Below are positions 1 to 64,000 of a DNA stretch of 64,000 bases, in pieces. The stretch covers positions 3,908,501 through 3,972,500 of the forward strand of contig NZ_CP030032.1 in NCBI RefSeq assembly GCF_003258315.1. The letters are read 5' to 3'. The notes beneath the pieces are model-generated. The model was not told the DNA's origin. It was given only the letters and a program-made list of their open reading frames with translations, and searched no databases. How positions within the stretch are numbered: position 1 is the stretch's first letter; the number at the start of each line of letters is the position of its first letter. The stretch comes from Bradymonas sediminis. GTDB taxonomy: Bacteria; Myxococcota_A; Bradymonadia; Bradymonadales; Bradymonadaceae. The translations under genes and the position numbers were made by a program.

Positions 1-1545
1 GACCTCGGGGATATCCAGCCCCTCGCGCAAGAGGTTGATGCCAACCAACACGTCATAGATACCTCTTCGCAGGTCGCGGATGATATTCATGCGCTCAATC
101 GTGTCGATATCGCTATGCAAATAGGCCACCTTCACGCCGAGCTCGCGCAAATAGTCCGTCAAATCCTCCGACATGCGCTTAGTCAACGTCGTGATCAACA
201 CCCGCTCGCCGGCGTCAATGCGCTTTCGCACCTCGCCGTAGACATCATCGACCTGCTCAAGCGCCGGACGAATCTCAACCTCCGGATCGATAAGACCGGT
301 GGGCCGAATGATCTGCTCGGTGATCACGCCCTGGCTTCGCTCCAGCTCGAAGTCCCCCGGGGTCGCAGACACATAGATAATCTGGTGAAGCTTCTCCTCC
401 CACTCGTCGAATTTAAGCGGCCGGTTGTCCAAGGCGCTCGGGAGTCGAAACCCGTGCTCGATAAGCGTCGTTTTGCGCGAGCGGTCCCCGCGGTACATGC
501 CGCCAATTTGCGGCACCGTGACGTGGGACTCGTCGGCCACCAGCAGGAAATTCTCCGGCAGATAATCCAGCAAACACGGCGGCGCCTGGCCAGGCTTTCG
601 CCCCGACATATGCCGCGAATAGTTCTCGATGCCGTTGCAAAACCCCGCGGTGATGATCATCTCAATATCGAATTGGGTGCGCTGCTCCAGGCGCTGCGCC
701 TCGACCAGGCGTCCCTGGCTGATCATCTCAGCCAGCACCTCTTTGAGCTCGGCCTTGATCGAGTCGAGCGCGCTGCGCTTTCGCTCCGGCGGAATCACGT
801 AGTGGCTATTGGGATAGATCGCGACTTTCTCGAGCTTTTCTAGACGCTTGCCGCGGAAGGGGTCGATGCGCCAGATGGCCTCAATCTCGTCGCCGAAGAA
901 CTCGATGCGAATCGCTTCCTCTTCCTCATAGGGCGGGAAGACCTCGACAACGTCGCCGCGCACGCGAAACTTCCCGCGGAAAAAGTCGTGGTCATTTCGC
1001 TCGTATTGGATCTCGATCAGCTTCGCCAACAAGTCTTTTCGCCGGGCTTCCTGGCCCTGCTCCAGGTGGAGCAACATGCCATAATACGCCTCGCTGGAAC
1101 CCAGGCCGTAGATGCACGACACCGAGGCGACGATTATGACGTCATTGCGGTCGAGCAAGCTACGCGTCGCGGAGTGACGCATGCGGTCAATCGCGTCGTT
1201 AATCGCCGAGTCCTTCTCGATAAAGGTGTCCGTCGAGGGGATATAGGCTTCGGGCTGATAATAATCGTAATAGGAGACGAAATACTCGACGGCGTTATTC
1301 GGGAAGAGCTCCTTGAACTCGCTATAGAGCTGGGCCGCCAGCGTCTTATTCGGCGCCATGACCAGGGTCGGCCGGTTCGTGCGCTCGATGACGTTGGCAA
1401 TCGTGAAGGTCTTACCGGTGCCGGTCGCGCCCAGAAGCGTCTGGAATTTCAGACCCTCTTCGAGCCCCTCCGTCAGCTCAACAATCGCGTTGGGCTGGTC
1501 GCCGCGGGGTTCGTACTCGGTCACTAATTCAAATTTCTGAGTCAT
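1..1545 (-). CDS. uvrB: UvrB, excinuclease ABC subunit B (3' end cut off)
   Basis: UvrB is the damage-verifying helicase of nucleotide excision repair; it receives lesions from UvrA and positions UvrC. The frame opens at ATG 1545 (MTQKFELV) and stays open to the left edge, giving 515 codons of the roughly 670 usual for the family, so the C-terminal UvrC-binding part lies outside. Visible motifs are Walker A GATGTGKT at residues 39-46, the damage-probing beta-hairpin [15 protein letters not shown] around 92-106, the helicase motif DESHVT, and the motif V/VI approach [12 protein letters not shown] right at the edge. The gene is divergent from the protease lipoprotein at 1906. Identification is secure; only the truncation is a limit. 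Confidence 0.97.
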
Positions 1546-1905
1546 GGCGTCTTTTGCGCTTGGGATGCGTTTTTAAGGGTAAAGAACTTAGCGGGCTGCC
1601 TGAACACGCGTTTAGCCCAGCTTGGTTCTAGGTACAAGCAACCACGGGGTCAAGTCATTGGCATTCGAAGAATCACGACAGCTTGGCGCGACGCCCTGGA
1701 GCATGCGCCAATGCTTCAAAACCAGCGGCGAAGGACCAGCATTCCGCGACCCTCGATTCATGGTGTTCGTTTCCTAACCTTCGCGGCGACTTTCTGTGTC
1801 TCGACGGCGCTTTATACAGCCAGGAGGCGACGGGAGGCCGATGGCAAGCTTCTTGCTAGTTGTATTAGTGGTCTTGATGAACTCATTATCTTTCGGTGAA
1901 ACTTT
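1546..1905. other. Divergent intergenic region, no gene seen
   Basis: About 360 bases between the start of uvrB (minus) and the start of the protease lipoprotein (plus). It must hold both promoters. I see no convincing -35/-10 pair, no SOS box I would defend, no repeat and no RNA gene. Short open frames here have no ribosome-binding site and no recognisable product. Confidence 0.5.
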
Positions 1906-3735
1906 ATGACACGACGTGCACTATATATCTTGGGTTGCCTGCTCTTATTGAGCAGCGCTTGTGGCAGTGGGGATTCGGAGCAGTCCAACTCGGAATTTGA
2001 CCTCATCGATCATATCGATCTCAATGAAGCTGAGCTGCCAGACGCCGGCGAGCGGGACGTCGAACTCGAAGACGCGGGCCCCGACGCCACCAAGCCTGAT
2101 TCCGGCCCAGGTGGCGTCGATTTAGGCGAGGCGTGCGGGGACGATGAGGAGTGCAACTTCGGCCGCTGCATCGATGACCCGGGATTCGTCGGCGGCTATT
2201 GCTCGACCCCCGACGCCTGCGAATTCGACGACCAATGCCCCGAAGGAAGCACCTGCTTCCAAGACGGTGAGACCAACTTCTGTGGCGCTCGCTGCGAGGC
2301 CACCTCGGATTGCCGCGACGGTTACAGTTGCCAAGAAAGCTCAGCCAGCCCCTTTAAGGCCTGCGCCCCGATCCCCAACACCCCCTCCGAAGGCGCCGTG
2401 GACGGCGCCGCCTGCGATAGCGACTCGGATTGCGCAGGCTCCTATTGCCTCAAAGACCCGGAATGGCCCGGCGGCTACTGCACCACCGTCGATTGCCAGA
2501 CCTATGTCGACTGCGCGCGCGGCCCCGACGAAGCCAATAACCGCTGCCTGCAGCAGCCCGGCGGCACCAACTTCTGCGTGCGCATGTGCCAGCGCTCCGC
2601 CGACTGTCGCGAAGACTATGTCTGCTCGCCGGTGGGCGGCGGGCAGGGCTTCTGCAGCCCCGACCCGCAGGCCGACTTCGCCCCCGAGGGTCTCGAAGAT
2701 TACCCCTTCGATATCACCTGCGGGCTTGAGGCTGAGAATAACCGCATCCATATCGACTACGAGATCGCGGCTGACACGACCTCTTATATGATCACCCCGT
2801 TCGCGCTTGATCGAAAGAGCATCCGAATCGCGAGCACAACGTTGCCAGATTCTGGCCAGATTGACTTCAGCGGCGCCAATGATTTCCAGACGGTCCCGGC
2901 GCTGCTCTTTGACTATGTCAATCCGACCCTCACTCCGCCAGTCGCGCAGATGGCCGACCAACTTCAGAGCGGCGCGCATACCCTCCAGGTACGCACCGAC
3001 TCCACGGACCTGTGCTATTATGTCCTCGAAGAGAATTCACCCGGCGTATCCATCGACTTTAATATCTATCTGGTCGGGATTGGCTTGAGCGCCGAGCAAG
3101 CCGAAACCGACCCGAATCTGCAGGCCATGCTCGATCACTTCGACGCGGTCTACGCACAATTCGGCGTCACGACCGGTGAGGTGCGCTACCACGAGATTAC
3201 CGGCGATGATGCCGACGCCTACCAGATCGTGCGCACCGAGCTCGACCTCCAAAAGCTGGTCTCCTTGAGCACCCTGCCAGAGGGCGGCTACGACGCCGCG
3301 CTAAGCGCCAACGTCTTCTTCGTGCGCGGCATGCAGCTCGGCGGCGGCGGCGGCGGGGCCATCGGCGTGTCCCAGGGCTTGCCCGGCGCCGCGGCGCTCC
3401 ATGGTACGCCTTCTTCCGGCGTGATCTTCACCTCTGAATATCTTGGAATGCAATTTCAGGGTGAGCAGGGCAGCGTCGTCAATGGCAATGAATTCACCGG
3501 CATCGTGATGGCCCACGAGGTCGGCCATTATCTCGGGCTCTTCCACACAAGTGAGCAATACGGCCAGGGATTCGACCCGGTGCTCGACACCCCGCGCTGC
3601 ACTCGCCCCTCGGACTTCCCCGACAATTGCCCGGATATCAATAACTTGATGTTCCCGCTGGCCGGCATCTCCCACACGGAGTTGACTCCCGGACAAATAT
3701 TTACGCTCCAAGCAAATCCGCTGACGAAGGATTAA
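1906..3735 (+). CDS. Lipoprotein with duplicated Cys-rich modules and a metzincin-like zinc protease domain
   Basis: Predicted outer-envelope lipoprotein of 609 residues. The N-terminus is a signal peptide II with lipobox LSSAC, lipidated Cys at 19, followed by an Asp/Glu-rich linker to about residue 75. Two Cys-rich modules follow (about 75-155 and 165-255); both contain a C-x(n)-GGYC step and a T-NFC step, so they look like an internal duplication. The C-terminal half ends in a zinc site HEVGHYLGLFH (His537, Glu538, His541, His547), matching the metzincin HExxHxxGxxH pattern, with NNLMFP downstream as a plausible Met-turn. This points to an M43/pappalysin-like extracellular peptidase. The substrate is unknown. 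The next gene starts 4 nt after the stop, so the two are probably co-transcribed up to the terminator at 4437. Confidence 0.85.
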   Translation: MTRRALYILGCLLLLSSACGSGDSEQSNSEFDLIDHIDLNEAELPDAGERDVELEDAGPDATKPDSGPGGVDLGEACGDDEECNFGRCIDDPGFVGGYCSTPDACEFDDQCPEGSTCFQDGETNFCGARCEATSDCRDGYSCQESSASPFKACAPIPNTPSEGAVDGAACDSDSDCAGSYCLKDPEWPGGYCTTVDCQTYVDCARGPDEANNRCLQQPGGTNFCVRMCQRSADCREDYVCSPVGGGQGFCSPDPQADFAPEGLEDYPFDITCGLEAENNRIHIDYEIAADTTSYMITPFALDRKSIRIASTTLPDSGQIDFSGANDFQTVPALLFDYVNPTLTPPVAQMADQLQSGAHTLQVRTDSTDLCYYVLEENSPGVSIDFNIYLVGIGLSAEQAETDPNLQAMLDHFDAVYAQFGVTTGEVRYHEITGDDADAYQIVRTELDLQKLVSLSTLPEGGYDAALSANVFFVRGMQLGGGGGGAIGVSQGLPGAAALHGTPSSGVIFTSEYLGMQFQGEQGSVVNGNEFTGIVMAHEVGHYLGLFHTSEQYGQGFDPVLDTPRCTRPSDFPDNCPDINNLMFPLAGISHTELTPGQIFTLQANPLTKD

Positions 3736-3739
3736 TCGA

Positions 3740-4384
3740 ATGCATATTTTAAGAAGACACCATTTCCCCATTCTCCTCAGCCTCGCCGGGCTTCTCTTCT
3801 GCACCCCGGCGCTCGCCCAGAGCATGGATCCGGGCGCTCAGTCGACAAGCCCTCGGCCGATCCCGCTGCAACCCGGGACGCCGGAGCAGTCTGGAAAGAC
3901 CGGCAACACGCCGACCGTCGACCCTCACGACCAGGCCCGGGTGCTGCTGTCGGGATATCATAATATCCCGCCCAAAGCGGCCTTTGACAGCAACCTTAAG
4001 CAGCCCCAGCAAGTGCTCATGGATGTCGCGCAGGGCGAAAACACACTGCCCCTGCAACGCCAACGCGCGGTTGAGGCGCTGGCTTATTACGCGGACGCCA
4101 AGGTCGAAGGCCTCTATCGCAGCCTGCTCGAGGATAAGAAGTCCCCCGAGATGCTCCGCCACCGCGTTATGGGGCTGCTGGCCGTGAACTTCCCCAAGAC
4201 CGCGCTGCCGACCCTGGAGCCATACCTGGCCCACTCGGACCTGCAATTTCGCCTCAGCGCCATCGACGCGATTCGCCGCATTCCTGGCGACGCCGCGCTC
4301 CAAACCCTGCAAAGAGCCTCGAAATCCGAGACCCATAAGGTCGCCCAAAAGCGACTCGCTCAATATCTGCGCACCACGCGCTGA
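3740..4384 (+). CDS. Secreted HEAT-repeat-like protein
   Basis: A 214-residue exported protein. A signal peptide is evident (hydrophobic LLSLAGLLF, cleavage after ALAQS near residue 28), then a Pro-rich stretch, then from about residue 85 helical repeats of HEAT/PBS-lyase character (QQVLMDVAQ..., RQRAVEALAYYAD, LRHRVMGLLAVNF, LQFRLSAIDAIRRI). HEAT repeats are binding scaffolds and no catalytic site is visible. It begins 4 nt after the metalloprotease lipoprotein and is followed by a strong terminator, so it is likely its operon partner, perhaps a periplasmic binding or chaperone protein for it. That role is inferred from position only. Confidence 0.75.
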   Translation: MHILRRHHFPILLSLAGLLFCTPALAQSMDPGAQSTSPRPIPLQPGTPEQSGKTGNTPTVDPHDQARVLLSGYHNIPPKAAFDSNLKQPQQVLMDVAQGENTLPLQRQRAVEALAYYADAKVEGLYRSLLEDKKSPEMLRHRVMGLLAVNFPKTALPTLEPYLAHSDLQFRLSAIDAIRRIPGDAALQTLQRASKSETHKVAQKRLAQYLRTTR

Positions 4385-4436
4385 CCCTCACCAAGCACGA
4401 GGTATTTAAGAACCTCTTATTTGCGCCAACTATTTG

Positions 4437-4490
4437 AACAAGGCCCAGGGCCCGGAAGAAGATTTCCGGGCCCTGGGCCTTGTTCTTTTC
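4437..4490 (+). terminator. Rho-independent terminator with perfect 21-bp stem
   Basis: Arms 4437-4457 and 4464-4484 are perfect reverse complements (AACAAGGCCCAGGGC...), with a 6-nt loop, then CTTTTC. It closes the protease/HEAT operon. The T tract is short but the stem is unusually long. Confidence 0.85.
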
Positions 4491-4572
4491 GATCGGTGTT
4501 TATCATCCGCGTGCCGAAGGGGGGCATAAAAATCTGAACAATTAATGTCAGATAACTCGAGGAGGCTTAGTC

Positions 4573-5979
4573 ATGCGTGCCACATCCGAGACTCATTCAT
4601 CGAACGCGATTGCGACACCTGAGCCAAAGAGGTCGCGCCCGCGGGCGGTCATCCTGGGGGCGGGATTCGCCGGCCTCAACGCCGCGCGTCAGCTTCGCAA
4701 TAGCGCGGTCGACGTGGTCGTGATCGACCGCAATAATTACCACTTATTTCAACCCCTTCTTTACCAGGTCGCCACCGCGGGGCTTAACGCCAGCGAGATC
4801 TGCCAGCCCATCCGCGGTCTTCTGGGAAAATACACGAATATCCGGGTCCTGATGGCCCAGGTCGAGTCGGTGGACCGCGCGAACAAGCGAGTCATCCTCG
4901 AGAATGACGCGCTGGAATACGATTATTTGCTGGTCGCAACGGGGGCCCAGGTGAAGTTCTTCGGACCGCCTTCGTGGCGGGAGAACTCAACCGGGCTCAA
5001 GACGGTCGAGGATGCGTTGACGCTTCGGCGCAAGATCCTGAGCGCCTTCGAGGCCGCCGAGCAATCCAAAGACCCCGAAGTGATCCGCCAATTGCTGACG
5101 TTCGTCGTCATCGGCGGCGGCTCCACCGGGGTCGAGATGGCCGGCGCGATTCGCGAGATTGCAGCGGAGGTCATGAACCGCGACTTCCGCAACGTGAACT
5201 CACGCGACGCGCGGGTCATCCTCATCGATGCCCTGCCCCATATACTATCGAGCTATCCCGAAGACCTGATCGACAAGGCCACCAAAGAACTCGAGCGGCG
5301 CTCGATTGAGGTGCTGACCGGCGAGCGTGTTACTGATATCGATGCGAACTCGGTGCGGGTGGGTGAGCGGGTGATCCCGACGCGCACGGTGGTGTGGGCG
5401 GCGGGGGTGGAGCCAAGCCCGTTGCTAAAATCGCTGGACACCGAGCTTGACGCGACTGGCCGCGCGGTGGTGGACGCCGACCTGAGCCTCCCGGGGTCAG
5501 ACTGCGAGTTTGTCTTGGGCGACGCCGCCCATTTCGACCACGGTCTCGACGCGGCGCTGCCGGGCCTGGCCCCGGTGGCGATCCAGCAGGGGAGGTACGT
5601 GGCGAAGTTGCTCAAACGCCGCGTCGCCGGCAAGACCTATGAGCCCTTCGAGTATTTCGACAAGGGGCAGATGTCGACCATCGGGCGCGCCGCGGCCATC
5701 GTCGAGTTCGGGCGCATCCGCACCGTCGGATTCTTCGCCTGGCTATTGTGGCTCTTCATTCACCTGCTCTATCTGGTGGGGTTCAAGAACCGCGTCATCG
5801 TGCTGGTCGAGTGGACCTACTCCTATCTGGCGTTTAAGCGCGGGTCGCGGATTATCATCGGCGCGCTCCCGGAACCGGCGCCCTCACCCACGGTCAAGGC
5901 TCTGCCGGAATCGACGCCCGAGGTCATCCTCGCCCCTCCACTTGAGCGCGCCCCAACGAACACTCGCCCGTCGACCTAA
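4573..5979 (+). CDS. ndh: Type II NADH:quinone oxidoreductase (NDH-2)
   Basis: Single-subunit FAD enzyme that passes electrons from NADH to quinone at the inner face of the membrane without pumping protons. The 468 residues show the FAD-binding GxGxxG as GAGFAGLNAARQL near residue 30, the NDH-2 signature DRNNYHLFQPLLYQVAT near 54-70, the NADH-binding GGGSTGVEMAGAI near 183, and the second FAD contact LGDAAHF near 313. A hydrophobic stretch around 395-412 (FFAWLLWLFIHLLYLVGF) fits the C-terminal membrane anchor. The start ATG at 4573 has a strong GAGGAGG 10 nt upstream. The N-terminal 20 residues are extra relative to typical members. It is a monocistronic unit ending at a bidirectional terminator. 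Confidence 0.93.
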   Translation: MRATSETHSSNAIATPEPKRSRPRAVILGAGFAGLNAARQLRNSAVDVVVIDRNNYHLFQPLLYQVATAGLNASEICQPIRGLLGKYTNIRVLMAQVESVDRANKRVILENDALEYDYLLVATGAQVKFFGPPSWRENSTGLKTVEDALTLRRKILSAFEAAEQSKDPEVIRQLLTFVVIGGGSTGVEMAGAIREIAAEVMNRDFRNVNSRDARVILIDALPHILSSYPEDLIDKATKELERRSIEVLTGERVTDIDANSVRVGERVIPTRTVVWAAGVEPSPLLKSLDTELDATGRAVVDADLSLPGSDCEFVLGDAAHFDHGLDAALPGLAPVAIQQGRYVAKLLKRRVAGKTYEPFEYFDKGQMSTIGRAAAIVEFGRIRTVGFFAWLLWLFIHLLYLVGFKNRVIVLVEWTYSYLAFKRGSRIIIGALPEPAPSPTVKALPESTPEVILAPPLERAPTNTRPST

Positions 5980-5999
5980 GCGGCCGCGCGGCGCAGATA

Positions 6000-6031
6000 A
6001 AAAAAGACACTCCTCACGGAGTGTCTTTTTT
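6000..6031. terminator. Bidirectional terminator between ndh and metK
   Basis: Arms 6000-6013 and 6018-6031 pair perfectly (AAAAAAGACACTCC / GGAGTGTCTTTTTT) with a 4-nt loop. A and T runs on both sides serve the convergent genes ndh (plus) and metK (minus). Confidence 0.9.
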
Positions 6032-6070
6032 ATTTACTAGACTAAAGATTCGCAGACGCGAACCTCACGC

Positions 6071-7228
6071 TCAAAGCAGGGCGTCTTTAAGCGCCTGAGC
6101 TTTATCGGTTTTCTCCCAGGTGAACAGGTCGCGCCCGAAGTGACCATAGGCAGCGGTCTGGCGATAGATCGGGCGGAGCAGGTCGAGCGTGCTGACGATA
6201 TCAGCGGGCTTAAGACCGAAGAATTCAGGGATGGTCTGCTCGATCTTGGTCTCGTCGACGGTCGCGGTGCCGAAGGTGTTGACCATGATGCTGACCGGCG
6301 CGGCGACGCCGATGGCGTAGGCGAGCTGGACTTCGCAGCGGCGAGCGAGGCCGGCGGCGACGATGTTTTTGGCGATATAGCGCGCCATATAGGCGGCCGA
6401 GCGGTCGACCTTGCTCGGGTCCTTACCACTGAACGCCCCGCCGCCGTGGCGTCCCATGCCGCCGTAGGTATCGACGATAATCTTACGTCCGGTCAGACCG
6501 GAGTCGGCAAGCGGGCCACCGGCGACGAAACGGCCGGTCGGGTTGATATGATATTTGGTGCCCGCGTGCAGCAGCTCAGCAGGGATCACCTTTTTGATGG
6601 TGGTCTCCATCACGGCTTCGCGAACCTGCTCGGTCGAGATCTCCTCGAGATGCTGGGTCGAGATAACCACGGCGTCGATGGCGACCGGCTCGTTGTCTTC
6701 GTAGCGCACGGTAACCTGGCTTTTGCTATCCGGGCCGAAGAAGTTGGGCATCTCGTTTTTGCGAACGTCGGCCAGGCGCTGCACCAATTTATGCGCGTAC
6801 ATAATCGGCATCGGCATCAGCTCGGGCATCTCGTCGCAGGCATAGCCGAACATCAGCCCCTGGTCACCAGCGCCCTGCTCTTCGACCACGCCGATATCGG
6901 TGACAACGCCCTGGGCGATATCCATGCTCTGCTCATCGATGGCCGACATGACCGAGCAGGAGCGATGGTCAAAGCCAAGCTTCGGGTCATTATAACCAAT
7001 CTTGGCGATGGTCTCGCGCACGATCTCGGGCACGTCGACGTAAGCGGAGGTCGTAATCTCACCGAAGACCAGGGCGAGGCCGGTGTTGACGATGGTCTCA
7101 CACGCGACGCGTGCGACCTTATCTTGCTCCAGGATCGCATCGAGGATGCCATCGGAGATCTGGTCGGCGACTTTATCGGGGTGGCCTTCGGAGACCGACT
7201 CGGAGGTGAAAACGTAGTTTTTGGACAT
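6071..7228 (-). CDS. metK: S-adenosylmethionine synthetase
   Basis: Makes SAM from ATP and methionine. The 385 residues begin [19 protein letters not shown], the classic N-terminus with the ATP-binding His in GHPDK. Later signatures are the hexapeptide-like [12 protein letters not shown] near 113-124, the metal/phosphate loop [16 protein letters not shown] near 260-275, and the C-terminal YGHFGR. The start at 7228 is preferred over upstream codons because AGGAGC lies 8 nt upstream and family homology begins there. It lies 55 nt downstream of miaB on the same strand, so they are probably one transcript. MiaB consumes SAM, which makes the pairing sensible. The gap is too short for a SAM riboswitch. 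Confidence 0.97.
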
Positions 7229-7283
7229 AATTGAAGCTCCTAAATATGGCTTAATCCGCTCGTATAAGCGGCAAGATAGTTTC

Positions 7284-8705
7284 TTATTTTGACTCGACGT
7301 ATTCGCCGATAAGCGTGTGGCTGGTGCAATCGGTGATGCGCACATCCACGATATCGCCGGGTTTGACCTCACGGTCGGCCGGCTTGGGGAAGATGGTGCG
7401 CTTAAATTGGTCGCTGCGGCCGGCCAGGTCGTTTTCGTCGCGGCGGCTCACGCCGTCAACCAAAACCCGACGGGTGCGGCCAATTTCTTGCTTAAAGACC
7501 TCAGCGCTGATCGACTCCTGCAGCTCAATAATATGGCGCAGACGGTCGCCCTTCTCCTGCTCGCTGACGTCATCGGGCATATTACGGGCTGCGTAGGTAT
7601 TACTGCGCTCCGAATATTTAAAAAGATACGCGAAATCAAATCGCGTCTTCTCCATCAGCTCCACCGTCTGGATAAAGTCTTCGTCGGTTTCTCCCGGCGA
7701 GCCCACCATGATGTCGGTGGAGAGGGCGATGTCGGGGATCGCGGTGCGGATATCGTCGATGAGCTTGTCGTATTCATCGCGAGTATATTGGCGCCGCATC
7801 ATCTCGAGCATACGCGCGGACCCCGACTGAGCCGGAAGGTGCAGGTATTTGCTGATCTTATCTTCGCGCGCGATGGTCTCAATCAGCTTCGGCGTGAAGT
7901 CGGTTGGGTACGGCGAGGTGAAGCGAATCCGCTCGATCCCATCGATGGGGACGAGCATAGACAAGAGGTCGGCAAAATCGGTCTCCGGCTCACCGGGCAG
8001 TTGGTGGCGATAGGAGTTAACCGTCTGTCCCAAAAGCGTGACTTCTTTATAGCCCTGCTCGGCCATCTCGCGCACCTGGCGCACGACCTCCGAGGGCGCG
8101 ACGCCGCGCTCACGACCGCGCACAAACGGGACGATGCAGAAGGTGCAGAATTTATCGCACCCGCGCTGCACCGACACCCAGCCGCTGATTCCGGGGCGAC
8201 GCTTGGGCGTCAAGCCTTCGTAAACTTCAGCCTTATCGAGTTTGAGATCGAGGACCGGGTCGGCGGCTTCGCCGGTGGCCTTGTCGATCATCGCGGGGAG
8301 GTTTCGATAGGAATCGGGCCCCACCACGATATCGACGTAGGGCGCCTGGTCGATGATCTTTTCGCGCAAATGCTGAGCCATGCACCCGGCGATGCCGAGC
8401 ACAAGGTCGGGGTTCGCGTTCTTATAGCGCAGCAGATCGGTGAGGCGCCCGAAGATACGGTCCTCGGCGCGCTCGCGAACCGCGCAGGTATTGATGAGGA
8501 TGACGTCTGCCTCGTCGAGCGTCTTCGCCGAGCCGTAGCCGGTACCGGCGAGGACCCCGCCCATCAGCTCGCTATCGGCCAGGTTCATCTGACAGCCGTA
8601 GGTCTCGATAAACACCTTTTTGCCCGAGCGGCTCTCAATATCGAGCATCGAATTTTGTTCGCCATTATGGGCGTTCGGATCGCGTACGAAAGGATCAGAT
8701 GTCAT
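7284..8705 (-). CDS. miaB: tRNA-2-methylthio-N6-dimethylallyladenosine synthase
   Basis: Radical-SAM methylthiotransferase that adds the 2-methylthio group to i6A37 of tRNAs reading UNN codons. Of 473 residues, the UPF0004 domain carries the auxiliary-cluster cysteines Cys38 (ETYGCQMN), Cys74 (INTCAVRE) and Cys108 (GIAGCMAQ). The radical-SAM cluster is CDKFCTFC with Cys183, Cys187 and Cys190. A C-terminal TRAM domain closes the protein ([16 protein letters not shown]). All six iron-sulfur ligands are present, so it should be active. The ATG at 8705 lacks a clear ribosome-binding site; the in-frame ATG at 8648 (MLDIESRSG) is an alternative start. It is upstream of metK and divergent from mgtE. 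Confidence 0.96.
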
Positions 8706-9056
8706 GATAATTCACTGGATGCAGAGGCTGTTAAAGCAGAAGATGACTCCGTGCTCACCCGTCCCGAGGGAGGCTGCGCGCAGGCAACATTTCGCGCGAC
8801 CGGTTTCTTTCCCGGGCGCGTCGAAAATATCGCCGCACGTTAGGTAAGTGAGTCCCCAGTGTCAATCTGTTCCTTCGCAAGTTTCTTAAGGGACTTGGCC
8901 CTCAAAAGTGCGCCGCGACGAGGCTCTAACGCCTGGGCAGCTCATTATTTTGGCGCGATTGCGCCTATATATATAACGGTCTATAAGCCAGCCAGATTCG
9001 ACCCCTTCGACGCCATGTCCTGTCGAAGCGGGGGCAGGCAATAATAGAAGGTGATT
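8706..9056. other. Divergent intergenic region with an mgtE leader hairpin
   Basis: About 350 bases between miaB (minus) and mgtE (plus). An imperfect hairpin lies at 9002-9033 (CCCCTTCGAC pairing with GTCGAAG-C-GGGG, one bulge), ending about 12 nt before the mgtE ribosome-binding site. It could be a leader structure that senses Mg2+, but the conserved M-box core is not convincing. An AT-rich run TATATATATAACGG near 8965 could be part of a promoter. Confidence 0.35.
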
Positions 9057-10391
9057 ATGGAAGAGTTAGTCGACGCGATCAGAACCCAATTGGAGAATGG
9101 GGACCTGGAGGGCGCATTTGCGGCCGTCGAGGATTTGCAGCCCGTCGACCAGGCCGAGGTCATCAGCCTGCTGGACCCGAAAATCGGCTGGCCTTTGCTC
9201 GAGAAATTGCCCGAGCGCGCCGACGCCTTCGGTGACCTGGAGGTCGACACTCAACTTGCCTACGCCGAGTTATTACCCCGCTCCTCGCTGGCCAGCCTGA
9301 TCAGCGAGATGCGCTCGAACGAGCGTGCCGACCTCTATAATTCAATCGACGAAAGCCAGCGCGAGCTGCTGTTGCCGGGCATGGAGAAGGCCCAGCGCGA
9401 AGATATGCGCCGGCTATCCTCCTATGCCGAAGGCTGCGCCGGCGCTCTGATGAGTTCGGACTACGCGCTGCTCGACGCCAAGATGAACACCATCGAGGCG
9501 CTCAACGCGCTGCGGCGCGCCGCGCCCAACGCCGAGACCATTTACTCGGCCTATGTGGTCGACTCCCAGAATAATCTAATCGGCGTGGTCTCATTACGCG
9601 ACCTGATCCGCGCGCGGGGCGACGAGCTGGTCAGCGTGTTGATGAACACCAACATCATTACCGCCCAGGTCGACGAGGACCAAGAAGAAGTCGCCCGACT
9701 CATCGAGCGCTACGACCTGATGACCCTGCCCATCGTCAACGCAATGGGTCAATTGGTCGGTATCGTCACCCACGACGACGCCCTCGACGTCATGGTCGAA
9801 GAGGCGACCGACGATATTCATAAGGGCGCCGGTCTGACCAGTGATGTCGGCACCATTAAGGACGCCGCGATCGGGCTTTTGTACCGAAAGCGCATCCTCT
9901 GGCTGGTCCTACTGGTCTTCGGCAACCTCTTCTCGGGCGCGGCGATCGGGGTGTTCGAAGAGATCATCGCGGCGCACCTGGTGCTGGTCTTCTTTTTGCC
10001 GCTGCTGGTCGGCAGCGGCGGAAACGCCGGCGGCCAATCGGCCACCCTGATGATTCGTGCTCTGGCGACCGGCGAGGCGGAGCTAAGCGATTGGTTGTAT
10101 TTGCTGGGGCGAGAGTTGCTGGTTTCCCTGGCGATCGGCGTGACCCTGGCCGCTGCGGTCTCGGTGCCTGGCGTCATCCGCGGCGGGCCCGAAGTCGCCC
10201 TCGTCTTGGCCCTGAGCATGCTCGCTATTGTCATCATCGGCTGCACCATCGGCATGAGCCTGCCCTTTTTGCTCAGCAAGGTGAACCTTGACCCCGCCAG
10301 CGCGAGCGCGCCGCTGGTCACCTCGATCTGTGACGCCACCGGTGTGTTTATCTACTTATTTATCGCAAATCAGATCATGGGCGTGGGTTGA
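9057..10391 (+). CDS. mgtE: Magnesium transporter MgtE
   Basis: Mg2+ channel/transporter of the cytoplasmic membrane. The 444 residues follow the family order: an acidic superhelical N domain (about 1-125), a pair of CBS domains (about 130-250; YVVDSQNNLIGVVSLRDLI and LPIVNAMGQLVGIVTHDDA), the connecting plug helix, then five membrane helices from about 280. The pore/selectivity region GSGGNAGGQSAT is intact. ATG 9057 is chosen over GTG 9051 because AGAAGG then sits 6 nt upstream. Gating by the CBS/N domains in response to cytosolic Mg2+ is known for the family. A leader hairpin precedes the gene. Confidence 0.95.
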   Translation: MEELVDAIRTQLENGDLEGAFAAVEDLQPVDQAEVISLLDPKIGWPLLEKLPERADAFGDLEVDTQLAYAELLPRSSLASLISEMRSNERADLYNSIDESQRELLLPGMEKAQREDMRRLSSYAEGCAGALMSSDYALLDAKMNTIEALNALRRAAPNAETIYSAYVVDSQNNLIGVVSLRDLIRARGDELVSVLMNTNIITAQVDEDQEEVARLIERYDLMTLPIVNAMGQLVGIVTHDDALDVMVEEATDDIHKGAGLTSDVGTIKDAAIGLLYRKRILWLVLLVFGNLFSGAAIGVFEEIIAAHLVLVFFLPLLVGSGGNAGGQSATLMIRALATGEAELSDWLYLLGRELLVSLAIGVTLAAAVSVPGVIRGGPEVALVLALSMLAIVIIGCTIGMSLPFLLSKVNLDPASASAPLVTSICDATGVFIYLFIANQIMGVG

Positions 10392-10593
10392 TCACCCATT
10401 CGGTCGAGCTTTGGCCCGGGCAAGGATCGGAAAGGTGTGCGAGTGTACGCATACGATGAATCGAAACTTAGAAATTTATGTTCATCGGGTTCAAGTGGGA
10501 GCGCCCCAAGAGACCTAATATGGGGTATGACAGGAGGCGCGCGCTCGCATGGACGCGCCTAAATCTCGTCGAGTCGCACTTTTTCAAATCAAA

Positions 10594-10875
10594 CACCCTA
10601 GCCGACCCCGTCGGGCAGCCCCTTTACCGTTGAAATACCCTAACCGACCCCGTCGGGCAGCCCCTTTATTGTTGAAACACCCTAACCGACCCCGTCGGGC
10701 AGCCCCTTTACCGTTGAAATACCCTCGTCAACGCCATCAGGTGGGGTGTTTCAGCTGACAAGTAGCGGCTCGACGCCATCAGGTGGGGTGTTTCGGCTGA
10801 CAAGTAGCGACTCGACGCCATCAGGTGGGTGTTTCAGCTGACAAGTAGCGGCTCGACGCCATCAGGTGGGGTTTT
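10594..10875. repeat. 42-bp tandem repeat array in two inverted halves
   Basis: Three forward units A (10594-10635, 10636-10677, 10678-10719; core GAAACACCCTAACCGACC) are followed by four units B (10728-10769, 10770-10811, 10812-10852, 10853-10875 partial; core GACGCCATCAGGTGGGG). Full units are 42 bp (one 41). The reverse complement of B matches A over TGAAACACCC...GTCG, so B is the A family inverted. Because 42 is a multiple of 3, a short open frame runs through it, but it shows only the repeat. The rest of 10392-11008, between the 3' ends of mgtE and slt, holds nothing else I can name. Confidence 0.9.
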
Positions 10876-11008
10876 CCATGCCTATATCGCTTGGCATTCG
10901 CTCTTATTATAATCCAAGCGCGATCAGAATGCTGTAAAGGATGAAGACTCACGCCAACGGGCAATCCGCCATCCTCCGGATCCTTGCTCCACCAAATATG
11001 CCGCCGCG

Positions 11009-13492
11009 CTACTTCGCCGCTGGCAGCGTAAAGTTAATCGGCGGCACGCGGTCACTGCCATAAAGCCACGCGTAGCTCCAAAAACTGGCGAGCACCCGCT
11101 TGGTATAGTTGCGGGTCTGACCGTAGGGGATGTCTTCAACCCACAGGTCCAGCGGCAGGTCTCCGCGCTCGCGCAGCCAGCGCGACACGTTGGTATATCC
11201 ACCGTTATAGCCCGCGATCATCAACGCGGGGTGCTTGTCCACCTGCTCGCCGAGCTCCGCGATATAGGCGGTGCCCAGGCGGATATTGACCTCGGGGTCA
11301 AAGAGTTGCGCCGCGCTGAAGTCTTTGAGGCCGTCGGTCTTGGCCGAGTTACGCGCGGTCGCCTCCATCAATTGCAGCAGGCCGCGGGCGTTGGCCCAGC
11401 TCTCGATTTGAGGATTAAAGCCGCTCTCCTCGCGCATAATCGCGTAGACGATGGCCGGGGGCAAATCGCGCTGGTTGGCGAAGACCCCGACGCTCTGCTC
11501 GAAGGGGCGCGGGAAGGCCAGCGACCAGTGGGAGTCCTCCGCGCTGCGCGGGTAATTAGTGCCCCATCCCTCGATATGGCGGCGCGGCAGGTCGTGAGAG
11601 ACCCGGTAGGCGCGCGCGGCGTCGAGCAGATACGTCATCGCCCAGAGGTTATCGCTGCTGGCGTGACTTCGGCGTAGCGCCTGAAACTCGCGCTCGGCGA
11701 TGCTCACCAACCCCAGGCGCAACAACTCATTGCCCTTCTTAAAATGAGGGGCCTCGCGCAGGTCCGGGTCAATCACGACCTCTGGAGAGTCCTTCGCGCT
11801 GATATACCCGCAGACCTTCGCGCCCTCTATTGTGCATAGGTCGGTGATGCGCGGGTCGTGCTGGGCGGCGGCGCTTTTCCCCGACTTCGCCTCGTGAATC
11901 AGGGCGACCCGGTTAATCGCAAGATACGCAAAATAGCTAAGCGGGTAGGCGTCCACGACTTCGCGATACGCCTTCTCGGCAGCCGCGGTCGCCTCGGGTT
12001 TGCCTTCGGCGATGAGCTCGAGCGCGCGCGCCCGAAAATAGGCCATGCGCCCGCGGGTGTAGAGGTCGTCTTCGCCCGTCTCGCTGAGCCCGTCGATATA
12101 GTCGACCGCTTTTTTATAGTCTTTTTGGGCGAACAGTTCGCGCACCAGGAGCCAGCGCGCGTCCTTGGCCATATCGCCTTTGGGATAACGGTCGACCTGG
12201 GATTGCAGCATCTGGCGCGCCGCCTCCAGCTTGCCCTGCTCGCGAAGGATCCTCGCCGAAAAATACATCGCGTCGTCGGCGAATGAATGCTTCGAATAAT
12301 CCTTGGCGATGCGGGCGAACCAGTCGAGCGCCTTGTCTTGCTGGCCCGAATTCCAAAAACCCTTGCCGCCGACGTAGAGAGCCCTGAGCGCGTAGGAGGT
12401 GTCCGCACATTCGTCCAGAATTCGCGTATACCATTGGGAACCATCCCGGTGGTGGCGCAACTTGGTGTGGCTCTGGGCGACCAGGTAGAGCGCCTCGCAG
12501 CGCTGCTCGAGCGCCTTGCCCGATTTGCCCTTTAATTGAGCGAGGGCCGGCGAAACCTCGGCGATGACCTCCTCGCTGCGATGGCTGTCAAAGAGCGCGC
12601 GCCAGCGCGAAAAGCGCCGCTCCAGGGTAGGAGTGGCGATCTTCTTTTGGAGCCCGGGGCTGAGCTGCCTTCGCAGGGATTTAAGACGCGCAGTGGCCGT
12701 GCTCGCCGATGAGTTCAGCGGGTGCTTTTCCAGGATCTCAAGATAGGCTTCGCCCGCGCGCTCCCACTTTTGCGACTTCTCCAAGGATTGCGCGAGCAGC
12801 AGGCGCCCTGACTCGGCCGAGCGCCCGTTCGGGTATTTCTTCAGGTAGATTTCGAGGGTCTTAATCGCGCGCGCGAGGTCGGCGTCGGTGTCGGATTTGG
12901 CCAGGGCATCGGCCAGCAGAATCAAGGTCGTGCCGAAGAGTCGGCTATCCGCCGGGACCTGCGCGGCAAGCAGGACGGCGTCGTGTGATTTCTGGGCGTT
13001 CAGGGCGCTCTGCGCGGCCCAATGGAGGCGATAATCCTCGAGCACCTCGACCTTGGATTCCAACGCCTTAAACTGAGACAGGGCGGTCTCAAAGTCGCCG
13101 GCGCGCAGGTTGAGGTAGCCCGAGAGAAGTTCGAAATAGGGGTCTTCTTGCCCCGCTTTCTCCTCGCCTTTTTCGGATGCGCCCTCCAGCAAAAGCTGAG
13201 CGACCTTCCAACGCTCCCCAGCGATGGCGTCGCGGATGGCGTCGTCGACGCTCGGCGCATCCTTGTCAGTGGCTCCGGCATCGGCCTTGGTGGGGAAGCG
13301 ACTGATGACGCGAAAGTTGCCGTCATTTCCGGCGCCCTGAACCCCGGCGGAAGCCTTGCCAGACTCCTGGGAGAAAGCGCCCGAAGGCACGGATGCGAGC
13401 AAAAAGGCGGCGCATAAGATCCCGAGCAATCGGACCCGGGACCGGGGAAAGAGGCTCCGTTGAAAATGCACGCTCGCGTCTCGCTTCTGCAT
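11009..13492 (-). CDS. slt: Soluble lytic murein transglycosylase with TPR-rich N-terminus
   Basis: Exported enzyme that cleaves peptidoglycan between MurNAc and GlcNAc, leaving 1,6-anhydro ends. The 827 residues start with a signal peptide (hydrophobic LLGILCAAFLLASV, cleavage near SGAFSQ about residue 40). Residues about 90-560 are a long alpha-helical/TPR superhelix (for example AKTLEIYLKKYPNGRSAESG), as in the Slt70 doughnut. The SLT domain is at about 675-815: catalytic Glu near 689 in REESGFNP, then GLLQLMEATA, and AGYNGG. ATG 13492 is preferred to the adjacent TTG. It follows the THUMP methyltransferase on the same strand by 139 nt. Confidence 0.92.
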   Translation of the reverse strand: MQKRDASVHFQRSLFPRSRVRLLGILCAAFLLASVPSGAFSQESGKASAGVQGAGNDGNFRVISRFPTKADAGATDKDAPSVDDAIRDAIAGERWKVAQLLLEGASEKGEEKAGQEDPYFELLSGYLNLRAGDFETALSQFKALESKVEVLEDYRLHWAAQSALNAQKSHDAVLLAAQVPADSRLFGTTLILLADALAKSDTDADLARAIKTLEIYLKKYPNGRSAESGRLLLAQSLEKSQKWERAGEAYLEILEKHPLNSSASTATARLKSLRRQLSPGLQKKIATPTLERRFSRWRALFDSHRSEEVIAEVSPALAQLKGKSGKALEQRCEALYLVAQSHTKLRHHRDGSQWYTRILDECADTSYALRALYVGGKGFWNSGQQDKALDWFARIAKDYSKHSFADDAMYFSARILREQGKLEAARQMLQSQVDRYPKGDMAKDARWLLVRELFAQKDYKKAVDYIDGLSETGEDDLYTRGRMAYFRARALELIAEGKPEATAAAEKAYREVVDAYPLSYFAYLAINRVALIHEAKSGKSAAAQHDPRITDLCTIEGAKVCGYISAKDSPEVVIDPDLREAPHFKKGNELLRLGLVSIAEREFQALRRSHASSDNLWAMTYLLDAARAYRVSHDLPRRHIEGWGTNYPRSAEDSHWSLAFPRPFEQSVGVFANQRDLPPAIVYAIMREESGFNPQIESWANARGLLQLMEATARNSAKTDGLKDFSAAQLFDPEVNIRLGTAYIAELGEQVDKHPALMIAGYNGGYTNVSRWLRERGDLPLDLWVEDIPYGQTRNYTKRVLASFWSYAWLYGSDRVPPINFTLPAAK

Positions 13493-13631
13493 CAATCTGT
13501 CCTGGGTAAAAACTCCTGAATCGCGCTGACCTTCCTCGTATCCCTCATCAGGCGCGCTCCCCTTATAGCACGGAAGCGCGCCGATGAAATTATTTTGCCT
13601 CGCCGCGCCCGCTCAGCGACGCAGCGCCCGC

Positions 13632-14768
13632 TCAGCGATGCCGCGCCAGCCAGAAGCGCACCCGAATGCCGCCGTTTTGGAAGCGGATATCTTCTTTGAA
13701 ACGAAGGCTCGGGTGATTAGGTGTTATATCCGACGGCAACAGCAGCGCGAGTCGCCAGCCCTGGAAATGCTCGGCGAATCGGTCAATCAGAATCTGATAC
13801 GCCTTGCGCGGGCCGCTGCCCTGAGTCAAGCGCTCGCCATAGGGCGGGTTGGCGATGACCGTGCCGGCCGCCTCGCAGGGCGGCAGGAACTCGGAGATGT
13901 CGGCCTGGCGAATCTCGGCGCATCCGCGGACGCCGGCGAGCTCGGCGTTTTGGCGCGCGGCCTGAACGGCGTCGGGGTTCGCGTCAAAGCCGTAGAAACG
14001 CACCGCCTCGCAGGCATGGGTTCGTTGGCGACCACAATTGACGACATCGTCCCAGAGGGGCTGGCGAAAGTTGGCCCAGCGCTGGAAAGCGAAGTCGCGC
14101 ATATCGCCGGGCGCGCGTTTATTGGCCAGCCATGCGCCCTCGACCAGGAAGGTGCCGGAGCCGCAGAATGGGTCGACCAACGGCTTTCGATGCACCCAGC
14201 CGCTGCGAATCAGAAGGGCCGCGGCGGTGGTCTCGCGAATCGGCGCCTCCACCGCGTGTTGGCGCCACCCGCGCTTATAAAGATGCTCGCCGGAGGAATC
14301 CAGGCTTAGCTCACAGCGGTCGTCGTTGAGCCGCGCGAGCACGAGCTGCGCGCTGCCGTCAATTTTGTCGATGATCTGCGGGGCGGCGACCTTCAAATCG
14401 TCCTCGAAATGCTCGCGAAGGCCGTGGCCGACGGTGTCCGAGATGCGGTCGGAGTGCATTAAATGAGACTCACGCGCCGCGCCGCGCACGAAGACGCGAT
14501 TGGCCCCGCTGAGCAGGCGCTCCCAGCTATAGCGGCGCGTTTTATTATAGAGCTCGGGGAAGTCGCGGGCGCGGAATTCGTCCACGCGAAGGAAGACGCG
14601 GTTGGCGCAGCGAAGTTCATAATTCGCGCGATAAAAGACGCGATGGGTCGCGTCAAACTCGACGCCGCCGGTGACTTTTTCGATCTTACGCCCGCCGATT
14701 GCTTTAACCTCATCGGCAAGTTCATCTTCGAAACCGGGCAGAGTCGTGGCGAAATAACGTTGGCTCAT
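13632..14768 (-). CDS. rlmL: THUMP-domain 23S rRNA guanine-N2 methyltransferase (RlmL N-half type)
   Basis: Probable SAM-dependent methyltransferase of 23S rRNA (m2G2445 in the E. coli enzyme). The 378 residues comprise a ferredoxin-like/THUMP region (about 1-155; MSQRYFATTLPGFEDEL) and a Rossmann methyltransferase with motif I DPFCGSGTFLVEGA near 190, FDANPDA near 260, and catalytic NPPY near 312. The length matches stand-alone bacterial homologues such as YpsC rather than the fused RlmKL. The start at 14768 is where homology begins; upstream in-frame codons lie in an intergenic-looking stretch. The C-terminal codons sit in a small direct repeat (CGCCCGCTCAGCGAYG twice near 13612-13640), so the last residues may be recent. 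Confidence 0.88.
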   Translation of the reverse strand: MSQRYFATTLPGFEDELADEVKAIGGRKIEKVTGGVEFDATHRVFYRANYELRCANRVFLRVDEFRARDFPELYNKTRRYSWERLLSGANRVFVRGAARESHLMHSDRISDTVGHGLREHFEDDLKVAAPQIIDKIDGSAQLVLARLNDDRCELSLDSSGEHLYKRGWRQHAVEAPIRETTAAALLIRSGWVHRKPLVDPFCGSGTFLVEGAWLANKRAPGDMRDFAFQRWANFRQPLWDDVVNCGRQRTHACEAVRFYGFDANPDAVQAARQNAELAGVRGCAEIRQADISEFLPPCEAAGTVIANPPYGERLTQGSGPRKAYQILIDRFAEHFQGWRLALLLPSDITPNHPSLRFKEDIRFQNGGIRVRFWLARHR

Positions 14769-15011
14769 AGAAATAGGCTGGCTTGGAAAGGTGTTGTTGA
14801 ACGGTCGTGACGCCCTGGGCCACACGATTCGGGCCCGGGCAGGAAGGCTCAGGTTATACTGCTCGACGACGAGAACCAACAAGCATCTTTCAAGCTATAT
14901 ATTTGGGCTCAAAACGCTTATAAAAGCACATCTTCAATCAACAGACAGCGAGCCAAAACCATCGCGCTCGGCGTCCTCGCCGAAGCACTTCCTATAACCT
15001 CCTGGCAACGC

Positions 15012-16523
15012 ATGAACATTCCGAGATCCGCAGGCGTACTCCTACACCCCAGCAGTCTCCCGGGGCCCGATGGCATTGGCACGCTTGGGGCGCAGGCGCG
15101 CCGCTTCGTGGACCGATTGGCCGAGGCAAACCAGCGCTGGTGGCAAATCCTACCACTAAACCCACCCGGTCCCGGCGCCTCGCCCTACTCCTCGCCGTCG
15201 GCCTTTGCGATCAATACGATGCTTGTCGACCTGCCTCGATTGAGCGAGGCGGGCTGGCTTGAACCTGCTGAAATCGACGAATTCCACAAAACAATCAACA
15301 CCTTAAACGACCACGCGGGCCGATGTGCGTTTTGGGAAGTTGAGCGCGAGAAGGGAGCGCTCCTGGGGCGCGCGTTTGAGCGATGGGCCGGCGACGCCTC
15401 CGATCAAGCCCGCGCCGAGGTCGACGCCTTCGCCGCCGCCGAAGCCTATTGGCTGGCAGACTATGCCCTCTATGTTGCGCTCAAAAATCAATTTAAGGGA
15501 AAGAGTTGGCGCGATTGGCCGGCCGAATTCGTCCGGCGCGATGAAGCGGCGCTTGAGCGGGCGCGCGCCGCCCACGCCGAGGAGATTCGGCGCGTAGAAT
15601 TCGAGCAATGGGTCGCCCGCGCGCAGTGGCAGGCGTTGCGCGACTACGCGGGCAAAAAGGGGGTGAAGCTCATCGGTGATATCCCCATATTTGTCGCGAT
15701 GGACAGCGCCGACGCCTGGGCGCATCGCGAGATATTCCAGCTCGACGCGGCGGGCAAGGCGACCGAGGTTTCGGGCGTGCCCCCGGATTATTTTAGCAAG
15801 GACGGCCAGAAATGGGGCAATCCTCTCTATGATTGGGAGGCGGTCGCGGCCCAGGATTATCGCTGGTGGCTCGCCCGCGTGGGCAGCGCGCTGGCGACGG
15901 TGGATATGATTCGCATCGATCATTTCCGCGGCTTCGAGGCCTATTGGGCGGTGCCGGCGGAGGCCGAGACCGCGGTCGATGGGCGCTGGCGCCCGGGCCC
16001 CGGGGACGCTTTCTTTGAGGCGATTCGGGCCGAATTCGGCGAAGCGCCGTTTATCGCAGAAGACCTCGGGCTGATCACGCCGGAGGTTATCGCGCTGCGC
16101 GACCGCCACAAATTACCCGGCATGAAGGTGCTCCAATTCGCCAATTTTGATGACCCAAAGCATATCTTTATGCCGCCAAATTATACCGAGAACTTCGTCG
16201 CCTATACCGGCACCCACGATAACGACACCACCGCCGGTTGGTACGCGGAGCAAGACGCAGCGGCGCGCCATTCAATCCGCACCTTTTTGCGCAGCGCCGA
16301 CGAAGACGTGGTGCGCAAAATGTGTGAGGCGGTGTTTGAATCGGCGGCGGCGCTGGCGATCTTGCCGGCCCAGGATATCTTCCAATTGGGAGGCGACGCG
16401 CGGATGAATGACCCGAGCGGCAGACACCCTAGCTGGGGCTGGCGAATCGACGCAGACCTGCTGGCCGATTCCCCCGACTGGAAATGGTACGCCAAACTCA
16501 CTAAGACAAGCGGGCGGGCGTGA
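15012..16523 (+). CDS. malQ: 4-alpha-glucanotransferase (amylomaltase)
   Basis: GH77 enzyme that transfers maltooligosaccharide units between alpha-1,4-glucans in the cytoplasm. The 503 residues begin MNIPRSAGVLLHPSSLPGP, the family N-terminus, and keep the 250s-loop sugar contacts. Catalytic motifs present are the nucleophile region RIDHFRGFEAYW (about 301-312), the acid/base region IAEDLGLIT (about 345) and GTHDNDTTAGW (about 400), plus DIPIFVAMDSADAW near 223. It is a single gene, divergent from the rRNA methyltransferase. With the distant GH13-like protein at 52360 it suggests glycogen or maltodextrin turnover. Confidence 0.95.
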   Translation: MNIPRSAGVLLHPSSLPGPDGIGTLGAQARRFVDRLAEANQRWWQILPLNPPGPGASPYSSPSAFAINTMLVDLPRLSEAGWLEPAEIDEFHKTINTLNDHAGRCAFWEVEREKGALLGRAFERWAGDASDQARAEVDAFAAAEAYWLADYALYVALKNQFKGKSWRDWPAEFVRRDEAALERARAAHAEEIRRVEFEQWVARAQWQALRDYAGKKGVKLIGDIPIFVAMDSADAWAHREIFQLDAAGKATEVSGVPPDYFSKDGQKWGNPLYDWEAVAAQDYRWWLARVGSALATVDMIRIDHFRGFEAYWAVPAEAETAVDGRWRPGPGDAFFEAIRAEFGEAPFIAEDLGLITPEVIALRDRHKLPGMKVLQFANFDDPKHIFMPPNYTENFVAYTGTHDNDTTAGWYAEQDAAARHSIRTFLRSADEDVVRKMCEAVFESAAALAILPAQDIFQLGGDARMNDPSGRHPSWGWRIDADLLADSPDWKWYAKLTKTSGRA

Positions 16524-16774
16524 AAAAAGCGGGGCGGTCGCCGTCAAAGCCGCTAAATCTGCCCACTTGCCCCTTGAATCCTGCCGCTAACTGCGTAGAC
16601 TGCCGGTGTCTTGTGCGAGGCCATTTTTTGGCGCCTCGAACCGCTATTCGGCCCGGATTCCGGTCTCGCATTTTTTGAAAAAGCTTTTGTATTCGATCGA
16701 TTATTTCAATTGCGGATAAATTCGGCCATCTCAATGAGACTGCGTCGAATCCCGCGTATAAAAAGAGGCATCTG

Positions 16775-17986
<1,212 letters not shown>

Positions 17987-17994
17987 AGCCTCGC

Positions 17995-18055
17995 AGCCCG
18001 CCCTATCCTCTCGCCAGCGCCGGAGGATAGGGCGGGCTTAACTCTTTTATTTTCT
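17995..18055 (+). terminator. Hairpin terminator/attenuator between sucB and lpd
   Basis: Perfect 16-bp stem (17995-18010 with 18023-18038, AGCCCGCCCTATCCTC) and a 12-nt loop, followed by the T-rich TAACTCTTTTATTTTCTT. It may reduce read-through so that lpd, whose product serves several complexes, also uses its own promoter. That regulatory reading is an inference. Confidence 0.75.
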
Positions 18056-18076
18056 TCAAAAAATACGAGTTTGATC

Positions 18077-19483
18077 ATGTATGATCTGGTAGTGATTGGT
18101 TCGGGCCCCGGCGGCTATGTCGCGGCCATTCGCGCTGCACAATTGGGCATGAACGTCGCCTGTGTCGAGAAATATGACACCTTCGGCGGCACCTGCCTGA
18201 ACGTCGGCTGCATCCCCTCCAAGGCGTTGCTCGAGTCGAGCCACAAATTCCACGACGCCAACGGCGAGTTGGCCGAGCATGGGATTAACGTCAGCGGCGT
18301 CGAGCTCGACCTTGAGAAGATGCTCAACCGCAAAAAAGAGGTCGTCAACGGCCTGACCGGCGGCATCAAATTCCTCTTCGGCAAAAATAAAGTCGACGGC
18401 ATCCACGGCACGGCGACCATTCAGGACAAGAACACCGTCGTCGTCGCCCAGAATAACGGCGAGTCGAAGACGCTTGAGACCAAAAAGATCCTCATCGCCA
18501 CCGGCTCCAAGCCGACCGCGATCCCGGGCGTCGAATACGACAAAGAGACCATCGTCGACTCGACCTGGGCGCTTGAGTTCACCGAAGTCCCCGAGCACCT
18601 GATCATCATCGGCGCCGGCGTCATCGGCCTCGAGCTGGGTTCGGTCTGGTCGCGCCTTGGCGCCAAAGTCACGGTCATCGAATACCTCCCTGAAATCCTG
18701 GGCGGCCGCGCAGACGCCGAGGTCATGAAGACCGCCAAGAAGATCTTCACGAAGCAGGGCCTTGAGTTCATCATGAACGCGAAGGTCACCGGCGCGAAGG
18801 TCAACGGCAAGACCGTCGAAGTCAGCTACGAGCCGCGCGACGGCGAAGAAGGCGAGGTCAAGACCATCGAGGGCAGCAAATTGATGGTGGCGGTTGGCCG
18901 TCGTCCCTATACCGACGGACTCGGGCTGGTGAATATCGGCCTTGAGACCAACGCCCGCGGATTCATCGAAGTCGACGGCGACTACGAGACCTCAGTCGAA
19001 GGCGTCTACGCCATCGGCGACGTCATCCCCGGCCCGATGCTCGCCCACCTGGCCGAAGACGAAGGCATCATCTGCGTCGAGCGCATGAACGGCATGGGCT
19101 CACACGTGATGTACGACGCAGTTCCAGACGTGGTTTATACCTACCCCGAGATCGCCAGCGTCGGCAAAACGCCGGCCGAATTGGATAAGGAAGGCGTCGA
19201 GTATAAGACCGGCAAATTCCTCTTCAAAGCCAACGGCCGCGCCCGCGCGATCAACTATACCGATGGCTTCGTGAAGGTCTTGGCCGACGCCAAGACCGAC
19301 CGCATCCTCGGCGCGCATATCATCGGCCCGCAGGCCGGCGACCTCATCGCCGAGATGGCCGTCGCCATGGAATTCTGGGCAAGCGCCGAAGATATCGCGC
19401 GCAGCTCCCACGCGCACCCGAGCCTGGCCGAAGTCGTCAAAGAAGCATGCCTGGCCGTCGACGGTCGCATGATTCATAGCTAA
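18077..19483 (+). CDS. lpdA: Dihydrolipoyl dehydrogenase, E3
   Basis: FAD disulfide oxidoreductase that reoxidises the lipoyl group of 2-oxoacid dehydrogenases and reduces NAD+. The 468 residues begin with the FAD dinucleotide fold MYDLVVIGSGPGGYVAAI. The redox-active pair is Cys40/Cys45 in GGTCLNVGCIPSK. The NAD-binding GAGVIGLELGSVW is near 182-194, the second FAD motif YAIGDVIPGPMLAH near 310, and the C-terminal active-site His-Glu in HAHPSLAEVVKE. ATG 18077 is chosen over TTG 18071 on homology. It follows sucB and is closed by a terminator at 19527. Confidence 0.97.
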   Translation: MYDLVVIGSGPGGYVAAIRAAQLGMNVACVEKYDTFGGTCLNVGCIPSKALLESSHKFHDANGELAEHGINVSGVELDLEKMLNRKKEVVNGLTGGIKFLFGKNKVDGIHGTATIQDKNTVVVAQNNGESKTLETKKILIATGSKPTAIPGVEYDKETIVDSTWALEFTEVPEHLIIIGAGVIGLELGSVWSRLGAKVTVIEYLPEILGGRADAEVMKTAKKIFTKQGLEFIMNAKVTGAKVNGKTVEVSYEPRDGEEGEVKTIEGSKLMVAVGRRPYTDGLGLVNIGLETNARGFIEVDGDYETSVEGVYAIGDVIPGPMLAHLAEDEGIICVERMNGMGSHVMYDAVPDVVYTYPEIASVGKTPAELDKEGVEYKTGKFLFKANGRARAINYTDGFVKVLADAKTDRILGAHIIGPQAGDLIAEMAVAMEFWASAEDIARSSHAHPSLAEVVKEACLAVDGRMIHS

Positions 19484-19526
19484 AGCCGGCGAATGATAAT
19501 CGGTCGCTCAGACCGGGATATAAACA

Positions 19527-19567
19527 ATGCGCGGACCGCCCTGGGTGGTCCGCGCATTTGTTTTTGG
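19527..19567 (+). terminator. Terminator after lpd
   Basis: Arms 19527-19539 and 19545-19557 (ATGCGCGGACCGC / GTGGTCCGCGCAT, one G-T wobble), a 5-nt loop, then TTGTTTTTGG. It separates lpd from the convergent alpha/beta hydrolase gene. Confidence 0.8.
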
Positions 19568-19585
19568 TTCGCGGGATTCGCCCCA

Positions 19586-20548
19586 TCACCCCGCCCTTCC
19601 CCCGAGCCAGGCGAGCGCCTGGGCCACCACGCCCGTGTCGGCGCCCAGACCGACGTCGAGCGACGGAGGGAAGAATACGTGCCCGCCGGCATCAATGTGG
19701 TAGGCCTCGAGGTTTGCCGGGGGATTGCTGATGAGCCCGGGGATCGAGCGACCTGGGATCATCGGATCATTTTGACTGGCCAGGAGCAGCGCGGGGATTC
19801 GCAGCTCATCCAGGCGCCGGGTGATGCTCTGCGAGTCATAATAATCCTGGGCGTCGCGAAACCCGAAGCGCGGCACGACGGTCATCGAATCCCAATCGCG
19901 CAGGGTGCGCGCGCGCCGGACCTGCTCAATCGGCGTTATCGCCCGGCCACGCGCGTCGACCTGGGCGTAGATCTGGCGAAGCTCGCGCAGGATATATTCG
20001 CGGTAGATCTTGCGCGCGGGGGCGTCGAGCCAGGCCTGCACCTCGCCGAGCTCAAGCGGCGGGCAGATGGCCGTCACGCCGCGAACGCGCGGGTCACAAC
20101 CATCTTCGGTCGCCAGCGTTAGCGCGACGTGACCGCCCAGGGAAAACCCGATCACCCAGACTTTTTTATAGGCGCTAAATTTCGGGTCCCTGAGCGCCGC
20201 GTGGACATCCGCGGTCAGCCCCGAGTGATAGATATCCTCGCCGCTGCCCGCGCTGCCGCGCAGGCATAGCCGCAGGCAGGAGCGCCCTGCCCGCTCCACC
20301 GCGATCGCCGCGTCGACCAGATACGGGCTCTCGGCGTGCCCGCCGAGCCCGTGGACCAGCACGACCAGCGTATCGGCCCGCGGATGCGCGCGGTAGCGCC
20401 CGTGCAGCCGAACCTCGCCGACCGTCGCGTCCTCGAGCACCGTCGACCAGGCTTCGGCCTCGGGCGCGCGCCGCGGGCGCAGGCGGTGGCGCAACGTCGG
20501 CGCGATGGTCCAGAGATGACCGGCGAGCGTGTGGGAGAGTCGATTCAT
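19586..20548 (-). CDS. Alpha/beta-hydrolase of the YheT/ABHD type
   Basis: A 320-residue alpha/beta-hydrolase. The oxyanion region VLVHGLGGHAESPYL (about 65-80), nucleophile elbow GFSLGGH (about 138-144), acid region near SQNDPMIPG, and catalytic His in DAGGHVFFP (about 290) are all visible. The length and the RGSAGSGEDIYHSG stretch resemble the YheT/UPF0017 (ABHD1/3) group, hydrolases and esterases of unknown bacterial substrate. ATG 20548 is used because GAAGG lies just upstream and homology begins there; an in-frame TTG at 20581 would add 11 residues. No signal peptide is seen. It is convergent with lpd and divergent from the ferredoxin gene. Confidence 0.85.
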   Translation of the reverse strand: MNRLSHTLAGHLWTIAPTLRHRLRPRRAPEAEAWSTVLEDATVGEVRLHGRYRAHPRADTLVVLVHGLGGHAESPYLVDAAIAVERAGRSCLRLCLRGSAGSGEDIYHSGLTADVHAALRDPKFSAYKKVWVIGFSLGGHVALTLATEDGCDPRVRGVTAICPPLELGEVQAWLDAPARKIYREYILRELRQIYAQVDARGRAITPIEQVRRARTLRDWDSMTVVPRFGFRDAQDYYDSQSITRRLDELRIPALLLASQNDPMIPGRSIPGLISNPPANLEAYHIDAGGHVFFPPSLDVGLGADTGVVAQALAWLGGRAG

Positions 20549-20851
20549 GGGCCTTCGCGTGGGTGTTAGGAGGCGTGTCAACTTCGATCAAACGCCTAAT
20601 AGCGCATCGAGCCCGACCTCGCAAAATGACAATCTCCCGCGGGGCGCCCGGGAATCCGCCAAGAATCCCACAAACAAGGCGCTCAACCCGAATATCCCCC
20701 GCAATAGCCTTGACGCAACCCGCCCCGCACGCGTAATAAATTGCACGCGGATTGGACCTGTACGCGGGTCCGAAATCCCACAAAAATTTCCCCTTATCAC
20801 CAGAAGTGCTGCGCCCAGTCCACTTCGCGCGCATAGCATCAGGAGAACTCC
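20549..20851. other. Divergent intergenic region, no gene seen
   Basis: About 300 bases between the alpha/beta hydrolase (minus) and the ferredoxin (plus). It contains the ferredoxin ribosome-binding site AGGAG near 20840. I see no RNA gene, repeat or well-formed hairpin. Confidence 0.4.
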
Positions 20852-21142
20852 ATGACCTTTGTAATCACCGAACCCTGCGAGGGCGTCTGCGACGCCTCAT
20901 GCGTCGAAGTTTGCCCCGTTGACTGCATTCACGGCCCGATCTCCGTCGACGAAATCCAGAGTCTCCAGGCTGCCGGCGAAGAAGCCCAGCTCGCTGGAAT
21001 CCAACTCTATATCGACCCCGATATCTGCATCGACTGCGGCGCCTGCGAGCCGGAATGCCCCGTCGAAGCGATCTTCGAGGAGTGGGATGTGCCGGAAGAG
21101 TGGAGCGACTATACGCTCAAGAACGCCGAGTTCTTCCAATAA
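20852..21142 (+). CDS. Ferredoxin with two iron-sulfur cluster motifs
   Basis: Small electron carrier of 96 residues. Two cysteine clusters are visible: [17 protein letters not shown] (residues 9-25) and [12 protein letters not shown] (about 57-68). The second is a canonical CxxCxxCxxxCP [4Fe-4S] motif. The first has an extra residue between ligands, as in YfhL/FdxA-like 2[4Fe-4S] or 7Fe ferredoxins, so the exact cluster type is open. AGGAG 8 nt before ATG 20852 supports the start. It is monocistronic and ends at a strong bidirectional terminator. The redox partner is not indicated by neighbours. Confidence 0.9.
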
Positions 21143-21195
21143 TTCGGCCGCCGAATTCGGTCGGCTCAACATCGCGTTGAGCGACTGAGAAGACG

Positions 21196-21226
21196 AAAAA
21201 ACACCACCCGCCGGGTGGTGTTTTTT
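21196..21226. terminator. Bidirectional terminator after the ferredoxin gene
   Basis: Perfect 14-bp stem AAAAAACACCACCC / GGGTGGTGTTTTTT with a 3-nt loop (21210-21212). It serves the ferredoxin gene and the convergent beta-helix lipoprotein. Confidence 0.92.
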
Positions 21227-21254
21227 GTTCTTGAGTGGCCTAGACCCGGCCCGA

Positions 21255-23651
21255 CTAGAAGTCGACGCGTTTCCCAAGCCCGTCGACCGTGACGCTTTGC
21301 TCGACGCCGCCGACTGTAATCTTATGCGGGGTGTGCATCACCTTCTGATGCTCGTAGGCCTGCCCCACCGCCCCGCCACTGTCATCGCCGCTCCACTCTG
21401 TGGGACGAATGGTCATCTGGGCGAGGGCGACCTCAAGGTTGCCCTGAGCGTCGAGCGCGCCGCTATAGACCTCCTGTCCGTCGACGTCTTTGATCGAGAC
21501 CGACTCACCGGGCGCACCGCTCAACGCCACGGTCCACTTGACCCGGTAATACGCGCGAATACTCACCCGACGCCACCAAACATCATCGACCGCCGCGCCG
21601 CCCTCAAAGACCGGGTCGATGAGTTCGTGGTCATAGCTCTCGTAGGCCCCGTCAAATACGATGGTGTGGTAGTCGGGATGATCGCCGGTTTTCACCAACT
21701 TCGTGCCAATGAAGGTATGGCGATTGCCGCGCCCATAAGAGTCGCCGAAGCGGATATTCGCCAGGTTCGACACGAGCATATTGTCGATATAAAACGTGGG
21801 GTTATGGTCGGGACGCGTGGCGTGGACACCCTGGGTCACCACCGGCGCGGCGTCGAGGGTCTGGGGGTCCTCGGCGCTGATATTCACATAATTATCCTCA
21901 AAGATCGTGTTGGTGATGGTGGCGTCGCTGAATAGCTCGGTGCCGCGCATGATGGCCCCGTCGCGCGCGCGCCCCACGATGACATTGTCCCGGTAGTGCA
22001 GGTTCTCGCGCACCTGCCCGCCGCCGCCATAATTGGTGATGCGAAACCCGTTGAGCGAATCCATATCGCCCCAGTCTTCGAAATAACGCCGGCTCTCGGT
22101 GCGCACGCTCTCGAGCTGCACGAGGTTCTGCTCCACCGACAGGTCAAGGTGCGCCCAGCCCAAGGCGATGGAGTGATAGCCGCTCAAAAAGATCTTATTT
22201 CTGCGCACCTCGCCGGCTGGCGTGTCGGGCCTGGAGTGCGGCTGGATGGCAAAGGAGTTGGTCGACCAACTGTCAACATAGATCTCATTATCGCGAATCG
22301 AGTTCGCCTGGCGCAGCCCATTTTGCCGGGTGCGTTTGACCAGGTTATGGGCGAATTCGTAGTCATTGGCGATCTCGTTCTGGGCGTTGGAGTCTGTGAT
22401 CTGCACCGGACGCCCACCACCAGAACCGTGGCGATTGAGGATCTCAAAGCCGCGGTCCATAAAGTTATTATGGTGCAGGCGCACGCTATTTTTGGGGTAC
22501 CGCAGGAAAACCGCGAATACCTGGGCTGCCTGGTAGAGCACCGAAACACCTGCAATCTCGACATCACCCACGCCCGACAGATAGATGGCGTGAACGCCGT
22601 TGCTGCCATTATTTCCGACGTGCCCCTCTTCGATGATGCCGTTGAGCACGCGCACGCCCTGCACCTCGTTGGAGCGCGCCCAGATACCGCTGGCGGCGGT
22701 GGCGGCCTGACCGGCGTCGGGGTTCGGCACGGCGACGTTGGCGTAGACGATTCGATGCCCGTTCAGGTCGACGGTCACGTCGCTGGCGGTGATCGCGAGC
22801 GCGGTGCCATCGCTGATAATATCCTCGGTCAACACGTAGGTCGCACCGGCCTGGTCGAGCATATAGGGCGGCCCGGCGAGTTGACCGGGCAACTCAATGA
22901 CCCCGTTGAGGTCACCGGTCTTAAACTCACCGAGGGTCGACACGAGCGTCTCGCCGCTCTCGCCACGCGCGATGCGCCGATAATAATAGGTCGTGTCGGG
23001 TTGCAGCCCACGCAGATGATGCACCTGGGTGAAGAAATAGCGCTCACTCTCGTCAACCGACTCGGTCAACGCGTCAGGCGACGTCCCGTATTCGATCGCG
23101 CCGCGCACCGGCAGCGTCGTCTCGAACGCGATGGTGGCCGAGTGGCTTGACGCATGAAGCCAATCCCCGGCGGGGACAAAATCGAGGGTCTCGCCGGTGT
23201 ATTTCTGCAGGAGCGGCTGGTTGGTCGGGCCAAAATAACTGAGCGCAAATTCGTTGAACGTGTCGTAGAGGGCCTCGGGCGAATAACTCGCCTCAAGCGC
23301 ATCTTTATCGAGCGCCTCGTAGGCCGCGCGCGCTGCGGCGCGCCGCGCTTCGTCGACCTCGAGCGGGTTTTCGCTGCGCACCTCATCGACCGCCCCGCTC
23401 GGATAACCCCCGGCGTCCTCGCCGCCACCCTGGCCATCCTCGCCGCCGATATCCTCGGCATTGGCATCCGGAGAATCCCCCGAATCGCCCAAGTCACCGG
23501 ACTCATCCGCGTCTTGGGAGCCGTTATTTGAAGTAGATATTCCACCGTCCAGGGTACCGCTATCATGCGTGGATTGGTCGCTCCCGCAACCGATCATCAA
23601 CGCGAAGATGGCGATATAGAGTATTTTGGCGGCGATCGGCTTTTGGCTCAT
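21255..23651 (-). CDS. Lipoprotein with fibronectin-like domain and right-handed parallel beta-helix
   Basis: Predicted surface lipoprotein of 798 residues. A signal peptide with lipobox LMIGC precedes a long Ser/Asp/Gly-rich linker (about 20-85). A fibronectin III / purple-acid-phosphatase-N-like module follows (about 150-235; TTLPVRGAIEYGTSPDAL, GLQPDTTYYYRR). From about 260 the sequence has the periodic Asn-rich pattern of a right-handed parallel beta-helix (TDSNAQNEIANDYEFAHN, IRDNEIYVDSW, LHYRDNVIVGRA), as in NosD- or pectate-lyase-type proteins. Such folds bind or cleave polysaccharide; no catalytic residues can be assigned here. ATG 23651 is preferred because GAGGT sits 8 nt upstream, while ATG 23666 has none. 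It is convergent with the ferredoxin gene. Confidence 0.82.
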   Translation of the reverse strand: MSQKPIAAKILYIAIFALMIGCGSDQSTHDSGTLDGGISTSNNGSQDADESGDLGDSGDSPDANAEDIGGEDGQGGGEDAGGYPSGAVDEVRSENPLEVDEARRAAARAAYEALDKDALEASYSPEALYDTFNEFALSYFGPTNQPLLQKYTGETLDFVPAGDWLHASSHSATIAFETTLPVRGAIEYGTSPDALTESVDESERYFFTQVHHLRGLQPDTTYYYRRIARGESGETLVSTLGEFKTGDLNGVIELPGQLAGPPYMLDQAGATYVLTEDIISDGTALAITASDVTVDLNGHRIVYANVAVPNPDAGQAATAASGIWARSNEVQGVRVLNGIIEEGHVGNNGSNGVHAIYLSGVGDVEIAGVSVLYQAAQVFAVFLRYPKNSVRLHHNNFMDRGFEILNRHGSGGGRPVQITDSNAQNEIANDYEFAHNLVKRTRQNGLRQANSIRDNEIYVDSWSTNSFAIQPHSRPDTPAGEVRRNKIFLSGYHSIALGWAHLDLSVEQNLVQLESVRTESRRYFEDWGDMDSLNGFRITNYGGGGQVRENLHYRDNVIVGRARDGAIMRGTELFSDATITNTIFEDNYVNISAEDPQTLDAAPVVTQGVHATRPDHNPTFYIDNMLVSNLANIRFGDSYGRGNRHTFIGTKLVKTGDHPDYHTIVFDGAYESYDHELIDPVFEGGAAVDDVWWRRVSIRAYYRVKWTVALSGAPGESVSIKDVDGQEVYSGALDAQGNLEVALAQMTIRPTEWSGDDSGGAVGQAYEHQKVMHTPHKITVGGVEQSVTVDGLGKRVDF

Positions 23652-23981
23652 CACATTAGACCTCATCGAGTTAAATCAGGATCAGTCAATTTCATCGCCC
23701 AACATTGATGAACGCTCGCAAATGGGCAGTCATTATTCGGGACGATAGGCCACGCGCTCGAAACGCGCGAGTGAGCGGATAGGTACGGATTGATGGCGGC
23801 GAGGTTAACATATTTTGGCCGTATTCCGCCAGTATTTGCGGGCGGATGGCCCAAAGTACTCGCGAAATCTAATGCGGTGTTCATATTATAAAATACGCGA
23901 ATCACAACCTGCCAGCAGTCGATCTACCACTTGGATCTCGCGCCAGAATTCAGCAAAAAGACCGCTCTAGCGAGGGAAATC
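23652..23981. other. Divergent intergenic region, no gene seen
   Basis: About 330 bases between the beta-helix lipoprotein (minus) and the small unknown gene (plus). It is AT-richer than its surroundings (for example CATATTATAAAATACGCG near 23881), which suits promoters, but I cannot assign a defined -10/-35 pair. Confidence 0.4.
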
Positions 23982-24494
23982 ATGACCCTAAATACCCTGC
24001 GCCCCACCGACGACCCCGGGCTTCGTGCGCTCGCCGAGGACACCGAAAAGATGCTCCAGCGCATCGACGCGCTCTGTGAAGCGCTGCAAAAAGAGGTGCG
24101 TGGAGCCAGGGGCGTGGAGGCGGCGAATCGCACGCTCTATGCCGACGACGCGTCGAACTCGCGTGCGATTCCGATCGGGGTTATACTGGCGGACGACGAC
24201 ACGGAAATCATGCGCGCGATTGGGCTGATCGGCACCCACTCCCGCGGGGTAATGTTGGTCGAGGCGAGCGTTAGACGACCCGGCGCGACGCCCGCGCGGG
24301 GTGAGCGATTGGGGGAGGAGCGCGTGGCGCGCGACGCGGCGGCGGAGCCGAAGACCTATTTCAGGTTTCCAGACGATAACGGCGTGTTCTCGCAGGCAAC
24401 CCTGCGCTGCGTAAACGCGGGCAAATCGCGGGCCGACCGCTTGCTTAGCTGCCCGATGGACTCGGGCAGCAATGAAGAACCCGCGCGCTTATGA
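23982..24494 (+). CDS. Hypothetical protein, 170 residues
   Basis: I do not recognise this protein. ATG 23982 has GAGGGA 5-10 nt upstream. Codon third positions are GC-rich like the neighbouring genes, which supports real coding. The N-terminal 45 residues look helical and amphipathic (LAEDTEKMLQRIDALCEAL), and the rest is mixed with no signal peptide or membrane segment. The segment IPIGVILADDDTEIMRAIG has a weak receiver-domain flavour (an ILADD stretch), but no phosphoacceptor layout follows, so I do not assign it. Its stop codon directly abuts the stop codon of the convergent transporter gene at 24489. Confidence 0.55.
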   Translation: MTLNTLRPTDDPGLRALAEDTEKMLQRIDALCEALQKEVRGARGVEAANRTLYADDASNSRAIPIGVILADDDTEIMRAIGLIGTHSRGVMLVEASVRRPGATPARGERLGEERVARDAAAEPKTYFRFPDDNGVFSQATLRCVNAGKSRADRLLSCPMDSGSNEEPARL

Positions 24495-25400
24495 GTCGCT
24501 CAGGGCCGTGCTCGCCACGGCGGCGCCGTTGATCTCAGAGGGCTTTTTTAGCACCCCGAAATAATACATCACCACCGCGCCGGTCCCGAACATAATCAGG
24601 CTATAGACGCCGGGAATTACCGCAAGGTCGCCGCGCTCCAGGATCGAAGTGGCGATGACGATGGCGAGTGTGCCGTTCTGGATGCCGGTCTCAATCGAGA
24701 TGGCGACGGCCTGCGGCGCCTTGAGCTGCAGCAGTCGCGCGCTGGCGTAACCAAGCGACATCATCAGGATATTGAGGGTGCCGGTGACGACGCTCAGTTC
24801 GAGGAAATGGACCTTAATGACCTCGATATTCGCCGCGACCACGCCGCCGAGAATCGCCACGAAGATCACCGTCGAGCCGATGCGCGCCGGGCGCTCCATC
24901 TTGGCGGCGAACGCCGGCTTGAAGCGGCGCACCAACATCCCCAGGCTAATCGGCACCACCGTGATCGCCACGATCTGAAGAATCGTGTCGAGCAGCGGCA
25001 CCGAAAATTGCTGCGCCTCCCCCATAAAGGTATTCATCGAGAAGATCAGGATCAGCGGAATCGTCACCACCACGATGACCCCGCTGATCGCGGTGAGCGT
25101 CACCGAGAGCGCGGCGTCACCGCGCGACACAAAGGTGATCAAATTCGAGGTCACCCCGCCCGGACAACACGCGATCAGCATCAGCCCAACCGCCATCACC
25201 GGGTCAAGCTGAAAGAGGTGCGCCAGGCCAAACGCCACCAACGGCAACAACACGAGCTGGTTCACCAGCCCGACCGCCACCGCCTTCGGGTAAAGCACCA
25301 CCCGCTTAAAATCATCGACCACCAACGAAAGCCCCACCCCAAGCATGATGATAAACAATGCGAGGGGCAAAACCACCGACGTTAAGACGCTCTCTTCCAT
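24489..25400 (-). CDS. Bile acid:sodium symporter (BASS) family transporter
   Basis: Integral membrane protein of 303 residues with about nine or ten hydrophobic helices. The BASS-family signatures are visible: LIACCPGGVTSNLITFVSRGDAALS (crossover helix region, about 78-103) and SIETGIQNGTLAIVIATS near 232-249 (E-x-G-x-Q-N sodium/substrate site). Bacterial members take up organic anions such as pantoate or bile-acid-like compounds with Na+; the substrate here is unknown. ATG 25400 is used; TTG 25418 is an alternative and neither has a good ribosome-binding site. It is the last gene of the minus-strand run that begins at 50092, 96 nt after the MBL hydrolase. Confidence 0.9.
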   Translation of the reverse strand: MEESVLTSVVLPLALFIIMLGVGLSLVVDDFKRVVLYPKAVAVGLVNQLVLLPLVAFGLAHLFQLDPVMAVGLMLIACCPGGVTSNLITFVSRGDAALSVTLTAISGVIVVVTIPLILIFSMNTFMGEAQQFSVPLLDTILQIVAITVVPISLGMLVRRFKPAFAAKMERPARIGSTVIFVAILGGVVAANIEVIKVHFLELSVVTGTLNILMMSLGYASARLLQLKAPQAVAISIETGIQNGTLAIVIATSILERGDLAVIPGVYSLIMFGTGAVVMYYFGVLKKPSEINGAAVASTALSDS

Positions 25401-25496
25401 GACGACGCTCGGGTTCAAGTCATATTTATATGCGTTGCAGAGCGTTTATTATTCGTCGGAAGAGGGGTTGGCGTCAATGGGGGTGGGGGGGCGTAA

Positions 25497-26405
25497 TCAC
25501 AACCGCCCCGCCTCCTTCAACTTCCAATAGCGCATCAACCCGGTCACCGACATAAAGCTGGGGTTGCCGGCCTCGTAGCGGGTGAGGTCGGCCTCGGAGA
25601 CTCCGGCCTTGCGCAGTTGTTCCTGGGTATAGGCGACGAAGTCCGTGGTGACCTCGGCTGGCGCTGCGCCCGCATCGAAATGGGGTTTTATCCACATGGC
25701 CCAGTCGTCGAGGGTGGCCTCGAGGGCGTCGAGGTGCGCCAGCGGCGCGTCGACCGCGCCGAAGTGGGCCAGGTAGAGGTGCGTGGGGTTGAGGTCGCGA
25801 AGGGTCTGGATGGAGCGCTTCCAGGCGTCGACGTCGATGTCTGGCGGCGGGCATGGGGGCACGGGGGGGCCGCCGTGGATCTTGACGCCGGCGACGTCTC
25901 CGGCGAAGACCGCGTCGCCGATCTGGTAGGCGTTGTGGTGAACCGCGTGGCCCGGGGTGTAGTGGACGTCGACCTGGACGCCGCCGAGCGTGAGGCGGTC
26001 GCCCTCATCGACCGCGACCAGCAACTCCGGGTCGATCGGGTGCATCTCGCCCCACAGGGATTCCATCGCGCCCTGGTAGATGCGCTTGGCCGAGTTCCAC
26101 AGCTTCTCGGGGTTCTGCATATGCGCAAGCCCGATCGGATGCACGTAGACCTTGGCGCCGTTCTGGGCGAATTTCCAGGCCGCGCCCGCGTGGTCAAAAT
26201 GGATATGGGTGAGCAGGACGTGGCGCACGTCCTGCCAATCATAACCCTCGGCGGCGATGGCGGTTTTCAAGCCCTCAAAGACCGTCTCAGGCCCGCAGTC
26301 CACCAGGATCAGCCCGTCGTCGGACTCGAGCAAATAGACCGCGATGACCGAGGATTCCCCCATAAAACAGGTGTCGAGTGTTTTAATCGTCGGCTGTGAA
26401 TTCAT
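25497..26405 (-). CDS. MBL-fold metallo-hydrolase
   Basis: A 302-residue metallo-beta-lactamase-fold hydrolase. The di-metal motif THIHFDHAG (about 66-74) gives HxHxDH. A further metal His is in TPGHAVHHN (about 151) and the late His in YLAHFGA (about 214). No signal peptide is present, so it is cytoplasmic. The layout resembles glyoxalase-II-like or lactonase-like hydrolases; the substrate cannot be assigned. The C-terminal helical tail (about 230-302) is long for the family. AGGGAG just before ATG 26405 fixes the start. It lies 49 nt after the AI-2E family transporter and upstream of the BASS transporter. Confidence 0.9.
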   Translation of the reverse strand: MNSQPTIKTLDTCFMGESSVIAVYLLESDDGLILVDCGPETVFEGLKTAIAAEGYDWQDVRHVLLTHIHFDHAGAAWKFAQNGAKVYVHPIGLAHMQNPEKLWNSAKRIYQGAMESLWGEMHPIDPELLVAVDEGDRLTLGGVQVDVHYTPGHAVHHNAYQIGDAVFAGDVAGVKIHGGPPVPPCPPPDIDVDAWKRSIQTLRDLNPTHLYLAHFGAVDAPLAHLDALEATLDDWAMWIKPHFDAGAAPAEVTTDFVAYTQEQLRKAGVSEADLTRYEAGNPSFMSVTGLMRYWKLKEAGRL

Positions 26406-26454
26406 GGTCTCCCTGGTGTGCCTGGGTCACTAAAAACATAGTAAAAACATAAAC

Positions 26455-28164
26455 TTACCCACCCACGGCGCTGCCGTCGCTGCCCGAGGCTTCCTGGGCT
26501 GCGGCCATCTCCTCGGCGGTGAGGCGGTCGCGGATAAATTGGAAGATCTCGAGCAAGATCGAGGTCACCGGCACCGCCAAAAGGGCGCCCACCAGGCCGA
26601 AAGCGCTCTCGCCGGCGAGCAGGGCGAAGATGACGATGACCGGGTGGATATGGGCCGAGTTGCCGATGATCTGGGGGTTCAAGATATTGGCTTCGACGAA
26701 GTGGATAAACATGATCCAGGCGAAGGCCAAAAACGAGGTCCAGAAGCCGGTCATCAGCCCGACCAGCATGATCGGGATCGTCGAGATCACGGTGCCAAAG
26801 ACCGGGATCAACGTCAGCACGCCGGCCAAAAGCGAGAGCATCACGCTGAATTTCACGCCGATGAGCGCCAGCCCGATATAGGTCAGCACCCCGTTGATAA
26901 GACAGATGATCAACTGGCCGCGCACCACGCCCGACAGGCCGCGGTCGATGCGCCGCATCAGGTCGTCGTAGCCTGGGCGATACTCGCCGGGGAGCATATC
27001 GCGGAAGAACCCGTTAAATCGCGGCAAGTCGATCGACATAAAGGCGGCGACCATAAAGGTCAAAATGATCGTGACCAATATCTGGATGATCCCGACGGCC
27101 AGGATATGCGCGTAGCTAATCACCGCGGTGATTCGCTCCTGTGAGGTGCTGACAATGCCCTCGATCATCTGGTTAACCCGGGCCTCCAGGTCAATCAGCG
27201 TGGCCGGCACTGGGGTGGATTCACGCTTATAGTGGTGGCGATTGCCGCGCTGAACGCTCCAGGAGTCGTCGTCGATTCGGGTCACGACGACCTCGCCCTC
27301 GCCCAAGAAAAGCTCAACTTCGCCCTTGTCGCCCGGGACCATGCGCACGACGGCCGAGGGTTGGGCGTCGACAAAAGTCCAACTCCCGTGGGTACCGTAA
27401 TCGGCGAGTTCCTCGGAGGCGGCAGGCTCCGGGACGCCGCGATAGGTGACCTTGGGGCGCGCCTTTTCGGCGGCGGCTTCGCCGCCCGTTTCGGGCAACT
27501 CCGTGCGCACGGTGACGTTCACACCGTTGTCGACCTCAATGATCGTCTCGCCGGTCGACGCGGTCTGTTTGCCCGTCTGTCGGTCCACCTGAAATTTAAT
27601 ATTGGTCGCGCCGCGCGCGCGAGTCAGCGCCAATCCGGTGGCGGTGGCCCGCTGGGTCGCCTCGGTCCAGGCGCTGGCGACGTGCGCTCGCGCCGCGACA
27701 TGCTCGGTGCCCGGCGGCATAATGGGCAAATATTCGCGCACAAAATTCTGTAATTTCTCGTTAATCCCCGGCAGATTCTTCTGGCGGAAATTCGCCACGG
27801 TCTCGGGCACCGTCTCGGCGAATCGCGCCATCTCGTTGAAGAATCGCGGCACCACGACCACGAAGCCAGCCGTCAGAATCCCGAAGAACGCCAGATAAAC
27901 CGTGATCACCGCGACCCAGCGCGGGAAACGCACCGACATGCGCTTGACGATCGGGTTCATCAAATAAGCGATGGCGATCGCGAAGATGAAGGGCAATAAG
28001 ATCCGGTGAAAGAGGACCAGAATCAGGGCCAACAGGCCCATCGTCAGCAACGGCAAAAACAAGCGCCGACTACGGCTCATATGCCGATACCAACGCTTCT
28101 TATTTCCCTGCTTGGACGCAGATTCTTCGGGAGATTGCTCCGGTTCGTTCAATTGCTGGCTCAT
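26455..28164 (-). CDS. AI-2E family (PerM/TerC-like) membrane transporter with a soluble insertion
   Basis: Membrane protein of 569 residues in the AI-2E transporter/PerM family. Two N-terminal helices (about 36-80), a third near 90-108, and the conserved C-terminal multi-helix block (about 345-545; GQLIICLINGVLTYIGLALI, LIPVFGTVISTIPI, NPQIIGNSAHIHPVIVIFALL) are seen. The family is usually 340-400 residues. Here an extra stretch of about 170 residues (about 150-320) rich in Thr/Glu/Val and beta-prone segments sits where the short periplasmic loop should be. Family members export small molecules or ions; the substrate is unknown. Its ATG overlaps the stop of the carA homologue by 4 nt (ATGA), implying translational coupling. 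Confidence 0.88.
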   Translation of the reverse strand: MSQQLNEPEQSPEESASKQGNKKRWYRHMSRSRRLFLPLLTMGLLALILVLFHRILLPFIFAIAIAYLMNPIVKRMSVRFPRWVAVITVYLAFFGILTAGFVVVVPRFFNEMARFAETVPETVANFRQKNLPGINEKLQNFVREYLPIMPPGTEHVAARAHVASAWTEATQRATATGLALTRARGATNIKFQVDRQTGKQTASTGETIIEVDNGVNVTVRTELPETGGEAAAEKARPKVTYRGVPEPAASEELADYGTHGSWTFVDAQPSAVVRMVPGDKGEVELFLGEGEVVVTRIDDDSWSVQRGNRHHYKRESTPVPATLIDLEARVNQMIEGIVSTSQERITAVISYAHILAVGIIQILVTIILTFMVAAFMSIDLPRFNGFFRDMLPGEYRPGYDDLMRRIDRGLSGVVRGQLIICLINGVLTYIGLALIGVKFSVMLSLLAGVLTLIPVFGTVISTIPIMLVGLMTGFWTSFLAFAWIMFIHFVEANILNPQIIGNSAHIHPVIVIFALLAGESAFGLVGALLAVPVTSILLEIFQFIRDRLTAEEMAAAQEASGSDGSAVGG

Positions 28165-29378
28165 GGTTGGACCTCGCGGAGCATCGACATAAAGTCCGCC
28201 ACGAAATCACTGGTATCATTGGGGTTTACGAGCGCCGGAGGGTCATATTGACGCGCGATAAGCGGCAGCGTTTGATGACGAAAACCCTCGACGCTTCGGT
28301 CATTGAGGTTGAGATGAGTAATCTCGAGGGCCTCGGGGAAGCCATCGGCCTGCAAGGCGTAGCCGCGGTTTTGACGGGTCATAAAAACCCGCGAGTTGCG
28401 GACTTCCTGGACCGGTTGATTCGGGCCTCGGTGCCCGTTGGCCAACGGCGCGTGCTCTGCGCCGAAGGCGCGCCCCACAAGTTGAAAGCCCATCGAAACC
28501 GCCAGCGTCGGCGCGACTTCGGCCGCCTCGCGCAGCATGGCGAGGTCGACGTCCGCGCGCTCCGGGCTCCCCGGACCGCTGGACAAGACAATCCCAGCGG
28601 GCGCCAACGCCTTGATATCGGCGAGGCTTGAGGTCGCCGGCGCCAGGGTGAGGCGCACGCCGTAGGCGCTCAGGCGGCGCATGATGCGAAAGCTCGCGCC
28701 GAAGTCGACCACCACGATATGGGGCGACGCGTCGGCGGGATCTTTGGGCGCCTCATAGGGCATATATTCGATGCGCGCGTAGCCGAGATCTTCGTGCCCG
28801 TCGGGCAGTTTATTGGCGTGCACGCGCACCGAGGTCGGCTGGCGCACTCCGTGCTCGGAGAAGTCGCGCGCGCGAAAGTCGGGGTGCTCGGCGAGTTGCT
28901 CGACCCAGCGGGGCGCGTCAGCGGCGGTCTGGCCGCTGACAATGGCGGCCTTCATCTCGCCGTGGTCGCGCAGATAGCGGGTGAGCGCGCGGGTGTCGAC
29001 GTCGCGGATGGCCACCAGGCCGTGGGCGCGCAGCCAGTCTGGGAGGCTCGAATCCGCGCGATGATTGCTCGGTTTCTCGGTGATGCTGCGCACGATCAAG
29101 CCGGCCGCGGCGACGCCCGCAGACTCCATATCCTGGGCGTTCACGCCGTAATTGCCGATATGGGGCGCGCTCAAGCAGAGCAGGTGCCCGGCGCTGGCGG
29201 GGTCGCTTAAAAGCTCCTGATAACCCGTTAAGCTCGTATTAAAAACAGCCTGGCCGATGGCGACGCCGGGGGCGCCGGCCGCGTGTCCTTCAAAGCAGCG
29301 ACCGTCTTCGAGGACGAGAATCGCCGGCTCATTGGGGGAGAATTCACGCGTTGCGGAGGCAGCTTTTTGGGTTTCCAT
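28161..29378 (-). CDS. carA: CarA-like carbamoyl-phosphate synthase small subunit lacking the glutaminase triad
   Basis: Full-length homologue (405 residues) of the glutamine amidotransferase subunit of carbamoyl-phosphate synthase. The N-terminal CPSase small-chain domain is well kept (VFNTSLTGYQELLSDPA, PHIGNYGVN, DVDTRALTRYLRDHG). The class I amidotransferase domain folds in register but the catalytic residues are gone. The nucleophile motif GICLGHQ reads AVSMGFQ (Ser295), and the His/Glu of HPE read DPP (Asp379, Pro381). The 84-residue spacing equals that of E. coli Cys269-His353. It therefore cannot hydrolyse glutamine in the known way; ammonia use or a regulatory role is inferred. No carB lies in the window. 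Start ATG 29378 (GTG 29381 adjacent). It is translationally coupled to the downstream transporter. Confidence 0.85.
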   Translation of the reverse strand: METQKAASATREFSPNEPAILVLEDGRCFEGHAAGAPGVAIGQAVFNTSLTGYQELLSDPASAGHLLCLSAPHIGNYGVNAQDMESAGVAAAGLIVRSITEKPSNHRADSSLPDWLRAHGLVAIRDVDTRALTRYLRDHGEMKAAIVSGQTAADAPRWVEQLAEHPDFRARDFSEHGVRQPTSVRVHANKLPDGHEDLGYARIEYMPYEAPKDPADASPHIVVVDFGASFRIMRRLSAYGVRLTLAPATSSLADIKALAPAGIVLSSGPGSPERADVDLAMLREAAEVAPTLAVSMGFQLVGRAFGAEHAPLANGHRGPNQPVQEVRNSRVFMTRQNRGYALQADGFPEALEITHLNLNDRSVEGFRHQTLPLIARQYDPPALVNPNDTSDFVADFMSMLREVQP

Positions 29379-29473
29379 CACGTTTTATACCAGGCTTCCA
29401 AAAGAGAGACGGGAGTGCGGCGAATGAGGCGGGGATTATCATGCATGCTCGAGGCGCGCGGACCCACGCCTGC

Positions 29474-30439
29474 TCAGTGAATCATTTGCCCGATGCGGTT
29501 CCATCGGTAGGACTCCTCGCCGATCGACCACCAAATAAACAGCGCGCGCCCCTTTACATTCTGCAGCGGCACTTGCCCCCAACAACGCCCGTCGGAGGAA
29601 TTGTCGCGATTGTCGCCCATCGTAAAGATATGGCCGGGCTTGACCGTAATCGGCCCGAAATTCTCGTCGGCGCCCGAATATTGCACGGTGTAGGTGTGCC
29701 CGTTGAGACGCTTGGTCTCAACGATCTGATGCGGGTAGAGGAAATTGCCGGTGGCGACCTTTCGCAGCCCAAGGCTCTCGACGGGTTTATCGTTGATGAG
29801 GATCTGGTTGTCGCGCAACTCGACCTTGTCGCCGGCGACGCCGATGACGCGTTTAATGAAGTCGCGGTCCTCGTCCAGGGTGCTCATCTCGATGCATTGG
29901 CGGTGCGACGCGGGTTGCTTGAGCAGATATTCACGCGCCTCTTTGCTGGGGAATTTGAAGACCACGACCTCGCCGCGCTCCACGTCGCTAAACTCGACCA
30001 TATAGGATTGGGTGAAGGGAACGCGCAGCCCGTAGACAAATTTATTCACGAAAAGATGGTCCCCGACCAGCAGGGTCGGGACCATGCTCTTGCTCGGGAT
30101 CTTAAACGCTTCGATGACGAACGCGCGCAGCGTCAGCGCGAAGAGCACGGCCAGGCCGATGCTCTCGGCGTATTCGCGGAAGACGCTCTTTTGCTTGCCC
30201 TCGAGGTGCTCGTCAAACCAGGGGGTCAGGGTTTCGATATGCTGGTTGAGCGTCGCGATATCCTCGGCGCCGATATCGACCGACTCGATGAGCTGGCGCA
30301 GCTCATTAAGGTGCGCCTGGCCGCGATTGCGCACCTCATCGGCCAGACCCAGCGTGCGATCCAGGCGAGTCTGGTTATGACGGACGAACTCCCGCGCGGG
30401 GCGCAGGTCGTTCGTATCTATATTTTCCGATGTGCTCAC
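29474..30439 (-). CDS. lepB: Signal peptidase I
   Basis: Membrane serine protease that removes signal peptides from exported proteins. Of 321 residues, the first 85 are an unusual soluble helical N-terminal extension with no motif. A single anchor (SIGLAVLFALTLRAFVIEAF) follows. Catalytic Ser118 is in PSKSMVPT and the general-base Lys196 in DFIKRVIG. Box E GDNRDNSSDGRCWGQV is near the end. GTG 30439 is preferred because GAGG lies 6 nt upstream; TTG 30463 would add eight residues. It follows lepA by about 100 nt, the classic lepA-lepB order. The many lipoproteins and secreted proteins nearby need export, though lipoproteins use signal peptidase II. Confidence 0.95.
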   Translation of the reverse strand: MSTSENIDTNDLRPAREFVRHNQTRLDRTLGLADEVRNRGQAHLNELRQLIESVDIGAEDIATLNQHIETLTPWFDEHLEGKQKSVFREYAESIGLAVLFALTLRAFVIEAFKIPSKSMVPTLLVGDHLFVNKFVYGLRVPFTQSYMVEFSDVERGEVVVFKFPSKEAREYLLKQPASHRQCIEMSTLDEDRDFIKRVIGVAGDKVELRDNQILINDKPVESLGLRKVATGNFLYPHQIVETKRLNGHTYTVQYSGADENFGPITVKPGHIFTMGDNRDNSSDGRCWGQVPLQNVKGRALFIWWSIGEESYRWNRIGQMIH

Positions 30440-30538
30440 TTCAGGCCTCGTCGCGCCGTCCAACCCTACTGCAATGATGCCACAAAAATCGTATCGCTCG
30501 CGTTTCCCCAGACGCCGAAGCGTCTCGGGAGCCGCGCT

Positions 30539-32356
30539 TTATTCTTCGTCGATGCTCAGCACCGCAAGGAAGGCTTCCTGTGGGATCTCCACGCTGCCGA
30601 CCATCTTCATGCGCTTTTTGCCCTCTTTCTGGCGCTCAAGCAATTTGCGCTTTCGGCTGATATCGCCGCCATAGCATTTGGCGGTGACGTTCTTGCGCAA
30701 CGCGCGGATCGTCTCACGCGCGACCACGCGGCTGCCGATAGCGGCCTGGATCGGGATCTCGAAGAGCTGCTGGTGAATGACCTTCTTGAGCTTCTTGGTC
30801 AGCGATTTTCCGCGCTCAAACGCGAAGTCGCGGTGGACGATGACGCTGAGCGCGTCGACCACGTCTTTATTGACCAGCACGTCGAGCTTGACCAGGTCGC
30901 CGCGGCGATAGTCGATGACCTCATAGTCCAGGCTAGCATAGCCACGCGAGCAGGATTTCAGGCGGTCATAGAAATTATACATGACCTCGTTCATCGGGAT
31001 CTCGTAGGTCAAGATGATCCGATTCTCGCCGGCGTAGCGCATGTCAACCTGGGTGCCGCGGCGCTCTTCGCACAATTTCAGCACCGGCCCGATATGCTCC
31101 GGCGGCACGTGGATCGTGGCGCTGAGATACGGCTCCTCAATGAAGTCGATATATTGCGCGTCAGGCAAATCACAGGGGTTCTCAACCTCCAAGGTTTCGC
31201 CGTCCTCGGTGTGCACCCGGTAGATGACCGACGGGGCGGTGGTGATGAGGTCCAGGCCGTATTCGCGCTCCAGGCGCTCCTGGATGATCTCCATATGCAG
31301 CAGGCCCAAGAAGCCGCAGCGATACCCGAAGCCCAGCGCCTGGCTGGTCTCGGGCTCGTGGGTGATGCTGGAGTCGTTGAGCGTGAGCTTTTCGAGCGCG
31401 TCTTTGAGCGCGGTATAATCCGAGGAATCGACCGGGTAGAACCCGCAGAAGACCATCGGCATGACGTCTTTGAAGCCGGGCAGCGGCTCGGCGGCCTCTT
31501 TTTTATATTCGGTGATGGTGTCGCCGACTTTGGCGTCGCCGATGTCTTTGATCATCGTGATCACGAACCCGACCTCGCCGGGCCCAAGGCGGTCGACCGC
31601 CACCGGGGCTGGCGTGTAGGTGCCGAGCGCGTCGATCTCACCGCGGGCGCCGCTGGCCATCCACTTGATCTGCTGGCCCTTTCGCAGCTCACCCTCGACC
31701 ACCCGCACCAGGTTGATCACGCCGCGGTACGTGTCGAACCAACTGTCGAAGACCAGGGCCTTAAGCGGCGCGTCGACGTCGCCCACCGGCGGCGGCACCT
31801 GCTTAACGATCGCCTCGAGGATCTCGTGGATGCCGATGCCGTTCTTGGCGCTGGCGCAGACCGCGTCGGTGGCGTCCAGCCCGATGGTGTCCTCGATATC
31901 GGCTTTGACCCGTGGGATATCGGCCGCCGGCAGGTCGATTTTATTGAGGACCGGGATGATCTCCAGGTCGGCGTCCAACGCCAGGTACACGTTGGCCACG
32001 GTCTGGGCCTCGACGCCCTGAGAGGCGTCGACCACGAGGATCGCGCCCTCACACGCCTGCAGGCTGCGCGAGACCTCGTAGGTGAAGTCGACATGCCCCG
32101 GGGTGTCGATCAGGTTGAGCAGGTAGGTCTCGCCGTCGTCGGCCTCGTATTCCAGACGCACCGACTGCGCCTTAATGGTAATCCCGCGCTCGCGCTCGAG
32201 ATCCATGGAGTCCAGATATTGCTCTTTTTTGTCGCGCGAGGCGATCGCGCGCGTTTCGTCGAGGATGCGATCGGCCAGGGTCGATTTGCCGTGGTCGATA
32301 TGTGCGATAATCGAGAAATTACGAATTTTGCTCTGGTCAATCTTGCGTTTGGCCAT
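30539..32356 (-). CDS. lepA: Elongation factor 4 (back-translocase LepA)
   Basis: Ribosome-binding GTPase that can back-translocate stalled ribosomes. The 605 residues show the G1 loop HIDHGKST (about 19-26), G2 region [11 protein letters not shown]3 DTPGHVDF, and G4 NKID, followed by domains II, III and V and the LepA-specific C-terminal domain ([38 protein letters not shown]). The length is typical. ATG 32356 ([20 protein letters not shown]) is the family start. It heads the lepA-lepB-carA-transporter string on the minus strand. A large open frame on the opposite strand is only a mirror of its codon bias. Confidence 0.97.
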
Positions 32357-32697
32357 GCTTGAAGTTGTCCGTCACTAAATACGCTCCCTAAAGGATGCGC
32401 GATGGGGGTTGCCTGGAACCTGAGAATACGCGCGAGGCACGCTTATTTCCCCGTCGAGGCTTATATTTATTGAGACTTATATCTTATGGATGCTCTTTTT
32501 TTTGCGAGATGCGGCTGTATGCAGCCCGACATCGGCGCCGGCTCGACTGCTGGGGCTCCCGAACACAACGATTCGAGTGGATTTTTTATGCCTAATTCAG
32601 CGCGAACTCGGCCGCGCGCCTACATAACCCGATGCGCCAGCCGAGGTCAAATAGTCAGCGAGATCTCCCCAGGTATATGGCGGACAAAAAGACGCAC
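32357..32697. other. Intergenic region upstream of lepA
   Basis: About 340 bases between the zinc-ribbon protein stop and the lepA start. There are T-rich runs (CTCTTTTTTTTGCG near 32500 and GGATTTTTTATGCC near 32580). No hairpin immediately precedes them, so I do not call a terminator. It presumably carries the lepA operon promoter. Confidence 0.35.
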
Positions 32698-33000
32698 TCA
32701 GGAGGGAATCTCCTCGGCGTTGCGGATGACCTCTTCCCACTCGCCGGGCTCCAACTCGACCCACTTATCCTGGCCGATATCCCATTTGAGCCGCGCCTGA
32801 CACCCCTGGCATTGCCGGTACATCCAGGCCGCCGGGACCTTTTCGCCGTCCACCACCAGCGTGGCGGTGCGCATATCGACCGGGCGGATGCGGTCACCGC
32901 CGCACTCCGGGCAATTGGGGTGACTCAAGACCTGGCGCATCATCAGCCCGATCAAGACCATCCACACTATAAATATCGCTACCGAGACGAAAAGAATCAT
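32698..33000 (-). CDS. Small membrane-anchored zinc-ribbon protein
   Basis: Unrecognised 100-residue protein. The N-terminal helix (MILFVSVAIFIVWMVLIGLMM) is a membrane anchor or uncleaved signal. The rest holds two CxxC knuckles, CPECGG (about 30) and CQGC (about 65), that would bind one zinc in a ribbon fold, followed by a Trp/Glu-rich tail (WVELEPGEWEEVI). ATG 33000 is chosen over two GTG codons just upstream because AGGG then lies 8 nt before it. The gene is isolated, upstream of lepA on the same strand, and its function cannot be inferred. Confidence 0.75.
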   Translation of the reverse strand: MILFVSVAIFIVWMVLIGLMMRQVLSHPNCPECGGDRIRPVDMRTATLVVDGEKVPAAWMYRQCQGCQARLKWDIGQDKWVELEPGEWEEVIRNAEEIPS

Positions 33001-33157
33001 ATGCACCACCCTGCTTTCGCATCTGCAAGTTTATCCGCGACGCTCTCAACGTCTATCCTAGTGCAATCCCTGCGGCGATGAAATAGCACGCTTTCGCAGC
33101 CCTTGTTCAAAGATGCTCACCGATGAATGGGAGGACAACGCGGGAGGGTGGGGCCCA

Positions 33158-33240
33158 GGTCGCGTTTTTGGCGTTCATGGGTGGGGTTGGGTGGGGTCGT
33201 GGTCGCGTTTTGGGCGTGCATGGGTTGGGTCACGTCGCGT
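33158..33240. repeat. Two tandem 43-bp repeats
   Basis: Units start with GGTCGCGTTTT at 33158 and 33201 and share GGCGTKCATGGGT. They lie directly beside the palindromic element copy at 33242. The surrounding 33001-33307 contains no gene. Confidence 0.65.
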
Positions 33241-33241
33241 C

Positions 33242-33298
33242 CCGCGGGCTCCCTACGCTTCGCTCCGGTCACCGCGCGGCTAGGAGCCCCCGGGGAGG
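33242..33298. repeat. Short (internally deleted) copy of the palindromic intergenic element
   Basis: Bases 33242-33282 are identical to 35146-35186 (41 nt, containing CTCCCTACGCTTCGCTCCGG). They are joined at CTA to AGGAGCCCCCGGGGAG, which forms the far end of the longer copy at 35385-35400. It therefore looks like the long element with about 200 bases removed between GCGGCTA and GCCGCTA. Confidence 0.8.
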
Positions 33299-33307
33299 GA
33301 GAGGCGT

Positions 33308-35107
33308 CTAAAACGTAAGCATGCGCCGGGCCGTCGGCTCGCACCGAGTGGGCCACAGCGGGTCGCCCGTCATTCGTTTCGCTCCCCAGCACCAGACATC
33401 GCCACCCTCGGTTAGAACGCAGGCATCAGACAGGGTCACCCAATCCTCGGGCACACCTACGATCGCTGGTTGAATATCATAACGATGGTCCGCAATTCCC
33501 CGCTCTGGCGCCTGCTGGCCAAGTCCACAACCTGAATTATCCCCCCAGCATCGAATCTCGCGCTCGGGCGTTGCGCCGCAAAAACCATGCCCATTCTTAT
33601 AGATATCTACCATGGGGACTTCCCACGCCGTTCGTTGAGGGGTGTCGTGATTCGTTGGGGGCGACTCGATCGGCTGCCCACGCTGCCCGGCATAATTTTG
33701 TCCCCAGCACCAAACCTGCTGCTCCTGGGCGTCAACGCTACACAGCGTCGTACCACCACCCACATCATAGAGAGACGCCAGCGCGATAAACGCGCCTGGG
33801 GCGCTAATCTCCACGAGGTTATCTTGATCAACCCGCTCGCCATTGCCTAGTTGACCGGCCTCACCCGCCCCCATGCACCGCCAGATCTGCGTTTTGTGCT
33901 CTTGCACACACAGGGACGCGCCGGTCATTAGGAGTTCACTAAAGGGGCCCTCCTCCATCAGCACCGGTTCGTATGAGTGCGTTTCGTAGAGGTCGAGGCC
34001 GCGACGTATCCAATTACCGCTGATCAACAGATCGCCCCAACAATAGAGCGCGCCCTCTAGCGTAAGCCCACAGGTTGAGTAGGTCCCTACTCTGAGCGCC
34101 TTAAAACGCAGCTCGGCGTCGACCATCGTTGGACTTTCAAGAACGTGCGTGTCGAAATCGACCCCGATTCTTCCAAAATAGTTATCCCCCCAACAATACG
34201 CCCGGTTTTCGGTTGATAGCGCGCAGGAGAAATTCCCAACACCAGCCGGTCCCCCATACACCGATTTGAAGCGCATCTCATCATCGACCTCGAGCTGCGT
34301 AAATTCAGGCATCAAAATACCATCATTATTTTCCTCGCCGGCATATCGATCCATTGTATAGATCTTGCCTTCGGTCGAGATCAGATAACAACCGTTTAAG
34401 CATTCCAAAGTCTTGAACTTCAACTCGACACGGAACTCCGCTCGCCCCTCCAGTTCACCTACCCGCGCCAGAACCCCAACCTCGCCGCGTTCGATGCCGG
34501 CGAGATTTCCATCATCATCAATCGTCGCAATTTCAGCGGCATCGCTTTGCCACTCGACCGGCAGATTCAGGTTCTCAATTTCGGTATCATCGCTGCGATA
34601 TGCCTTAAGCCCAAGCGCTACGCTCTGGCCCACACCAACCTCGCGTTGTTCCGGGATGATCTCGATACGATCGATCGAGCTGATCGGGAGCACCTGCACT
34701 GCGACGGACGCCCGCGCATCGCCACTGCTGGCGACCAGCGTTGTTTGGCCGGCCTCCCGCGCGCTGACGAGCCCCGATGCATCCACAGTCGCAATTTGAG
34801 TGTCTTCGATCTGCCACGACACCGTCGCATTTTCGAGTTGAAGACCCTCCGGATTATAGGCCCGAAATCCCACCTGGACGGATTGGGTCTCGACCGCCTC
34901 CACTGGATCTGGCGAGAGAATTAGCTGAGCAACACGCGTCGCGTCATCGGTGTCGGCTGTGCTCTCGTTTGAGTCGAAACCTATGTCGTGAGCAGTCGCA
35001 TCAGGTGCCGATATATTTTCACGAGTATCGGAGGAGCAAGCCCCCAGGAGGATCAAAAGCAAGCCAAACGATGAAATAAAACAGGAAAAATAACGTGTAC
35101 GCATCAT
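33308..35107 (-). CDS. RCC1/Big2 lipoprotein, diverged paralogue
   Basis: Predicted lipoprotein of 599 residues, the most divergent of five RCC1 proteins here. Signal peptide II with lipobox LLGACSS, an acidic linker to about residue 60, then two Big2/Ig-like domains (about 60-150 and 150-235; each with a D/E-x-x-I-A-T-V/I-D motif). A seven-bladed RCC1 propeller follows. Its first blade is degenerate (TEGKIYTMD in place of the usual CWG); the others show patterns such as FSCALSTENRAYCWGDN. It lacks the C-(S/A)-(L/I)-Y-E-D-x-E-P start of the other four. AAAGG upstream supports ATG 35107. It is flanked by 41-bp direct repeats. A surface ligand-binding role is inferred from fold only. Confidence 0.85.
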   Translation of the reverse strand: MMRTRYFSCFISSFGLLLILLGACSSDTRENISAPDATAHDIGFDSNESTADTDDATRVAQLILSPDPVEAVETQSVQVGFRAYNPEGLQLENATVSWQIEDTQIATVDASGLVSAREAGQTTLVASSGDARASVAVQVLPISSIDRIEIIPEQREVGVGQSVALGLKAYRSDDTEIENLNLPVEWQSDAAEIATIDDDGNLAGIERGEVGVLARVGELEGRAEFRVELKFKTLECLNGCYLISTEGKIYTMDRYAGEENNDGILMPEFTQLEVDDEMRFKSVYGGPAGVGNFSCALSTENRAYCWGDNYFGRIGVDFDTHVLESPTMVDAELRFKALRVGTYSTCGLTLEGALYCWGDLLISGNWIRRGLDLYETHSYEPVLMEEGPFSELLMTGASLCVQEHKTQIWRCMGAGEAGQLGNGERVDQDNLVEISAPGAFIALASLYDVGGGTTLCSVDAQEQQVWCWGQNYAGQRGQPIESPPTNHDTPQRTAWEVPMVDIYKNGHGFCGATPEREIRCWGDNSGCGLGQQAPERGIADHRYDIQPAIVGVPEDWVTLSDACVLTEGGDVWCWGAKRMTGDPLWPTRCEPTARRMLTF

Positions 35108-35145
35108 TTGATACCTTTGATTTAAACACAATTTAGCCCGCCCCG

Positions 35146-35400
35146 CCGCGGGCTCCCTACGCTTCGCTCCGGTCACCGCGCGGCTACAAGGCCCATGCTA
35201 CGCATGGTGGAGAGGCGTTCGGTCAACGGAGGTGAATACATGGAACAAAACACCGACCACACGACGCCTCACCCACGGACGAAGCGAAGCGGAGTCCGGC
35301 TTTGTAGTCGGGGGTGAGCCCTCGAGAGAAAAGAAGCCCCCGGACGCCACAAAATAATCCAACTCCACGAGCTCTCGCGCCGCTAGGAGCCCCCGGGGAG
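35146..35400. repeat. Long copy of the palindromic intergenic element
   Basis: The left part 35146-35186 equals 33242-33282, and the right end at 35385-35400 equals the end of the 33-kb copy. The interior has inverted arms (GGCTACAAGG near 35181 against CTTTGTAG near 35302). Each arm carries its own small hairpin: CCATGC-TAC-GCATGG near 35192, and CGGAC...GTCCG near 35276. The layout resembles the element at 51898-52231. No coding potential is convincing. Confidence 0.7.
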
Positions 35401-35515
35401 ACGCCACGGACCCGAACCAGGCTCCATCATCGCGACGCCGCGCGCCACGGAACCGAACCACGCGCCATCATTGCGACGACACGCGCCCGATACCCGAACC
35501 GCGCCCCATCATCGC
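35400..35515. repeat. Three tandem repeats of 34-41 bp
   Basis: Units at 35400-35433, 35434-35474 and 35475-35515, each starting GACG and containing CCGAACC...CCATCAT. They fill the space between the palindromic element and the 3' end of the sodium symporter gene. Confidence 0.8.
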
Positions 35516-35518
35516 CCG

Positions 35519-36898
35519 TTAAATCCACTCCAGGGTGTGCAAGAGGATCAAGATGATGGCGACCGGCGCCACAAAACGCATCAAAAAGATCCACACCGCG
35601 AAGCCGGTGCGGCCGAGGCCGTCGTCCTTGAGCTCGCCCCACAGCTGCTTTGCGTCCACCGCCCAGCCAGCGTAGATCGCCACGCCCAGCCCGTTGAGCA
35701 CCAGCGCCCAGTTACTGATAAAATAGTCGAGGGTGTCGAAGATGGTCAGCGGCCCCTTGCCGGGCACGGGTATCTTGAAATCCGCCAGGATATTGGTGGA
35801 CATCACGCTGAGCAAACCGATGGCAAAGATCGTCCCGCCGAAAAAAAGCGTCGCTTTTTTGCGGTCGATGCCGCGCTCGTCGACAAAATACGCCACGGCG
35901 ACCTCGAGGATGGAGATGCCCGAGGTCAGCGCGGCGAAGCCGAGCAAGAGGAAAAAGAGAGCCGCCCAGAGGCTTCCCATCGGCAGGCTCGCGAAGAGCG
36001 ACGGCAGGGTCACGAAGACCAGGCCCGGCCCGGTGCCGGGCTCCTGGCCGGCGCTAAAGACGATGCCGAAGATGGTCACGCCGGCGATGAGCGCGATGGC
36101 GGTGTCCAGCAGGGCGATCATCATGCCGGACTTGAAGATGCTGCTCTCTTTTTTGAGGTAGCTGCCGTAGACGATCATCACGCCCATGCCCAGGCTCAGC
36201 GTGAAGAACGAGTGGCCCACCGCCTCCAAGATCGCGCCCGCGCTGAGCTTGGAGAAGTCCGGGTAGAACATAAAGTTCAGGGCCTGACCCGCGCCGTCGG
36301 TGGTCAGCGAATACCCCAGCAGCGTGAGCAGCAGCACCGCAAAGATCGGCATCAAAACCTTGGCGGCGCGCTCAATGCCGCCGGAGACCCCGCCGATGAC
36401 CACCCCGATACACGCCCCCATAAAGATCGTGTGGAAGGCCAGCGTCTGGTAGGGGTCGGCGATAAATTCACCAAACGCCTCGCCCGAGTTCGCCGCGCTC
36501 TCCGGGCTAAATGCGCCGCTGACCGCCTTGACCAGGTACCCCAGGGTCCAGCCGCCCACGACGCTATAAAAGCTCAGCAGCAAGACGGCGGTGACGATGC
36601 TCATCCAGCCGAAGAAACCCCACCATTTGCCGCCTCGCGCGGCGCTGGCCAGCGAGCTAAACGCGCCCACCGGCTCCTTTTTGCTCAGCCGGCCCAGCGT
36701 CATCTCGGCGAAGAGCAGCGGCAAGCCCACCAGGGCGATGCACACCAGGTACACCAACACGAACGCCCCGCCCCCGTGCTCGCCGGTGATATATGGGAAT
36801 TTCCACACATTCCCCAGCCCCACGGCCGAGCCGACCGCGGCCAGAATGAAGCCAAAGGAACCGCTCCAGGTCTCGCGCTTTTTTCCTGCTGCGCCCAT
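35519..36898 (-). CDS. Neurotransmitter:sodium symporter family transporter
   Basis: Na+-coupled transporter of the LeuT/MhsT fold, 459 residues and about eleven or twelve membrane helices. TM1 carries the unwound ion/substrate site FILAAVGSAVGLGNVWKFPYI (about 17-36; GSAVGLGNVWRFP is the family hallmark). TM2/3 and TM6-TM8 patterns follow (SFYSVVGGWTLGYL, LSLGMGVMIVYGSYL, LLGFAALTSGISILE). Bacterial members import hydrophobic amino acids; the substrate is not predictable here. AAGGA 7 nt upstream supports ATG 36898, and TTG lies just before it. It is embedded between RCC1 lipoprotein genes on the same strand, which may be incidental. Confidence 0.93.
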   Translation of the reverse strand: MGAAGKKRETWSGSFGFILAAVGSAVGLGNVWKFPYITGEHGGGAFVLVYLVCIALVGLPLLFAEMTLGRLSKKEPVGAFSSLASAARGGKWWGFFGWMSIVTAVLLLSFYSVVGGWTLGYLVKAVSGAFSPESAANSGEAFGEFIADPYQTLAFHTIFMGACIGVVIGGVSGGIERAAKVLMPIFAVLLLTLLGYSLTTDGAGQALNFMFYPDFSKLSAGAILEAVGHSFFTLSLGMGVMIVYGSYLKKESSIFKSGMMIALLDTAIALIAGVTIFGIVFSAGQEPGTGPGLVFVTLPSLFASLPMGSLWAALFFLLLGFAALTSGISILEVAVAYFVDERGIDRKKATLFFGGTIFAIGLLSVMSTNILADFKIPVPGKGPLTIFDTLDYFISNWALVLNGLGVAIYAGWAVDAKQLWGELKDDGLGRTGFAVWIFLMRFVAPVAIILILLHTLEWI

Positions 36899-37133
36899 CA
36901 ATAATCCTTATACAAATAGATACTATTTTCGCCCCGAACACCCTGCGTCACCTCATGGGCGCGCAGAATTGACCGGGACGTGCGTTCTTATTGCCGGTTC
37001 ATCGGCAATCATTTGGATGGCAGAAGCATACGTGCTTGGCGGGCGCGCGACAACGCTGCCTCGCAAATATCAGTGTCGGGCGAGTTGCACGCCGAGACCT
37101 GGCGGCATCGGAGTCGCTGGTGCGCGGCTCGCC

Positions 37134-38957
37134 TCAGGGGTTTACGACCGGTTGCGGGGTCCAATGCTGGTCTTCGTTTTCGCCGTTCCCGAGCGGACCA
37201 CCGTAATTTAAGCCCCAACAATACGCCCGATTCGCGTTGAGCGGCAGCGCGCACGAATGCCTTGCCCCCAGTGAGATGCTGCGCCACCGCTCCCCGCCGG
37301 TCACCAGCACTCGGGACTCCTCGCGCGGAGTACGCCCGCCGTTTCCGAGGTTTCCGTAGCTATTATGCCCCCAACAATAGACATCGTCATCGGCGTCGAG
37401 CCCGCAGGTATTCGCGGCGCCCGCCGCGATGCTCACATAGGTGTGCGCGGGGTCGGCGCGCACCGGCCTGCTTCGGTCCAGGGTCGTCGCGTCGCCAAGC
37501 TGCATCATATCGTTGTGCCCCCAGCAAAAAACCTCGCCGGCGGTGTTGAGCCCGCAGGTATGGTCGTAGCCTCCGGCGAGCATCACAAACTGCTCGCTCG
37601 TGTCGACTTGAACCGGCAGCGGGCTATCGACATCTCCGCCATCGCCCAATTGCCCCTGGGTACCGGATCCCCAACAAAATGTCGGCCCCGCCTCACTGAT
37701 CGCGCATGCATGGTATCCGCCCAGGGTCATCCCGACAAATTTATGCCCAAGCACACGCTTAGGCACCGCGTAGTTCGAGAAATCCCCCTGCCCGAGCTCA
37801 CCCGATGCATTATACCCCCAACAATAGAGGTCGTGGGATTCCTCTAGCGCACAGCTAAACTCTCGGCTGGCCTCAATCTCAACAAAATTATACGCCCCGC
37901 TGACCGCAACCGGCCGCGCAATGATCTCATAATCCGCGTTTCCCAACTGCCCATAATAGCCTGCGCCCCAGCAATAGGCCTGGCCCTGCGCGGTCAACCC
38001 GCAGCTATGAAAGTGACCCAGCGAGATCGACTCAAATTTGATCCCGCCGAGCACCGGGGTGGGCACGTAGGCGTCGGTGTCGTGGGCCAGTTCGTTGCCG
38101 TCTCCCGAATCGACCGTTCCATGCCCGAGCATACCGTCGGTGCCATTTTGCCCCCAGCAATACGCGTCGCCATTGCTGAGAAGGCCGCAGGAGAAATAGC
38201 GCCCCGCTTCGATCTGCTTCCACTCCACGACCTCGACGCTGATGCGGCTGCTCTGGCCTCCAACGGTCGCGATGAGGTCGGTGGCGCCGAGGTCGAGCGC
38301 GGTGATCATCCCGCTACCATCGACGCTTAGGACCGCGGCGTCCTCGACCGCCCAGGAGACTTCGACGTCGCCAACCGGGTTGCCGTGTGCGTCGGTCGCG
38401 GTGACGACGGCCTGGCGCTCATCGCCCACGAAGACGGCGCCCGGCCCGATCGACAGCTCCAGCAGCGCGCTCACGGACACCGGCACCTCGACGCTAAGCT
38501 GACCGCCGTGGCCATCATCGATCGATGCGCTCACGGTGGTCGTGCCGACGCCCACCGCGAAGAGTTCGACGGAGCCAGGCGTCGCTGAGTCAATCGTGGC
38601 GACTTCGGTGTCGGCGCTGCTCCAGCGCAGCTCCTGCGCGCTGAACTCTTCGCCCAGACCCGCGGTGATCGTGGCCGTTAGTTGGGCTGTTTCGCCGACG
38701 ACAAACGCGACGGACGCCGGCTGCGCGGTGAGGGCTGGCGCGGAGGCATCGGGCTCGGTGTCCGCCTCGATATCGACGGCGTCGCCTGCGTCCGGGCCTG
38801 CGCCGGTATCGCCCACGGCGTCGACAGAGTCGCGCGACGATACGGGCGCCTCGATTTCTTGGTAAAGTGAGCAAGACGAGGCTCCCACCAGGGAAAATAG
38901 CACGAGCGAAATAACGCGATCCCAGCGTATCTTGGACGAACTCCAACGACTCCTCAC
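37134..38957 (-). CDS. RCC1/Big2 lipoprotein with 2 Ig-like domains
   Basis: Predicted lipoprotein of 607 residues, last gene of the four-gene RCC1 array. The start is GTG 38957 because AAGGAG lies 5 nt upstream. Signal peptide ending ASSC, followed by CSLYQEIEAP, the array's shared N-terminal signature. After an Asp/Ala-rich linker come two Big2 domains (about 80-165 and 165-255). The C-terminal propeller has seven blades, each with C-x9-C and a WG motif (for example FSCGLLSNGDAYCWGQN and HTCGLNTAGEVFCWGHN). The paired cysteines suggest a disulfide in each blade. Partner unknown. Confidence 0.88.
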   Translation of the reverse strand: MRSRWSSSKIRWDRVISLVLFSLVGASSCSLYQEIEAPVSSRDSVDAVGDTGAGPDAGDAVDIEADTEPDASAPALTAQPASVAFVVGETAQLTATITAGLGEEFSAQELRWSSADTEVATIDSATPGSVELFAVGVGTTTVSASIDDGHGGQLSVEVPVSVSALLELSIGPGAVFVGDERQAVVTATDAHGNPVGDVEVSWAVEDAAVLSVDGSGMITALDLGATDLIATVGGQSSRISVEVVEWKQIEAGRYFSCGLLSNGDAYCWGQNGTDGMLGHGTVDSGDGNELAHDTDAYVPTPVLGGIKFESISLGHFHSCGLTAQGQAYCWGAGYYGQLGNADYEIIARPVAVSGAYNFVEIEASREFSCALEESHDLYCWGYNASGELGQGDFSNYAVPKRVLGHKFVGMTLGGYHACAISEAGPTFCWGSGTQGQLGDGGDVDSPLPVQVDTSEQFVMLAGGYDHTCGLNTAGEVFCWGHNDMMQLGDATTLDRSRPVRADPAHTYVSIAAGAANTCGLDADDDVYCWGHNSYGNLGNGGRTPREESRVLVTGGERWRSISLGARHSCALPLNANRAYCWGLNYGGPLGNGENEDQHWTPQPVVNP

Positions 38958-39177
38958 ACCGTCTCCTTCTGGCTCGCATCTATTGAATATCGACGTGCTC
39001 AAGGTAAGCCGCGGTCTCGGGCATCCAAACCCATCCCCTCAAACCGCCACATCGCCTGGGCCCTGGCCGCACCTAACCCCAACGCCTTCAACTCACTAAG
39101 CACTTATAATAAATCAGGTTATCGCATCAAATAGCGCTCCACAACCCCGTTTGAGCGCATTCACCAGGCGATGATAA

Positions 39178-42021
39178 TCAGGGGTTCGAGACAGGCTCGG
39201 GCTTAACATAGACCTCCATTTCCCCGTCATTGCCAACGCTCCCGAAGCGGTTGTCTCCCCAACATAGCGCCGCCGTGGAATTCCTCGCCTGGCCGCAGCT
39301 ATGATGGACGCCCAATGAGAGATCGAGCCAGGCAAAATCGCCGGAGACCAGCGTTCGGGACGGCTCGACCAGGTTGGCCGCGCCATTCCCCAGGTCTCCA
39401 AATCTATTGCCCCCCCAACAATGAACCTTGTCGAAGCCATCCTTCGCGCAGGTCGAGTCGCCCCCGAGGTAGAACTCGGAATATCGGTACGGGGCGTCCG
39501 CGAGGACGGGCGTTGAGCGATTGACGAATCCGCCATCCCCCAATTGCGAGGATTGATTGTGCCCCCAGCAATAGAGCTCCTTACGCTCGTTGAGCCCACA
39601 GGTATGATTTCGACCTGCCGCAATTTTTTGAAAAGTCTCAGGGGTCGAGACGCGGACGGGGACCACGCTCGAGGTATTGCTGCCATCCCCTAATTGCCCG
39701 AACTCCCCGGCGCCCGAGCAATAGACATCCCCGATGCTATGAAGACCGCAGGAATGATTGGCCCCGATGGCGATGGCCTGAACATCGTCGATAATGAACT
39801 GAGGCAGGTTGTAGTTCTCCAATCCCCCCGCACCGACCCCAATCTGGCCGACGTCATTGCCGCCCCAACAATAGAGCTTAGACCCGGTGTCAATCGCACA
39901 GGTATGGTGCTCGCCGATCTGTATTTCCTCGAAACGAAGCGTGGTGGCTACAGCGACGGGCGCCGCGCTGTCGCTATATGCCCCCTGCCCCAACTGCCCC
40001 AGATCTCCGGCCCCCCAACAATAGGCTTTGCCAACGTCGGTAAGCCCACATGTATGAAAATAGCCGGCCGCGATGGTCTTAAATTGAACCCCTCCAACCA
40101 CCGGGACCGGCTCCTTGGCACTCTGGTCGCCTACCAACCGCTGGTTATCGGGCCCGGAGTCAACGTTACCGGTGCCGAGCACGCCATTGGTGGTATTTCG
40201 GCCCCAGCAATAGGCGTCGCCATTGGAGAGAACGCCGCAGGAGTAAAAATTGCCCGCGCTGAGTTGCTGCCACTGGACAACCTCGACCGTGGCGCGCCCC
40301 TTTTTGCCATTGACGGTGGCAACAATCTGGGCGGTGCCCAGCGCTTGCGCCGTGACCAACCCATTGGCATCGACCGTGGCGATGGATGGCATTTCGGAGC
40401 TCCATGCGACGTCAGCCCCGTTGATGACGGCGTCATTTTGGTCGTGGGCCAACGCCTCGAGTTGCGCGCTGTCGCCGACTAAAAGCAGCACCCTATCTGG
40501 AACGGTCCTCACGCTGGCGACCGCCGGCAGTGAGATCACCGGGACCCCCGCCATGACCCGCCCGCCGTCCACGGACGCGGTCAACGTCACGGATCCGGCC
40601 GATATCGCGTCCACCCGCGCGCTCATCCCGGAGGACTCGCCGATCCTTACGGCGTCGGGGTTCGGGCTCGACCAGGCGACCTCCAGCCCACTGACCGGCC
40701 GCCCCGCAAGGTCCAATGCCTCCGCCAATAACTCCCTGGATTCGCCCACGTGAAATTTAAGGAAGCCGGGCGACACACTTAGGGAGCGCGGCCGCGACAC
40801 GACCGTCAGCACCGCCGCTCCCTCCACCCCTTCGGCCGTCGCCGAGATTCGCGCCCGCCCTGCGGCCTGGGTGACGACCCGGCCGCCACCGTCGACGGTG
40901 GCCACCCCGGGGCTGTCACTCTCCCAGGTCGTTTGCACCGAGCGCGTCAGGATATTGCCAGCCCCGTCTCGCAGCTCAGCGCTGAACTGCAGGGTGCTCG
41001 TCACCTCTAACTCCTGGCTGCTCGGGGTGACCTCCACCTCGCGCACCGGGTCATTTACGCTGAACTCCACCGACCCGGTGACCGCGTCAATCGTCGCGCT
41101 GATGCGCGCCAGCCCGCCGCGGTGGGCGGTGAGGAGGCCGTCGCCAGAGACCGACAAGACCGTGGGGTCCGAGCTGGCCCAGGTGACTGGGCCAGCGGGC
41201 ATAACATCCCCACGAATATTTTTGGGTATCGCGCTCAACTGCAACGTCTCGGCCACCTCGATGCTCGAGACCTCCGGCGAGAGCGCGACCTCGGTGAGGA
41301 CATTCTCGACGGTGACCTGAGCGCGGGCCTCGACGCCGTCCACGCCGGCGATGATGCCGACAACCCCGCCGCCCTCGCCGGTCACCAGCCCCTGGGCGTC
41401 GACGCTTGCGATCGCGGCGTCCTCAGAGCGCCAGTCGACCTGCCGGCCACTGAGTTCGTTGCCCGACGCGTCGCGCAGAACTGCGCTCAGCTGCACCGTG
41501 TCGAGCACGTCGATGACCGCGACCTCGGGGGACACCACGACCGTCTGAACCGCAACGCTGACCGTCACCTGCGCCTCGGCCTGGTGACCACCGCTGGCCG
41601 CGATAATCGTGGCCTCGCCCAACTGGAGCCCTTCGACCAACCCCGAGGAATCCACCGACGCAACCTCGGGCTTTGAGCTCAACCAGCTCACCTCGCGCCC
41701 ACTCAAGACCTCGTCGCCCTCCCCATAGAGCGTGACCGACAACTGACGCGTCGCCCCCACGCCCAGGTCAACGAGCGCGGGCTCCAAGGCGACCCTCGCC
41801 ACAGGTATCGGGAGCGCGGCGTCCGCAGCATCGCTCGCGTCCGGATCGCCCTTCTCGGCGGTGGTATCCTCCGAGCCCGCGTCGTCGTCCTTCGTCGTCG
41901 CTTCCTCAAGCGGCTCAACGTCCTCGTAAATCGCGCAGGCCGACGCGCCCAAAAGTCCGACACAGACAACGAAAATCGCGAGCGGCAAGCGCAGGCTGTA
42001 CAATAATAGATCGCGCTTCAT
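39178..42021 (-). CDS. RCC1/Big2 lipoprotein with 6 Ig-like domains
   Basis: Predicted lipoprotein of 947 residues, third gene of the array in transcription order. AAGGAG precedes ATG 42021. The signal peptide ends LLGASAC and is followed by CAIYEDVEPL. After an acidic linker, six Big2 domains run to about residue 610, each opening with a V-x-x-x-P...QLSA strand pattern and holding S-x-x-P-x-V-A-S/T-V-D. The seven-bladed RCC1 propeller fills the rest. Blade four reads YCSGAG instead of YCWG, so one blade has lost its Trp. The long stalk would hold the propeller away from the membrane. Confidence 0.9.
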   Translation of the reverse strand: MKRDLLLYSLRLPLAIFVVCVGLLGASACAIYEDVEPLEEATTKDDDAGSEDTTAEKGDPDASDAADAALPIPVARVALEPALVDLGVGATRQLSVTLYGEGDEVLSGREVSWLSSKPEVASVDSSGLVEGLQLGEATIIAASGGHQAEAQVTVSVAVQTVVVSPEVAVIDVLDTVQLSAVLRDASGNELSGRQVDWRSEDAAIASVDAQGLVTGEGGGVVGIIAGVDGVEARAQVTVENVLTEVALSPEVSSIEVAETLQLSAIPKNIRGDVMPAGPVTWASSDPTVLSVSGDGLLTAHRGGLARISATIDAVTGSVEFSVNDPVREVEVTPSSQELEVTSTLQFSAELRDGAGNILTRSVQTTWESDSPGVATVDGGGRVVTQAAGRARISATAEGVEGAAVLTVVSRPRSLSVSPGFLKFHVGESRELLAEALDLAGRPVSGLEVAWSSPNPDAVRIGESSGMSARVDAISAGSVTLTASVDGGRVMAGVPVISLPAVASVRTVPDRVLLLVGDSAQLEALAHDQNDAVINGADVAWSSEMPSIATVDANGLVTAQALGTAQIVATVNGKKGRATVEVVQWQQLSAGNFYSCGVLSNGDAYCWGRNTTNGVLGTGNVDSGPDNQRLVGDQSAKEPVPVVGGVQFKTIAAGYFHTCGLTDVGKAYCWGAGDLGQLGQGAYSDSAAPVAVATTLRFEEIQIGEHHTCAIDTGSKLYCWGGNDVGQIGVGAGGLENYNLPQFIIDDVQAIAIGANHSCGLHSIGDVYCSGAGEFGQLGDGSNTSSVVPVRVSTPETFQKIAAGRNHTCGLNERKELYCWGHNQSSQLGDGGFVNRSTPVLADAPYRYSEFYLGGDSTCAKDGFDKVHCWGGNRFGDLGNGAANLVEPSRTLVSGDFAWLDLSLGVHHSCGQARNSTAALCWGDNRFGSVGNDGEMEVYVKPEPVSNP

Positions 42022-42181
42022 TGGGGCTCCTTCTAATCCAGCGAATCGACGGCGAGTGCCGCGGTTGACAGGGTGGTCGCGCGGATATGCCTAAAAGGCT
42101 GGGGCCTGACATTCCCCAAGCAACCCACGTCCATATGGCGTTCGGTTCAATTCGAAAATTATATAAATGAACCACCCAGAG

Positions 42182-42228
42182 CACAACACTAAGGGTCGCC
42201 GGGTGTTGTGATTTATCGAGCGACCCTT
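42182..42228. other. Two interleaved perfect inverted repeats (possible pseudoknot or switch)
   Basis: Repeat A: CACAACAC 42182-42189 with GTGTTGTG 42203-42210 (8 bp). Repeat B: AAGGGTCGC 42191-42199 with GCGACCCTT 42220-42228 (9 bp). The arms alternate A-B-A-B, so both helices cannot form as simple hairpins together. It lies about 160 nt upstream of the 39178-42021 gene start. The rest of 42022-42311 shows nothing else. Confidence 0.5.
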
Positions 42229-42311
42229 GAGTGTGGCTCTGCCTGGAGCCCAATGCAAATTTTTGGGGGGCGCATCGCCCCAAAAGCGCTGCGCGCGGAG
42301 GGGAGGCGGGG

Positions 42312-45300
42312 CTACGGGTTTGTGACGGCCTTGGGGATGGAGAGATATTCCTGGGGAGCGCCATCGCCGACCTGGCCGAAGTCGTTGTCGCCCCAGCAGT
42401 AAGCCGGGTCACCCGCGGCGGTCAGCCCACAGGTATGTTGGAGCCCGAGGGAGAAATCCATCCACTTATAGCCGCCCGAGACGAGCACGCGCGAGGGCTC
42501 GCTGCCATTTACGGTGCCATTGCCCAGGTTCCCCTGGCCATTGAAGCCCCAGCAATAGACGTCCTCATTGGTGTCGCGCCCGCAGGCCGCGACTCCGCCG
42601 GCGAAGACGGTCGTATAGGTATAGCCGGGGTCGGCGCGAACCGGGCTTAGGCGGTTGGTCGTGGTTGCGTCGCCCAACATCGCGCGGTGATTATCGCCCC
42701 AGCAATAGACCTCGCCGCTGGCGTTGATCCCACAGGTGAAATTATTGCCCGCCGACAGGGCCACGAATTCCTCGGCCGTCTCGACCAGCACCGGCGACTG
42801 GCTGCCGGTCGTATTCCCGTCCCCAACCTGCCCGAGGTTGCCTTTTCCCCAACAATAGGTCGACCCGGTCACGGCGATCGCGCAGGTATGCAGGCTGCCG
42901 ACGGCGAAGTCGGTAAACTGATGCCCGGAGATGCGCCGCGGGGCGGAATACGAACTCGCTGAGCCGGCCCCCTGCCCGAGTTGGCCGTCGCCGTTATAGC
43001 CCCAACAATACAGGTTATTCTCGGTGTCGAGCGCGCAGGTATGATTGGCGCCCAAACGGATCGCGGTGAACTCATACGCCCCGTTGACCGGGAGCGGCGT
43101 GGGGCTGCCGGAACCACCGCCGGTTCCCAAATGACCCGCGCCGTTCGCCCCCCAACAATAGGCCTTGCCCGTCTCGCTCAACCCGCAGGTATGAAACGAA
43201 CCGGTCGAAATGGACTTAAAGCGCCCGCGCGGCCCGCTGACGCGCACCGGCGTGACGGCGTTCGCGTCACCGACCAGATTATTCTCATCCGGCCCGGAAT
43301 CCTTGGTGCCATTGCCGAGCACCCCATCGGTCGTGTTTTGCCCCCAGCAATAGGCATCGCCATTGCTGACCACGCCGCAGGAATAGTGCTGGCCGGCGCT
43401 GATGTCCGTCCACTTCACCACGTCGACGATCGTGGAGTCGACCTTGCCGTTGCTGGTCGCGATAATCTCCGAGCGACCAACCGCCACGGCCGAGACCAGG
43501 CCAGCGGCGCTCACCGTAGCGACCTGCGGATCCGACGAAGACCAGCTAATCGCGGCGCCGCTGATGATTTCGCTATTAAAGTCGTAGGCCTTTGCCTCAA
43601 GCTGGGCCTGGTCGCCGGGGAATAGCGACACATAATCCGGGTTGACGCTCACCGACTCGACCACCGCCTTGGAGGTCACCGAGACCGTGGTCTGAATGGT
43701 TGCGCCACCGCCACTATTCACCACCGCGACCACGATCGCGTTCCCGCTTCGAAGCGCGGTGAGATCGGCGGTCAACGGTGCGCTCGACGTCACATTCACG
43801 GTCGCCCCCGCGTTGGTCGACCACTGCACGGTGACGTTGGTTATCGGCTGATTATTCGCGTCGCGCACGTCGGCGATAAGTTCGCGGGAGTCGCCAATAT
43901 TAAAGACCACCGTGCTCGGCGAAACCGTGATGGAACGCGGCAGCGTCACCACCGTAATCGCGGCCGAACCCTGGATCCCGCCGACGCTCGCCACGATATT
44001 GACGACGCCCTTGGAGACCGCGGTCACCCGACCGCTGGCCGAGACCGTCGCGATCGAGTTATTCTCGCTGCTCCACACAATTGGGCTGCCGCTGGAGATC
44101 GTGTTGCCGCCTTTATCCTTCAGCGTAGCGCTCAGGTCGAGCGTTTGGGTCACCTCAATGCTTGCGCTCGACGGCGTCACCTGGACGCTATGGACCGGGG
44201 CGTCGACCGTGACCTCGGCGGTGCCAGTGATATTGTCGATCTGGGCGGTGATGGTCGCCGTGCCGCCCTTCATCGCGCTGATCACGCCGCTGCTACTGAC
44301 CTGAGCGACGGTGGGATCCGACGAGGTCCAGGTGGCCGTGCGGTTGGGGATCACGTTGCCGCGGATATTCTTGGCCAGCGCCGTCAACTGCATAGTGTCG
44401 GTGACCTCGAGGGTCGGGGTGTCCGGCGTGATATCCACCGAGATGACCACGTTCTCGACCGTGACCTGCGCGCTCGCGGTGACGCCCTCGACGGTGGCCG
44501 TGATCTGCACGATCCCGCCCTCTCGCCCGGTGACCACGCCGAAGGAGTCCACCGACGCGATGGAGGAGTCCAGCGAGCGCCAGGTCACCACGCGGCCGCT
44601 GAGTTCGTTGCCCCCGGCGTCGCGCACAATCGCGCTTAATTGGACCGTGCCGAGCACTTCCACCGACGCCGGGTCCGGCGACACCAGCACGGTCGCCACG
44701 GGATTGGCCACCAGGACGTCGATCGAGTCACTGACGCCCTCACTGCTCGCTGTTATCCGGACGGTGCCGCCGACGACGCCGAATACGAGGCCGTCGGCGT
44801 CGACCGTGGCGATGCTCTGGTCCGCGCTCGACCAGGAGATCGCGCGCCCGCTGAGTTCATTGCCCGCCGCGTCGCGCAAGGTCGCGCTTAATTGCAGGTT
44901 CTCCGAAACCCCCACCGAAGCGGGGCGCGGCGAGAGCTGGAGCGTCGTCACCGGCGCGCTGACCTCGACCGACACGTCGGCCTGCTTGCCTCCGCTGACC
45001 GCGCGCACCGTCGCGCTGCCTTCGCGCAGCCCCTCGACACGCCCGGTGTCGTCTACCGACACGATAGTGGGGGCCGAGGTCGACCAGACGACCTCGCTAT
45101 CGACCAACACAAAATCATTGGCCCCGTAGACCGTGGCGCTCAGCTGTGCGCCCTGAGTGACGTCGAGGGCCAGCGAAGACGGGTCAATCTCGACGCGCTC
45201 CACCGGCATCGAAACGACGACATCCACCGTCGCGCTCACACCTTCGGCGCTGACCTCGATGGCGGTCCGACCGAGCGCGACCGCCTCAACCAGGCCGGTC

Positions 45301-45716
45301 GCGTCCACGGTCGCGATGGTTTCATCGTCGCTTCGCCAGACGAACTCTGCGCCGCTGACCGCCTGGCCATCGGCGTCGTTGAGCACCGCAGATAACTGAT
45401 GTGTTTGAAGCACTTCGAGCATCAAAGACGCATCGGAGACCACGATTTCGAAGAGTGGCTCTTCACCCGCGTCCGCGTCGGATTGGGCGTCGGTGTCAGC
45501 GTCAGCATCGGGCTGCGCGTCGACATCCAATTCGGCATCTGCACCGGCATCGGCGTCCTCGCCCGCCGCGTCCGCCACATCCGCATCGCTACGAATATCA
45601 GCGTCATCGGGCTTGGCCCCGAGCGGCTCAAAATCCTCGTAGAGCGCGCAAGAAGACCCGCCCATGAGTGCGATGCAAACAAAGATAATAGTGAAGGAGA
45701 AGGGGAGGCGCCTCAT
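42312..45716 (-). CDS. RCC1/Big2 lipoprotein with 8 Ig-like domains
   Basis: Largest array member, 1134 residues, predicted lipoprotein. ATG 45716 is chosen because AAGGA lies 8 nt upstream and a signal peptide (FTIIFVCIALMGGSSC) follows directly; upstream in-frame codons lie before the signal. The signature CALYEDFEPL is followed by a very Asp-rich linker (about 35-85). Eight Big2 domains occupy roughly 85-800, then a seven-bladed RCC1 propeller whose blades repeat HTCGL...YCWG. Big2 domains are adhesin modules and RCC1 propellers are binding platforms, so a surface recognition role is inferred. Confidence 0.9.
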   Translation of the reverse strand: MRRLPFSFTIIFVCIALMGGSSCALYEDFEPLGAKPDDADIRSDADVADAAGEDADAGADAELDVDAQPDADADTDAQSDADAGEEPLFEIVVSDASLMLEVLQTHQLSAVLNDADGQAVSGAEFVWRSDDETIATVDATGLVEAVALGRTAIEVSAEGVSATVDVVVSMPVERVEIDPSSLALDVTQGAQLSATVYGANDFVLVDSEVVWSTSAPTIVSVDDTGRVEGLREGSATVRAVSGGKQADVSVEVSAPVTTLQLSPRPASVGVSENLQLSATLRDAAGNELSGRAISWSSADQSIATVDADGLVFGVVGGTVRITASSEGVSDSIDVLVANPVATVLVSPDPASVEVLGTVQLSAIVRDAGGNELSGRVVTWRSLDSSIASVDSFGVVTGREGGIVQITATVEGVTASAQVTVENVVISVDITPDTPTLEVTDTMQLTALAKNIRGNVIPNRTATWTSSDPTVAQVSSSGVISAMKGGTATITAQIDNITGTAEVTVDAPVHSVQVTPSSASIEVTQTLDLSATLKDKGGNTISSGSPIVWSSENNSIATVSASGRVTAVSKGVVNIVASVGGIQGSAAITVVTLPRSITVSPSTVVFNIGDSRELIADVRDANNQPITNVTVQWSTNAGATVNVTSSAPLTADLTALRSGNAIVVAVVNSGGGATIQTTVSVTSKAVVESVSVNPDYVSLFPGDQAQLEAKAYDFNSEIISGAAISWSSSDPQVATVSAAGLVSAVAVGRSEIIATSNGKVDSTIVDVVKWTDISAGQHYSCGVVSNGDAYCWGQNTTDGVLGNGTKDSGPDENNLVGDANAVTPVRVSGPRGRFKSISTGSFHTCGLSETGKAYCWGANGAGHLGTGGGSGSPTPLPVNGAYEFTAIRLGANHTCALDTENNLYCWGYNGDGQLGQGAGSASSYSAPRRISGHQFTDFAVGSLHTCAIAVTGSTYCWGKGNLGQVGDGNTTGSQSPVLVETAEEFVALSAGNNFTCGINASGEVYCWGDNHRAMLGDATTTNRLSPVRADPGYTYTTVFAGGVAACGRDTNEDVYCWGFNGQGNLGNGTVNGSEPSRVLVSGGYKWMDFSLGLQHTCGLTAAGDPAYCWGDNDFGQVGDGAPQEYLSIPKAVTNP

Positions 45717-45868
45717 TGAAGATCCTTTTTTCCTGGCAGAAACTCGACTTGCTAACTCGGACGTGCGCCCACTCCTCACTATAAGACACGACCAAATACG
45801 GTTCAAGCACGTTGACGCATAAGCTGAGGTCGATACGCCCAGGCCCATGTGCTCGGAGAACGCCGTAT

Positions 45869-47473
45869 TTAGGGGCTCTCAACGGCCGTCGGGAGCAGCA
45901 CGAACTCCTGATTCATCCCGTTGCCGATCTCACCGTTGTCATTGTCGCCCCAGCAAAACGCCCTGTCGTCTCCGTGGGCCAACCCGCAGGTATGTTGAAT
46001 CCCCAGCGACATCGACCGCCACGTATAGCCGCCAACGACCGGAAGTCGCTGCAGCACGGTCTCTGCGGGCGCGCCGTTGCCGAGATTCCCCTGCCCCCCA
46101 AAGCCCCAGCAATACACACGATCATCGGCCTCTCCTGCGCACACCGATACGGGGCCGACATAGAGGTTCTTGTAGGTATGCCCGGGGGATGCCCGCACCG
46201 GGGCATGACGCACGGTGGTGGTTCCATCGCCCAATTGCCCATAATAATTGTCGCCCCAGCAATAAATCTCACCGGCCGCGGTCATCCCGCAGGTATAAGT
46301 CATACCGGCAGCGATCTTCACGAACTCTTCAGTGGTGTCGACGGGCGTTGGATCGACATATTTGACGACATCACCGACCCCAAGTTGCCCGTAGCTATTT
46401 CCGCCCCAGCAATAGGTCACCCCGGATGTGTCGATGGCGCAGGTGTGCACCGAGCCCAGCGAAAACTCGACAAATTTGTGCCCGCTCAGCATGCGCGGCA
46501 CCGATGAATAGTTGGCGCCCCCGGTGTCGAGCCCGAGCTGCCCCTCCCCGTTATAGCCCCAACAATGCAAATCGTTTTCGGCGTCGAGGCCGCACGCATG
46601 GTTGGTCCCCAACTGAATCTCAACGAAAATATGCACACCCGCTACGGGCACCGGGACGGGGCTAAACTCACTGCCGCCATTTCCCAGGTGGCCCGCTGCG
46701 TTCACCCCCCAACAATACGCTTTGCCCGCCACGGTCAGGCCACAGGCGTGGTAATTGCTCGCCGAAACTGACGAAAAGGCGAGGTTCCCGCTGATTCGCG
46801 TGGGGCGATTAACATTGGCGTCGCTATTGGGATGATCATCATCGACCCCGGAGTCCAAGGCCCCGTTGCCCAGAACCCCGTAGACGTTATTTCGCCCCCA
46901 GCAATAGGCATCATGATTGGAGAGGACCCCGCAGCTATAATAATAGCGGGCGCTGATCTGCTCCCAGCGCACCACCTCCACCTGCAGGGTCGCGCTGACA
47001 TCACCGACGCTCGCCCGAAGCTGGGCGTCGCCAAGCCCGACCGCCGTCACCCGCCCGGCGGCGTCCACCGTGGCGACGGTTTCATCCGAGGTCGACCAGT
47101 CCAGGCTAAAATCATCGCGAATATTTCCGGCCCCGTCGCGCACCGTCGCGGCAATTTGGGTCTGCTCGCCCGGGAAGAGCAAGACCTCAGCGGGCGCCAA
47201 ATCGACGCTGGCGGCCTGCGCTGGCGCGCTCGCGTCTACGTCGTGGCTGAGCGCGTCGGCGTCACTGCCCGCGTCGGTATCGTTGACCGTATCGACGTCG
47301 CCCTCAATGACGTCTCCCTGCGGCGAATCCGCGTCGCCATCCGCTTCCGGAGTGCCCCCCAGCGGCTCGAAGTCCTCATAGAGCGAACAGGACGCGGCCC
47401 CCGCGAGCAAGAATAACGCAAGGAGCGTCGCCGCTGAGCGTCGCACGGTAAATATAGTTCGAGCGCGACTCAT
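45869..47473 (-). CDS. RCC1/Big2 lipoprotein with 1 Ig-like domain
   Basis: Shortest array member, 534 residues, and first of the four to be transcribed. CGGGAG upstream supports ATG 47473. The signal peptide ends GAASC, then CSLYEDFEPLG, an acidic linker (about 40-95), a single Big2 domain (about 95-180), and a complete seven-bladed propeller (YSCGVLSNHDAYCWGRN ... HTCGLAHGDDRAFCWGDN). It lies 68 nt downstream of the TPR protein gene, so kinase, TPR and RCC1 genes may share a transcript. Confidence 0.9.
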   Translation of the reverse strand: MSRARTIFTVRRSAATLLALFLLAGAASCSLYEDFEPLGGTPEADGDADSPQGDVIEGDVDTVNDTDAGSDADALSHDVDASAPAQAASVDLAPAEVLLFPGEQTQIAATVRDGAGNIRDDFSLDWSTSDETVATVDAAGRVTAVGLGDAQLRASVGDVSATLQVEVVRWEQISARYYYSCGVLSNHDAYCWGRNNVYGVLGNGALDSGVDDDHPNSDANVNRPTRISGNLAFSSVSASNYHACGLTVAGKAYCWGVNAAGHLGNGGSEFSPVPVPVAGVHIFVEIQLGTNHACGLDAENDLHCWGYNGEGQLGLDTGGANYSSVPRMLSGHKFVEFSLGSVHTCAIDTSGVTYCWGGNSYGQLGVGDVVKYVDPTPVDTTEEFVKIAAGMTYTCGMTAAGEIYCWGDNYYGQLGDGTTTVRHAPVRASPGHTYKNLYVGPVSVCAGEADDRVYCWGFGGQGNLGNGAPAETVLQRLPVVGGYTWRSMSLGIQHTCGLAHGDDRAFCWGDNDNGEIGNGMNQEFVLLPTAVESP

Positions 47474-47541
47474 TGCGACTCCCGTAATTCTTTAGAAGCA
47501 GTTCGCCCGGAAAGGTTAAGCCTGGCTTAATTTGGGCAATG

Positions 47542-48387
47542 TCAAAAACGCCACAGCGCCCCAACGCGCGCTCCATCCGGGCCCACCGATCCGCTGAGCG
47601 CAGGCTTCAAGGACGCGTCGGCGGACTCCTGAACTTCAGCGCTTCCGAAATAATCCACCGCCCACAACGCCCCGCCCAAGGCGACCAGCCCGGCGCCTGA
47701 ATAGAGCATAATTTGGCCAAGAGATTGGCGGCTCTCAATCGTATTCTGCAAGTCGAGCGCCCGCTCATACTCTCCGGCGGTGCGCGCCTTCTCGTAATTA
47801 TCGAGGTCTTCGCTGAGCATAAAGTTGAGCACCCCGGTGCCAACCAGCGCCGCAGCGCCCACGCTCGCGGCGCCCACGCCCGCCCAGCCCAGCGCGCCCA
47901 TGCCGGCCTCCGACCCCGGCGGCACGCCCGCGCCGCCGGCCTGCGGCGCCTTCACCGATTTGGCCAAAGCCTGGTCCGCCTTGGCTTTGGCCCCGGCGAT
48001 CTTCTGGGCGCCCACGACACGCTGATACGCGCGAATGCGCGCTCTATTTTTGAGGGAAGTATCGTCGGGAAGCCCGCCCATCGCGTCGGCCTTCAGGCTC
48101 GCGCTCAACGCCTCCGGAGCATTGCCCAGGCGCGATTGCGCAAGGGAAATATTATAGAGGACGACCGGGTCGGGATCGAGCGCGTTCGCGCGCTGAAAAT
48201 AGGTGATCGCCAGGGAATAATTTTTATTAAAGAACGCCTCGACGCCCTTATTATAATACGCCTTCGCGTTCTCGCCGCTCGCCGGTTCCTGCGCGACGGC
48301 ACTCCCCGCCGAGCAGGCCAACAATAGCGAAAATAAGAGTCCGCCTAGCAGATATTTCTTGACCGCCGCTCCCGTCGTCATACTCAT
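47542..48387 (-). CDS. Exported TPR protein
   Basis: A 281-residue protein with a signal peptide (KYLLGGLLFSLLLACSAGSAVAQ) and two or three tetratricopeptide-like repeats (about 40-115; AKAYYNKGVEAFFNKNYSLAITYFQRANALDPDP). A Gly/Ala-rich hydrophobic segment follows (about 165-200; GMGALGWAGVGAASVGAAALVGTGV), then another near 230-250, so the mature protein is probably membrane-bound. ATG 48387 is used; ATG 48381 is equally possible. It starts 64 nt after the kinase stop. A kinase-TPR pair is common in myxobacteria-like genomes; the TPR part may be a substrate or scaffold (inference). Confidence 0.8.
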   Translation of the reverse strand: MSMTTGAAVKKYLLGGLLFSLLLACSAGSAVAQEPASGENAKAYYNKGVEAFFNKNYSLAITYFQRANALDPDPVVLYNISLAQSRLGNAPEALSASLKADAMGGLPDDTSLKNRARIRAYQRVVGAQKIAGAKAKADQALAKSVKAPQAGGAGVPPGSEAGMGALGWAGVGAASVGAAALVGTGVLNFMLSEDLDNYEKARTAGEYERALDLQNTIESRQSLGQIMLYSGAGLVALGGALWAVDYFGSAEVQESADASLKPALSGSVGPDGARVGALWRF

Positions 48388-48451
48388 AAAGCACACCCTT
48401 CGAATTGCGAAAATTATCGGCACGGACCGCAGCGTTCACTCAAGCATAATA

Positions 48452-50092
48452 CTACTCAAGCGGCAAATATTTGAGCGTATCGCCCCCATCATTGTCTGCG
48501 GGCTCAGGTTTGGGTTTGGGTTTGGGTTTGGGCTGCGGCATAGGCCGAGGTTTCGGCCTGGGCTTCGCAACCGGAGCCGTCGGCGTGTTTTTTTGCGCCG
48601 CGGCTTCCTGCGCTGGCTCCTCGGTGTCCTCGTCCGACACGGATGTGCCCGCGCGCTCGGCGAGTGCATCCTCGTCCGCGGGCACCGCGATATCGAGCCA
48701 GAATTCGCCGCCGGGCTTCTCCAGGGTTTTCTCCACGCTTTGCTCCGCAAATGTGGCGCGCACCGTCAGAGGAAACTCGTATCGCTCGGAGGTAAATTGC
48801 ACCGGCGCCATGCCGATGAGTCGGTCCCCCGACCACACGCTCGCGCCGCTGGGACGCGTGCGGATCACAGTCACCACGGGCATCGGCTTGACCGGCGGCG
48901 CCTCGACTTCTTCGGCGCCCTCGAGGGTCTCCTCGACCAGCGCCTCCTTCGTCTCCGCGGGGCTGGAGTCCTGCCACAGCACAAACCCGATGCCGACCAA
49001 CACGACCACCAACAAGACCACCAGCGCGACCGCGCGTTTGGTGCGCTTGTCACCCATGGGCTCCGAGTCAAAATGATCGAAGCTTCCCATAAAATCATCG
49101 TCGATCGCCTCGATGAAGCTCTCATCGAGATCGGCGATCGCGGTCTCATCCCCAGGCGGCCTGGTGATGTCGGGCGGCCCGGCCAGGCGCAAATCTCCGT
49201 GGAGCTGCTCGACCGCGTCCAGGTCTTCGAGGACCTCCGAGACCGAGGCATAGCGCTCCGAGAGCTCCTTGCTGAGCATCTTATTGACCAGGCGAACCAG
49301 CTGCGGATGCAGAATATCTTCGCGCGGAATCCGAAAGGACTCCGGCGCCAGATGCGCCCCCAAAATCTCGATGCTATCGGTGTTGGTGATCGCCTTGGAG
49401 CCCATCAATAACTCATAGGTCACCAGGCCCAGGCTATAGATATCGGAGGCCGGCCCCATATCTTTGCCCCGGATCTGCTCGGGCGACATATAGCGCGGCG
49501 TGCCGATCAGCGAGTCCGTGGCGGTCAGGTCCGCCCCGGCCCCGTTGGCCACATCCCCGATCGCCTTGGCGATGCCAAAGTCGAGCAACTTCACCTGGTC
49601 TTTTTGCCCGTAATGCTCGTAGACCATGATATTGGCGGGCTTAAGGTCGCGGTGCAAAAGATCGCGCGCGTGCGCCTCGTGCAGGCTTTGGAGCACCTGA
49701 CGCAGAATCTTAAGCGCCCGACGCGGCGCGATCGGCACCGCGATCTCGCTGAGCTCCACGCCGTCCACAAACTCCATCACCATATAGAGCAGCCCGTCGC
49801 CGGTGCGTCCATAATCGTAGATGGTGATCGTCTGGGCGCTGTTGAGCTGCGAAATGATGCGCGCTTCGCGCTCAAATCGCAGCGCGATCGACTCCAGCGC
49901 CGACTCATCTTCGGAGGTCTCGGGTGACGTCGCCGAGTTGACCCGCAGGCTCAGAATCTTGATCGCAACTTTGCGCCCAAGGTCGATCTGCTCGGCCAGG
50001 TAGACACGCGCAAAGCCACCGCTACCTAGAAGCCTCTCGACACGATATTTGTCCTCGAAAATCTGATCGGGTTCGGGGAAGCGTCCAGTCAT
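48452..50092 (-). CDS. Membrane Ser/Thr protein kinase with extracytoplasmic PEGA-like domain
   Basis: Hanks-type kinase of 546 residues. The kinase domain (about 16-295) has the Gly loop LLGSGGFARVYLAE, Lys45 in VAIK, catalytic HRDLKPAN (Asp149), metal-binding DFG at 171-173, and the P+1 region GTPRYMSPEQ, so it should be active. One membrane helix follows at 354-373. The outer part has a PEGA-like beta domain (about 405-460; PSGASVWSGDRLIGMAPV) and a Lys-Pro repeat tail (about 510-531) coded by a TTTGGG-type hexanucleotide repeat. It probably signals from the envelope. It is first in the minus-strand string leading into the TPR and RCC1 genes. Confidence 0.93.
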   Translation of the reverse strand: MTGRFPEPDQIFEDKYRVERLLGSGGFARVYLAEQIDLGRKVAIKILSLRVNSATSPETSEDESALESIALRFEREARIISQLNSAQTITIYDYGRTGDGLLYMVMEFVDGVELSEIAVPIAPRRALKILRQVLQSLHEAHARDLLHRDLKPANIMVYEHYGQKDQVKLLDFGIAKAIGDVANGAGADLTATDSLIGTPRYMSPEQIRGKDMGPASDIYSLGLVTYELLMGSKAITNTDSIEILGAHLAPESFRIPREDILHPQLVRLVNKMLSKELSERYASVSEVLEDLDAVEQLHGDLRLAGPPDITRPPGDETAIADLDESFIEAIDDDFMGSFDHFDSEPMGDKRTKRAVALVVLLVVVLVGIGFVLWQDSSPAETKEALVEETLEGAEEVEAPPVKPMPVVTVIRTRPSGASVWSGDRLIGMAPVQFTSERYEFPLTVRATFAEQSVEKTLEKPGGEFWLDIAVPADEDALAERAGTSVSDEDTEEPAQEAAAQKNTPTAPVAKPRPKPRPMPQPKPKPKPKPEPADNDGGDTLKYLPLE

Positions 50093-50271
50093 GAGAAGTT
50101 AGAATCTCCGGAAGTGATTTGCAGCGCTGATAGCCAACTTGTCTAATGTTATCCATGCGCAAGCTATCACGCTCCAATAGCGCTCGCAATTGCGACCTTT
50201 ATCATATACTTCGCTCCCCTTTCGTCCATTTTATCGCCCCTTCGATTTGGGGTTGATGAATCCATCCAAAT

Positions 50272-50309
50272 AATGCCATGAAACACTCCGACGATTCATG
50301 GCATTTTTT
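50272..50309 (+). promoter_or_regulatory. Terminator-like hairpin just before the kamD ribosome-binding site
   Basis: Perfect 11-bp stem AATGCCATGAA (50272-50282) with TTCATGGCATT (50295-50305), a 12-nt loop, then a T run ending at 50309. The ribosome-binding site GAGGAG begins at the next base. A second small hairpin (CCCC...GGGG, near 50237-50252) precedes it. As the upstream gene is divergent, this hairpin can act only on the kamD leader, so it looks like a transcription attenuator. Confidence 0.6.
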
Positions 50310-50323
50310 GAGGAGCATATACG

Positions 50324-51880
50324 ATGTCGAAGTTGGGTCTTGATCCGAAGATGATTGCCCGGGGGCGCAGCGCCGCCGCCGAAATCGCCCACCAGATGGA
50401 CGGGTTCATCCGCGAGCGCACCACCGTCGCCGTCGAGCGCACCGTGCTGCGGCTGATGGGCGTGGACGGCGTGGATATCGACGAGATTCCGCTGCCCAAC
50501 CGCGTCATCGAAGCCGCGGTCGACGCGGGGCTGATTGAAGAGGGCATCACCCGCACGATCGCCCGGGCGATGCTGCACACCGACCGCAGCCCCCAGCAGA
50601 TCGCCGAGGCCGTCGCCGAAGGCACGCTGAACCTGGCCGAGCTGCCGCATTTCGACGAAGAGAGCATCCGCGAAGTCGGCGAAGAACTCGCGGTTGAAGC
50701 CGCCGACCGAATCAAGCGAAACGTAGACGCACGAAACGCGCTCCTCGCCCGCTCCGAGGATCGCCCCGCCCCGCTGCACTATGTCATCGTCGCCACCGGA
50801 AATATTTACGAAGACGCGGTCCAGGCCAAAACCGCCGCCCGCCAGGGCGCCGATATCGTCGCGGTCATCCGCTCCACCGGCCAGAGCCTGCTCGACTACG
50901 TCCCCTACGGCCCGACCACCGAAGGCTTCGGCGGCACCTACGCCACCCAGGGCAACTTCAAGGTCATGCGCGACGCGCTCGACGAGGTCGGCGAGGAACT
51001 CGGCCGCTATATCCGCCTGTGCAATTATTGCAGCGGCCTGTGCATGCCCGAGATCGCCGCGATGGGCGCGCTTGAGCGCCTCGACGTCATGCTCAACGAC
51101 GCGCTCTACGGCATTCTTTTCCGCGACATCAACCCACAGCGCACCTTCGTCGACCAGTATTTTAGCCGCATGATCAACGCCTACGCCGGCGTCATCATCA
51201 ACACCGGCGAGGATAATTATCTGACCACCGCCGACGCGGTTGAGGCCGCCCACACCGTGCTCGCCAGCCAATTTATCAACGAGCAATTCGCGCTCAAGAG
51301 CGGGCTGCCCAGCGAGCAAATGGGGCTTGGCCACGCCTTCGAGATGAACCCCGACCTGGAGAACGGCTTTTTGCTCGAATTGGCCCAGGCCGAGATGGCC
51401 TCCGAGATCTTCCCGGACGCCCCGCTCAAATATATGCCGCCGACTAAATATATGACCGGCAATATCTTCAAAGGTCATATCCAGGACGCGCTGTTTAACC
51501 TCATCGGCGTCTGGACCAAGCAGGGCATCCAACTTTTGGGCATGATGACCGAGGCCATGCACACCCCGCATATGGGCGACCGCCACCTGGCGCTGGAGAA
51601 CGCCCAATACGTCATGAATAACGCCCGCGATCTCGGCGACGAGATCCAATACAAGCCCGGCGGCGTCATCCAAACCCGCGCCCAAACCGTGCTCGCCGAC
51701 GCCACCGAACTGCTCGAAGAAGTCCGCGAAAAAGGCATGTTCAACGTCCTGGCCGCCGGCACCTTCGCCGACGTCTTCCGCCCCACCGACCAGGGAAAGG
51801 GCCTCGACGGCGTGTTCAAGCGCTCCGCCGATTATTATAACCCGCTCGAGGATGAATTGCGCCGGCGCTTGGCGCTCTAA
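50324..51880 (+). CDS. kamD: Lysine 5,6-aminomutase, alpha subunit
   Basis: Large subunit of the B12- and PLP-dependent enzyme that moves the terminal amino group of D-lysine (or beta-lysine) to carbon 5 in lysine fermentation. The 518 residues match the D-lysine aminomutase family over their whole length: VTVERTVLRLMG-like VAVERTVLRLMGVDG (about 36-50), RSTGQSLLDYVPYGPTTEGFGGTY (about 186-209), and LCNYCSGLCMPEIA (about 233-246). GAGGAG 8 nt before ATG 50324 sets the start. The beta subunit KamE, which binds cobalamin and carries the PLP lysine, is not adjacent; an intergenic palindrome follows instead. Activity needs KamE from elsewhere in the genome. Confidence 0.93.
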   Translation: MSKLGLDPKMIARGRSAAAEIAHQMDGFIRERTTVAVERTVLRLMGVDGVDIDEIPLPNRVIEAAVDAGLIEEGITRTIARAMLHTDRSPQQIAEAVAEGTLNLAELPHFDEESIREVGEELAVEAADRIKRNVDARNALLARSEDRPAPLHYVIVATGNIYEDAVQAKTAARQGADIVAVIRSTGQSLLDYVPYGPTTEGFGGTYATQGNFKVMRDALDEVGEELGRYIRLCNYCSGLCMPEIAAMGALERLDVMLNDALYGILFRDINPQRTFVDQYFSRMINAYAGVIINTGEDNYLTTADAVEAAHTVLASQFINEQFALKSGLPSEQMGLGHAFEMNPDLENGFLLELAQAEMASEIFPDAPLKYMPPTKYMTGNIFKGHIQDALFNLIGVWTKQGIQLLGMMTEAMHTPHMGDRHLALENAQYVMNNARDLGDEIQYKPGGVIQTRAQTVLADATELLEEVREKGMFNVLAAGTFADVFRPTDQGKGLDGVFKRSADYYNPLEDELRRRLAL

Positions 51881-51897
51881 GCCCCCCGTAGACGCTA

Positions 51898-52231
51898 CCG
51901 GGGCTCCTTGCTTGGCGTCGCTTTAGGGTGTTTCGGGCATTATTAGTTCCCGAGGCTATTGGGTGTCTAGGGCCCCCCCGGCTACAGAGGTGTGTCTTCG
52001 CTGCGCTGCGACACACGACGCTTCGCTCATTAAAGGCGTCGTGGGTCGACGGCCTTGATTAAACGGAAATTTGTGAGATCGATGCCGTTAATGAGCGTAG
52101 GCGCAGCCGAAGCGTCGTCCCGCGTAGCGGGACCTTTGTAGCTGGGGGTGAGTCCTCATAACGGCAAGCGCCTCCGAGAATTATAGAATCTTCGAGAAAC
52201 CTCTATTTTTCGCCAAGCAAGGAGCCCCCGG
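51898..52231. repeat. Giant imperfect palindrome (334 bp) with nested hairpins
   Basis: Outer arms: CCGGGGCTCCTTGCTTGGCG (51898-51917) pairs with 52211-52231, one extra base. Inner arms: GCTACAGAGG (51981-51990) with CCTTTGTAGC (52133-52142); CGACGCTTCG (52016-52025) with CGAAGCGTCG (52108-52117); CGCTCATTAA (52024-52033) with TTAATGAGCG (52088-52097). Each arm also has its own hairpin (GTGTGTC/GACACAC at 51990-52016, GTCCCGC/GCGGGAC at 52117-52133). It fills the gap between convergent kamD and the GH13 gene. It has no coding content. Confidence 0.85.
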
Positions 52232-52233
52232 AG

Positions 52234-52328
52234 GCGTCGCGCACCAATAAACACCCATCATGATGCGCCGCGCACCATAAAAAACACCCATCATGATCCG
52301 TCGCGTACCATCGAAACGCATATCTCGA
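52234..52328. repeat. Three tandem repeats of 31-33 bp
   Basis: Units 52234-52264, 52265-52297 and 52298-52328, beginning CGTCGCG and (units 1-2) containing AAACACCCATCATGAT. They directly follow the giant palindrome, mirroring the arrangement at 35400-35515. Confidence 0.8.
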
Positions 52329-52359
52329 AACGTCGCGCCCCTACTCAGGCCCCGCCGAC

Positions 52360-55300
52360 TCACACCCCCGCCACCAACCGCGCCACCCGATACCCCGCGC
52401 CGTCCCCGGCCACCACGATCTCCTTCAAACAGCTCGCGAGCCCCGCAGGCACCGCCAACACCACCTCCTCGCCTGCCCGCGCCTGCTCGAGCGCCGCGGC
52501 CATCGCGCCAAATCGCGCCACCCATTGGGTCAGAATCTCCAACGACTCGCCGTGATACCACAGAATATCATCGTGGCGATTCACGCCCAAGAACTGGCGC
52601 GCGTCGGGGTCGGCCAGCAGCGCGTCGAGAAGCTCGGCGGCGGTAATTTCGCGGGCCGACGCCTCCGAAAGCCACCCCTGACTGCCCAGGCCAAATCGCA
52701 GCAACCCAAGGGCGCGGGCGATCTTCTCGTGGGATGCCTGCGGGTCGATATCAAGCGCAGTGAATAGCTCCTGGAGCACCCACTCGAGCGACCACTCATC
52801 CCAGAGACTTCGCGCGCGAAGCCCCGCCTCGGCCGTCGGCGCGGCGCCGCCCAGCGGGCGCATGATGGCCCAGGCGAGCAGCGCGGCCCAGACGACGAGG
52901 TTCGCGTCGGAGGCATCGTCGGCGCTGAATTTGAGGGCGGGCGAGAGCGCCGCGTAGGCCTGGAATTGGAGCAAGACTTCGACGTCGCAGGCGACCTCGC
53001 GGGCGTAGTCTTCTTGCATATCTTCGGCGCTATCAGGTTGGGCTGCGACGAAACTTTCAAGCATCCCCACAGCCTCAAAATCAACGCCTTCAAGGTGCTC
53101 CAAAACCAACGCTTGAGTCCCGCGTCCCTGCGCAATTGCGCGCACCAAATCCGGGCTCAAAATGCGGGCAAACTCAGCGTGAAGCGGGCGCAATTCGCGG
53201 CGACGGATCTCGGCGCTCAGGCTTGCGGTGCCGCGTCCACCGAGGTGTTCGCATAGTTGGCGGTACGTCTGCTCCGCGGTATCGCGCACCGTCTTAAAAT
53301 CGAGGAAGATATGGCACTGATAGGCGCCTAAATCGACGAAGAACCCGCGCGCCTCAAGCTCCTCGGAGTGGCGAATATACTCCAGCCCGCTTCGCTGCTC
53401 GCGGAAGGTCACAAAGATGTCGCGCCCCGGGCGAATATCGAGCCCGTGGATGAGACGCTTTCGCACAATCGGGGCGGCCGATGCGTCACCGGCCCCGCGG
53501 GTGTCGCGGTAGGCGGCCGAGTCGCGAATCCACCCACGGGTGTCGCCGTAACGATTATGAAAGACGACCAGCGACGCCTGGTCACCCAGGCGATTCGAAT
53601 AGGCGAAGACATTCTCATCGACATGGCCGGCGGCGTCGCCCTCCACCCGATAGAGGTCATAGAGCAGGAAGTTTTCGACGCCCGAGAACAGCCGACGCGC
53701 GCGAAGCAGCGGAAAGATCTCGCGGGCATGCCGCGCGATGAGGCCCTCGTTGGGCTCTTCGTGCAGGCGCGGCTCATTAAAATCCATGCCATATTTTTCG
53801 GTGAACCCCTCGATCTGCCCGTGCCCGATCATCGGCAGACCGGGCATGGTCGCCATCAGCGCGCAGACGCCAAAATACTTATCGCCGCTGCCAAATTGAG
53901 CGATGGCGGTGTCTTCGTCGGGGTTGCTCATGAAGTTGACGTAGCGTTTGAGGATCTGCGGGTCGAACTCCAGCGTCTCCTTCATTACCCGCCGATACCC
54001 GGCGTTATCCTCGTCGGAGAGCATATTCATAAACGCGCTATTATAGACCCGGTGCATGCCCAGTGAGCGCACGAAGAACCCCTCCATCATCCAAAACGCC
54101 TCGGCCAATAGCAGCGTGTCGGGCGCCTCCTGGGCGACCCGCGCGACCACCTCGGTCCAGAACTCCTGCCCCGCGACACGCTCGAAATCCTCCTTGCTCA
54201 TCGCGTATTGGGCGCGCGACGGGATCGCCCCGCCCGCTCCGCGCTCGGGAAACCACAGCCGCTGAATATGTTTTTTGACCAACGTCATCGCCGCGTCAAA
54301 GCGGATGATCGAGGCGTTTCGGGCGACCTCCAGGATCTGCTGAATCACCGCCTCGCGCGCCTCGGGGTTCAGATAATCGAGCTGCGCGGTGTCATTCCAC
54401 GGCATGCTGGTGCCGTCGTTTCCGTGATAAACATATTGCACCTCACCGCTGGAAAAATCCTCGCGCTTAAATGTCACCGCGGCGTCCGTGCGCTCATAAT
54501 AATGGTCTTCGAGATAGATCCCGACGCGCGGATTATCGGAGAGATTCGGCCCATTAAATTGATAGGAGGGATACGGAAGATCGTCGCGGCGGATAAACCA
54601 CTCGGGATGCTCGTAGACCCACTTCGAGGTGATGCCCATATGATTGGGCACCATATCGGCGGCCATGCGCAGCCCGAGCGCGCGGGCCCGGGCGCGCAGC
54701 GCGTCCCAGGCGGGCTTGCCGCCCAGGTCCTCGGCGATGCGATACTCGAAGATCGAGTAGGCCGATGAGACCACATGCGGGCTGCCGCTCAATTCCTTGA
54801 TCCGCCGCGAGGCGGGGCTTCGCTCCCACACCCCGATAAGCCACAGACCGCGGATGCCCCGCTCGACCAGCGCCTCCAGATCCCCATCCGGAATCTGGTC
54901 GAGCCGGCAGATCTCGCGCCCCTCTCGCCGGCTCAATTGGGCGAGCCAGACGTGGACATTTTTGGCCAAAAGAACCAGGTCGGCCATCCAATCCGCGTCG
55001 GCGCTAAAGCGCGCGCCGAGCGCCTCGAGGCCCGCAAAGGAAGGCGTCTCGATTGGCCCGGGGCCGCCGCCTCCGCCAAAGCGTCCCTTCGACTCTTCGC
55101 GCAGCACGTCGAGGGTGCTCAGGATCTGCTCGAGCAAACCGGCCGGCAAAAGATGCCCGAAATAGCGCCCCAAAAACTCAAGCTGCGAGTAGAGCGAATC
55201 GCCGCCGCGCTCAATCGGCAGGCGCAATAATTTGAGCAGTGATAATTCAAGCAGTGACGCCTCCGGCGACGCCCCGCTCTTCGGCGCGATGCCCCCTGCC

Positions 55301-55974
55301 CCCTGCGCCGCGCTGACGCTCGGGTCGAGGCCGGGCTGGGTCTCAAAGAATAACTCAAGGCCGCCCATCAGCGCGTCATAATTGGCGCGCGCGAGCCCGC
55401 TATCCTCGAAGAGAACCCGCTCAACGCCCACCGCCGGGTTCTCGTTGAGAAGACGCACGGTGATAAGATCGGCGATAAATTGCACGTCTCCGCCAAGCGC
55501 CTCGGATGCCAACGCCTCGGGCGCGCCCATACTCCGCGCCGCCTCGGCCGGAAAAAGCTGCGCAAACTCCCGCTGTGCCTCGCCCAATGTATCGGCCCCG
55601 ACCGAGGCCTCCAACCAGCGCATCGCCTGCGCAAAGCCGCCAGGATTGACCTCGGCGCGCCAGATCTCGAGCAGGCGACGCCACACATTATTCAGACACG
55701 CCACCGCGCCCAATCGCCCGGTCTCAATGGCCGCGTCTTGGGCTCCACCCGGCGCCTGGCTCCGCAGAAACGCGTTGGCGTGGCCGCTGAGCTTTCGGAG
55801 CTCGTAGAAATTCTGCAACTTCGCCCGCCCGCGCGCGTCGATCTCCAGCGGCGCCTGCGCATCCTCGCCGGCCTGCGCCGCACTGAGCGCGAAGGCGTCG
55901 CGCGCCCGACCGCTTAGGAGCAAGCCCAGCGCCACCCCAGCCGTATTATGTCGCGTCATCTCTCTCTGACTCAT
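52360..55974 (-). CDS. Very large alpha-amylase-family (GH13-like) protein
   Basis: About 1204 residues. The central part carries a GH13 barrel: region I DMVPNHMG (about 440-447), region II nucleophile RFDAA (Asp560), region III acid/base LLLAEAFW (Glu625), and region IV as NFMSNPDED (about 681-689), where the usual NHD reads NPD, so the transition-state His is Pro. About 340 N-terminal residues are helical with no recognised domain, and about 250 C-terminal residues are likewise unassigned. No signal peptide is seen, suggesting a cytoplasmic glucan enzyme. ATG 55974 has AGGA 8 nt upstream; ATG 55983 and GTG 56016 are alternatives. Possibly it acts on glycogen together with MalQ (inference). 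Confidence 0.8.
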   Translation of the reverse strand: MSQREMTRHNTAGVALGLLLSGRARDAFALSAAQAGEDAQAPLEIDARGRAKLQNFYELRKLSGHANAFLRSQAPGGAQDAAIETGRLGAVACLNNVWRRLLEIWRAEVNPGGFAQAMRWLEASVGADTLGEAQREFAQLFPAEAARSMGAPEALASEALGGDVQFIADLITVRLLNENPAVGVERVLFEDSGLARANYDALMGGLELFFETQPGLDPSVSAAQGAGGIAPKSGASPEASLLELSLLKLLRLPIERGGDSLYSQLEFLGRYFGHLLPAGLLEQILSTLDVLREESKGRFGGGGGPGPIETPSFAGLEALGARFSADADWMADLVLLAKNVHVWLAQLSRREGREICRLDQIPDGDLEALVERGIRGLWLIGVWERSPASRRIKELSGSPHVVSSAYSIFEYRIAEDLGGKPAWDALRARARALGLRMAADMVPNHMGITSKWVYEHPEWFIRRDDLPYPSYQFNGPNLSDNPRVGIYLEDHYYERTDAAVTFKREDFSSGEVQYVYHGNDGTSMPWNDTAQLDYLNPEAREAVIQQILEVARNASIIRFDAAMTLVKKHIQRLWFPERGAGGAIPSRAQYAMSKEDFERVAGQEFWTEVVARVAQEAPDTLLLAEAFWMMEGFFVRSLGMHRVYNSAFMNMLSDEDNAGYRRVMKETLEFDPQILKRYVNFMSNPDEDTAIAQFGSGDKYFGVCALMATMPGLPMIGHGQIEGFTEKYGMDFNEPRLHEEPNEGLIARHAREIFPLLRARRLFSGVENFLLYDLYRVEGDAAGHVDENVFAYSNRLGDQASLVVFHNRYGDTRGWIRDSAAYRDTRGAGDASAAPIVRKRLIHGLDIRPGRDIFVTFREQRSGLEYIRHSEELEARGFFVDLGAYQCHIFLDFKTVRDTAEQTYRQLCEHLGGRGTASLSAEIRRRELRPLHAEFARILSPDLVRAIAQGRGTQALVLEHLEGVDFEAVGMLESFVAAQPDSAEDMQEDYAREVACDVEVLLQFQAYAALSPALKFSADDASDANLVVWAALLAWAIMRPLGGAAPTAEAGLRARSLWDEWSLEWVLQELFTALDIDPQASHEKIARALGLLRFGLGSQGWLSEASAREITAAELLDALLADPDARQFLGVNRHDDILWYHGESLEILTQWVARFGAMAAALEQARAGEEVVLAVPAGLASCLKEIVVAGDGAGYRVARLVAGV

Positions 55975-56206
55975 CCCGATCATCCTGCGATATAGAGGTA
56001 ACCTGCCGGCGCACACGTATCGAATCTATGGAATGGCGAGCGTACACACCAAACCGAGGTTGTCCAACCCGCGATCCAGCGTTGCGATGTTCGCATATCT
56101 CGACTAGCCCCCACCACGCGCTTGATGCACAATGCGCGCCGGGTTGGACGGCAAAATACTCGGATAGCCCATATAATTCATGACACTATGATGCAGCGGT
56201 AGATGT

Positions 56207-57706
56207 ATGAAACGCGTTCAATCGACCTCCTTAAACAGCGCGAAGACGCCCCTCAACCCCCTGAAAAAACTCAGCTTTCTGAGCATCATCGGCTGCGCCC
56301 TCATGCTCCCGAGCGCGGCGAGCGCCAGCCCCTTCGAGATGTATGGTGCGGGCGGGCGGGCGTCAGCGATGGCCGGGGCGCAGACCGCTTCGGCCGAAGG
56401 CGCCGCGGCGATCTTCTATAATGTCGGCTCGCTGGCGCATAGCGAACCCGGGGTGAGCGGCGGGCTGACCGTCGGGCTCAATCGCTCGCGCATCCTGCTC
56501 ATGAACCGCCCGTTGGGCTACGATATCCCGGACCTCGGCGGCTATTCGCCCGCCATCCCCAGCGGCATGACCAAATACGAGCGCCGCGACACCACCGACG
56601 TCGACAACCTCTACGTGCTGACCCTGGGCGGCGTGACCTCATTTGGCATCAAAGACCTGCGCGCGGGCCTGCTGCTGGCGATGCCGACCTCGGGTTATGT
56701 CGACGCGAATACCCACTTCGCCGACGAGCGCGAGCGCATCTTTAGCAACCAACTCCACTTCACCCTCACCGACCAGCGGCTGCGCCGTTTGGACCTGGAA
56801 ATGGGCATCGCGTATAAGGTCGCCGACTGGATCTCAGCCGGCCTGGGCGCAACTTTCTCGCCCGGCACGGTGATGAGCACCAACGTCTATCTTCCCAATG
56901 TGGGCGATCAGAGCGACGTGGACCTCAACTCTCAAATTGACAGCGAGAGCCTCTGGGGCCTGCTCGCGGGCGTGCAGGTCGACTTCAGCGAGCAACTTCA
57001 ATTCGGCCTGCAATACCGCAGCGAGGTCTATTTTCGCATCCACGGCCAGAATACGATTCGCGTCGGAAACACCGGCGGCAAGGACACCCGCGAGATCGTG
57101 CAGGTGCTCGACTGGACCCCCAGCTACTCGCCCCATAGCGTCTCGGCCGGCCTCGCCTGGACCCAGGGCGCGTCGAAGATCATGCTCGACGGGCGCTATG
57201 AGCGCTGGTCGGATTACCGAAATAACCATAGCAAGCCGACGAATTTCCACGACACCATCTCGCCGCGACTCGGCTATGAATATAGCCTGCCGGGCAAGGA
57301 CGATAAGCCGGGCAATAAGTTGCGCGCGGGCCTTGGCTGGGTCCCCAGCCCGGTGCCCGACCAAACCGGGCGCACCAACTACGTCGACAACGACCGGGCG
57401 ATGGCGAGCATCGGCGCCTCCTACCAGCTCGACGCGTTCGGGCTGCCGCTCGAGATCGACTGGGCGCTCCAGCTCCACGTCCTGATGTCGCGCGTAACCC
57501 ACAAAAAAATAAAAGCTAGCAATCCGAACTGTGGTGCCGATGTTGACGTGATTTGTGACGAGGTTCCCGACGACCTGATCAACCCGCGCACCGGCCAGCC
57601 CTTCGAGGGCACGCAGGGGTTGCAGACAGGCAATCCGGGCTTCCCGGGCTTCACCTCGGGCGGCTGGATGGGCGGCGTGGTCGTCGAGGTCTCGTGGCTC
57701 CCCTGA
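56207..57706 (+). CDS. FadL/TodX-type outer-membrane transport protein
   Basis: Predicted outer-membrane beta-barrel of 499 residues for uptake of hydrophobic compounds such as fatty acids. Signal peptide to about ASAS (residue 41), then the family N-terminal hatch signature MYGAGGRASAMAGAQTASA (about 45-63) with AAAIFYNVGSLA. Repeated amphipathic beta-strands fill the rest, with alternating hydrophobic residues (LRAGLLLAMPTSGYV, MGIAYKVADWISAGLGATF), and the protein ends in a short aromatic strand VVVEVSWLP. A Cys pair in a late loop (NPNCGADVDVICDE) may be a disulfide. The start ATG 56207 has only a weak ribosome-binding site. A lipoprotein gene follows 62 nt later. Confidence 0.88.
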   Translation: MKRVQSTSLNSAKTPLNPLKKLSFLSIIGCALMLPSAASASPFEMYGAGGRASAMAGAQTASAEGAAAIFYNVGSLAHSEPGVSGGLTVGLNRSRILLMNRPLGYDIPDLGGYSPAIPSGMTKYERRDTTDVDNLYVLTLGGVTSFGIKDLRAGLLLAMPTSGYVDANTHFADERERIFSNQLHFTLTDQRLRRLDLEMGIAYKVADWISAGLGATFSPGTVMSTNVYLPNVGDQSDVDLNSQIDSESLWGLLAGVQVDFSEQLQFGLQYRSEVYFRIHGQNTIRVGNTGGKDTREIVQVLDWTPSYSPHSVSAGLAWTQGASKIMLDGRYERWSDYRNNHSKPTNFHDTISPRLGYEYSLPGKDDKPGNKLRAGLGWVPSPVPDQTGRTNYVDNDRAMASIGASYQLDAFGLPLEIDWALQLHVLMSRVTHKKIKASNPNCGADVDVICDEVPDDLINPRTGQPFEGTQGLQTGNPGFPGFTSGGWMGGVVVEVSWLP

Positions 57707-57768
57707 GCGCCCCTGCCTCGATATGATCGCGCTGATTAATCGCACCATCGATTTTGCTGAGTATTAAA

Positions 57769-58686
57769 ATGACCAAGATCACGAGATTCGCACAATTCGC
57801 AACCGGCACGCTCCTGGCGAGCAGTCTTCTGTGGGGCTGCCAGGTGGGGCGCGGGGATTCCGAAATTGAAGACCAATATATCGCTGACGCCGGCTTCGAC
57901 GCCCTCGACGACGCCGACGCCGGCTGGGAGAACGACGCCGGCATCGGCCAGGGCGCCGGCGCAGGAACCATGAGCGGATCCTGGCTCCTGTTGCACGAGC
58001 GAAGCACCTGCCTTTTAGGCCAGGAGCAGCTCACCCACGCGACCTATATCATTGATATCGACCAGGAGGGCTCGACGCTTCGCGAGACCCGACGGCTCTG
58101 CGAGACCAACCTCTCCGAGGTCCTGGGCATGCGTATTCGCATCCCGCAGAAGGTGATCGATAATATCGACTTTATCCAGCAAGATCAGGGGCTTGTCTCG
58201 ACCCTTCGCGTCGGAGGCAGCTACTTATCCTCGACCGAAGTTGCCCAGTGGGGGCTGGCGCTCGAGGACCCGACGACCGACTCTATCCCGGAGTCCGCCG
58301 ACGATCCGCGGGTCATCGACACCGACGAAGACGGCAACCCGGCGGTGACCTTTCAGGTGGGCGACGACTGCGAGCGCTACCAGGCGCAGCGCCAATTGCT
58401 GCGCTATAGCGGGCGGTTCACCGCGCCCAATCAGATCGACGGCAGCTCGGCGGGCGTCACCGACATCGTCGTCTACGGCGGGTCCAATAACTTCTGCACC
58501 ATCGCGCCCCCGGTCGAACCCAACGACCCGGCCAGCCGCTTCCGCATGGTCCGCATCGACGGCAAAGGCGGCGCGGTCAACGCCGACAGCAATAATGATG
58601 ACGCGATTAGCTGCGAGGAGGCCATCGCGCTGTCGCCATTCGTGATGCAACGACGCGAATCCGACTCATCGAATTGCGCCAAATAA
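57769..58686 (+). CDS. Lipoprotein of unknown function
   Basis: Predicted lipoprotein of 305 residues. Signal peptide II with lipobox LLWGC (Cys near 25), then an Asp/Ala-rich linker (about 38-70). The folded part (about 75-300) has six or seven cysteines (STCLL, RRLCET, GDDCERY, NNFCTI, ISCEEA, SNCAK) and no recognised domain; a short segment reads DSNNDDAISCEE like a single calcium-binding Asp loop. ATG 57769 is preferred over TTG 57754. It probably shares a transcript with the FadL-like gene, and is convergent (21 nt) with the GbsR-type regulator. Confidence 0.75.
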   Translation: MTKITRFAQFATGTLLASSLLWGCQVGRGDSEIEDQYIADAGFDALDDADAGWENDAGIGQGAGAGTMSGSWLLLHERSTCLLGQEQLTHATYIIDIDQEGSTLRETRRLCETNLSEVLGMRIRIPQKVIDNIDFIQQDQGLVSTLRVGGSYLSSTEVAQWGLALEDPTTDSIPESADDPRVIDTDEDGNPAVTFQVGDDCERYQAQRQLLRYSGRFTAPNQIDGSSAGVTDIVVYGGSNNFCTIAPPVEPNDPASRFRMVRIDGKGGAVNADSNNDDAISCEEAIALSPFVMQRRESDSSNCAK

Positions 58687-58707
58687 TCAGATAAAAGCGC
58701 AGCGAGG

Positions 58708-59280
58708 CTAGGCGGAGGGGGCCGTGTCCCCCGTGTCTTCCAACAGGTCGTCGGCCTCGCTAAAATCGAGATGCAGGGTCTTCAAGAAGAACGACAGCGC
58801 GTCGGTCATCATATCGGCCAGGCGCAACATCCCGCGCACCCGCTTGAGGCGCGCGGGGTCCACCTCTTGCTCGCGGGCAAAATACAGCGCGTCCTTCAGG
58901 TCATCGCGCACCCGCACCACCAGGCTGAGCTCGCGCGCCTGGATCACCCGCCGTAGCATCTGCAAAAAGTCGACCTCCGCCACAAAATGGCGCACCTTGC
59001 TCTGGGGCACCTGCACGCGATGCGCCACCCCCCAGGCCTCCAGGTCCCGCGAGATCATCGACACCGCGCCCTTGGACAACCCAAGCTCACGCTGCAGATC
59101 CGCCGCCGACATCGGCTCGCCGCGCAGATACAGCAGGCACCAGGCGTGCCCGTGGTTGCGCTTAAACCCCCAGAACTCAATCACCCGCCCGACCGCGTTG
59201 ATCGCCAGCGCCTCCCAGCGATCCAGCGCGGGAAAGTCGATATCATCCTCCGGGCTGTCCCGATACGTATATCCGTGCAT
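58708..59280 (-). CDS. GbsR/MarR-family transcriptional regulator
   Basis: Winged-helix DNA-binding protein of 190 residues. The helix-turn-helix MSAADLQRELGLSKGAVSMISRDLEAWGV (about 57-85) matches GbsR/MarR family regulators, followed by a helical dimerisation part. GbsR proteins often control osmolyte uptake or synthesis, but the ligand and targets here are unknown. ATG 59280 (MHGYTYRDS) is chosen because the upstream in-frame extension to 59364 overlaps the terminator of the next gene, which argues against it being translated. The neighbouring lipoprotein and FadL genes are possible targets (positional inference). Confidence 0.82.
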   Translation of the reverse strand: MHGYTYRDSPEDDIDFPALDRWEALAINAVGRVIEFWGFKRNHGHAWCLLYLRGEPMSAADLQRELGLSKGAVSMISRDLEAWGVAHRVQVPQSKVRHFVAEVDFLQMLRRVIQARELSLVVRVRDDLKDALYFAREQEVDPARLKRVRGMLRLADMMTDALSFFLKTLHLDFSEADDLLEDTGDTAPSA

Positions 59281-59336
59281 CTCGATTGTCTCGAAAGAGT
59301 GCGGCTTCGCCACCCGATGACGCGGCGGCCAACTAT

Positions 59337-59372
59337 AAAAAACCCCGGTGCTCATAATGAGCACCGGGGTTT
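59337..59372 (-). terminator. Terminator of the 59418 lipoprotein gene
   Basis: Perfect 16-bp inverted repeat, arms 59340-59355 and 59357-59372 (AAACCCCGGTGCTCAT), with essentially a minimal loop. On the minus strand it is followed by TTTTTTAT. Confidence 0.9.
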
Positions 59373-59417
59373 CAAATCAAACACCTAAATCAGGTGCGGT
59401 CAACGATGCAGCCAGAC

Positions 59418-60614
59418 TTACTGGACCGAACCGATTCCCGAGATTTTGGCAGCGTCGGTGTCGAAGGTCGTACCGATGCTCAACGCGTCGTCTTCGCCGT
59501 CGCCGTCGGTGTCGACGTCAACGAGAATACCGATGGTGGGCAGGAAGCCACATGCCTGAGTCAGGCTTGCGCAGGTCGAGTCGGCCTCGCAGGTGTTGTT
59601 CGGGGTATCTGCGCAGGAGGGCGCGACGCCTTCGAGATTCACGAAGTCGGCGCCTTCAAGGCCTAAGCACTCGCAGGAAGCAGCCGCGAAGCTGTTGACC
59701 GCGCTGACAAGGTCGTCAACGCGAACCGCGCCGCCGAGTTTGCCGCCGTTGAGGGCCGGATTCGCGTCTTTGATAACAACGCCGTCTTCCAGCGTGCTGC
59801 TGGCGTCAACGGTCGCTTCGATCTGAGCCTTGGAGATGCGCAGGCTGAGCGGCGCGTCCAAGAGGCCTTCCAGGGAGACGCTGATGTCGACGATGCCGGG
59901 GCCTGCGGTCAGGACGCCGTTCTCGATCTTCGCGTTCGGAAGCGAAGCCTGCGGGTGGGTGCCCTGGTCGACGCTGGTCGGGTCGATCACGAACGGGCCG
60001 GTCACCGGCGCCTCCACGCTCTCACCGAGCCACACGTTGAGCGTGTAGGGCGAGGAGTTCGCGAGGTCGTCAAGACCGTCATGCTCGAAGAGCAACACGA
60101 GGCTGCCCGACTCAATGCTGCCTTGGATACCTCCGTTGACGTCACCGAGGCTGTTGACGATCGAAAGAGCATTGTCGGGCTCACCGTTGCCGTTGAGGTC
60201 GAAGCAGCAATTCTCATCGCTCTCGGCGATGCGGAACGCCGTGACAATCGAAGAGGGACCGAACTCAGCGTCGGCCGGAGCCTCGTCGCAGCGCGCGGGG
60301 CGGTCTTCGCCGGTCAGGTCGCAACCGGTGGGAGCCGGCACACAGGCGGTCGCTTCAGCGTTGCACTCATAACCCTCGGCACACGTGTCCTGCTCGCATC
60401 CGGTCTCCGGGTCGCTCGTGTCGGCGTCGCCAGTAGCGTCGCCTTCGCCGGTGGTGTCGCCTTCGCCAGCAGTATCACCTTCGTCGCCAGCGTCGGGCTG
60501 GGTGTTATTTGTGTTATTGTCTTTTTTACCGGCGTCGTCATCGCCACAGGCGCTCAACGAAAGGCCCGCGCTAAGAAGCAATGCCAACAATCCTATCATT
60601 TTACGATTCAACAT
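59418..60614 (-). CDS. Lipoprotein with Thr/Gly/Asp-repeat linker
   Basis: Predicted lipoprotein of 398 residues. GGAGG 7 nt before ATG 60614 fixes the start. Signal peptide II with lipobox SLSAC, then a low-complexity linker of GDTTGEGD-type hexapeptides (about 30-72). A small Cys-rich knot (CEQDTCAEGYECNAEATAC, about 74-92) and a larger folded part follow. Near 145-165 and at the end are DLNGNGEPDN and DVDTDGDGEDD, thrombospondin/dockerin-like calcium loops. No enzymatic motif is visible. It is monocistronic with a strong terminator. It resembles the short lipoproteins common in Myxococcota-like genomes; function unknown. Confidence 0.8.
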   Translation of the reverse strand: MLNRKMIGLLALLLSAGLSLSACGDDDAGKKDNNTNNTQPDAGDEGDTAGEGDTTGEGDATGDADTSDPETGCEQDTCAEGYECNAEATACVPAPTGCDLTGEDRPARCDEAPADAEFGPSSIVTAFRIAESDENCCFDLNGNGEPDNALSIVNSLGDVNGGIQGSIESGSLVLLFEHDGLDDLANSSPYTLNVWLGESVEAPVTGPFVIDPTSVDQGTHPQASLPNAKIENGVLTAGPGIVDISVSLEGLLDAPLSLRISKAQIEATVDASSTLEDGVVIKDANPALNGGKLGGAVRVDDLVSAVNSFAAASCECLGLEGADFVNLEGVAPSCADTPNNTCEADSTCASLTQACGFLPTIGILVDVDTDGDGEDDALSIGTTFDTDAAKISGIGSVQ

Positions 60615-60846
60615 CGGTAATCCTCCAAATAAATCATGTATGAGCCACGCATCGGAACCACTCCGACCTGACCATTGATTCAAAAATGCAACATTCGTCT
60701 TCAGCCCGCGCGGCCGCATCAAAAGCCTTATTTAGCTCTTTGAAATGGGCCCGCATCTTTAAGCAAAAGCAAATTAGCAAAATCACCGCGCCCAAGCAAG
60801 TTTTAAGCCACGCCCAGGCTGCCTTATTTAGTTTGGTAACATCCAA

Positions 60847-60874
60847 CGCGCGCCAGCCGGGGCCGGCGCGCGCG
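60847..60874. other. GC-rich hairpin after the DUF1015 gene
   Basis: Arms GCGCGC-CA-GCCGG and CCGGC-GCGCGC pair with one 2-nt bulge. There is no T tract on either side, so terminator function is uncertain. The rest of 60615-60889 shows nothing else. Confidence 0.4.
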
Positions 60875-60889
60875 ATCAGCCAGTCATTC

Positions 60890-62224
60890 TCATAGCGGAT
60901 TAATCGTCAGGCCGCTGAGAATTTTGGGATAAAAATAGGTCGACTTCTGCGGCATTTTCCCGCCCGACTGACACACCTCGACCACCTGAGCAACCGGCGT
61001 CGGGTTCATCAACACCACAAGCTGGTGCTCGGGATTTTTGCGCGCAGCCACGGCCGCCTCAAGGCTCTTGATATAGCGCAGGTTCGTCTTGGCAGCCTGC
61101 GCCTCCATGCTGATGCCGATGATCCGGTCAAAAATCCCCTCATGCAAAATCGACACGTCCAGCCGGCGCACCTGCTCGGGGGTGTCGGCGTCGAAAATCG
61201 GCGCGCTCTCATCTCCCTTATATTGCACCAGAATCGGCTGCTCGAGATGCTGCGATAGCAATATGAAGCTCGGCGCATCTTCGGCCGCCTCGGCCAACTT
61301 CAGCTCAAGCTCCAGCGGCGTGTCGACCAGCTCTTTGGCCAGCGGCTGCAGGTCGTAGAGCTTGGAGTCTTCGAGGGTCTTGAGCAAAGCGCTCGCGTCG
61401 AAATCCGCCACACCGTGCACCACGCGATGGGTGCCGAAGACCTGCAGGCCCGGGTCGTGAATATTGACCATAAACGCCATCACATAATCGTAGGGCGCGG
61501 GCTGGTCGGAGCCGCCGTCTTCGGCCACGGAGCGGCGGAAGTCACGGTAGGCCAGCGCGGTCTCATAGCGGTGATGCCCGTCCGCGATCAGCAGCTGGGC
61601 GTCCTTTAAAATCTCGGCGACCTCGGCCTGGGCGTCCGCGTCAAAGACCGGCCAGAGTCGGTGGCGGATGCCGTCGGTATTCGTCGTCACGTCGAGCTCC
61701 TGCTCCTGCACTCGGTGCGCCTCAAGCAGGGCGTCGACCTTCCCTTCGGGATCGTCATACAGAAAGAAGATCGGGCTTAGATTCGCCTCGCAATTCTTCA
61801 TCAGCTCCAGGCGGTCGACCTTCGGGCCGCGCAGCGTGCGCTCGTGCGGCAGCACGATGCCCTCATCATAGGTCGCCAGACGCACCGCGCCCAAAAACCC
61901 GCGGCGGGTGTGTTGGTTACCCTGCGCATCCTCAAATGTCTGCTGGTGCGCGTACAGGCCGGGGCGCACATCCTGGCGCAGTTGCCCGGTCGCCAGCCAA
62001 TCCATCAGGTGGCGGCGCGCGCGGGTATAGCGGTTATTCTCGGCGCTATCGCTGTCATGCTGGCGGCCCAGCACCAGGCGCACGATATTGGCCGGATGCC
62101 CGGCGTACAGCGCGTCCTGCTCCTCGGTGTCGATGACATCGTAGGGCGGCGCCAGTAGGTCGGCAGGCTCGTCGCCGGCTTCCAAATGATAGCGAATTGC
62201 GCGAAATCCTCGAATTTCAGCCAT
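60890..62224 (-). CDS. DUF1015 family protein
   Basis: Conserved protein of 444 residues, recognised from the DUF1015 hallmarks: LLAPPYDVIDTEEQ (about 23-36), HPANIVRLVLG (about 43-53), and ADGHHRYETALAYRDF (about 210-225). The DGHHR motif recalls ParB/SerK-like nucleotide-handling folds, which suggests a kinase- or NTP-linked activity, but no biochemical role is established to my knowledge. No signal peptide or membrane segment. The ATG at 62224 lacks a strong ribosome-binding site but homology begins there. It is alone, upstream of the lipoprotein gene on the same strand and separated by 275 bases. Confidence 0.88.
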   Translation of the reverse strand: MAEIRGFRAIRYHLEAGDEPADLLAPPYDVIDTEEQDALYAGHPANIVRLVLGRQHDSDSAENNRYTRARRHLMDWLATGQLRQDVRPGLYAHQQTFEDAQGNQHTRRGFLGAVRLATYDEGIVLPHERTLRGPKVDRLELMKNCEANLSPIFFLYDDPEGKVDALLEAHRVQEQELDVTTNTDGIRHRLWPVFDADAQAEVAEILKDAQLLIADGHHRYETALAYRDFRRSVAEDGGSDQPAPYDYVMAFMVNIHDPGLQVFGTHRVVHGVADFDASALLKTLEDSKLYDLQPLAKELVDTPLELELKLAEAAEDAPSFILLSQHLEQPILVQYKGDESAPIFDADTPEQVRRLDVSILHEGIFDRIIGISMEAQAAKTNLRYIKSLEAAVAARKNPEHQLVVLMNPTPVAQVVEVCQSGGKMPQKSTYFYPKILSGLTINPL

Positions 62225-62329
62225 TATATTATCGTCGTCTCAAAATGATGAATCGTTAACTTCTCTATAAAATACGCGCGGCGCTCACCCCGATGGCGGC
62301 GCCGCGCGCGGCCCTAAAAACCGTATTTC

Positions 62330-63730
62330 TTATTGCTTCTCGGCGAGCGCCTCGCGAATCACGCGCACAAAACTCTCGGCCGGCTGCGCGCCCACAACGG
62401 CGGTGCCGTCGATGATAAAGGTCGGCGTCCCCTGGAACCCCAGCGCCTGCGCCTGGGCGGTGTCCGCCTTGATCTCGGCGTCGTATTTGTCGCCCGCCAT
62501 ATCCGCCTTAAACTTCTTCATATTCAGGCTAAGGCTCTTGGCGAGTTCCTCGAAAATGCCCGGCTCACCGAGGTCGGCCTGGCGCTCAAAGAGCAGGTCG
62601 TGCATCTCCCAGAATTTACCCTGCTCACGCGCCGCGATCGACGCCTTCGCCGCCGGATGCGCCTGCGGATGAAAACTCAGGGGCATATGTTTAAAGACCA
62701 CGCGCACCGAATCGTCCACCTCGGCCAGCGCCTCTTTGAGGTTCACGTCGGCCTTGGCGCAATAGGGGCATTCAAAATCCTCGAAGGCAAAAATCGTCAC
62801 CTTCGCGTCTTTGGGCCCGCGCACCTGACCGGGATGAATGGTCAACTTGCTGGTATCAAAGCGCAGCACCTCTTCGGCCGGCTCCCCGAGGTCGCCCTCC
62901 CCGTCCTTCATCGACGGGCCCGGAATCATCGGCAATTGGCGCTGATAGTTCTCGGCAACCAACGAGGCGTAGAGATTCGGCGGGACGTCGCCCTCGCCGA
63001 TCTTCTCTTCGGCCTGGGCGCGGCGCGCCTCGACGACCCTGGCAAACTCATCAAAGGGCAGCGCCCCGTTCATGCGCTCCCCGTTGATGAAGAACGCCGG
63101 CGTCCCCTCGACCTTCAACTCGGCGGCGAGCTTCAGGTCGCGCTCGATGATCTGCGTGGTCTCTTGTGCGTCGAAATCCTTGCGGAATTTCTCCACGTCC
63201 AACTTCAACATGCCCGCGTATTTGGCGACCCATTCTTTGAAATCGCCGTCGTGCTCGCGGAACGCGTCCTGGTTCTCAAAGAGCCAATCGTGCATCTCCC
63301 AGAAGCGCCCCTGGCGCGACGCGGCGATCGACGCGCGCGCGGCGTCCTCGGCCTGCGGGTGGAAGGAGAGCGGAAGCTGCTTAAAGACGATCTTCGTATC
63401 TTCCGGGAAGGTCTTAAAGATCTGCGACAGCGTCCCCGCGCCGCGGCGGCAATAGGGGCATTGGAAGTCCGAGAAGGTCACGATGGTGACCTTCGCCGAC
63501 ATCGGCCCCATCATCGGGCTGCGCATAATCGGGATGATATCACTATCCTGAAACGCCACCTGGGGAGCGCCCCCGACTTTCTTGGTCAGCGTCCCCGCGC
63601 TCGACTCGTTGGAGCTCGACGCGTCGGGCTTCGACATCGACGTACACCCCGCCGCCACAAGGATTGCCCACACCAGCAGCAGGGCCATCGGTCCAAGGTG
63701 CCCCAGGAAATTTGTTCGCTTTGAGGTCAT
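62330..63730 (-). CDS. Lipoprotein with two DsbA-like thioredoxin domains
   Basis: Predicted lipoprotein of 466 residues with lipobox VAAGC (Cys near 29). Two DsbA-like domains sit in tandem: the first (about 65-235) with active site CPYC in SDFQCPYCRRG, the second (about 295-466) with CPYC in EDFECPYCAKA. Both repeat PLSFHPQA, ASIAA, GKFWEMHD or RFWEMHD, and a cis-Pro loop (VEGTPAFFING, FQGTPTFIIDG), so the gene arose by internal duplication. It likely oxidises or isomerises disulfides in exported proteins, such as the Cys-paired RCC1 propellers (inference). It is 105 nt upstream of the DUF1015 gene, and another DsbA-like tail lies beyond the terminator at 63851. Confidence 0.9.
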   Translation of the reverse strand: MTSKRTNFLGHLGPMALLLVWAILVAAGCTSMSKPDASSSNESSAGTLTKKVGGAPQVAFQDSDIIPIMRSPMMGPMSAKVTIVTFSDFQCPYCRRGAGTLSQIFKTFPEDTKIVFKQLPLSFHPQAEDAARASIAASRQGRFWEMHDWLFENQDAFREHDGDFKEWVAKYAGMLKLDVEKFRKDFDAQETTQIIERDLKLAAELKVEGTPAFFINGERMNGALPFDEFARVVEARRAQAEEKIGEGDVPPNLYASLVAENYQRQLPMIPGPSMKDGEGDLGEPAEEVLRFDTSKLTIHPGQVRGPKDAKVTIFAFEDFECPYCAKADVNLKEALAEVDDSVRVVFKHMPLSFHPQAHPAAKASIAAREQGKFWEMHDLLFERQADLGEPGIFEELAKSLSLNMKKFKADMAGDKYDAEIKADTAQAQALGFQGTPTFIIDGTAVVGAQPAESFVRVIREALAEKQ

Positions 63731-63850
63731 TATTTATCCGAACGCAATGAAGTGAATACCAACATCCTCGGCGACCCTACTTCGCTCACCGAGCTTCATC
63801 AAGTCACACGCCGCGCCATATTCTAGGCACCTCTTCGCCAAGCCAAATAA

Positions 63851-63884
63851 AAAGCCCGCGACTCCAAAAGGAGTCGCGGGCTTT
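63851..63884 (-). terminator. Terminator of the gene entering from the right edge
   Basis: Perfect 15-bp stem AAAGCCCGCGACTCC / GGAGTCGCGGGCTTT with loop AAAA. On the minus strand the stem is followed by a T-rich run (TTTTTATTTGG). A second, weaker hairpin lies upstream at about 63899-63928 (GATAGCCGCCGAG / CTCAGCGGCTATC). Confidence 0.88.
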
Positions 63885-63940
63885 CGTGCTTTTAGCGCCG
63901 ATAGCCGCCGAGAATCTCAGCGGCTATCAACTCGGCCAAA

Positions 63941-64000
63941 TTACTTGGCTTCTTTCAGCGCGCGGTCGATCGCTTCTTTGAACTTCGAAGCAGGCTGTGC
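63941..64000 (-). CDS. C-terminal fragment, probably a DsbA-like/thioredoxin-fold protein
   Basis: Only the last 19 residues and the stop (TAA, 63941-63943) are inside the window: AQPASKFKEAIDRALKEAK. The GAQP-x3-F-x3-I-x3-L pattern is typical of the C-terminal helix of DsbA-family domains and mirrors the end of the neighbouring two-domain protein (VVGAQPAESFVRVIREALAEK). The remainder lies beyond the right edge. It is followed by two hairpins, one a good terminator. Confidence 0.6.
   Translation of the reverse strand, partial: AQPASKFKEAIDRALKEAK

Follow-up and report, generated by a model that had tools for sequence, protein, structure and literature searches.

The small subunit of the carbamoyl phosphate synthetase (CPSase) of Bradymonas sediminis, CarA, lacks the Cys–His–Glu triad of the bacterial glutaminase site, and its amidotransferase domain is, judging from the residues that occupy that site, catalytically dead. 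We favour, at a rough probability of 0.56, a reading in which CarA is the non-catalytic partner of the large subunit, CarB, in an ammonia-fed CPSase that supplies arginine. From the sequence we infer that glutamine is not hydrolysed, that CarA continues to bind CarB and that ammonia is the sole nitrogen donor. An ammonia-dependent CarA was among the roles offered in the original prediction and appears to be the best supported of them, the sole carA of the genome carrying the dead site and CarB being intact. The features of the gene are given below in coordinates of the window, the whole 64,000-nucleotide stretch of contig NZ_CP030032.1 that was analysed; residue substitutions follow the numbering of Escherichia coli CarA.

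28161–29381, minus strand: carA homologue without the glutaminase triad, 406 amino acids, GTG start, alternative ATG at 29378
28944–29321, minus strand: N-terminal CPSase small-chain domain, residues 21–146 (PF00988, 5e-44), largely kept
28212–28718, minus strand: class I glutamine amidotransferase domain, residues 222–390 (PF00117, 5e-28)
28563–28583, minus strand: oxyanion/glutamine loop, SSGPGSP replacing SNGPGDP (N240S, D244S)
28482–28502, minus strand: nucleophile elbow, AVSMGFQ replacing GICLGHQ (Cys269 to Ser, codon TCG at 28494–28496)
28362–28370, minus strand: NRG replacing NHG (H312R)
28236–28244, minus strand: DPP replacing HPE (His353 to Asp, Glu355 to Pro)

The reading frame of carA is open, with 0 internal stops. 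Its product scores 329.8 bits against the model TIGR01368 (cut-off 307.35), indicating homology to CarA over the whole length, and matches both PF00988 and PF00117 above their cut-offs. Standard models, as the TIGR01368 match illustrates, annotate such a dead-site CarA as glutamine-hydrolysing; by ancestry the protein is a CarA, but by the triad test it falls outside the glutamine-hydrolysing family of its annotation. The AlphaFold model, built on a five-sequence alignment, is poor (mean pLDDT 60) and was left out of the argument.

Positions were assigned by alignment to E. coli CarA, checked against NC_000913, and to PDB chains. In this alignment the Cys269, His353 and Glu355 that define the triad of bacterial CarA correspond to Ser296, Asp380 and Pro382, respectively, none of the three being retained. 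The replacements claimed in the original prediction (GICLGHQ by AVSMGFQ, and HPE by DPP) are confirmed, as are the 84-residue spacing between Ser296 and Asp380, equal to that between Cys269 and His353, and the altered supporting contacts in the SSGPGSP and NRG motifs.

The damage extends beyond the triad. At 80 positions that are constant in 17 other CarA proteins, E. coli included, the B. sediminis protein has lost 21, spread along its length: S47A, K202S, N240S, D244S, G267A, I268V, C269S, H272F, K285P, H312R, V316L, H353D, E355P, P358V, G359N and six more. Other CarA proteins have each lost between 0 and 2, apart from one outlier with eight. Sixteen of the losses fall among the 46 invariants of the amidotransferase domain and five among the 34 of the N-terminal domain (p = 0.07 for the contrast between domains), such that the latter, first described as intact, is largely so (29/34 invariants kept) but not entirely, S47A falling within it at the protein's own residue 62. 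Losses are enriched near catalytic and glutamine-binding positions (p 0.0002–0.003 for windows of 1–5 residues), the catalytic positions being those of the E. coli enzyme. At the exact catalytic positions alone the enrichment is weak (p = 0.08), because the loop glycines (Gly241 and Gly243), Gln273 and Asn311 are kept. Farther than 4 residues from the active site, 42 of 47 invariants remain. Mutants of E. coli CarA at G359 reportedly cannot use glutamine and can still use ammonia, behaviour with which G359N in B. sediminis would fit by analogy. A sequencing error was rejected, given the number of invariants changed along the protein (21/80) and the open frame.

The B. sediminis genome is complete (a single contig of 5,045,683 bp), and the absences reported here come from targeted HMM searches of it. 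The original prediction had raised the case of a second, canonical carA combined with decay of this copy. No second, intact carA was found in the genome, this gene being its sole full-length carA, and the second match to the CarA model is a PabA/TrpG-type protein; carA has neither frameshifts nor stops, and constraint persists away from the active site, even though the rate of CarA evolution is about sevenfold that of the sister lineage. Across a phylum sample of 141 genomes, B. sediminis CarA scores 329.6 bits and each of the other full-length CarA proteins at least 397; about 50 were aligned, 11 of them from the organism's own family, and all of the others keep the triad. The family is represented by 21 genomes, 12 of which, besides B. 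sediminis, contain CarA (in one case split over two contigs), with the triad kept wherever the site is covered. The Ser/Asp/Pro combination is therefore not conserved in orthologues and is confined to a single genus, which one genome represents. Identity to the closest relative (G142) is 52% for CarA, as against 77% for CarB and 85% for LepA.

One full-length CarB, the partner whose presence had been left to be established, is encoded at G000:C1:2826216-2829434 (1409.8 bits), unlinked to carA and more than 1 Mb away from it. All of its checked ATP-grasp catalytic, ornithine-site and UMP/IMP-site residues are kept, and it has lost 12 of 408 invariants, within the 2 to 18 lost in relatives. Nine of these 12 lie in the carboxyphosphate half and include R361S in the conserved PRF motif, a suggestive substitution that we treat as a lead and give no further weight. 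Class I amidotransferases (PF00117) number three in the genome: CarA, PyrG and the PabA/TrpG-type protein. The triads of the latter two are intact, and the loss is therefore specific to CarA; a general loss of amidotransferase activity is rejected on the same grounds. Glutamine synthetase is present, and no GuaA was found among the PF00117 matches, in agreement with the reported purine auxotrophy.

The only member of the aspartate/ornithine carbamoyltransferase (ATCase/OTCase) family recovered by an OTCace_N search is an N-acetylornithine carbamoyltransferase (567.6 bits, cut-off 288). It belongs to a complete arginine operon that also comprises argG, an argE-type deacetylase, argB, argC and argH. 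No pyrB was found in the genome, nor any match to the models for pyrD (dihydroorotate dehydrogenase) and pyrF (OMP decarboxylase), which were matched in 14 of 14 control genomes. This pattern is in line with a published account (PMC7460792) in which most bradymonads are described as polyauxotrophs without an aspartate carbamoyltransferase. Because pyrB, pyrD and pyrF are missing while the arginine operon is complete, carbamoyl phosphate most likely serves arginine only.

In E. coli, CarB forms carbamoyl phosphate from ammonia, whereas Cys269 and His353 of CarA are essential for the hydrolysis of glutamine; when supplied with ammonia, the E. coli enzyme needs it at very high concentrations (PMC6245113). 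In B. sediminis, CarA, with its glutaminase site dead, would persist in a structural and possibly regulatory role beside the intact CarB, which would convert bicarbonate, two ATP and free ammonia into carbamoyl phosphate, the ammonia arriving from solution and not from CarA. The product would pass to N-acetylornithine carbamoyltransferase and on to arginine, a direction of use that would follow from the loss of de novo pyrimidine synthesis. Ammonia released from digested prey protein may be what makes an ammonia-only CPSase affordable.

Compared with bacterial CarA (E. coli CarA, PDB 1bxr, 1jdb and 1c30), the B. sediminis protein has the same domain order, length and whole-protein homology, a single intact CarB and an ancestral locus; it differs in lacking the Cys–His–Glu triad together with S47, K202, N240 and H312, in having carA and carB unlinked and in having no pyrimidine branch to feed. 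Its best PDB match by sequence is 1c30, a chain with Ser at position 269. The entry 1c30 is E. coli CarA C269S and 1a9x is H353N, the residues also being read in the PDB alignments. Such laboratory mutants likewise have a folded CarA with a dead triad, but are engineered single changes, in contrast to the natural loss of a whole array of residues in B. sediminis.

The second comparison is with vertebrate CPS I (human CPS1, PDB 5dot and 5dou), which has the same Cys-to-Ser change at the nucleophile position, to which its exclusive use of ammonia is ascribed (PMC4655335). Human CPS1 also retains its amidotransferase domain and delivers its product to the chemistry of the arginine pathway, not to pyrimidines; for B. 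sediminis the use of ammonia is the inferred part of this likeness. For the human enzyme, a route around the dead site has been proposed by which ammonia from outside gains entry (PMC4655335). Obligate activation by N-acetylglutamate is a further mark of CPS I. Unlike CPS1, the B. sediminis CarA and CarB are separate chains, far more residues are lost, and the origin is independent. A urea cycle of the kind found in organisms with CPS I was rejected: the only ureohydrolase found is of the agmatinase type (267.8 against a cut-off of 174.3) and not of the arginase type (80 against 227.6), and the carbamoyltransferase is of the N-acetylornithine type. The B. sediminis enzyme thus probably resembles CPS I, by analogy, in its way of working and would be convergent with it, without being a CPS I.

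Reviews name glutamine as nitrogen donor for every bacterial CPSase (PMC6245113) and for every type of CPS other than CPS1 (PMC4655335), and the literature searched, outside which most subscription papers fall, contained no earlier account of a bacterial CarA whose triad is dead. The odds are about even that B. sediminis has a natural bacterial CPSase that works on free ammonia only, with a pseudo-glutaminase subunit, and that this enzyme arose in a predator once the pyrimidine pathway had been lost, separately from vertebrate CPS I. If so, it would represent a second, independent switch of CPSase to ammonia, in an enzyme that is simple to express and can be compared with those of close relatives whose triad is intact, making testable what role is left to a glutaminase subunit once glutamine hydrolysis has gone. 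The finding also adds one specific step to the polyauxotrophy described for bradymonad predators.

The surroundings of carA are as follows.

26455–28164, minus strand: AI-2E family transporter gene (PF01594, 2.3e-61), ATGA overlap with carA, ancestral neighbour
29382–29473, minus strand: lepB–carA spacer, 92 bp, no pyrB remnant; sister genera carry pyrB (aspartate carbamoyltransferase) there
29474–30463, minus strand: lepB (signal peptidase I), conserved neighbour upstream of carA, identified from homologues and gene order in the family
30539–32356, minus strand: lepA (elongation factor 4), conserved neighbour upstream of carA, identified from homologues and gene order in the family

The ancestral operon order lepA–lepB–pyrB–carA is common to the sister genera, and pyrB has gone cleanly in B. 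sediminis. The coupling of carA to the AI-2E transporter gene, pointed out originally, is real in that the ATGA overlap exists, but carries no functional information, being old synteny: sister genera with a normal CarA (L042, L045 and L107) have the same gene order with overlapping frames. A functional link between CarA and the transporter was rejected for this reason. The match of the transporter itself to its Pfam model falls into two parts, and a long additional segment precedes residue 328, as though the membrane domain had been split by an insertion. In three related bradymonad metagenome-assembled genomes (MAGs) of genus g7, G145 (L111:5155-6123), G091 (L112:5576-6520) and G144 (L113:5277-6212), pyrB is open, carA is absent between pyrB and a PP2C gene, and a full-length carB was not found. 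The carbamoyl-phosphate-binding motif STRTR of PyrB reads SPQTR in G091 and STGTR in G144, and KGES is altered in all three (MGQS, REES and IGES); the product is possibly a parallel pseudo-ATCase.

Branch lengths estimated on a fixed tree show how far CarA has departed from its relatives. The CarA branch measures 0.90 substitutions per site in B. sediminis against 0.12 in the sister (ratio 7.3), with the acceleration seen in both domains; the corresponding ratios are 2.1 for LepA (0.149 versus 0.072), 1.5 for LepB and 3.3 for CarB. At four-fold synonymous sites carA differs from the sister by 57.5%, the random expectation being 61.5%, while 52% of residues are shared (about 190 of 401 differ). 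In a neutral simulation, the probability that carA remains free of stops was 0.13 at 60 replacements, about 0.01 at 120 and 0/1500 at 190. Recent, complete loss of constraint is compatible with the first of these values and in that sense possible. Nevertheless, the frame has stayed open, synonymous sites are close to saturation and distant invariants are mostly kept, which argues that the protein is still selected for; constraint on CarA appears relaxed or shifted, not vanished. Neither a frameshift nor a stop nor an even loss of constraint, the marks of a pseudogene, is seen, constraint being kept away from the active site.

The main rival to an ammonia-fed CPSase is slow decay, which we consider rather unlikely. 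Here the loss of pyrimidine synthesis would have lowered the demand for carbamoyl phosphate and left CarA unconstrained, its gene carried along open but without use, the frame held by the coupling to the AI-2E gene, with CarB alone, or hardly anything, making carbamoyl phosphate from ammonia. The sevenfold acceleration in both domains is as such decay would have it, the missing carA and altered, open pyrB of the g7 genomes (G091, G144 and G145) look like successive steps in the decay of this operon, and growth of the organism takes place on rich medium and prey (PMC11509652). Set against this are the retention of 52% of residues without a stop at near-saturated synonymous divergence, the clustering of losses at the active site while 42 of 47 distant invariants stay, and the intact CarB and arginine operon. 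Several points nonetheless weigh against the ammonia-fed CPSase: the dead site is known from one genome of one genus, acceleration of the whole of CarA is also expected from relaxed constraint, the enrichment of losses at the exact catalytic positions (p = 0.08) and the contrast between domains (p = 0.07) are weak, and the E. coli enzyme demands very high ammonia (PMC6245113).

It is improbable that CarA has taken up a new job outside CPSase, such as ligand sensing, leaving CarB to work alone. Fast evolution with frame and whole-length homology retained would suit such a change, as would the radical nature of H353D, E355P and H312R, but the N-terminal domain, exclusive to CPSase small subunits, is the better kept (29/34), no new domain or insertion is seen, and carA sits at its ancestral locus. 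That glutamine is still hydrolysed, with Ser296 as nucleophile and Asp380, or that another amidotransferase feeds ammonia to CarB, is very improbable. A Ser does sit where the nucleophile belongs, and Gln273, Asn311, Gly241 and Gly243 have been retained; however, the same Cys-to-Ser change has been cited to explain why human CPS1 cannot use glutamine (PMC4655335), H353D, H312R and E355P leave no general base, and the only further PF00117 proteins that could act as suppliers are PyrG and the PabA/TrpG type.

Three other genomes of the sample show unusual arrangements of these genes. G112, a MAG 84% complete, has a full-length CarB (L114 / L067), and no CarA and no ATCase/OTCase-family protein were found in it, a pattern that may reflect incompleteness or a CarB working alone. 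G119 has an intact carA and, elsewhere (G119:C276:5091-6111), another CarA-like gene, divided between two overlapping frames and containing an internal TGA, which looks like a decaying extra copy. In the bradymonad G043 (L046 / L116), carA and carB are adjacent within an arginine operon, unlike the lepA–lepB–pyrB–carA locus of its relatives, and CarA is divergent, with 35% identity to that of B. sediminis; the pair is perhaps a replacement by transfer.
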